The position numbers and the translations under genes are program-made. Of a stretch of 32,082 nucleotides of DNA, positions 1 to 32,082 are shown one piece after another (position 1 is the stretch's first letter; the number at the start of each line of letters is the position of its first letter). The notes under the pieces were generated by a model. The model was given only the letters and a program-made list of their open reading frames with translations, was not told where the DNA came from and made no database searches. The stretch comes from an uncultured Mycoplasmatota bacterium. Its GTDB lineage: Bacteria > Bacillota_I > Bacilli_A > RF39 > UBA660. Location of the stretch: the NCBI GenBank assembly GCA_945919295.1, contig CAMEJC010000010.1, positions 1-32,082 on the forward strand. Direction: 5' to 3'.

Positions 1-96
1 GCTATAAATTATAAGTTGTTGATAAAATAATTTATTTTAAGTCTGAATAGTTACACTTTTTTTACTATTTTATTTAGTCAAAGAATAAAATATAAC

Positions 97-345
97 ATGA
101 ATAACAATGCAATAGATCGAAGATCATTAACTACACTTGCTTTTCTTATAGGACTTGCTCTAATTGATGGATTAAATAGTACTGAACAAAGTGCTGTCGG
201 TAACTTTATTATGTTAATTGGGCAAACCCTTTGTACCAATGGTAGTTATACATTTAACGATGATTGGCAAGGCCATAATGGAATTAATAAAGATACATTA
301 ACTAAAGCAAGTAATATTATCAATAGAGAAATAAACAAATTATAA
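97..345 (+). CDS. Small hypothetical protein, 82 aa
   Basis: I do not recognise this gene. The 82-residue product begins with a polar stretch, followed by a moderately hydrophobic helix around residues 10-28 (LTTLAFLIGLALIDGL) and a second around 34-47 (GNFIMLIGQTLC). The pattern GL..D......VGNF...IGQ.L.T is reminiscent of short Firmicutes proteins of unknown function, but I cannot name a family. No convincing Shine-Dalgarno sequence precedes the ATG; the upstream bases are A-rich. A hairpin terminator begins at the stop codon, which supports a real transcription unit. It is convergent with the minus-strand gene ending at 543. Confidence 0.55.
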   Translation: MNNNAIDRRSLTTLAFLIGLALIDGLNSTEQSAVGNFIMLIGQTLCTNGSYTFNDDWQGHNGINKDTLTKASNIINREINKL

Positions 346-375
346 AAAAGAGTACTTAAAACGTACCCTTTTTTA
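344..375 (+). terminator. Terminator after the 82-aa gene
   Basis: A hairpin with arms AAGAGTAC and GTACCCTT (one A/C mismatch) and a 7-nt loop is followed by TTTTTT. It overlaps the TAA of the preceding gene. An A-run on the 5' side would let it work weakly in the other direction too. Confidence 0.55.
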
Positions 376-410
376 TCACATCTTCTCTTTTAATTTAGCT
401 TGTACCACCG

Positions 411-437
411 TCAAGTTAGAGGGGCAACTTTTATTAA
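411..437 (+). repeat. Copy 1 of a dispersed motif (TCAAGTTAGAGGGGCA)
   Basis: The 16-bp core TCAAGTTAGAGGGGCA followed by a short T-rich stretch and ATTAA recurs at 5205-5230 with one base changed in the core. Both copies are on the plus strand and both lie just beyond the 3' end of a minus-strand gene. They bracket the two-gene ankyrin-AAA+ module. They could be relics of an insertion-sequence end or an att-like repeat. The rest of the interval 376-542 shows nothing else I can support. Confidence 0.5.
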
Positions 438-542
438 TAATAATATAATTTAACATACATTAAGTTGCTTAATTACATATTAATTATACCATCAAAATTT
501 AAATGATACAAACTCAAAAAGAGATCATATTTAAAATAATAT

Positions 543-3443
543 TTATTTTTTCCCCTTCCTTAATATTTTAGTTTTATTTTTAGAAATTGATTTTTGTTCT
601 AATTCTGCCCTACTATCAAAAGAATTATTAAACTGTTCTGTAGAACCATCTTCATAAGTTATAACATACCAATCATCATTACAATAAACTTCTTTTAAAT
701 CTTCTACATCTATTGCTTTATATGAATCTAATGTATTATCTTTTTCGGCTTTTACATATCTTAAAGCATTTACTTTCTTATTCATAATTTTTATATAATC
801 TTCTTCGTAAGAATCATCTTCAGAATAATACATAATATCTTTTCTATCATCTTGATAATTGAAATAACTTTGACCTAAATTAAATATACCATTTCCTCTA
901 ATTAAATATTGAACATTTTTTGAATCTGAATATCCAACTTCTTCAATTGGTTGTGGTAAAACATCAACAAATTTTCTATTATTTCCTAATCTACTTCCAA
1001 AATCTTTATCCTTAAGATCACAAGTTTTAGCTATTAAACAAGGATATTGTTCAATACTTTTTATTTCTTTATCAAAGTTAGTAAATCCAATAGTTACATT
1101 TTTAATACAACTTTCTATTCCTTCTGATTGATATGAAGTTTTCATTAACTCATCTGCAACTTGTAAATATACATCAAAAAAATCTACTGAATTTATTTTT
1201 TTAGAAATTTCAATATTATCTAAACATAATAAATTTCCATTTCTCCAAACCCAACTATGTGCTAATATTTCATTACCTTTTTTAACAACTAAAACTCTAC
1301 CATTATTACTTGTTAAAGAATGCTTTAAACAAGAATATCCATTTCCTAATACAGTAAAGCAACAATCTGTTTTATTACCGATAGCTAATGCTTCCATATC
1401 ATCTAATCTTAATATTTCATAAGAATATTCATCTTTTGTTCCTGTAATTCTTGGTATTGTAGAATTTACTCTAGTTAACATTTGATCATGTAATAATAAA
1501 GTTTCATTCACATTACTATTAATGCATCCAATAAACCTAAATAATCCTTCTAAACGATAATGTTTAGGTGGTAATGATATTTCATCGCTTTTTAAGAAAT
1601 CAATTATTATTTTTAATGACTTATCTTTATCGTTCATAACAATCATTTCCCATTCACTAAACATTCTCGGAAAATATTTATATAAATCATTATCTTTATT
1701 AGATAGCATTTCTTTAATCTTTAAATAATCTTTATCACTAAATAATAAATTCATTAATTTACTATTTAATATTGGATTACATTGTTCATCTAATTTTATA
1801 TTTTTAACATCTACATTACCTACTAAATGTTCTAACACAGGTAATGTATCGTCTATTTCTAATATGTTTTTTGCATTATTAAATCCAACCATTAACATTA
1901 ATTTTAAAATTAATTGCTTATAACTTCTAAAATGCCAATCACTATTTTCAAACTTTTTGCATAATTGTTTGTGTTGCTTAACATTATAATTTTCTAATTG
2001 TTCTACTGTAAAATCTTCTACTTTAAAATCAATTTGACCTAATCTATTAAATATAGTTATTTCTTCAATACTGGATAATTTATATAAAATTGTAATTGAT
2101 TTACCCATAACAATTCTATAAAATAACTTTTCTATTTCTTTAAAATTATTATTTTCAATATTGTTTATAATATTTTGATTTTTTAAAAAATTTATAAAAT
2201 TAACTAAATGTTTTTTATAAGGAACATCACTTTTAGAAATAGTATTATTTTGAAACATCACTTTTAATTCGCATAAATTCTTTAAATATTTATCAGAAAA
2301 AATTGAAGTTGTTTCATCTATTTTTTCTAATACTCCTGTTGGTATAATGTTATTTCTATATTTTTCTTCAACATACCTTAATGCAGATACATCTCCTTTA
2401 TGCCAATAAGAAGTATAAAACTTCGTATCAAATAATTCTTCTATATCAACTATTTCAAAAGTATCTAATATATTTTTAAAATCATCATTAATTGTTCTAG
2501 TTTTAGAACACAGTTTAATCCAATCATTTAATGTTAATGAATTAAAGACTTCTTTATTTTTACTATACAAATCTATAATAATTTTAGGGCTTATTTTAGA
2601 TATTATCTTTTTTAGTTCTTGCTTCTTAATTATATTTTCAAAAAAATTTGATATTAAAATTTCTTGCTTTGAGCTATCCGTTTCACTTAAATATTCTTTT
2701 AAATCATATTCATCAATATTATCAAAAGCAACATTTAATTTAGCATAATGTTTATTTACAAATTCTTTATATACTTCTATATTCTCTATATACTTTAGAA
2801 ATGATAAAAGTTGTCTCGGATTAAATTGGTTAATTTTTTCATTAAACTTATCTAGGAAGAAATTCATAAATTCTTCATTATAAACTCTTTGTTGTTGAAA
2901 AACATTGTTTATATCATTTATATTAGCATTTTCATAACAACATCTATTATGAAAATATAATCCATTAATAAATTCTCTATTTTCTACTTCTAATAATTCA
3001 CTATAAAATTCAGTATAAAAACCATAATAATCTTCATGAGTAAATCCATGAAATAAATTTTCAGGATTTTGACTTATAACTTTTTTAAATAAATCAGCAT
3101 CAATATTTCTTAATTCTTTTAAAACATTAAAAGAAAGAAAATATGATAAAGATCTAGGAGCAATCATTGTATATAAAAATATATCTTTATCATGTTCTTT
3201 AATATATTTAATATTTTCTTTAAAAAATATTATTTGCTTATCTTCTGGTAATTTACTAATAATATAATAAACAGTAAGAGGAATCATATCATTAATATTT
3301 TTATTACCAGTTTCAATATATTCATCACACTCTTTAAGAGCTTTTTCTTCATTTTCTTTACTAACATTTAATGAAAGTGGTATAGAATTTTTTTTAAGTT
3401 GTTCTAATAATACTTTCATTTGTTCATCAGTTAATTCTGGCAT
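543..3443 (-). CDS. Large partner protein of the ankyrin-AAA+ gene, 966 aa, unknown function
   Basis: I do not recognise a named family. The first ~650 residues are mostly helical, rich in Lys, Asn, Ile and Leu, and read like an irregular alpha-solenoid. Around residues 675-780 there is a distinctive motif block: GNKTDCC, then GNGYSCLKHS, a strand VLVVKKGNEILAHSWVWR, and LCLDNIEIS followed by a helix. This layout (buried strand, AxSWxWR, DNIE, helix) resembles a GNAT-like acyltransferase fold, but the usual R/QxxGxG/A acetyl-CoA loop is not visible. The C-terminus is acidic, then ends in a basic tail. Start choice: ATG with GAGGGGGA upstream. It lies 21 nt after the ankyrin-AAA+ gene and is almost certainly cotranscribed with it. 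The catalytic role is inference only. Confidence 0.85.
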   Translation of the reverse strand: MPELTDEQMKVLLEQLKKNSIPLSLNVSKENEEKALKECDEYIETGNKNINDMIPLTVYYIISKLPEDKQIIFFKENIKYIKEHDKDIFLYTMIAPRSLSYFLSFNVLKELRNIDADLFKKVISQNPENLFHGFTHEDYYGFYTEFYSELLEVENREFINGLYFHNRCCYENANINDINNVFQQQRVYNEEFMNFFLDKFNEKINQFNPRQLLSFLKYIENIEVYKEFVNKHYAKLNVAFDNIDEYDLKEYLSETDSSKQEILISNFFENIIKKQELKKIISKISPKIIIDLYSKNKEVFNSLTLNDWIKLCSKTRTINDDFKNILDTFEIVDIEELFDTKFYTSYWHKGDVSALRYVEEKYRNNIIPTGVLEKIDETTSIFSDKYLKNLCELKVMFQNNTISKSDVPYKKHLVNFINFLKNQNIINNIENNNFKEIEKLFYRIVMGKSITILYKLSSIEEITIFNRLGQIDFKVEDFTVEQLENYNVKQHKQLCKKFENSDWHFRSYKQLILKLMLMVGFNNAKNILEIDDTLPVLEHLVGNVDVKNIKLDEQCNPILNSKLMNLLFSDKDYLKIKEMLSNKDNDLYKYFPRMFSEWEMIVMNDKDKSLKIIIDFLKSDEISLPPKHYRLEGLFRFIGCINSNVNETLLLHDQMLTRVNSTIPRITGTKDEYSYEILRLDDMEALAIGNKTDCCFTVLGNGYSCLKHSLTSNNGRVLVVKKGNEILAHSWVWRNGNLLCLDNIEISKKINSVDFFDVYLQVADELMKTSYQSEGIESCIKNVTIGFTNFDKEIKSIEQYPCLIAKTCDLKDKDFGSRLGNNRKFVDVLPQPIEEVGYSDSKNVQYLIRGNGIFNLGQSYFNYQDDRKDIMYYSEDDSYEEDYIKIMNKKVNALRYVKAEKDNTLDSYKAIDVEDLKEVYCNDDWYVITYEDGSTEQFNNSFDSRAELEQKSISKNKTKILRKGKK

Positions 3444-3464
3444 GATATTATCCCCCTCTCTTTT

Positions 3465-5051
3465 TTATTTTCTAAATCTATTAAAATCTATTTTTAATAC
3501 TCTTTGTGTTGGCTTAGATATACTTGTATCCAAACCTCTTAATCTTGCTATTGCTTGCTCTCTTGTAGATTCATAGATTCTATCACAATATTCAAATCCT
3601 TCAATAAAGTGTTCTGCAGTAATAAATTCACTATCATAAACTTTGGCAAATGCAAAAGCTTTATCAACAATAGAAATTGCTAAATCTGGATTATTAACCA
3701 TATCGTTATATACTCTATGACTTTTTTCAGTAGCACTTAATATAATATTTACTATTTGACTTCTTATATTTTCATTTTCAAAAGATATTCCATTTTTTAC
3801 ATAATAATCCCCAATTACTTTATCAACTATTTGATATAAAATATCTTCAGTTGGTTCTTTAACAGTAATTTTTTCAAATCTTCTTTTTAAAGCATCATCA
3901 CTAAAGAACTCTTGATATTCTTTTTCAGTTGTTGTTCCAATTACTTTTAAATTAGATCTATCTATATAATGTTTTAGCATAGATGCCATATCATTATCTT
4001 TACCTTTAGTTGAACCAATACCGTATATTGTATGAATCTCATCAATAAAAACTATTACATCTAATTTTTCACATAACTTCATTAATTTAGTCATGTTATC
4101 TTCAAACATTCCAACATATTGACAACCTGCAACTATATCACTTGGATTAACTTCTAAAATTATTTTACCTTGTAAAAAGTTAGGTACTTGTCCGGTTTTA
4201 ATTCTGTAAGCAAGTTCATCTACTATTGCAGTTTTACCTACACCTGATTCACCAACTATTAATGGTCTTTTTTTATCTTGAGCTAAAGTAATCATAAGAT
4301 TTTTTAATTCTTTTTCTCTTCCAATAGTTGGTGCAACTATATAATTTTTCTTATTTAATACTTTTCCATATTTTTCAAGTTCTGAAATATCTTTATCAGA
4401 TAATGTTGGAGTTACAGTAGCAACAGGAACTTCTTGTTTTACTGGCACAGTACTAAAAACAACAGGTTTAATTTCTTTAGGTTGATTATCTTGTTTGACC
4501 TTAGGATATCTTTCTTCAAATTTTTTCTTAAAACTTTCTATTTGTTCTTTAGAATATTGTTTTTGGAAAATCATTGCTTCCAATAAATTTCTACCTTCTG
4601 AACAAACTTTAGTACAATCATATCCATTTAAACATAATAATTCATAAATTCTTTCAACTTCACCTAGATAATCATCACTATATATTGCAGTATGAACAAT
4701 TGTATCTCTATCACTATCAACATGATTAACATTTAAATTATATTTTAATGATTCATTAATAATATTTAAAATAAATTCTTCACTATATCCTGCATATAAA
4801 GCAGTTTGAATGTAATTATAATTATAATCTGCTTCTAAGTTTGGACTTAATCCTATTTGTAATAATGATTTAATAGCTAAAAAACATTTTGCCTCATCAT
4901 ACTTATCATCTACTAAAATATGTAATATTGATTGATTATCATCATCAGTATAATCTAAACTACCAAATGCACTCTTAATCTTTTTTACATTAGAATGCAT
5001 ATCTTCTGTCATTTTTGATAATAAAACTCTTATATTGTTTTTATTTAACAT
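3465..5051 (-). CDS. Ankyrin-like repeat protein fused to a single ClpA/ClpB-type AAA+ domain, 528 aa
   Basis: Residues ~35-165 contain ankyrin-like helical repeats (QSILHILVDD, LLQIGLSPNLEAD, DTIVHTAIYSD, GRNLLEAMI). A Pro/Val-rich linker (about 185-220) leads to a AAA+ module closest to the first nucleotide-binding domain of ClpA/ClpB. It has IGREKEL, Walker A GESGVGKT (267-274), Walker B VIVFIDE (332-338), sensor 1 IGTTT (371-375), and an arginine-finger stretch DDALKRRFE (about 386-393). The second AAA+ domain, the Clp N-domain and a ClpP-binding loop are absent, so it is not a housekeeping Clp ATPase. It probably remodels or senses a partner, most likely the 966-aa product encoded 21 nt downstream. 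Start: ATG preceded by AAGGGGGA. A plausible promoter and a tandem repeat lie just upstream. Confidence 0.9.
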   Translation of the reverse strand: MLNKNNIRVLLSKMTEDMHSNVKKIKSAFGSLDYTDDDNQSILHILVDDKYDEAKCFLAIKSLLQIGLSPNLEADYNYNYIQTALYAGYSEEFILNIINESLKYNLNVNHVDSDRDTIVHTAIYSDDYLGEVERIYELLCLNGYDCTKVCSEGRNLLEAMIFQKQYSKEQIESFKKKFEERYPKVKQDNQPKEIKPVVFSTVPVKQEVPVATVTPTLSDKDISELEKYGKVLNKKNYIVAPTIGREKELKNLMITLAQDKKRPLIVGESGVGKTAIVDELAYRIKTGQVPNFLQGKIILEVNPSDIVAGCQYVGMFEDNMTKLMKLCEKLDVIVFIDEIHTIYGIGSTKGKDNDMASMLKHYIDRSNLKVIGTTTEKEYQEFFSDDALKRRFEKITVKEPTEDILYQIVDKVIGDYYVKNGISFENENIRSQIVNIILSATEKSHRVYNDMVNNPDLAISIVDKAFAFAKVYDSEFITAEHFIEGFEYCDRIYESTREQAIARLRGLDTSISKPTQRVLKIDFNRFRK

Positions 5052-5079
5052 ATAGAATTCCCCCTTTGAATTGTGTTAT

Positions 5080-5108
5080 ATAATAACATACAATATAAAA
5101 TTTTACAA
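5080..5108 (-). promoter_or_regulatory. Putative promoter of the ankyrin-AAA+ operon
   Basis: On the minus strand TTGTAA (5103-5108) and TATTAT (5080-5085) are separated by 17 nt. The -10 end is about 28 nt from the ATG. The match to consensus is moderate in an AT-rich background. Confidence 0.45.
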
Positions 5109-5112
5109 ATTA

Positions 5113-5162
5113 TGTCCACTTTTGATAGAGTTTCATATGCCCACTTTTGATAGAGTTTCATA
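5113..5162. repeat. Two abutting 25-bp direct repeats
   Basis: Two head-to-tail copies, 5113-5137 and 5138-5162, share the core CCACTTTTGATAGAGTTTCA and differ at one base (TGT versus TGC at the third position). They end 5 bp from the -35 of the putative ankyrin-AAA+ promoter. They could be operator sites, or the multiple terminal repeats of a lost insertion sequence. Confidence 0.8.
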
Positions 5163-5204
5163 GTATTATTTCTACCCAACTATTTGAAGTAACAGGTATC
5201 ACAA

Positions 5205-5230
5205 TCAAGTTAGAGGGACATTTTTATTAA
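5205..5230 (+). repeat. Copy 2 of the dispersed motif (TCAAGTTAGAGGGACA)
   Basis: This matches the copy at 411-437 in the same orientation: 15 of 16 core bases, followed by a T-run and ATTAA. It lies about 45 bp beyond the PIN-protein gene's stop codon. Confidence 0.5.
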
Positions 5231-5276
5231 AACTAATATATTTGACTTTGATTAACCTTATAATAATTTTTATTAT

Positions 5277-7229
5277 TTATTCAATATCAAAAATTGTGTT
5301 TATTTCCTTTTCACATACTTTTGTATAATGTTTATTTATTCTAATAAATATTTTGTCATTAATTTTATTAAAAATAAATTCAAACCCTTGAAAAAAACTT
5401 ATTGGAATAAAATTACATAGCAAAGTATATAAACCAATTATAAAATAAAAACCACTTACAATAAAATCAGTTGAAGTCTTATTAGTTTGATTATAACTTA
5501 AATAAAATAAACATAAACATAAAATTATTTGTAAACACTTTTCAGTTATTTTTATTATATTAATAATCATATTTTCTCTTTTAGAGTATTTATTATATAT
5601 ATTTCGCCTATATTTTTTATCATTTTCTTCTTTTTTAAGTAATTGATTTACTAACTCTTCATTTTCTTTACTAAGTTTGCTATCATGTTCAGTTAACAAA
5701 TTATTTTTTCTCAATGTATCTTCATATGTATTAATTAATACTCCAGGATTAATTTTTTTCATATCTCCATTAACATTAAACATCAAATTTTCAACATAAT
5801 AATTACTACATAATAGATTATACAATGTTTCAGGAGTGACATCTGTTTTGCTAGTTTTCAAATTTGATAATGATTGATTAAATTTTTTTCTTAATGTTGA
5901 TGAAGGTTTAATAGCTGCCATTGCATTTTCTGTAAGTTTCATTTCTGGTAATTTTTTATTATTAATCATTGATTTTAGCCAAACAATCGCTGTAAGATCT
6001 ATATCGCTCATTACAGGACTAATTTTAAAATTAACATCAAGATTTAATAGCTTATTCGTTTCAATTCTAATATCACGATTAGTTGTTACAAATATCGCAT
6101 TGCAATCTTCTAATTTCCTATATTCTTTACCATCTCTTAATCTCATAATAGCAGAAACAGACTTCACATCATTATCAATTGTTTTTTGACTTGTCTTCTT
6201 ATTTTTATATGAATTAAATAAGTTTTCATTAAGTTGTTTTTCATCAATAACATTTTTATATTTTTTTTCATCATAAATCGGAACATCTACTATCTCAATA
6301 CCTAAATTCGTAAATAATGTATCCAAACTATTTAATAAATGTCTAACATCTGTTTCACTATAATTTCTTAAAATTAAATTTTCCAATGTTTTTTCTTGTG
6401 ATTTTCCATAATTTTTTAGATATTCTTCTAAAATATTTTCTATTTCATCATAATTGTGTTTAAAACATTTTATCTTAACATTTAAATCTTTCAACAAATT
6501 TACTAATTCTAATGCCGATTTATTTTCATCTGGAAGTTTTAATTCTAATACCCTTAACATAAACGGCGTATCAAAAAAACAAGTTAATTTTTTTAAATCT
6601 GTATTATTTTTATTATCTATATTAACATATAATGCATTTGCTATCAAAGATCCTTCAATAATGTTAATAAGATAATTATGTATAACATCTTGTTTTTCTA
6701 TATGTTCATTAATAAATCTACCAATATGATATGTTATACTATCAATATTTTTGTTTATTCTAGTAGAATTGCCCATATCTTCATATAACAAATACCCATT
6801 TTGATCTAAAAATTTTGCAAAACTGTTTCTACAATCAATATAGTTTAGTTTTAAATTAGTTTTTTTTCCAAAATAATCAAATAAATCACGTATAACTTCA
6901 TCTATTTCTTTTTTTGATTTCTCATGTCTATCATTAAAATCTTTAACTATTTTTGATACATCGATCAAAAATACATATTTATTATTTTCTTGTTTTATAA
7001 TTTTCTGTTTTTTTAACCTGTTAATAATTATCTTGATAATTGCATGTGGAAAGTTATTAAAAGAATAACTATTTCGCATTTTTTCTACAATATCATTTTC
7101 GCTTACACTATTATCATCGTATATTATTTTTATAACAAACGGGATTAATAAAGCAATATTATCTTGTCTGTTTTCTTCAAAAATTGCGGACAGCATTGCT
7201 GTACTAATTAATGCACTATTATTCTTCAA
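5277..7229 (-). CDS. PIN-like nuclease with N-terminal winged-helix-like region and C-terminal membrane helices, ~650 aa
   Basis: The N-terminal ~95 residues look like a winged helix (IVEKMRNSYSF, IIINRLKKQKIIKQENNKYVFL). A PIN-like core follows, with conserved acidic positions in FFDTPFMLRVLEL (~residue 220), an acidic helix near YDEIENILEEYL, DNDVKSVSAI (~350) and FVTTNRDI (~385). These fit the usual PIN metal-binding layout. After a coiled, Lys/Glu-rich segment come two hydrophobic stretches (about 560-620) that should anchor it in the membrane. An ATG exists at 7250, but an extended -10 (TGATATAAT) at 7253-7261 would start transcription inside it. The TTG at 7229 has AAGGGTGGT at correct spacing, so I prefer TTG. 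The family is not one I can name; a membrane-tethered RNase acting in phage or stress conflict is inferred. Confidence 0.75.
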   Translation of the reverse strand: MKNNSALISTAMLSAIFEENRQDNIALLIPFVIKIIYDDNSVSENDIVEKMRNSYSFNNFPHAIIKIIINRLKKQKIIKQENNKYVFLIDVSKIVKDFNDRHEKSKKEIDEVIRDLFDYFGKKTNLKLNYIDCRNSFAKFLDQNGYLLYEDMGNSTRINKNIDSITYHIGRFINEHIEKQDVIHNYLINIIEGSLIANALYVNIDNKNNTDLKKLTCFFDTPFMLRVLELKLPDENKSALELVNLLKDLNVKIKCFKHNYDEIENILEEYLKNYGKSQEKTLENLILRNYSETDVRHLLNSLDTLFTNLGIEIVDVPIYDEKKYKNVIDEKQLNENLFNSYKNKKTSQKTIDNDVKSVSAIMRLRDGKEYRKLEDCNAIFVTTNRDIRIETNKLLNLDVNFKISPVMSDIDLTAIVWLKSMINNKKLPEMKLTENAMAAIKPSSTLRKKFNQSLSNLKTSKTDVTPETLYNLLCSNYYVENLMFNVNGDMKKINPGVLINTYEDTLRKNNLLTEHDSKLSKENEELVNQLLKKEENDKKYRRNIYNKYSKRENMIINIIKITEKCLQIILCLCLFYLSYNQTNKTSTDFIVSGFYFIIGLYTLLCNFIPISFFQGFEFIFNKINDKIFIRINKHYTKVCEKEINTIFDIE

Positions 7230-7252
7230 GTTACTCACCACCCTTAACATAT

Positions 7253-7261
7253 ATTATATCA
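7253..7261 (-). promoter_or_regulatory. Extended -10 promoter of the PIN-like gene
   Basis: Minus-strand TGA-TATAAT gives an extended -10 without a recognisable -35. Predicted transcription would begin near 7246, which supports the TTG start at 7229 rather than the ATG at 7250. Confidence 0.5.
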
Positions 7262-7384
7262 CACCTTTCGACCATTTTTTTATTATTAACTTCGTTTTAT
7301 TAAATATTATGCTGATAAATTAATTAAATATTTATTTTAAAGAAAAAAAGAAATCAATATTCCTTTTTATCACTTTAACTTATG

Positions 7385-8262
7385 TTACTTCATATTAATA
7401 GTTATACATTCTTTATTATATTTTTTTATAGCTTCAATAATATATTGTTCAATATATCGTTTATCTCTTTTTAGTAATTCCTTAGGTAATACTGATTCTA
7501 TCTTTTCTTTATTAAAAGATATTTTTTCGTGTTGATTTCCTTTTTATTCACATAAGATTTTTTCTAGAACATCAAAATCTAATTTTTTCTTTTCTGCTAA
7601 CTTTCTAATTCTAAGTGCTTGAGCATAACTAGGTGTTGCTGCTTCATACCCGATTGTATAATATACTAACTTTTGCACATCCTTGCTTAAATAAGATAAT
7701 TCTACTGCTGTTGTTATTCCTAAAGTTAAATATGTTCTTTTATCATGTATAAATCCATCATCTACTAATTGTAATAATTCTGGTATAAGATTAGTTAATC
7801 TTATATATCTTCTTACTTTTTCTCTAGAATCATTATTAACTTTACCTACACTACCAGCAGATGTTAACTTTGACACAGACTGTGTCGAAGTTCGTTTTTT
7901 TTACCTTGGTGCTTAATTGCTTCTAATTTCATTTTATAAGCAAATGCTTTTTCACTAGGTAATATTAAATTTCTATAAATGTTAGAGTCTACCATTTTTA
8001 TTGTTGCTTCATCATCATCTAAATCTTCTACATAACAATCTGCCTCTGTTATCCAATTAAGTTCTAACGCTAATTTTCTTCTATGACCTGAAATTAGTTC
8101 ATATCTACCATTATTTTTTAATCTAACTAATAATGGTTCTAATAATCCATTTTCTTTAATACTTTCTTTTAATTCATTAAACGGATCATCTCTTTGAACT
8201 TTAAAGGGATGATTTTCAAATGAATCAATATTTTTTAATTCTATCTTAACTATTTGTTTCAT
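7385..8262 (-). pseudogene. Decayed ParB-like partition protein (frameshift plus nonsense codon)
   Basis: The 5' part (8262 to 7864) encodes a ParB/Spo0J-type N-terminal domain with PLLVRL, YELISGHRRKLA and a Glu/Asp-rich stretch, then breaks. Restoring the -1 frame at an A8 run (about 7896-7903) continues directly as KRTSTQSVSKL and RRYIRLTNLIPELL to 7544. The in-frame TAA at 7544-7546 is then followed, same frame, by KGNQHEKISFNKEKIESV and a helical tail to 7385, which matches the expected ParB C-terminal region. The stop fits a single GAA-to-TAA change. The intact form would be ~290 aa, like ParB proteins on integrative elements and plasmids. A GTG at 7876 could restart the middle piece but has no SD. 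The start ATG overlaps the XRE gene and has AAGGAG. The frame break also coincides with a slippery heptamer (see findings). Confidence 0.8.
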
Positions 8263-8734
8263 TTATTTCTCCTTCTTTAACTTCATATTGAAATTTCCAT
8301 TCAATATATTCTTCGTATGTTATTTCATGACTTAATCTTTTTCTTCTCATATCATTCCATTCATACATAAAATTTAAAAGTAATTTATTTTGTTCTTGTA
8401 AATATTCAAGAATATTAAAATCAAGACTCATTCTTGGATATTGTTCTTCCATCCACAATAACATATAAATTAAATCTTCTTGATTTTGAAAATTATATTC
8501 TTTAATAATTTTAGGATTTACCTTTAATATATTTGCTATTTCCAGAAGTCTATTTTCTTTCGGTTTCCTATCACCACTTTCATATCTGGCCATACTTCTT
8601 CTTTTATTTTCTCCATCTAAACCTAATTTATCTGATACTTCATCTTGAGTCATTTTTCTAAATTGTCTAACAAAGGCAATTCTTTCACCTTGTGATAAAT
8701 TTTCTAATTGTGGTTTTAAATATATATATTGCAT
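8246..8734 (-). CDS. XRE-family helix-turn-helix regulator, 162 aa
   Basis: An N-terminal HTH of the Cro/CI type spans about residues 14-72. It has GERIAFVRQFRKMTQDEVSDKLG, the recognition-helix region RRSMARYESGDRKPK, and LLEIANILKVNP. The C-terminal 90 residues are helical, Trp/Tyr/Glu-rich and unassigned. The ATG at 8734 is chosen because AAGGGAAGTG precedes it; an upstream in-frame start at 8764 has no SD. The 3' end overlaps the parB pseudogene start by 17 nt, indicating translational coupling. An XRE regulator next to an ICE-type ParB suggests control genes of a former mobile element. DNA target and effector are unknown. Confidence 0.85.
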   Translation of the reverse strand: MQYIYLKPQLENLSQGERIAFVRQFRKMTQDEVSDKLGLDGENKRRSMARYESGDRKPKENRLLEIANILKVNPKIIKEYNFQNQEDLIYMLLWMEEQYPRMSLDFNILEYLQEQNKLLLNFMYEWNDMRRKRLSHEITYEEYIEWKFQYEVKEGEINETNS

Positions 8735-8765
8735 CTTTTCACTTCCCTTCTTTTTTATAAACAAA

Positions 8766-8789
8766 AGAACTAAGACTTGGCCTAGTTCT
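8766..8789 (-). terminator. Hairpin upstream of the XRE gene (second terminator or leader element)
   Basis: On the minus strand the arms AGAACTAGG and CTTAGTTCT pair (one mismatch) around a 6-nt loop, followed by TTTG. The T-tail is short. It lies downstream of the stronger ppdK terminator and 31 nt upstream of the XRE start, so it may instead be part of the XRE 5' leader. Confidence 0.4.
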
Positions 8790-8884
8790 ATTTTAAACTA
8801 TTTTTATTTTTATCTTTTATTGCAATATATAAAATCGCATTATTTTAACTCCAAAATTTTGTCGCAAAAAACGCCATTTTTATC

Positions 8885-8917
8885 AAAAAAAGACCAAGAT
8901 TTTTAAAATCTCAGTCT
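8885..8917 (-). terminator. Terminator of ppdK
   Basis: On the minus strand AGACTGAGATTTT pairs with AAAATCTTGGTCT (13 positions including two G-U), followed by a run of Ts. It lies ~110 nt after the ppdK stop. The intervening 8918-9028 holds only weak short hairpins. Confidence 0.75.
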
Positions 8918-9028
8918 AATTTATGTAATTTTATCTATTTTTATAGATTATTATTACTTTTATTTTAATTTAATGAGTTTTACTCAATCCCTTTATTTAT
9001 AAGGGTTAAATAGGTACGCTTATGCGGA

Positions 9029-11668
9029 CTATTTGTTCTCCTTATCACGTAGGGCAGCTTGAGCAGCAGCAAGTCTAGCTATTGGAACTCTATATGGCGA
9101 ACAAGAAACATAATTAAGTCCAACATTATGGCAAAATTCTACAGATGTAGGCTCACCACCATGTTCACCACAAATACCAAGTTTAATATCAGGTCTAGTC
9201 TTTCTACCTTTTTCAGCAGCCATCTTAACAAGTGCACCAACACCAACTTGGTCTAATTTAGCAAATGGATCAATTTCATAAATCTTATTTTGATAATAAG
9301 CATCTAAGAATTTACCAGCATCATCTCTTGAAAAACCAAAAGTCATTTGTGTCAAATCGTTAGTTCCAAATGAGAAAAATTCAGCCTCCTTAGCAATTTC
9401 ATCCGCAGTAATACATGCCCTAGGAATTTCAATCATTGTTCCTACCTGATATTTAATATCCGAATTTTTTTCCTTCTTCACCATCTCAGCAGTTTCTACC
9501 ACAATATCTTTAACAAATTTAAATTCTTTAGTCTCTCCAACCAACGGAATCATAATTTCAGGATTAATATCAATATTTTCTTCCTCTTCAACTTCAATAG
9601 CGGCTTCCATTAAAGCTCTCGTTTGCATTTTAGCAATTTCTGGATAAGTAACAGCAAGCCTACATCCCCTATGACCCATCATTGGATTAAATTCATGTAA
9701 TTCAGCAATCTTATTTTTCAAATGTTCAATAGTTACTCCCATTTCATTAGCAAGTAGTTTTATATCTTCCTCTTCTGTTGGTAAAAATTCATGAAGTGGT
9801 GGATCCAAATATCTAACCGTCATAGGAAGAGCTTTTAACTCTTTATACATAGCTTTAAAATCACCTTTTTGAAAAGGAATTAATTCATTTAAAGCTTTCT
9901 CTCTTTCCTCAACAGTTTCAGATAAAATCATTTTTCTAATCTTAGGAATTCTCTCTTCTTCAAAAAACATATGTTCCGTCCTACAAAGACCAATACCTTC
10001 AGCACCAAGTTCAATAGCTCTCTTAGTATCTCTTGGATTATCAGCATTAGTTCTAACTTTTAAAGTTCGATATTCATCGGCCCAACTCATTATCCTACCA
10101 AAATCACCACTTACAGTAGCTTCATTTGTTTTTATATCACCTTTATATATTTTACCAGTATTACCATCTAATGAAATATAATCTCCCTCATGAAAAGTAT
10201 ATCCTCCCAAAGAAAATTCCTTGGCCTCCTCATTAATAACTATAGCTCCACATCCAGCAACACAACAAGTCCCCATGCCTCTGGCAACTACAGCAGCATG
10301 ACTAGTTCTACCTCCTCTAACAGTCAAAATACCTTGAGAAGCAACCATTCCTTCAATATCTTCAGGAGTAGTTTCAAGTCTTACAAGTACTACCCTTTCT
10401 CCTTTTCCGCCTTTACCTAATCTTTTAGCATCTTCGGCAGTAAATACAACCTTACCAGATGCAGCACCTGGCGATGCTGGAAGAGCTTCACCTATAACAG
10501 TAGCATCTGCTAAAGAGGATTCATCAAATGTTGGATGAAGTAATTGATCTAAACTTTTAGCATCAATTCTCATCACCGCTTCTTCAGGAGTTATCATGCC
10601 CTCATCAACTAAATCACAAGCAATCTTAATAGCAGCTTTAGCAGTTCTTTTACCATTTCTCGTTTGTAAGAAATAAAATTTTCCTTCTTCTATAGTAAAT
10701 TCCATATCCTGCATATCACGATAATGATCTTCTAATTTATGAGCAATTGCTACAAATTCATCATAACAATCAGGCAAATCTTCTTTAAGTTTACTAATAG
10801 GCTCTGGAGTTCTAACACCAGCAACAACATCTTCTCCTTGAGCATTAATCAAGTATTCCCCATAAATTCCTTTTTCACCAGTAGCGGGATCTCTAGTAAA
10901 GGCAACACCAGTTCCTGAAGTATTACCCATATTACCAAATACCATCGATTGAACATTAACCGCAGTTCCCCAATCACCAGGTATATCATTCATTCTTCTA
11001 TATACAATAGCTCTAGGATTATCCCAAGATCTAAACACAGCCTTAACAGCTCCCATTAATTGCTCTATAGGATCTTGTGGAAATTCTTCACCATTCATAT
11101 GCTCACTGTATACTTTTTTAAATCGTTTTACCAATTCCTTTAAATCATCTATTGTAAGTTCAGTATCATATTTAACACCTTTTTCTTCTTTTAATTCATC
11201 AATAATCTTTTCAAAGAAAGACTTATTAACTTCCATAACCACATCAGAATACATCTGAATAAATCTTCTATAAGAATCATAAGCAAATCTAGGATTGTTA
11301 GTTTTCTTAGCAAATCCTTCTACTGATATATCATTAAGTCCTAAATTAAGTATTGTATCCATCATACCAGGCATACTTGCTCTGGCACCACTTCTAACAG
11401 ATACCAAAAGTGGATCATTCATGTCCCCAAATTTTTTACCCTGTTTTTTTTCAAGCTCCTCTAAAGCAGAAAAAATTTGTTTCCTTATTTCTTCAGAAAT
11501 CTCTTTACCATTATCATAATAATTAGTACAAGCCTCCGTTGTAATAGTAAAACCAGCAGGTATAGGAAGACCTAAATTAGTCATTTCCGCTAAATTAGCC
11601 CCTTTCCCGCCAAGTAAATTTCTCATATCTTTATTACCATCTTTAAACGCATATACATATTTAATCAT
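9029..11668 (-). CDS. ppdK: Pyruvate, phosphate dikinase, 879 aa
   Basis: This enzyme interconverts pyruvate, ATP and phosphate with phosphoenolpyruvate, AMP and PPi in the cytoplasm. In fermentative Firmicutes it usually works with glycolysis. The N-terminal ATP-grasp region shows LLGGKGANLAEM and SVRSGARASMPGMMDT. The swivelling phosphohistidine domain carries GGRTSHAAVVARGMG near residue 455. The C-terminal PEP/pyruvate TIM barrel has GLCRTEHMF, MMGHRGCRL, SFGTNDLTQ and the end motif GICGEHGGEP. At 879 aa it is full length (bacterial PPDKs are ~875). The ATG at 11668 follows GGAG. It appears monocistronic, with the rpsI terminator upstream and its own terminator downstream. No regulatory-protein gene (PDRP) is visible nearby. 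Confidence 0.98.
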   Translation of the reverse strand: MIKYVYAFKDGNKDMRNLLGGKGANLAEMTNLGLPIPAGFTITTEACTNYYDNGKEISEEIRKQIFSALEELEKKQGKKFGDMNDPLLVSVRSGARASMPGMMDTILNLGLNDISVEGFAKKTNNPRFAYDSYRRFIQMYSDVVMEVNKSFFEKIIDELKEEKGVKYDTELTIDDLKELVKRFKKVYSEHMNGEEFPQDPIEQLMGAVKAVFRSWDNPRAIVYRRMNDIPGDWGTAVNVQSMVFGNMGNTSGTGVAFTRDPATGEKGIYGEYLINAQGEDVVAGVRTPEPISKLKEDLPDCYDEFVAIAHKLEDHYRDMQDMEFTIEEGKFYFLQTRNGKRTAKAAIKIACDLVDEGMITPEEAVMRIDAKSLDQLLHPTFDESSLADATVIGEALPASPGAASGKVVFTAEDAKRLGKGGKGERVVLVRLETTPEDIEGMVASQGILTVRGGRTSHAAVVARGMGTCCVAGCGAIVINEEAKEFSLGGYTFHEGDYISLDGNTGKIYKGDIKTNEATVSGDFGRIMSWADEYRTLKVRTNADNPRDTKRAIELGAEGIGLCRTEHMFFEEERIPKIRKMILSETVEEREKALNELIPFQKGDFKAMYKELKALPMTVRYLDPPLHEFLPTEEEDIKLLANEMGVTIEHLKNKIAELHEFNPMMGHRGCRLAVTYPEIAKMQTRALMEAAIEVEEEENIDINPEIMIPLVGETKEFKFVKDIVVETAEMVKKEKNSDIKYQVGTMIEIPRACITADEIAKEAEFFSFGTNDLTQMTFGFSRDDAGKFLDAYYQNKIYEIDPFAKLDQVGVGALVKMAAEKGRKTRPDIKLGICGEHGGEPTSVEFCHNVGLNYVSCSPYRVPIARLAAAQAALRDKENK

Positions 11669-11689
11669 TGTCTCATCTCCTATATTTAA

Positions 11690-11718
11690 ATAATAACAAA
11701 AACAAATCTAAAAAACAA
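11690..11718 (-). promoter_or_regulatory. Possible ppdK promoter
   Basis: Minus-strand TTGTTT (11713-11718) and TATTAT (11690-11695) are separated by 17 nt, 22 nt before the ATG. The -35 is weak and the region is T-rich, so chance occurrence is possible. Confidence 0.35.
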
Positions 11719-11753
11719 TATTTCCTTCATTTATTTACTCTTTTTTTACATTT

Positions 11754-11780
11754 AAAAAAGAAGCTACACATCGTAACTTC
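11754..11780 (-). terminator. Terminator of rplM-rpsI
   Basis: Minus-strand GAAGTTAC and GTAGCTTC form an 8-bp stem (one G-U) with a 5-nt loop, followed by TTTTTT. It begins 9 nt past the rpsI stop. Confidence 0.8.
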
Positions 11781-11789
11781 TTCATCATA

Positions 11790-12209
11790 TTATCTCTTAC
11801 TAAATTGTGGAGCTCTTCTAGCAGCCTTTAATCCATATTTCTTTCTTTCTTTTACTCTTGGATCTCTTGTAATAAATCCATTAGCTTTAAGAGTTTTTCT
11901 ATATGAATCTTCATTAGCTTCATTACCTTCATCATAAACTAGTAATGCTCTTGTAATACCAAGTCTAATAGCACCAGTTTGTCCTGAAAAACCTCCACCT
12001 TTAACATCTGCAACTACATCAAAAGTAGTTTCATTACCAGTTACAACAAGTGGTTGTTTTAAATCCATAACTAGTACTTGATATGGCATATATTCATTAA
12101 CATCTCTACCATTTACTGTAATCTTACCAGTACCTGGAGTTAAAGTAACTCTAGCTACAGAACCTTTTCTTCTACCTGTTCCGTAGAAACTTCTTTTTTC
12201 TTTAGCCAT
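11790..12209 (-). CDS. rpsI: 30S ribosomal protein S9 (uS9), 139 aa
   Basis: This is a small-subunit ribosomal protein whose C-terminal tail reaches the decoding site. Diagnostic features are [14 protein letters not shown] at the N-terminus, [15 protein letters not shown] in the middle, and the terminal RAPQFSKR. Length is typical of bacterial S9 (about 130 aa). The ATG shares one base with the rplM stop codon (TAATG), and GGAGG upstream lies within the last codons of rplM. Translation is therefore coupled in the conserved rplM-rpsI operon. Confidence 0.99.
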
Positions 12210-12652
12210 TACTCATTACCTCCTAGTTCTAATTTCTTTGGTTGTTGAGCCATATGTGGATGCTCACTACCAGCATATACAAATAATTTCTTATACATTT
12301 GTCTTCCTAATCTATTATGTGGAAGCATTCCTTTAACTGCTCTTTCAATCATTTCTTCAGAATAATTTTCTTTCATTTCTTTAGCAGTTCTTTCCCTTAG
12401 ACCACCTACATATCTTGAATGATCATAATACATTTTATTTTCTAATTTATTACCAGTTAATGCTACTTCTTTGGCATTAATAATAATAACATAATCACCA
12501 CAGTCAACATGAGGTGTATAAGTAACTTTATGTTTACCTCTTAATATAACTGCAGCCTTACTAGCTACTCTACCAAGTGGCATATCTTTTGCATCAATAA
12601 CATACCAATTTCTAGTAACTGTTTCTTTTGATTGCATAAATGTGCTTTTCAT
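12209..12652 (-). CDS. rplM: 50S ribosomal protein L13 (uL13), 147 aa
   Basis: This is a large-subunit ribosomal protein that acts early in 50S assembly. Recognisable segments are [38 protein letters not shown], the [13 protein letters not shown] region and [12 protein letters not shown]. The ATG at 12652 is chosen because GGAG lies 8 nt upstream and the product then has the usual ~145 aa length. A longer in-frame reading from 12709 would start inside the leader and has no SD. It is first in the rplM-rpsI operon with a consensus promoter about 95 nt upstream, leaving room for a regulatory leader. Confidence 0.98.
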
Positions 12653-12740
12653 ATTCTTTTCTCCTTCATTTTTTATATAATTTGTTTTCATCCATTTAAA
12701 TGGTCCCAATATCTAAATAGACTCCAACCCAATGTACCGA
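12653..12740 (-). promoter_or_regulatory. Probable L13 mRNA leader
   Basis: The ~88-nt transcript leader of rplM contains structured segments: GGT...ACC closing a loop with the small stem TCTA/TAGA, and the palindrome CCATTTAAATGG. Firmicutes are known to carry a conserved L13 leader (Rfam L13_leader) at this position, proposed as an autoregulatory site. I infer the identity from position, length and structure; no covariance model could be run. Confidence 0.5.
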
Positions 12741-12745
12741 TTATG

Positions 12746-12774
12746 ATTATACTGTTATTTTATGTTTTTGTCAA
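12746..12774 (-). promoter_or_regulatory. Consensus sigma-A promoter of rplM-rpsI
   Basis: Perfect TTGACA (12769-12774) and perfect TATAAT (12746-12751) on the minus strand are separated by exactly 17 nt. This is the strongest promoter in the window, as expected for ribosomal proteins. Confidence 0.9.
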
Positions 12775-12811
12775 TATTTTAAACCAATTTTTTTTATTTT
12801 CTATCATATTA

Positions 12812-14578
12812 TTAACTATCATATTCCTCTAAAAATTTCTTAAAAGAAATAGCTATATCCTTAGGCAATATTTCTTCTAAATCATCAAGTGATGCTTTTT
12901 TCATATTATCAATAGTTTTATACTTCTTAAGTAATTTATTTTTTCTTATATCCCCAATTCCTTCAATATTATCTAAAATGCTAGATAGTGCTCCCTTACT
13001 TCTAATATTTTTATGATAACTAATCGTAAAATTATGTACTTCTGTCTGCATTTTAGTAAGTAATAAAAATAAATCACTCTTCTTATCTATTTCAATTTCC
13101 TGTATTGGATCTAGACCAAGTAACACATTAGTACTATGCTTATCATCTTTCTTAAGACCCACAACAGGAATATCAAGTCCTAAGGACAATATAACTTCTC
13201 TAGCAACATTTATTTGACCAACACCACCATCGACAATTATTAAATCAGGTTTTTCCAAATTATCTTTTAAAACTCTAAAATATCTTCTATAAATAACTTC
13301 TCTCATTGTTCCATAATCATCGTTAACATCACTTGTTATTTTAAACTTACGATAATCATTTTTAGAAGGTTTTCCCATAACAAAAACCACCATTCCTGAT
13401 ACATTATAATTACCAAATAAATTTGAATTGTCAAATAACTCAATTCTATCTACTCTAGATAAGTTTAACTTACTCTTTAATTCTTCTAAAGCATTAATAA
13501 TTTTATCTTCATCCCTCTTAATAAAATTCATCTGTTCTTCAAAATATATTCTTGCATTGTCATAAGCAAGATCTAATATTTTTTTCTTTTCCCCCTTAAT
13601 AGGAGTTATAAACTTGAAATCAAATGCTGAAGTAAAAGTATCTGTATCAATAATATTAGGAACTAATACTTCTTTAGGATTAGAAACATTTTTACTATAA
13701 AAATTAGAAATATAATTAGATAATTCTTCTACCTCATCACCTACCATAGGAAAAATATTTCTATTTCTATCTAAAAGTTTACTACCTCTAATAAACAGTA
13801 TTTGAACACTAATATAATTATCTTTCGCACAGTATCCTACTACATCAATATTAATATTATCAGATAAATCAACCTTTTGCTTTTCTGTTGTAATATTAAT
13901 ATAATCAAGTAAATCTTTATATTCCTTTGCTTTCTCATATTCCATACTATTCGAATAATTAAGCATCTTCTCTTTTAATCTATCAGTAAGAATCTTCGTA
14001 TTACCATTTAAAAAAGAAATAATTTCACTTTTCATCTCTTTTATTTTATCTTCTGATACCTCTTTAGTACAATACCCTAAACATTCTCCAATATGATAAT
14101 ATAAACATTCTCTTTTCTCATAAGTATTACACTTTCTTAAAGGATATATTCTATTTAATATTTCTACTACCTTTTTAGCAGCTCCCACATTAGGATAAGG
14201 CCCAAAAAGATTATTTTTAATCTTTTTAACATTAATTCTTCTAACAATTCTAAGCCTTGGTACTTTTTCATTAGTAAGTTCAATATAAGGATATGATTTA
14301 TCATCACGATATAAAATATTATATTTAGGATTATACTTCTTAATCAAATTAATTTCCAAAAGTAAACTTTCCATTTCCGTATTAGTCACAATATATTCAA
14401 AATGATCTATCTCTCTAACTAACATCATAGTTTTACCAGTATGTTCTCTCTGAAAATAACTACTTAATCTATTCTTTAAATTCTTACTCTTACCTACATA
14501 TATAACAACATTATCCTTATTTCTCATAAGATAACAACCAGGTAAATGTGGTACTAAAGAAAGTTCTTCCTTAAACAT
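12812..14578 (-). CDS. uvrC: Excinuclease ABC subunit C, 588 aa
   Basis: This is the dual-incision nuclease of nucleotide excision repair; it acts with UvrA and UvrB, which are not in the window. Domains in order: GIY-YIG 3'-incision domain (about 8-90; LPGCYLM, VIYVGKSKNLKNRL), a Cys cluster typical of UvrC (CNTYEKRECLYYHIGECLGYC), a UVR motif binding UvrB (~200-230), an RNase H-like 5'-incision domain (ELFDNSNLFG, GTMREVIYRRY, IIVDGGVGQI, HNFTISYH), and tandem helix-hairpin-helix motifs at the C-terminus (IEGIGDIRKNKLLKKY). Length is standard. The ATG follows GAGGTGAT. The tRNA-Ser terminator ends only ~20 nt upstream, so transcription may depend on readthrough. Confidence 0.98.
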   Translation of the reverse strand: MFKEELSLVPHLPGCYLMRNKDNVVIYVGKSKNLKNRLSSYFQREHTGKTMMLVREIDHFEYIVTNTEMESLLLEINLIKKYNPKYNILYRDDKSYPYIELTNEKVPRLRIVRRINVKKIKNNLFGPYPNVGAAKKVVEILNRIYPLRKCNTYEKRECLYYHIGECLGYCTKEVSEDKIKEMKSEIISFLNGNTKILTDRLKEKMLNYSNSMEYEKAKEYKDLLDYINITTEKQKVDLSDNINIDVVGYCAKDNYISVQILFIRGSKLLDRNRNIFPMVGDEVEELSNYISNFYSKNVSNPKEVLVPNIIDTDTFTSAFDFKFITPIKGEKKKILDLAYDNARIYFEEQMNFIKRDEDKIINALEELKSKLNLSRVDRIELFDNSNLFGNYNVSGMVVFVMGKPSKNDYRKFKITSDVNDDYGTMREVIYRRYFRVLKDNLEKPDLIIVDGGVGQINVAREVILSLGLDIPVVGLKKDDKHSTNVLLGLDPIQEIEIDKKSDLFLLLTKMQTEVHNFTISYHKNIRSKGALSSILDNIEGIGDIRKNKLLKKYKTIDNMKKASLDDLEEILPKDIAISFKKFLEEYDS

Positions 14579-14599
14579 ACTATCACCTCTTTATATAAG

Positions 14600-14619
14600 A
14601 AAAAACCCATATTGGGTTT
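14600..14619 (-). terminator. Terminator of tRNA-Ser
   Basis: Minus-strand AAACCC and GGGTTT form a stem with a 5-nt loop, followed by further Ts, starting ~11 nt after the tRNA 3' end. Confidence 0.7.
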
Positions 14620-14629
14620 ACTTTCATTA

Positions 14630-14720
14630 TGGCGGAGCAGGAGGGATTTGAACCCTCGCAGCAGTTTCCCACTCTACACCCTTAGCAGGGGCGCCTCTTC
14701 AGCCTCTTGAGTACTACTCC
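14630..14720 (-). tRNA. tRNA-Ser (anticodon GCU)
   Basis: The 91-nt gene folds as a class II tRNA. Acceptor GGAGTAG pairs with CTGCTCC (one G-U). The anticodon loop CTGCTAA gives GCU for AGC/AGU serine codons, closed by CGCCC/GGGTG. There is a long variable arm, and the T-arm is GAGGG-TTCAAAT-CCCTC. Discriminator G is followed by an encoded CCA. The long variable arm confirms the serine class. It is followed by its own terminator. Confidence 0.97.
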
Positions 14721-14760
14721 GTGACTACATATATAATTCTATATTAATTTTAATAAAATG

Positions 14761-15222
14761 TCAACTAATTTTAGCCATTTTTACATCTTCTCTATCCTTA
14801 TATATATTAATCATATCAATAATTATTTTCTTTATTTCTTCGCCGTCAGTAGTAGCCTCTAACTTAATATCATACTCATCAATCATATCATTAATACTAT
14901 CATCACCAAGTAAATATTCAGTTACCTTAAGATCTTTACCATATACCTCTTTAATTTTTTCAATATTATTCTTATTTTTAGTCATTGCCACCACCATATT
15001 ATACTTTCCATCTTCTTCATAATATATATAATTAGCACTTACTCCCGAAGCTTTCATAGTTTCATAATCACTATAAGAACTATCTTGAAGTAAATAAATA
15101 ACATTTGAATTAAGTACATTACTCCCTTTATCTTCATATATACTAAACATAAGTCTTCCACATACAAAACCACAAAATACTGACCAAAAAATAGGTACTA
15201 CTATTTTTTTTAACTTATTCAT
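14761..15222 (-). CDS. SPOR-like single-pass membrane protein, 153 aa
   Basis: One N-terminal transmembrane helix (about 8-26) follows a KK-rich start. The extracytoplasmic part reads like a SPOR domain: YLLQDSSYSDYETMKAS, then ANYIYYEEDGKYNMVVAMTKNKNNIEKIKEVYGKDL. These fit the strand-helix-strand pattern of peptidoglycan-binding SPOR modules. A ~45-residue helical tail follows. The ATG at 15222 has GGTGAT at proper spacing. Family membership is inferred by eye; a role in septum or wall association is likely but unproven. Confidence 0.75.
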   Translation of the reverse strand: MNKLKKIVVPIFWSVFCGFVCGRLMFSIYEDKGSNVLNSNVIYLLQDSSYSDYETMKASGVSANYIYYEEDGKYNMVVAMTKNKNNIEKIKEVYGKDLKVTEYLLGDDSINDMIDEYDIKLEATTDGEEIKKIIIDMINIYKDREDVKMAKIS

Positions 15223-15275
15223 TATATCACCAAAAATAGTATATACCTATCTATATAAAAACTTTGTCGAATTAT

Positions 15276-16058
15276 CTATACTTCTTCACTAAAATCACAA
15301 TACAACTTGGTTGGTATATCAGTAGTAAAATCAATTAAAAAATATTGATATCTTATTGTATCTAATTTATAAAAATCATATTCTATTGTCTTTTCTTCAT
15401 CAATATAGCATTTTAAATCAGTACTACTATCAGACGAGTAGAATAGCTGATCATAGTTTGTAAAAACATCATATCTTGGGCCATAATCACTATTATCAAA
15501 TTCAATAGTTGTTTGCTGATTACCATAATAACCATGAACATCTAAATATACATAATATTTTTTCAATACTTTTTCATTCAAAATAGGAATAATAATATCA
15601 TAATCATTTCCTTCAAAGATATTAGTAAATGTCATATAAAAAACAATATATTTTTTATCAGTATCATTAGAAGTACTAACACTAATACCTACATTACCGC
15701 TTAATTTAGTATCAAATTTTTTAGTATAACCACCATATGTTATTTGTTTTTTATCTTTATCAATAACCAATGTATTTGTTGTTCCATCTTCAAAAGTTAT
15801 ATTACAATATTTATTATCACTTTTACAATAAACATCTTTGATAATCCCTAAATCATTAATATCATTTTCAATTAATTCTTTAATATTTTTAGTTATTAAA
15901 GCCTTATCAGTCATAAAAACAGTATCAACATAATAATTATCTGTTTTATCAACTAATTTCATCGTTATATCAATTAAAAAGAAAGCAATTACAAATGCAA
16001 TAGCGGATGCTAATATAATTTCAATAGTCAAATACCCTTTTCTATTCAGTTTCAACAT
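15276..16058 (-). CDS. Type IV pilin-like (minor pseudopilin) protein, 260 aa
   Basis: A short basic leader ends in RKG, then YLTIE, i.e. cleavage after Gly and Glu at mature position 5, as in class III type IV prepilins. The following ~25 residues are hydrophobic (IILASAIAFVIAFFLIDITM). The C-terminal ~220 residues form a Tyr/Asp-rich, probably beta domain with no match I can name. A prepilin peptidase would be needed but is not in the window. The ATG follows GGTGAT and lies 4 nt after the second pilin gene, so the two are coupled. Likely a minor subunit of a ComG-like or type IV pilus machine with the ATPase at 16651. Confidence 0.85.
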   Translation of the reverse strand: MLKLNRKGYLTIEIILASAIAFVIAFFLIDITMKLVDKTDNYYVDTVFMTDKALITKNIKELIENDINDLGIIKDVYCKSDNKYCNITFEDGTTNTLVIDKDKKQITYGGYTKKFDTKLSGNVGISVSTSNDTDKKYIVFYMTFTNIFEGNDYDIIIPILNEKVLKKYYVYLDVHGYYGNQQTTIEFDNSDYGPRYDVFTNYDQLFYSSDSSTDLKCYIDEEKTIEYDFYKLDTIRYQYFLIDFTTDIPTKLYCDFSEEV

Positions 16059-16062
16059 CTTA

Positions 16063-16545
16063 TCACCTTACCTTAAGTGCATAGTAATAGCAGTCATCAT
16101 CATTCTTACAAATTTCTGAAATAATAACATAATTATAATCATCATTAAAATAAAATTTAGTACCCAAATAATCAATAAATTCTTTAGTAGTTTCTTTAGT
16201 AGTAGACAAACCTTTTAATTCATCTATTTTACCCTTTTTATATAAAGAAAAATATAAATTAACATCATCATTATTATAAGTATTTAAAAGTTGATTAACA
16301 TCATCATTATTAATTTTTATTGAATTCCCAGTTTTTATAATAGTATTAATATATCCATTTTCAATCAAAGCATCATTTGCCATCATAGCCAAATACAAAG
16401 CATCAATATCATAATACCTATCCCTTTTTTCATAAGCAGAAGATACTCTATTAAGTCCCGTAAATAAAGTGATTAAAACAACAGCAATAACCACCGATAC
16501 TACGACAACCTCTGCCATCATAAAACCTTTTCTACCAAATTTCAT
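16063..16545 (-). CDS. Type IV pilin-like (minor pseudopilin) protein, 160 aa
   Basis: The leader MKFGRKG precedes FMMAE, again Gly at -1 and Glu at +5, followed by a hydrophobic helix (VVVVSVVIAVVLITLF). The globular part is short and contains a Cys-x4-Cys near the end (EICKNDDDC), perhaps a disulphide. The ATG at 16545 is preferred over a GTG at 16557 because that GTG lies inside the SD sequence GGTGAT. First gene of the pilin pair, divergent from the assembly ATPase. Confidence 0.85.
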   Translation of the reverse strand: MKFGRKGFMMAEVVVVSVVIAVVLITLFTGLNRVSSAYEKRDRYYDIDALYLAMMANDALIENGYINTIIKTGNSIKINNDDVNQLLNTYNNDDVNLYFSLYKKGKIDELKGLSTTKETTKEFIDYLGTKFYFNDDYNYVIISEICKNDDDCYYYALKVR

Positions 16546-16567
16546 CAATTTTATCACCTTTTTACTA

Positions 16568-16596
16568 TTGCTATTTAATTAATTATATTATATAAT
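16568..16596 (+). promoter_or_regulatory. Promoter of the pilus ATPase gene in a divergent intergenic region
   Basis: TTGCTA (16568-16573) and perfect TATAAT (16591-16596) are separated by 17 nt on the plus strand. A second TATAAT at 16582-16587 on the minus strand, with a poor -35, could serve the pilin genes, giving overlapping divergent promoters. Confidence 0.55.
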
Positions 16597-16650
16597 ATTT
16601 ATAGAATAAAATCTAGTCTTTTTAGAAAAAAGAATGAAAAGAGGGATACT

Positions 16651-17985
16651 ATGCAAGGTAATACTAACACTATGCCAGGTAATATACCAAACAGTAGTCA
16701 AAACAATATTAGTAATCGTAGTATACAAAATAGTATTAATCCTAATACTGCCAATAATCAAAAACCAACAAACAATACCTCTAAAAATATTGACTTTGCC
16801 AAAATGCCTGTTGTTAATGTTGTTAATATGATTATTATAAATGCTGTTAATCTTGGAGCAAGTGATATCCATTTTGACCCCACAGATGAAGGAATTAATG
16901 TAAGGTTTAGAATTGATGGACAATTAAATAACTATTATTTTCTTCCTAAAGAAATTAAACAAAATGTCACAACAAGAATCAAAATAATGGCTGGAATGAA
17001 TATTACCGAAACGAGACTCCCTCAAGATGGTGCTATCAAAGATAAATTAAATGGTAAAGATCTAGATTTAAGAGTATCTTCTCTTCCTACTAAAAAAGGA
17101 GAAAAAATAGTTATCAGAATTATGGATTATTCAATGAGTTTAAAAGGCATTGAATATCTATACTTTAGTGAAACAAATTATAATAAAATATTAAAAATGT
17201 TAAACTTCCCTAACGGAATAATTTTAGTTACTGGTGCCACTGGTACTGGTAAATCTACTACATTGTATTCATTTCTTCAAAAACTAAATATTGAAGGATC
17301 TAACTTAATTACTGTAGAAGATCCAATTGAAATGGATATTAAAGGAATAAATCAAGTTCAAGTTAATAGCGATATTGGTTTAGACTTTGCAACAGTCCTA
17401 AGGAGCATCTTAAGACAAGACCCAAATGTAATAATGATTGGAGAAATAAGAGATTCAGAAACTGCTCAAATAGCAGTTAGAGCTTCCATTACTGGACACT
17501 TGGTATTATCTACTATACATACAAACAATTCATTAAATACTATTGAAAGACTTTTAGATATGGATGTAGAAAGATATTTACTTGCTTCTGCCTTAACTGG
17601 TATTGTTTCCCAAAAATTAGCTCGAAAACTTTGTAACAAATGCAAAATAAAAAGACCAGTTACTGTTACCGAAAAAAATCTTTTTAAATCAGTTCTTGGT
17701 CTTGATATCAATGAAGTATTTTCCCCAAATTCAACCGGTTGCCCAAATTGTAACCATGGTTATCATGGAAGAATAGCAATTCAAGAAGTACTATTGATAA
17801 ATCAAGACATTAGAGATGCCATTTCTGCAGGCATAAGAAAAGACGAATTACGACATTTAGTCTATAACAAAGATGTTATAACCCTGCTTCAAGATGGATT
17901 ATTTAAAGTAATCGCGGGCTTTACAACAACTGAAGAAATATTAAAATTAATTGAAGTTGAAGATGAAGACTTCGGTTTAAAATAA
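16651..17985 (+). CDS. PilB/GspE-family type II secretion or type IV pilus assembly ATPase, 444 aa
   Basis: A hexameric ATPase that powers pilus or pseudopilus assembly at the inner face of the membrane. After an Asn/Ser-rich low-complexity N-terminus (about 1-50) come GASDIHFDP and the N-terminal domain typical of GspE/ComGA. Then Walker A GATGTGKST (~residue 196), the Asp box region TVEDPIE, Walker B VIMIGEIRDSETA and the His box GHLVLSTIHTN. A tetracysteine zinc site CNKC...CPNC is as in PilB. It is shorter than PilB (~565) because the N1 domain is missing, closer to ComGA plus zinc motif. The ATG follows GAGGG. A bidirectional terminator starts at its stop. The partner pilins are on the opposite strand. 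Confidence 0.95.
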   Translation: MQGNTNTMPGNIPNSSQNNISNRSIQNSINPNTANNQKPTNNTSKNIDFAKMPVVNVVNMIIINAVNLGASDIHFDPTDEGINVRFRIDGQLNNYYFLPKEIKQNVTTRIKIMAGMNITETRLPQDGAIKDKLNGKDLDLRVSSLPTKKGEKIVIRIMDYSMSLKGIEYLYFSETNYNKILKMLNFPNGIILVTGATGTGKSTTLYSFLQKLNIEGSNLITVEDPIEMDIKGINQVQVNSDIGLDFATVLRSILRQDPNVIMIGEIRDSETAQIAVRASITGHLVLSTIHTNNSLNTIERLLDMDVERYLLASALTGIVSQKLARKLCNKCKIKRPVTVTEKNLFKSVLGLDINEVFSPNSTGCPNCNHGYHGRIAIQEVLLINQDIRDAISAGIRKDELRHLVYNKDVITLLQDGLFKVIAGFTTTEEILKLIEVEDEDFGLK

Positions 17986-18015
17986 AAAGAATTGGAATTA
18001 TATCCAATTCTTTTT
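17984..18015. terminator. Bidirectional terminator between the pilus ATPase and the helical-repeat gene
   Basis: Perfect 13-bp stem AAAAAGAATTGGA/TCCAATTCTTTTT with a 6-nt loop. It has T-runs in both directions and overlaps the stop codons of both convergent genes. Confidence 0.9.
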
Positions 18016-18619
18016 ATTTTACTTTTTTCTTATTATTATCAATATTATCTTCTAATAATTTTGTTATTTTAGTTGAAATCTCTATTTTTTGTTTAATATT
18101 TATCGGTAATAACATACATTTTCCCAATATTTCAACATTATTATTACACATTAAAATTTTATCTACAAGTTTTTCAACATTTGCTCCAGTAATATCATTA
18201 TCTAAAGCAAAATAATACATATAAAGAGGATCCCCACTTTCAATTATTCCTTCCTCTAATTTTTTCATTGGAGGATTATTCATAAATAATGCTAAATAAT
18301 ATAAGTACATTCCCGATTTAATTTTAATTAATGCATCTATTAATTTTTCTTTATTTGATTCTTTTATAAACATAATAAAATCATATAGTACTTTTGGATC
18401 TCCTATTGCAATAGCAACATCTTCCAATTTATCAATTGGTATTTCTTTCACTTCTTTAGCCATTTCATAAATATAATTTCCATCTTTAGTTTTAATAGAA
18501 CATTCTATTAACATATCAAAAAGGATATCTCTTTTTTTGTTAGTTAATTCCCCTTTTTCCTGCAAATATACTGCATAATCATATATTGCATTAGGACTTA
18601 ATTCTTTTTTTGATTTCAT
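18014..18619 (-). CDS. Alpha-helical repeat protein of unknown function, ~201 aa
   Basis: I do not recognise a named family. The protein contains at least three ~30-residue helical repeats with a shared pattern: LEDVAIAIGDPKVLYDFIMF, LIDALIKIKSGMYLYYLALF, LEEGIIESGDPLYMYYFALD. Each has a Gly-Asp turn and then a Tyr/Phe-rich helix, suggesting a small solenoid used for protein binding. No signal peptide or membrane segment is seen. The ATG at 18619 is chosen; the longer TTG start at 18661 has no SD. It lies downstream of rnhB and is probably cotranscribed. Its 3' end is built into a bidirectional terminator. Confidence 0.7.
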   Translation of the reverse strand: MKSKKELSPNAIYDYAVYLQEKGELTNKKRDILFDMLIECSIKTKDGNYIYEMAKEVKEIPIDKLEDVAIAIGDPKVLYDFIMFIKESNKEKLIDALIKIKSGMYLYYLALFMNNPPMKKLEEGIIESGDPLYMYYFALDNDITGANVEKLVDKILMCNNNVEILGKCMLLPINIKQKIEISTKITKLLEDNIDNNKKKVK

Positions 18620-18673
18620 TTCTTTCTCATTAAATGAATAATATAATAACACATTATTCAAATAAAAGCATTT

Positions 18674-19291
18674 TTATTTAATTATCTTATCTTTATAATC
18701 ACTAACAGGTTTAAAACTAAGCCTATGATATCTAGTAATACCATATTTTTTTATAGCTTCAATATGTTTTTTAGTACCATATCCCTTATTATGTGCTAAG
18801 TCATACATTGGATATATTTTATCTAAATCATACATCATCTTATCTCTAGTCACTTTAGCAATAACTGAAGCAGCCGCTATTGAAATAGATTTAGCATCTC
18901 CTTTAATAATACTAGTAGTGGGAATATCAATATCAAGTGGCATAGCATCTATTAAGACATGATCAATTTTAATATTAGTATTTTTAATAGCTTCTTTCAT
19001 TGCTATTTTAGTAGCCTCATATATATTAACTTCATCAATAACCTTTTCTGAAACTATTCCAACACCAATAGCAATAGCTTTTTCTTTAATTACTTTATAA
19101 AATTCATCTCTCTTTTTCTCGGACAATTTTTTAGAATCAGTAAGTCCTTCTAAAACAAAATCATCTGGCAACACCACACAAGCTGCTACTACACTACCTA
19201 TCAAAGGACCTCTTCCAACCTCATCTACACCACCAATATAATGAAGTCCTTTTTCATATAATTCTCTTTCATATTTGTATAAATCTTCCAT
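18674..19291 (-). CDS. rnhB: Ribonuclease HII, 205 aa
   Basis: Cleaves RNA in RNA-DNA hybrids and excises misincorporated ribonucleotides. The signature [18 protein letters not shown] near residue 19 supplies the first catalytic Asp and Glu and the GRG loop that reads the 2'-OH. LIDAMPL and [14 protein letters not shown] carry the remaining acidic residues, and [12 protein letters not shown] is the typical C-terminal motif. Length is normal. The ATG is 1 nt from the stop of the upstream 84-aa gene, so translation is coupled. Confidence 0.97.
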
Positions 19292-19292
19292 A

Positions 19293-19547
19293 CTACTTCC
19301 ACTTACTCTTCATATTATTTAATTTATTTTGCTTCTGAAAATTACTTGCATTAGTAATATTTCTCTGTAATTTTTCTGCTTTCATATCTGGTGTAACTAT
19401 CTTTATTTCTTTTTTAGCACAAGTATTTGTCTTAAACATTTTATCCATAAATGATCTTTCTCGTTCTCTTCCTCTCTTAGCAACATCATTGTGATTCGCA
19501 GCCCATGTTCTATCAAATACTTTACTTAAATCTTCTTGTCTATTCAT
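19293..19547 (-). CDS. Small basic hypothetical protein, 84 aa
   Basis: I do not recognise this gene. The product is very rich in Lys, Arg and Asn, with no membrane segment or signal peptide and a single Cys. The ATG follows GGTGAT with good spacing, a promoter lies upstream (19588-19616), and the stop is 1 nt before the rnhB start. These points make it a real gene. A nucleic-acid-associated role is possible from composition alone. Confidence 0.75.
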
Positions 19548-19587
19548 AACATCACCTATCCATATTTTTAAATATATCTACATATAA

Positions 19588-19616
19588 ATTGTAACATAGA
19601 GAAAAAAATAAGTAAA
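19588..19616 (-). promoter_or_regulatory. Promoter for the 84-aa gene-rnhB unit
   Basis: Minus-strand TTTACT (19611-19616) and TACAAT (19588-19593) have a 17-nt spacer and sit immediately after the obgE terminator. Confidence 0.5.
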
Positions 19617-19640
19617 GAAAAACTAGATAACATTATCTAG
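19617..19640 (-). terminator. Terminator of obgE
   Basis: Minus-strand CTAGATAA and TTATCTAG form a perfect 8-bp stem with a 2-nt nominal loop, then TTTTTC. The obgE stop codon TAA lies inside the 5' arm. Confidence 0.8.
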
Positions 19641-20904
19641 TCCATTCAAATTCAAAGTCTAATATTCTAACAGTATCTCCTTCTTTTATTCCCATCTTTT
19701 CTAATTCTTCATCGACTCCCATTCTTCTTAGTTTATTAGAAAATCTCTCATAAGCCTCTTCTGTACTAAAATTAGTCATTCTAAACAGTTTTTCTACTAT
19801 ATCACCTTTCACTACATAAGCATCTTTTTCTTTTACTATTGTAAATGGTTTTTCCATCTTAAATTTATATAATACATGACTTTCTTGCACTGCATCTTCA
19901 TACAAAGCTTCTCTTTCAATTACTTTAGTCATTTCTGATAATTTATCAATTACTTTATCCAATCCTTCATTTAGTAAAGCCGTAACTTCATAAATATCTT
20001 TATTATTAATCTCTTCTTTGAATTTTACTAAATTATCTTTAGCCCTTTCACCATCCATTTTATTAGCAATAATAATTTCAGGTTTCATAAGAAGTTTAGG
20101 ACTAAAATCTTCTAGTTCCTTTCTAATAGAAACATAATCTTCATATGGATTTCTTCCTTCTTCTCCCGACATATCAATAACATGAGCAATAATTTTTGTT
20201 CTTTCAATATGCTTCAAAAACTTATGACCAAGTCCTACACCGTCACTAGCTCCTTCAATAAGTCCTGGAAGATCCGCTACTACAAAAGTATTATCAATAG
20301 TTTTAACTACTCCTAAATTTGGTGATAAAGTAGTAAAATGATATGAAGCAATCTTTGGATTAGCATTAGATATCATTGATAATATCGTCGATTTTCCAAC
20401 TGAAGGCATTCCTACCAAGCCAACATCTGCAATCATTCTAAGTTCTACTTGTACTCTTCTAATTTCACCTGGTTCCCCTTTTTCCGAATAAGATGGACAT
20501 GGATTGCTACGAGTTGCTAAACTGACATTTCCTCTTCCACCTCTACCACCATAAGCAATAATAGCTTCTTCACCATTTTTAGTCAAATCAGCAATTATAA
20601 CACCAGTATCAGCATCCTTTACTGTCGTCCCAATAGGTACTTTAATAATCACATCTTCACTATTACTACCATTCTTATTTTTACCTTCACCATTACTTCC
20701 ATTATTGCCTTTAATCTTTTTTTGGTATCGCAAATCAATTAATGTCTTAAGACCTTCATCAGCTTTAAAAATAATATCTGATCCCTTACCACCATTTCCT
20801 CCATATGGTCCTCCCATTGGTATATATTTTTCACGACGGTAAGCCATACAGCCATTTCCACCAGTACCAGCTTCAATTATCATTGATACTTCATCTACAA
20901 ACAT
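19633..20904 (-). CDS. obgE: GTPase Obg, 423 aa
   Basis: Essential ribosome-associated GTPase linked to 50S maturation and stress signalling. The N-terminal Obg fold is glycine-rich (GGNGCMAYRREKYIPMGGP, GGRGGRGN). The G domain shows G1 GMPSVGKST, G2 region around YHFTTLSPN, G3 DLPGLIEGA and G4 ANKMD. A C-terminal OCT domain (about 350-423; FSTEEAYERFSNKLRRMGV, GDTVRILDFEFEW) is present, as in Firmicutes Obg. Full length. The ATG lies 8 nt after the stop of the 38-aa membrane-peptide gene, within a P-type ATPase-small gene-obgE run. Confidence 0.98.
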   Translation of the reverse strand: MFVDEVSMIIEAGTGGNGCMAYRREKYIPMGGPYGGNGGKGSDIIFKADEGLKTLIDLRYQKKIKGNNGSNGEGKNKNGSNSEDVIIKVPIGTTVKDADTGVIIADLTKNGEEAIIAYGGRGGRGNVSLATRSNPCPSYSEKGEPGEIRRVQVELRMIADVGLVGMPSVGKSTILSMISNANPKIASYHFTTLSPNLGVVKTIDNTFVVADLPGLIEGASDGVGLGHKFLKHIERTKIIAHVIDMSGEEGRNPYEDYVSIRKELEDFSPKLLMKPEIIIANKMDGERAKDNLVKFKEEINNKDIYEVTALLNEGLDKVIDKLSEMTKVIEREALYEDAVQESHVLYKFKMEKPFTIVKEKDAYVVKGDIVEKLFRMTNFSTEEAYERFSNKLRRMGVDEELEKMGIKEGDTVRILDFEFEWTR

Positions 20905-20912
20905 ACTATCAT

Positions 20913-21029
20913 CTACCCTTCATATTTAACTTTAAAGATAACAACAAGTATTAATATTATAATAAGCATTAAATATATACCAGTTATCCATAAAACTCTA
21001 AGCCAGTTTATTTTTTTCTTTTCTTTCAT
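20913..21029 (-). CDS. Small single-TM protein, 38 aa, overlapping the P-type ATPase gene
   Basis: A short gene that begins inside the 3' end of the P-type ATPase gene in another frame (32-nt overlap) and stops 8 nt before obgE. The peptide starts MKEKKKINWLRVLW, then has a strongly hydrophobic helix (GIYLMLIIILILVVIF) and a short polar tail KVKYEG. This gives a positive-inside N-terminus and one membrane pass. The ATG has AGAGGA 7 nt upstream. Context, SD and the clean TM architecture support a real gene; it could modulate the ATPase or simply be an orphan membrane microprotein. I cannot assign a family. Confidence 0.65.
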   Translation of the reverse strand: MKEKKKINWLRVLWITGIYLMLIIILILVVIFKVKYEG

Positions 21030-23313
21030 TTCTAAATCCTCTTACTTTTAATAAAATTTTATCATATACTTCCTCAAAAAAATCAATAATATAAGTATCA
21101 ATAAAGCCAAGTAAAGCTATAAGAACAATACTTACTATATCAAATTTTGTAACCAAAAACAAGTCCGGAAGTAAAATTAACAACTCAAAAAATGATATAC
21201 TACAAAAAACTAGTAATATTTTTCTCCATAAATTAAGTGGTTTACATATAGTATATAAAAGTCTCAAAGTAATAAAACCAGTAAGTGACACTACTACTAA
21301 TCGATAATTCTCAAAATTACCATTAAAAATTGTACAAAACATTATAATAATAAAAATATTAAATACTACCGTTATTCCATTAGGTAGAGCATTTCTAAAT
21401 ACCGTAGCAATAAAGTCTTTACCAACTTTACTATAATTAGGTTCAAGTGCTAAGAAAAATGATGGAATACCAACACATATTGAACTAATAAGTGATAATT
21501 GAATTGGATAAAAAGGATATTCATATGTTAACACAATTGATAATAATGATAATAAAAAGGAATACGTAGTCTTAATCAAATACATTGAAGCAACTCTCTC
21601 AATATTATTAACTACTCTTCTACCTTCATTAACAATACCTGGTAATACCGAGAAATCACTAGTGGTAAGCACTACCTCTGATACACTTCTCGCTGCATTA
21701 ACACCAGTAGCAAGAGCTATTCCACAATCTGCCTCTTTAAGTGCAAGAACATCATTTACTCCATCACCAATCATTGAAACAGTATTATTTTCTTTAAGTG
21801 CCTTAATAACTATTTGCTTTTGCACAGGAGTCATTCTACCAAATACCGTTTTTTCATTAACTATCTTTTCAAGTTCTTCATAATCATTGGGTAAATCTTT
21901 ACCTTCAATATATCTATCATATCCATCAAACTCTAACTGCTTTAAAATATTTGATACCGTAATAGGATTATCACCAGAAATAATTTTAATTTCTACATCT
22001 TGTTCCTTAAAATATTTGAGTGTCTCTTTTGCAGAATTCCTAATATTATCTTTAATAATTATAAAGCCTAATACCTCAATATTATTATTCTTTTCTCTTG
22101 CCAATGTAATAATTCGATATCCTTTCAAAATATATTTATTAAGAACTTCATAATCAGTAATTTTCTGATTAGTTATATATTCCAAAGCACCAAGATAATA
22201 TTTAATACCTTCAATCTCTGTAATACTACACTTTTTCACTGAAGAAAAAGATACTCTATCGTTAACATTAAGATTATTTTTAACACCAAATTTCTTCTTA
22301 AGAGCAATATCAGTCGAATTATTAGCCTCTTCAGTACAAATATTAGCAATAATCTCAGCAACATTTATTCTATTATCCAAAACAATCGTATCAACTACTT
22401 CCATCGTTCCATCAGTAATAGTACCAGTCTTATCCAAACATAACACATCAGTACAAGATAAAATTTCAATACCATGTAATTTTTGAATAATAACATTCTG
22501 TTTAGCCATCTTAATAACACCAGCGGTTAAAGCTATAGATGTTAAAAGAACTAATCCTTCGGGAATCATACCAATAATACCCGCAACTGCTCCCAAAATA
22601 GCTTCACTATAAGTCTGATTACTATAAAAATACTGACTGATAAATAAAAGTAATCCTACTGGTATAATAAGAAAAGTAACAATCTTTAAAATATTGTTTA
22701 TTGTATTTTGTAAATAAGAAGAATTATCTTTAACCAAAGAAGCTTCTTTTATTAAATTATTAGCATAATTATTTCTACCTACACTAATTACTTTTGCATA
22801 AGCACTTCCACTAGTAACAATAGAGCCAGATATAATCTTATCATTTTTCTTCTTCATAATAGCATCAGATTCACCAGTAATAACTGATTCATCTACTTCT
22901 AAACTACTAGATTTAACTACTTCAAGATCCACAACTACAGAATCACCAGATGACAAATATAACAAATCATCGATAACAATTTCTTCTTTAGCAATCTCTT
23001 TTTTTTCACCATCTCTAATTACTGTTACTCTATCTTGATTAGTAACTTTAATATTATCGAGTATTCTTTTAGCCTTAAGCTCCTGATAAATGGCAATAAC
23101 CGTATTAAAAACAATAGTCCCTATAAATAAAGTATTTTGAAGCGAACCAGTAGTTAAAACTAATACTAATAAAGAAAGATTTAAAATATTAAATAAAGTA
23201 ATAGAATTAGATAAAATAATCTCTTTCATTGTTCTAGTATATTTTATTTTATCATCATTTGATAACCCATTATTCACTCTATACTCAACTTCATGACTAG
23301 ATAAACCATTCAT
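20998..23313 (-). CDS. Cation-transporting P-type ATPase, CtpE-like, 771 aa
   Basis: Membrane pump that couples ATP hydrolysis to cation transport. Motifs: actuator VITGES (~145), M4 segment GMIPEGLVLLTSIAL, phosphorylation site LDKTGTITDG (~290) and hinge MIGDGVNDVLALKEAD (~515). Six C-terminal hydrophobic segments follow. No N-terminal heavy-metal (CxxC) domain is present, and M4 lacks CPC, arguing against copper or zinc export. The PEGL M4 sequence and overall layout resemble the CtpE group, for which calcium uptake has been proposed in mycobacteria. Substrate here is inference. The ATG follows GGAGG. It heads a run with the 38-aa gene and obgE, but a terminator lies just upstream. Confidence 0.93.
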   Translation of the reverse strand: MNGLSSHEVEYRVNNGLSNDDKIKYTRTMKEIILSNSITLFNILNLSLLVLVLTTGSLQNTLFIGTIVFNTVIAIYQELKAKRILDNIKVTNQDRVTVIRDGEKKEIAKEEIVIDDLLYLSSGDSVVVDLEVVKSSSLEVDESVITGESDAIMKKKNDKIISGSIVTSGSAYAKVISVGRNNYANNLIKEASLVKDNSSYLQNTINNILKIVTFLIIPVGLLLFISQYFYSNQTYSEAILGAVAGIIGMIPEGLVLLTSIALTAGVIKMAKQNVIIQKLHGIEILSCTDVLCLDKTGTITDGTMEVVDTIVLDNRINVAEIIANICTEEANNSTDIALKKKFGVKNNLNVNDRVSFSSVKKCSITEIEGIKYYLGALEYITNQKITDYEVLNKYILKGYRIITLAREKNNNIEVLGFIIIKDNIRNSAKETLKYFKEQDVEIKIISGDNPITVSNILKQLEFDGYDRYIEGKDLPNDYEELEKIVNEKTVFGRMTPVQKQIVIKALKENNTVSMIGDGVNDVLALKEADCGIALATGVNAARSVSEVVLTTSDFSVLPGIVNEGRRVVNNIERVASMYLIKTTYSFLLSLLSIVLTYEYPFYPIQLSLISSICVGIPSFFLALEPNYSKVGKDFIATVFRNALPNGITVVFNIFIIIMFCTIFNGNFENYRLVVVSLTGFITLRLLYTICKPLNLWRKILLVFCSISFFELLILLPDLFLVTKFDIVSIVLIALLGFIDTYIIDFFEEVYDKILLKVRGFRNERKEKNKLA

Positions 23314-23328
23314 AATTACCTCCTAGTT

Positions 23329-23349
23329 AAAAAGGGCTATTACCGCCCT
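23329..23349 (-). terminator. Terminator between the M23 gene and the P-type ATPase gene
   Basis: Minus-strand AGGGC and GCCCT pair around a 7-nt loop, followed by TTTT. With only ~15 nt to the ATPase ATG there is no room for a separate promoter, so partial readthrough or attenuation is likely. Confidence 0.6.
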
Positions 23350-23351
23350 CT

Positions 23352-24509
23352 CTATCTTCTATAATAATATATTCCACTATCCATCGCAGGAAAAGCTAAT
23401 ATTTTTCTTGGATCAAATGCATAACTATTAAAGAATGATGCATGATGACCAGTAGCTACACCAAAATGCAAATGAGCACCAAAACTTTCGCCAGTATTTC
23501 CAACATAACCAATAACATCATCCGTAGTTACTTCTTTACCTTGATACATACCAGAAGCAAATTCATTCATATGCATATACACCGTAGTATAATCTATTCC
23601 ATTAACGTTATGGTAAATATAAATAGCATTTCCACCACCACTTATCCATCCAATACGAGCAATTGTTCCTTTAGCAGCAGGATAAATAGGTGCCCCATGT
23701 ATATTAGGATGCCACAAATCTATTCCATGATGATAACCACCAATATTTGGCCTTTGATGATCATAACCAGTATAGTCATCACTAACAGTAAGATAGCTAA
23801 GAGGATAAGACCACCCAAATGAAATAGGAGTAGCTATACAAGTACTAACATCCTGATTAAGTTTACAACCAAGTTTTTCATAATATTTTATTTCCTTCTT
23901 ATAATCACGAATATCTTCTTCAATAGTAGATCCTTCTTTATCATAAGTAGCAGCATTAGTTTTTAAAGTAATCATTTTAGAATTAAGTTCCTTACTTTTA
24001 CTTTCCAAACTACTCTGTTTAGAAGATAATTCTACTTTTTTCTTTTCTAACGAAGCAATTAATTCCTTAAGTTCATTCATTAAATTATTATTATATTCCG
24101 TAAGCTGAGAAACAACAGAATATCTATATATAAAATCAGTATAAGACTCAGCCTCGAAAATGTATTCTAGATAAACATTTTCTCCAGATGATACTTGTAA
24201 AAACTTTAAAAGTTCATCAGTTTCTTCACTCTTTTGATCAATTTGTTTCTGACTAGCAATAATATCATCTTCTGATTTCTTAATATCATTTTTAATCTCT
24301 GATATACTTACTAATATTGAAGCAATTTCACTATTTACTTTCTTTATCTCATTATCTGTTAATTCTTTATTACTTTTATTTTCTTCATATTTTCTTTCTA
24401 ATTCTGCTAGTTCATTTTTAAGTTCCTGAAGAGTTTTAGCTTCTACGTTATAACCAGGTATAAATATCATCGAAATAATAATTAAAAGCATTAATATTTT
24501 TCTTTTCAT
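23352..24509 (-). CDS. Secreted M23 murein endopeptidase/EnvC-like hydrolase, 385 aa
   Basis: Signal peptide of ~24 residues (MKRKILMLLIIISMIFI, then NVEA). Residues ~25-220 form a long coiled coil rich in Glu, Lys, Leu and Ser, as in EnvC/CwlO-type regulators. The C-terminal ~120 residues are a LytM/M23 domain with zinc ligands in GYHHGIDLW (H, D) and the second motif HLHFG, both intact. It should therefore be catalytically active rather than a degenerate activator. Acts on peptidoglycan outside the membrane, probably in cell separation or elongation, and shows that the host has a wall. A strong promoter lies directly upstream. Confidence 0.93.
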   Translation of the reverse strand: MKRKILMLLIIISMIFIPGYNVEAKTLQELKNELAELERKYEENKSNKELTDNEIKKVNSEIASILVSISEIKNDIKKSEDDIIASQKQIDQKSEETDELLKFLQVSSGENVYLEYIFEAESYTDFIYRYSVVSQLTEYNNNLMNELKELIASLEKKKVELSSKQSSLESKSKELNSKMITLKTNAATYDKEGSTIEEDIRDYKKEIKYYEKLGCKLNQDVSTCIATPISFGWSYPLSYLTVSDDYTGYDHQRPNIGGYHHGIDLWHPNIHGAPIYPAAKGTIARIGWISGGGNAIYIYHNVNGIDYTTVYMHMNEFASGMYQGKEVTTDDVIGYVGNTGESFGAHLHFGVATGHHASFFNSYAFDPRKILAFPAMDSGIYYYRR

Positions 24510-24531
24510 TTAATCACATCTTCCTAACATA

Positions 24532-24560
24532 ATTATATATTAAATGAAAGTTTTAGTCAA
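24532..24560 (-). promoter_or_regulatory. Promoter of the M23 hydrolase gene
   Basis: Minus-strand TTGACT (24555-24560, 5 of 6) and perfect TATAAT (24532-24537) are separated by 17 nt, giving a leader of only ~16 nt before the ATG. Confidence 0.85.
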
Positions 24561-24597
24561 TAATTTCATTTTGGTTTACATTTTTTAGTAATAACAA

Positions 24598-25677
24598 CTA
24601 TTCCAAATTTTCTCTTTTAACAAATCCAACTAAAAAGATAAGTACTATTGTTAAATATAGTATTATTTTTATATCATTTATTAAATATCCTATTATACAC
24701 ATAATACACCTTATACTACAAAATATAATTTCTACTATCACAAGATATCCCTTGACATTAGTATTCTTCTTAATATTATAAATATTTTGAGAAGATACAA
24801 TTTCAAACATCTTAATACCAAGTCCTTCAAAAAAACCAATAAGTAATATTAAATATCTATTACTAACATTAAGTTTAAGAAATAAAAGTAAACAAAATAT
24901 CATATTAAAATATTTAAAATATTTCTTATCATCAATTTTTCTAACAAAATAATATATAAATATACAAGCAGATATTCCTAATACAACATTAAATACACCA
25001 ATAAATTCTATCTTATCATCAATAAATAAATATAAATAAAGCGACTGAAGACTAATATTAATAACTTTAGCCTGCTCCAAAATAAAAAATTTAATCTTAT
25101 TTCTCTCTATTTTTTGATATTTAATAGTATTATCACTATTATTTATATTAAATCTAAATAAAGGTATAATTGCAATTATTGAAATAATAATAACCGTAAT
25201 AGCAAGTATTAAAAGAGATAATTTACTTTGAATATACGAAGCAATTAATGAAGAAAAAATAATCGCTATATTAGTAAAGATTAATATACTTCCTATCTCT
25301 GTTTTTTTATCATTATCAATAGATTCAATTGCATAATAATGTCTAAGCGTATGATAACTATAAGAACCAATTCCATATATTATACTAAAAATAACAAGAT
25401 TAATAAAAGTTTTATCCATTGCTTGCATAAAATAAAAACTACCACTAAATATTAAACTAGATAAAATTAAAATATATTTAGGTTTGATAATTTTTGTCGA
25501 ATATATAATAAGAGTACTAGTAACAGCTCCAGTAAAATATAAGATAGCAAAAAAAAGTAATATTTCTCTAAAAGAATATCCCATTTTATATAAAAGTACC
25601 GAAGAAAAAATTTCAACCATATTTCTAGCTATTGTCGATAATATAATAAATATATTATATCTTTTTATATTATTCAT
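24598..25677 (-). CDS. MFS-like multi-pass membrane transporter, ~359 aa
   Basis: About ten to twelve hydrophobic helices in two halves separated by a charged loop (RFNINNSDNTIKYQKIERNK). This layout fits a small major facilitator superfamily permease. No substrate motif is recognisable. The ATG at 25677 is chosen because GGTGAT precedes it; an in-frame ATG at 25722 would extend into a His/Asn-rich stretch and overlap the divergent promoter. Divergently oriented to the radical SAM gene, with only 64 nt between starts. Confidence 0.75.
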   Translation of the reverse strand: MNNIKRYNIFIILSTIARNMVEIFSSVLLYKMGYSFREILLFFAILYFTGAVTSTLIIYSTKIIKPKYILILSSLIFSGSFYFMQAMDKTFINLVIFSIIYGIGSYSYHTLRHYYAIESIDNDKKTEIGSILIFTNIAIIFSSLIASYIQSKLSLLILAITVIIISIIAIIPLFRFNINNSDNTIKYQKIERNKIKFFILEQAKVINISLQSLYLYLFIDDKIEFIGVFNVVLGISACIFIYYFVRKIDDKKYFKYFNMIFCLLLFLKLNVSNRYLILLIGFFEGLGIKMFEIVSSQNIYNIKKNTNVKGYLVIVEIIFCSIRCIMCIIGYLINDIKIILYLTIVLIFLVGFVKRENLE

Positions 25678-25714
25678 ATCATCACCATTATTATTATGTA
25701 TTTTTTTTATTTTA

Positions 25715-25723
25715 TGATACAAT
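25715..25723 (+). promoter_or_regulatory. Extended -10 promoter of the radical SAM gene
   Basis: TGA-TACAAT forms an extended -10 about 18 nt before the ATG, with a T-rich upstream stretch and no clear -35. GAGGTGAT follows as the SD. Confidence 0.5.
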
Positions 25724-25741
25724 ATTACTTGAGGTGATTAC

Positions 25742-26671
25742 ATGTTTAAATATACACTAGATAATAAAAGATATCATACTCTAAATTATTATTTAAAAAA
25801 CAAATTTAATTGCAAAGTATATAAAGTAAGTTTAAATGCCGGATTTACCTGCCCTAATATTGATGGAACAAAAGGATATGGAGGATGCATATACTGTTCT
25901 AAAACAGGATCTGGTGAACACGGTGGAAATCCGCATAAAGATCTTATTACCCAGTTTAATGATGTCAAAGAAGTAATAGATAAAAAGTGGCCTAATGCTA
26001 AATATATTGCCTATTTCCAAGCCAGAACTAATACCTATGCTCCACTAAAAGTATTAAAAGAAAAATATGAAACAGTTCTAAAAATAGATAACGTTATTGG
26101 TCTTGATATCGCAACTAGATGTGATGCTATAAATAATGAAACACTAGATTATTTAGAAGAATTATCTAAAAGAACTTTTCTTACTATTGAATTAGGTCTT
26201 CAAACTACTAAAGAAGAAACCTCTAAACTTATTAATCGTGGACATACACTAAAAGAATTCGATGATATGGTAAAAAAATTAAGAGATAGAAACATCAATG
26301 TTGTCGTTCATATCATTAATGGTCTTCCATATGAAACAGAAGAAGATATGTTAAATACAGTAAGACATCTTAATAAACTCAATATCCAAGGCATAAAAAT
26401 CCACATGCTTAATATTATTAAAGATACTCCTTTAGAAACTTTATATAATAAAGATAATTTTCATATTTTAACTAAAGAAGAATATATAGATATAGTTATC
26501 AAACAGTTAGAATTATTAAAACCAGAAATAGTAATACATAGAATTACTTCCGATCCTGATATAAAAACATTAGTTGAACCAAAATGGTTAACAAAAAAAT
26601 TCTGTGTCTTAAATGATATTGATAAAGAAATGGTAAGAAGAAATACTTATCAAGGAAAATACTATAAGTAA
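25742..26671 (+). CDS. TIGR01212-family radical SAM protein (YhcC/YtqA-like), 309 aa
   Basis: A cytoplasmic iron-sulphur enzyme of the radical SAM superfamily. The cluster ligands are C37, C49 and C52 in FTCPN...GGCIYC (CX11CX2C). This is the expanded spacing seen in the YhcC/TIGR01212 group rather than the classic CX3CX2C. Further family-like segments are YFQARTNTYAPL, IGLDIATRCD, ELGLQTTKEET, NRGHT and IHMLNIIKDTPL. Length is standard. The reaction of this family was long unassigned; tRNA modification is a possibility that I cannot confirm here. Monocistronic, with its own promoter and a strong terminator at its stop. Confidence 0.93.
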   Translation: MFKYTLDNKRYHTLNYYLKNKFNCKVYKVSLNAGFTCPNIDGTKGYGGCIYCSKTGSGEHGGNPHKDLITQFNDVKEVIDKKWPNAKYIAYFQARTNTYAPLKVLKEKYETVLKIDNVIGLDIATRCDAINNETLDYLEELSKRTFLTIELGLQTTKEETSKLINRGHTLKEFDDMVKKLRDRNINVVVHIINGLPYETEEDMLNTVRHLNKLNIQGIKIHMLNIIKDTPLETLYNKDNFHILTKEEYIDIVIKQLELLKPEIVIHRITSDPDIKTLVEPKWLTKKFCVLNDIDKEMVRRNTYQGKYYK

Positions 26672-26702
26672 AAATTAGTACTAACACTAGTACTAATTTT
26701 TT
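26671..26702. terminator. Bidirectional terminator between radical SAM gene and surface operon
   Basis: AAAATTAGTACTA and TAGTACTAATTTTTT form a perfect 13-bp stem with a 4-nt loop. It begins at the last base of the radical SAM stop codon. On the minus strand it ends in TTTTT, so it can also stop the convergent surface operon. Confidence 0.9.
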
Positions 26703-26705
26703 ACT

Positions 26706-26726
26706 TTTCACACAAAAAATGTGAAA
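26706..26726. repeat. Inverted repeat (7 bp) downstream of the surface operon
   Basis: TTTCACA and TGTGAAA are separated by 7 nt. No T-run follows on either strand, so it is at best an mRNA 3'-end stabiliser next to the terminator. The bases 26727-26770 show nothing else. Confidence 0.4.
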
Positions 26727-26770
26727 CTTCGGATTGAATATAACAATAATATTATCTTTAATAATAAATA

Positions 26771-28156
26771 TTATAATTTATTCTTTTTACGATAGAAATA
26801 TATTCCAGAACATAGAGATAATACCAATAATACCGCTACAATAATATAGATTATATTACCTGTAGGAGGAGGCATCACATCATTTTCTACTACTTTACCA
26901 TCTTTATCTTTCCTATTTATTTTAAATGTATATACTCTTTCATCACCATTTTCTGCAATTACTTTACATTCTAAGGTATTAGACCCAACTTTTATATCTG
27001 CTAGATTAAATATATACATATAATCATCTTCTGGATATACACGATATTCCATATAAAACATTTTGTTATTTTTATATACAATATCCTCGTAATATTCATC
27101 ATTATCTTTTACTACTCTAACAAGTTCATTATTTAGATAATAAGAGCATTCTGTCTCATGATCATTACATTTTTCTTCAGCCGATTCAATACTTGATAAA
27201 TATTCTTTAAATATATTAATATCATAAATACTATCACCATTAAATATAACATCACCAACTTTAGCTTTGTCAGAAATGTCCCCTCCCACGAATAATAAAC
27301 ATTCAGATAATTCATTACTTATTCTATTTTTTCCATCTAAATCCATAAAACATAAATTAGACTCTTTATTATCTATAGTTAACTCATAACTTGTTTTATT
27401 TTTATCAAATCCTATATCATAATTAACAAAATTAAAGTCAAGTAAATAATTTTCTTTACTTCTACTATCAGGTCTAGTTATATTTAATGTATATGTTTTT
27501 TTAGTACCATCTTCTGCTGTTACTACTATATTATAAGTATTTTTACCATAATTTAAATTCTTGGTTCCATCGCCAGTAACTGTAGCTTTACTATCTTCCT
27601 TAGTCACCACAATATTAGCAGTACTATCTTTTAATTCAATATCAAAAGAAGTTTTATTCTTACTAAAGAAAGCCCCATCTCCATTTACTTTTATACCAGA
27701 CAAATTGTTATTACTACTAGGTATTCTTATACTTGCACTTGCATCTACTATTTCATATTCTTCTTTATCATGTGAAAAAGTAGTGTTAGATAAAGTTATT
27801 TTTTCATCTTTGTTAGTTACATTATCTTTTGCCTTTAATGTTAATAACCCTATAGTGAAATCTGATTTTACTGTTTCTTCTCTATAAACACTTATTTTTT
27901 TATCAGATAAATCGTTACCTTGCCAAGAACTTTGTGGAGTAAAACTTACTATTTCTAAATTATCAGATAGATTTATAGTTGTGTCTATAGATGTTATTTC
28001 ATTATCTGTTTTTCCTTTTATTGTACATTCAGTTGTATTACCTGCTTTTATAGCACTTGGATTACAGGAAATAGTTATATTTCCTGTATCCGCATTAACA
28101 TAAAATGGTAATATCATTATTATAAATGTTATTATTGAAAATATCTTTTTTCTCAT
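26771..28156 (-). CDS. Secreted cohesin-like/cadherin-like sandwich protein with PPPTG wall-anchor-like tail, 461 aa
   Basis: Signal peptide (MRKKIFSIITFIIMILPFY, then VNA). Residues ~25-150 read like a cohesin or related beta-sandwich: ISCNPSAIKAGNTTECTIK, NLEIVSFTP, then FTIGLLTLKAKDNV and KITLSNTTFS. A cadherin-like beta-sandwich (PF12733 type) follows at ~152-228, ending GTKKTYTLNITRP. Two more sandwich-like segments follow, the last ending NGDERVYTFKINRK. The C-terminus is PPPTG (429-433), a 22-residue hydrophobic helix and RKKNKL, which has sortase-signal layout with an unusual pentapeptide. The start overlaps the stop of the upstream gene by 4 nt. I infer the membrane- or wall-bound anchor of a scaffold; no sortase gene is in the window. 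Confidence 0.85.
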   Translation of the reverse strand: MRKKIFSIITFIIMILPFYVNADTGNITISCNPSAIKAGNTTECTIKGKTDNEITSIDTTINLSDNLEIVSFTPQSSWQGNDLSDKKISVYREETVKSDFTIGLLTLKAKDNVTNKDEKITLSNTTFSHDKEEYEIVDASASIRIPSSNNNLSGIKVNGDGAFFSKNKTSFDIELKDSTANIVVTKEDSKATVTGDGTKNLNYGKNTYNIVVTAEDGTKKTYTLNITRPDSRSKENYLLDFNFVNYDIGFDKNKTSYELTIDNKESNLCFMDLDGKNRISNELSECLLFVGGDISDKAKVGDVIFNGDSIYDINIFKEYLSSIESAEEKCNDHETECSYYLNNELVRVVKDNDEYYEDIVYKNNKMFYMEYRVYPEDDYMYIFNLADIKVGSNTLECKVIAENGDERVYTFKINRKDKDGKVVENDVMPPPTGNIIYIIVAVLLVLSLCSGIYFYRKKNKL

Positions 28157-29799
28157 TTTTCAACCTCCAACGTATCTACTCTCTTCTTAAAGAAACGATA
28201 TAGTCTTGCTACGTCATTTATTTTTATTGAACTATCATTTATAATATCACCTGAAAAAGTTTGATACTTCTCAAACGTCTTTTTACCTTTCAAATTATTA
28301 TATAATAACGCTACATCACCATTATCTATTTTTCCATCACCATTTATATCTCCTAGAACAGATATCGTATAAATTTCAGTTTTTTCTTCTAAAGCTATTT
28401 CTACAGTATCACCAGTTTTAATTATATTTGTTTTATCTAATTCTTCCTTACTATCTTTATCCTTTACCGTTACTGTTCCTGAAGTATCTATTTTAGTTAA
28501 TAATGTTTCTACCGTAGTATCATGTTCTTGTCTTGTTAGTATCTTATTAGTATCATCTTTAGTAGTTTTAATATTTAAATATTCTTCACTAAATTCATAT
28601 TCTTCTAATAACTCTTCTTTATAATATACTTTTAATTTATCATTTTCAGTTAAAGTACCAGTAGTTATTTCTTCATTATTATTATCAAATATTTTTATTG
28701 TTACACCAGATAATACTAAACTATTTATAAATGTATCATAATCTACATTTTTACCTATATATACCTTATTATTAGCTATACTATATTTATTACTAGTAAT
28801 ATTAATTAAATTAATCTCTGTTACCTTTTCTTCACCATAACTTATCGTTAATATATTATTTTCCACATTACCAGTTAATTCTTTTGGTAAGTTTAAATTA
28901 GATATTATCGCATCCTTATTTACATCACTCTTAGTATATAAATTATTATCTTCTTTATAATACTTATATATATCCGTTGTAAGAGTATATGGTCTAAATA
29001 CTTTTATAGTATATATATTTTCTTTACCTGTTTCACTAATTACTTTAATATCTATATTATTAGTACCATAATGTAACTTAATATTCTCTAATATTCCCTC
29101 AATAGTAGAATATTCATTTGTTTTTTCTACAGTTATATTTAAAGTATCACTATCAATAGTACTAGTATAAATATTACTATCCTTATTAAACTCTTCATTT
29201 AAAGTTCCTTTATCTAAAGTAATATTATTTAAAGTATTAACATCAGAAGGAATTCTTATTTCCTTTACTACATCTTCACTAGTATAAAATGCTTCTCCAG
29301 AAGTATTAGATATTTTAATATTACTAAAAGTTATAGTAAATATATCACCATTTTCAGCAGTATCTGGTACCTTATATTTAAAAGTACCAAGTGTATATGT
29401 ACCTTTTATTCCTCCACCAGACAAATTAATCGTCATAATACCAGAACTATTACCAGATACCATCTCGTAACAACCATTTTCTTTAGTACAACTTGAATCC
29501 TGTGTAAACGATTCAAAAGTTAAATCATCATATATTATGCTTATGTTCATACCCTGTGATTCCTCAGTAGATATATTAACACTAATATCACAAGATATAG
29601 TTTCCCCAGCCTTAGATGTTTCTGGACAAGTAATATTTACATAATCTGTACTATTTATAGCATATGTACTATTTTTCGTAACAAATATAAGTATTATTAC
29701 CATTATAATAATAAACAACATTATACCAATACTAATATATTTATTCTTCTTAATAAAACGAATCCCATTATCAAATAATAACTTAATTCTATTTATCAT
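28153..29799 (-). CDS. Adaptor-like surface protein: TM segment, cohesin-like domain, sandwich domain, C-terminal dockerin, 548 aa
   Basis: A basic N-terminus precedes a hydrophobic helix (21-40), either a signal anchor or a long signal peptide (TYA at ~44-47). Residues ~50-190 look cohesin-like: CPETSKAGETISCDISVNIS, GMNISIIYDDLTFESFT, GIMTINLSGG, YTLGTFKYKVPD. A cadherin-like sandwich follows (to ~285), ending NIYTIKVFRP. Next comes a module shared with the LRR protein (LINITSNKYSI). A pre-dockerin module (KTGDTVEIALEEKTEIYTISVL) leads into a type I dockerin at ~482-545: GDINGDGKIDNGDVALL and GDIINDSSIKINDVARLY, both with Asp at the calcium-loop positions. Start and stop overlap neighbours by 4 nt. 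A protein carrying both cohesin-like and dockerin modules would bridge anchor and client. Confidence 0.85.
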   Translation of the reverse strand: MINRIKLLFDNGIRFIKKNKYISIGIMLFIIIMVIILIFVTKNSTYAINSTDYVNITCPETSKAGETISCDISVNISTEESQGMNISIIYDDLTFESFTQDSSCTKENGCYEMVSGNSSGIMTINLSGGGIKGTYTLGTFKYKVPDTAENGDIFTITFSNIKISNTSGEAFYTSEDVVKEIRIPSDVNTLNNITLDKGTLNEEFNKDSNIYTSTIDSDTLNITVEKTNEYSTIEGILENIKLHYGTNNIDIKVISETGKENIYTIKVFRPYTLTTDIYKYYKEDNNLYTKSDVNKDAIISNLNLPKELTGNVENNILTISYGEEKVTEINLINITSNKYSIANNKVYIGKNVDYDTFINSLVLSGVTIKIFDNNNEEITTGTLTENDKLKVYYKEELLEEYEFSEEYLNIKTTKDDTNKILTRQEHDTTVETLLTKIDTSGTVTVKDKDSKEELDKTNIIKTGDTVEIALEEKTEIYTISVLGDINGDGKIDNGDVALLYNNLKGKKTFEKYQTFSGDIINDSSIKINDVARLYRFFKKRVDTLEVEK

Positions 29800-32082
29800 T
29801 TTAGTTCACTTCCCTTAGTAAAATAATTAACTATTTTTATAACATCATCTACATCAGCTTGTCCATCACTATTAACATCCGAAGATAATAAATATGCCTC
29901 TTCTAAAGATGTTTTACCAACAAAATGATTAACTATTTTAATAACATCATCTACATCTACTTTACCATCACCACTAGAATCTCCTATTAAAGATAAAATA
30001 TATTCTATACCATTATCAAATATTATTTTATCCCCTGTTCTTAAATTTCTATCAGTAATAACATTATTATCTTTATCCTTAATACTATAACTAATATTAG
30101 TTAATATATTATTCTTAAACACATCAACATTAGTACCATTAACTATCTTACTAATTATCTTTTTATCATCATTCTTATCATAATCAATTATATCCAAATA
30201 TTCTTTTTCATTAGATATATTAAATATCTTTATAGTATTATTATTTAACTTACATACTAATTTATTATCACTAACAGATAACTCCAAATCATCACTAGTA
30301 ACATTACTAAGTATTATCCCTTCTATAGTATACTTCATATCACATTCATTTGCACATTCAGTTTGATTTGCAGTATTAGTACAACTAGAATAACAGTTAT
30401 TTAAATTTGATTCCATTTCTTCTTCAGCACTATCTATAAAGATAGTATCTTTATTAACCTGATAAGTACTATTTATTTTATATAATGTATATTCTTTAAT
30501 TACTTTATCATTATATTTAATAACTAATTTATTATCAACTATCTCTTTAGTACCATAATTAATATTTATCTTATTTAAATCTAAATTATTTACATATACA
30601 ATATCATTATTATTAATATTATATATATTAGAATTAACTTCTAATTTAATTAAATTATATTCTTTAATTACTTTACCATTATGTTTAATTATTAGTTTAT
30701 TATCAACTATCTCTTTAGTACCATAATTAATATTTACATTATCTAAATTAAATTCTTTATTCAAAAAAGTAGTGTATTTTATTTCATTATCTTCAACAAA
30801 ATAATTATCAGATGTCACTTCTAATTTAATTAAATTATATTCTTTAATTACTTTATCATTATGTTTAATTATTAGTTTATTATTTTCAATATAATTAGTA
30901 TATCCATCTACATCACCATAATCAAACTCAATATTACTAAGTATTTTTTCACTATCAGTATCAAAATTAATATATATATTATCTTTATCTATTATATAAG
31001 TATCAGAAGTAATATTATATACATAGATAAAACATCTTTGTGGATCTTCATTAAAATAAAATTGTTTGATTAATGTTTTTTCTGAATTATATATCGCTTG
31101 TAATGCTTTTCCCATTCCAGTTTTTATAGGAGTAATTTTATTATCTTCAATTTTCAAAATATTAGTATCTTTAGTACTTAAACTGGTAGTCCATCCAGTA
31201 GGAAGTATTATTCCTCTATCTAGAGTAAATTCCTCATCTAATAAAGTATAATATTTTGTAAATAAATTATCTTCATATGCTAAATACTTTAATCTTGTAT
31301 TCTTACTTACATCTAGTTCTGTTAATTGATTGTAGGATACATTCAAATCAGTTAAAGCTGTATTCTTACTTACATCTAGTTCTGTTAATTGATTGTATTC
31401 TACATCCAATTTAGTTAATGCTGTATTCTTACTTACATCTAGTTCTGTTAATTGATTGTAGGATACATTCAAATCAGTTAAAGCTGTATTCTTACTTACA
31501 TCTAGTTCTGTTAATTTATTGCCCCGTGCAATCAAATCAGTTAATGCTGTATTCTTACTTACATCTAGTTCTGTTAATTGATTGTTCCGTGCAATCAAAT
31601 CAGTTAAAGCTGTATTCTTACTTACATCTAGTTCTGTTAATTGATTGTATTGTGCATACAAAGTAGTTAATGCTGTATTCTTACTTACATCTAGTTTTGT
31701 TAATTGATTAATTTCTACATTCAAATAAGTTAATGCTGTATTCTTACTTACATCTAGTTCTGTTAATTGATTATGTCTTACAGACAAATCAGTTAATGCT
31801 GTATTCTTACTTACATCTAGTTCTGTTAATTGATTACCATCTACATCCAAATAAGTTAATGCTGTATTCTTACTTACATCTAGTTCTGTTAATTGATTGT
31901 TATATACACTCAAAGAAATTAAAGCTGTATTCTTACTTACATCTAGTTCTGTTAATTGATTATCACCTACACTCAAACCAGTTAAAGCTGTATTCTTACT
32001 TACATCTAGTTCTGTTAATTGATTATTACCTACACTCAAACCAGTTAAAGCTGTATTCTTACTTACATCTAGTTCTGTTAAT
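29796..32082 (-). CDS. Leucine-rich repeat surface protein with C-terminal dockerin (5' end beyond the window)
   Basis: The reading frame is open to the right edge, so the N-terminus is missing; TTG codons in the repeat should not be taken as starts. About 761 residues are visible. First come 12-13 near-identical 21-aa LRRs of the form LTELDVSKNTALTxLxVxxNQ. Then an irregular capping region (TGWTTSLSTKDTNILKIEDN). Then about three ~55-aa repeats built on NKLIIKHNDKVIKEYNLIKLEV. A Cys-rich insert (NCYSSCTNTANQTECANEC) follows. Last are a pre-dockerin module (RTGDKIIFDNGIEYILSLIGD) and a dockerin with two calcium loops, GDSSGDGKVDVDDVIKIV and SDVNSDGQADVDDVIKIV. It is the first visible gene of the operon and probably a receptor or adhesin docked onto the downstream products. 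Confidence 0.9.
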   Translation of the reverse strand, partial: LTELDVSKNTALTGLSVGNNQLTELDVSKNTALTGLSVGDNQLTELDVSKNTALISLSVYNNQLTELDVSKNTALTYLDVDGNQLTELDVSKNTALTDLSVRHNQLTELDVSKNTALTYLNVEINQLTKLDVSKNTALTTLYAQYNQLTELDVSKNTALTDLIARNNQLTELDVSKNTALTDLIARGNKLTELDVSKNTALTDLNVSYNQLTELDVSKNTALTKLDVEYNQLTELDVSKNTALTDLNVSYNQLTELDVSKNTRLKYLAYEDNLFTKYYTLLDEEFTLDRGIILPTGWTTSLSTKDTNILKIEDNKITPIKTGMGKALQAIYNSEKTLIKQFYFNEDPQRCFIYVYNITSDTYIIDKDNIYINFDTDSEKILSNIEFDYGDVDGYTNYIENNKLIIKHNDKVIKEYNLIKLEVTSDNYFVEDNEIKYTTFLNKEFNLDNVNINYGTKEIVDNKLIIKHNGKVIKEYNLIKLEVNSNIYNINNNDIVYVNNLDLNKININYGTKEIVDNKLVIKYNDKVIKEYTLYKINSTYQVNKDTIFIDSAEEEMESNLNNCYSSCTNTANQTECANECDMKYTIEGIILSNVTSDDLELSVSDNKLVCKLNNNTIKIFNISNEKEYLDIIDYDKNDDKKIISKIVNGTNVDVFKNNILTNISYSIKDKDNNVITDRNLRTGDKIIFDNGIEYILSLIGDSSGDGKVDVDDVIKIVNHFVGKTSLEEAYLLSSDVNSDGQADVDDVIKIVNYFTKGSELK
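31290..32082 (-). repeat. Tandem 63-bp LRR-coding repeats, ~12.5 units
   Basis: Each unit has an almost invariant ~38-bp block (encoding LTELDVSKNTAL) followed by a ~25-bp block that changes from unit to unit (encoding TxLxVxxNQ). Two units (ALTDLNVSYNQ) are identical across both blocks. The array runs past the window edge. Confidence 0.95.

Follow-up and report, generated by a model that had tools for sequence, protein, structure and literature searches.

A probable four-gene operon for a putative carbohydrase-free cohesin-dockerin surface assembly in an uncultured Mycoplasmatota bacterium

Cohesins and dockerins are nearly always treated as components of cellulosomes. Here, we describe a locus in an uncultured Mycoplasmatota bacterium that we judge likely to be the final stretch of an operon of four genes encoding a small cohesin-dockerin surface assembly free of carbohydrases, with the chain anchor B-adaptor-LRR client, where the client is a leucine-rich repeat (LRR) protein. 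In the proposed arrangement, anchor B would be held by its C-terminal membrane segment and perhaps also by a sortase, and its one cohesin would take the C-terminal dockerin of the adaptor, whose own cohesin would in turn take the dockerin of the LRR protein. The internalin-J-like repeat array of the LRR protein would form the displayed binding surface, and anchor A, encoded on a second contig, could contribute one more cohesin belonging to the same subfamily. Binding of dockerins to cohesins depends on calcium, and we infer calcium dependence, a surface location and an adhesive purpose for the assembly as a whole.

Gene order and probable continuation of the operon

The window, by which we mean the whole analyzed stretch of 32,082 nt, comprises positions 1 to 32082 of contig C10 in a draft genome of 1.27 Mb and 77 contigs. 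Three genes on its minus strand encode the 3' part of an LRR-dockerin protein (29796..32082, 761 codons), the adaptor (28153..29799, 548 aa), and anchor B (26771..28156, 461 aa). The sequence-only reading had described three minus-strand genes overlapping by 4 nt at both junctions, which the gene coordinates bear out, with ATGA shared by the LRR and adaptor genes at 29796..29799 and by the adaptor and anchor B genes at 28153..28156 (both minus strand). It had also taken the unit to be complete with three genes, where we find four: the LRR gene runs off the end of C10, and contig C50 holds its 5' part, including the gene start (MKDKLKK...), preceded by the gene for anchor A (467 aa) with another ATGA overlap, so that all four genes are ATGA-coupled. 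The ends of C50 and C10 share an exact 49-nt overlap with the same reading direction, and the 63-nt LRR unit occurs within the genome only at these two contig ends. Because of this confinement, the overlap, and the gene content of C50, the four genes very probably run in the order anchor A, LRR-dockerin, adaptor, anchor B, giving an LRR-dockerin protein of ~926 aa or more once the two parts are joined. Promoter and terminator scans performed no better than shuffles.

This gene order recurs in a second genus at ~35% identity. In a Bacilli MAG from goat colon, a contig of 92,523 bases (L004, judging by its length the same as G061, L105) carries the four genes in identical order, encoding proteins of 413, 731, 539, and 306 aa; its adaptor is 35% identical to that of the window, and there too the client combines LRRs with a dockerin.

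Domain architecture and the LRR client

Throughout the operon, dockerins are C-terminal on client and adaptor, and cohesins are N-terminal on adaptor and anchors. The adaptor consists of an N-terminal hydrophobic segment, the cohesin, a Cadherin-like domain (PF12733, 28993..29229, minus strand; E 2.4e-4, just below cut-off), a further uncharacterised region, and the dockerin. Anchor B combines a signal peptide and a cohesin with Cadherin-like repeats, present as three stretches, of which the one after the cohesin lies at 27470..27709 (minus strand, E 1.6e-13), and ends in a C-terminal transmembrane (TM) segment with a PPPTG-type signal. This putative sortase signal, PPPTG followed by a hydrophobic segment and a basic tail (26777..26872, minus strand), is a borderline match to the LPXTG_anchor model, at 17.9 bits in the genome search and 14.1 in hmmscan against a cut-off of 15.9, and the model fires in 13 of 14 control genomes; three sortases are encoded in the genome. 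Anchor A has an N-terminal domain as in the adaptor and anchor B, Cadherin-like repeats, and a C-terminal TM segment.

Pfam finds LRRs and Dockerin_1 in the LRR protein. The repeat array (31296..32082, minus strand) has a period of 63 nt, or 21 residues (LTELDVSKNTALTxLxVxxNQ), with ~12.5 copies. The unit is similar to that of Listeria internalin J (NCBIfam E 3e-56, well short of the model cut-off), which makes adhesion to, say, mucus or a second cell a plausible, though unproved, role for the client. The N-termini of both the LRR protein and the adaptor appear to be long hydrophobic segments that might escape cleavage. The N-terminus of the LRR protein may stay in the membrane itself, and uncleaved N-termini would make a tether unnecessary for these two proteins.

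Dockerins of the operon and of the genome

The LRR protein and the adaptor had been read as ending in DxNxDGxxxxxD-type dockerins, and both matches to the type I dockerin family (PF00404) pass the cut-off of 22.9 bits in a genome search, the adaptor at 35.8 bits and the LRR protein at 23.8 (Pfam Dockerin_1, E 1e-7 and 0.004, respectively). The family's defining feature, a duplicated F-hand calcium loop DxNxDGxxxxxD with a helix, is present: the LRR protein dockerin (29802..30005, minus strand) has two canonical loops with symmetric VDDVIKIVN helices, and the adaptor dockerin (28192..28356, minus strand) has one canonical loop and a degenerate second one (DIINDSSIKIND).

The whole genome encodes three dockerins, on the LRR protein, the adaptor, and a SagB-like glucosaminidase on contig C18, and none of the three is borne by a plant-polysaccharide enzyme, in keeping with the earlier proposal that an LRR protein is displayed here rather than a carbohydrase. 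Nor did we find a multi-cohesin scaffoldin; the window proteins have one cohesin each, and the three window-type cohesins and those of C18 are spread over separate proteins. The reading as a degenerate cellulosome is rejected, as neither such a scaffoldin nor a dockerin-bearing plant-polysaccharide enzyme was seen. With one cohesin and one dockerin in the same protein, the adaptor has the makeup of a monovalent adaptor scaffoldin. Further cohesins on C18 could suggest that the operon dockerins serve partners elsewhere, such as the C18 anchor, or on other cells, leaving the operon cohesins as free receptors; we regard this as highly improbable, given that the C18 dockerin (KLDYLAVLR) is unlike both operon dockerins and that a cohesin of the other class lies next to it on C18.

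Identification of the N-terminal domains as cohesins

As single sequences, neither the adaptor nor anchor B matches the Pfam cohesin model PF00963, which gave zero matches in their own genome at E 1e-3 and one at 0.004. An HMM of cohesins from related two-gene pairs (described below) matched anchor B alone among the two proteins (E 9e-4), leaving the adaptor unmatched. Pfam by itself would have rejected the cohesin reading; a subfamily profile and the predicted fold decided otherwise. We built a profile (A3) of 18 related N-terminal domains representing the operon subfamily, which in a search of the PDB matched cohesin 2xdh first among cohesins (E 4.1e-6) and seven further cohesin sequences at E 0.009-0.084, including those of Clostridium perfringens and Ruminococcus flavefaciens, along with one adhesin domain, 9ifr (E 1.5e-4). 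Aligned directly with a profile of the Pfam-positive pair cohesins (A6), A3 reached E 1.4e-8 (hhalign, 95.5%), and a stricter profile without its two Pfam-positive members retrieved cohesin-bearing ORFs only, down to E 0.04.

Fold comparison of AlphaFold2 models with solved structures (Foldseek and VIA) gave the same picture, with the proviso that the alignments behind the models contained three clear cohesins and could favour a cohesin fold. The adaptor domain (29230..29667, minus strand; pLDDT 84.7) matched cohesin 6kgd with Z 13.4 and an rmsd of 2.8 Å over 131 residues, and the anchor B domain (27701..28099, minus strand; pLDDT 87.5) matched cohesin 2vo8 with Z 16.6 and 1.7 Å over 124. Ranked by Z, the top 27 adaptor matches and the top 28 anchor B matches were solved cohesins, and the first other sandwich folds followed at Z 11.1 and 11.6, respectively. 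CLIPPER and pilin sandwiches are among the further matches, at Z about 10-11.6. The scaffold proposal had been staked on these domains not folding as unrelated sandwiches, and the models of both fold as cohesins. By predicted jelly-roll fold and by profile homology to characterised cohesins, then, the N-terminal domains of the adaptor and anchor B are cohesins, and the earlier description of them as cohesin-like stands despite the lack of a PF00963 match.

A cohesin fold could nonetheless be a relic, or a generic adhesin sandwich, in which dockerin binding has been lost. Such a loss would fit the failure of either protein alone to pass PF00963, the CLIPPER and pilin matches, and a pair of Cys residues conserved in 16 of the 18 subfamily members and absent from the related pair cohesins. 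We nevertheless find it very unlikely, since cohesins lead the structural matches clearly, the operon itself encodes dockerins, and the classes of dockerin and cohesin correspond.

Glucosaminidase-dockerin and cohesin pairs across the family

The operon had been viewed as a self-contained unit, and it is not the only such unit in its genome: contig C18 carries one pair of a glucosaminidase-dockerin and a cohesin-anchor. We surveyed 193 genomes from the same taxonomic family as that of the window, in which PF00404 exceeded its cut-off in 145 and PF00963 in 84. The Pfam models placed at least 55 dockerins and cohesins as neighbours on the same strand, with a domain-to-domain gap of 104-157 nt, and the two genes usually lie ~10 nt apart. 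Using the family's own cohesin profile, at least 75 of 150 listed dockerins, in at least 73 genomes, had a cohesin 79-128 nt downstream, and the reverse order, with the cohesin upstream, occurred at none of these 150. Outside the family within the same class, PF00963 is rarer and falls mostly in long ORFs.

The client of these pairs usually contains SH3 domains and a SagB-related region (NCBIfam E 5e-16 to 2e-7, n = 3, far below the model's cut-off), and all 54 of the clients examined end in Dockerin_1. Its partner consists of a signal peptide, a cohesin and a Cadherin-like domain, usually with a hydrophobic segment at the C-terminus. On balance we favour the view that this family of genome-reduced gut Bacilli uses cohesin-dockerin coupling as a general means of surface attachment unrelated to nutrition, with tethering of a SagB-like peptidoglycan glucosaminidase to a membrane protein with one cohesin its most widespread use, and with lineage-specific units adding adaptors that would display LRR proteins, papain-like proteases, and other clients.

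Proposed pairing of dockerins with cohesins

These related two-gene pairs, rather than the four-gene operon itself, allowed a test of co-variation. In 51 pairs, with one taken per genome, the distances among dockerins correlated with those among cohesins (r 0.63). Controlling for the client catalytic and anchor C-terminal regions left a partial correlation of 0.55, a value reached in 0 of 2000 permutations, with control partial correlations of 0.08-0.17. At residue level, mean mutual information exceeded that of the permutations, yet no single column pair was significant. Dockerin class also predicts cohesin class, in that for 65 of 69 pairs the neighbouring cohesin was of the class indicated by the nearest dockerin from another genome (shuffled mean 48.6, maximum 60). 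Because of this relationship, pairing of the adaptor dockerin with the anchor B cohesin is supported at the level of sequence classes: the dockerins closest to it (L122, L112, and L114) are all encoded just ahead of anchor-B-type cohesins. The LRR dockerin is closest to dockerins that go with the other cohesin class, so its putative pairing with the adaptor cohesin rests on adjacency and on the synteny in the goat-colon MAG.

The components could also be wired differently, with the LRR protein and the adaptor each docking directly onto anchors A and B, or with all four proteins forming a membrane-held lateral complex. Two anchors with cohesins of one subfamily would suit such an arrangement, as would the hydrophobic N-termini of the LRR protein and adaptor and two genomes (G069 and G022) in which an LRR-dockerin gene is immediately followed, without an intervening adaptor, by an anchor-B-type cohesin. 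On the other side, the LRR dockerin differs from the class found mostly upstream of anchor-B-type cohesins, and the adaptor is conserved between LRR protein and anchor in the goat-colon MAG, leaving this alternative wiring unlikely, if a serious contender. The linear chain of anchor, adaptor, and LRR client, as the sequence-only reading had drawn it, finds support in that synteny, in the match of dockerin and cohesin classes, and in the co-variation of the pairs, its partners remaining putative.

Relation to known cohesin-dockerin systems

Several elements of this assembly have counterparts in R. flavefaciens-type cellulosomes and nonSLH anchoring scaffoldins, which share cohesin-dockerin couplings, single-cohesin adaptors, LPxTG/TM anchors, and LRR-dockerins (PMC11557425, PMC2930009). 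Monovalent adaptors and LPxTG or C-terminal TM anchors are known in cellulosomes (PMC11557425), and R. flavefaciens has 28 LRR modules on dockerin proteins (PMC2930009). In a large screen, finding both domains together is taken to indicate cellulosome-like complexes (PMC12997984). In contrast to cellulosomes, client, adaptor, and anchors are here encoded in one operon in a genome with three dockerins. The pairs of C. perfringens (NagJ, GH33; 2ozn, 2vo8, 2jh2) are likewise non-cellulosomal, and anchor B finds its closest structural counterparts among their cohesins (Z 15.8-16.6); the C. perfringens modules sit on secreted glycosidases, whereas those described here would connect an LRR client with anchors in the membrane. 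Cohesins outside cellulosomes, such as Archaeoglobus 2xdh, were reportedly surveyed by Peer et al. in 2009, a work cited in PMC2930009; 2xdh is the best PDB profile match in our analysis. An adaptor-anchor operon of the present kind is not known from that survey.

We found no literature linking dockerin, cohesin, and RF39, which does not prove its absence, and the papers examined on reduced gut Bacilli mention neither cohesin nor dockerin. The novelty earlier claimed for the unit holds in part: LRR-dockerins, monovalent adaptors, TM/LPxTG anchors, and non-cellulosomal cohesins were already known, and what is new, as far as our searches show, is a minimal, carbohydrase-free chain encoded in one operon, together with its simpler, widespread two-gene relative. 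These appear to be small one-to-one couplings, encoded in operons and lacking cellulosomal enzymes, in uncultured bacteria whose genomes are ~1.2 Mb in size. If our reading is true, they would represent a minimal form of the cohesin-dockerin system and supply many natural cognate pairs for specificity studies; the pairs are short and easily expressed, making the idea directly testable.

The two-gene pairs also invite comparison with Staphylococcus aureus, in which SagB and SpdC, a CAAX-protease-like membrane protein, form a peptidoglycan release complex (PMC12272431). The clients of the pairs are similarly SagB-like glucosaminidases partnered with a membrane protein, which suggests, if the coupling is real, that a cell-wall hydrolase is kept at the membrane non-covalently; unlike SpdC, the partner here would be a single-cohesin membrane protein, joined via the dockerin.

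N-terminal to the dockerin of the LRR protein lies a repeated module of the form NKLIIKHNxKVIKEYNL (window 30000-31300, minus strand), to which a stretch of the adaptor is related (window 28600-28930, minus strand), and stretches resembling it are also present in relatives. We propose that this module is possibly a counterpart of the X modules of cellulosomes.

Cohesin and dockerin share a single polypeptide in ORFs of ~2.9 kaa at G010:C8, G126:C10, and G029:C27 (genome:contig), and likewise in one of 1.1 kaa at G083:C1, with a cohesin-dockerin spacing of ~1 kb in these cases. In the relative G178, cohesin and dockerin genes are clustered on the plus strand of contig C7 (locus L111, 242-17387), where single-cohesin proteins, one of which bears PQTG, come first. 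The genes after them encode dockerin proteins that combine a papain-like protease with lectin-like or LRR domains, and the cluster would thereby specify a small protease assembly. Another relative, G184, has 19 dockerin matches and was absent among the genomes listed as positive for PF00963 (cohesin) in the search of 193 family genomes; one of its proteins, of 483 aa, contains six dockerins in tandem (L182, contig C16, 3649-5100, minus strand).

Elsewhere in the window's own genome (G000), a second cohesin-like, Cadherin-like membrane protein (L103, contig C18, 77-1432, plus strand) is encoded upstream of the glucosaminidase-dockerin gene of that contig, and a sortase match (contig C57, 3095-3806, minus strand) lies near the ORF carrying the best LPXTG signal of the genome. 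By eye alone, window 14761-17985 appears to encode a type II secretion/pilus-like ATPase on the plus strand and, opposite it on the minus strand, small proteins with prepilin-like N-termini.
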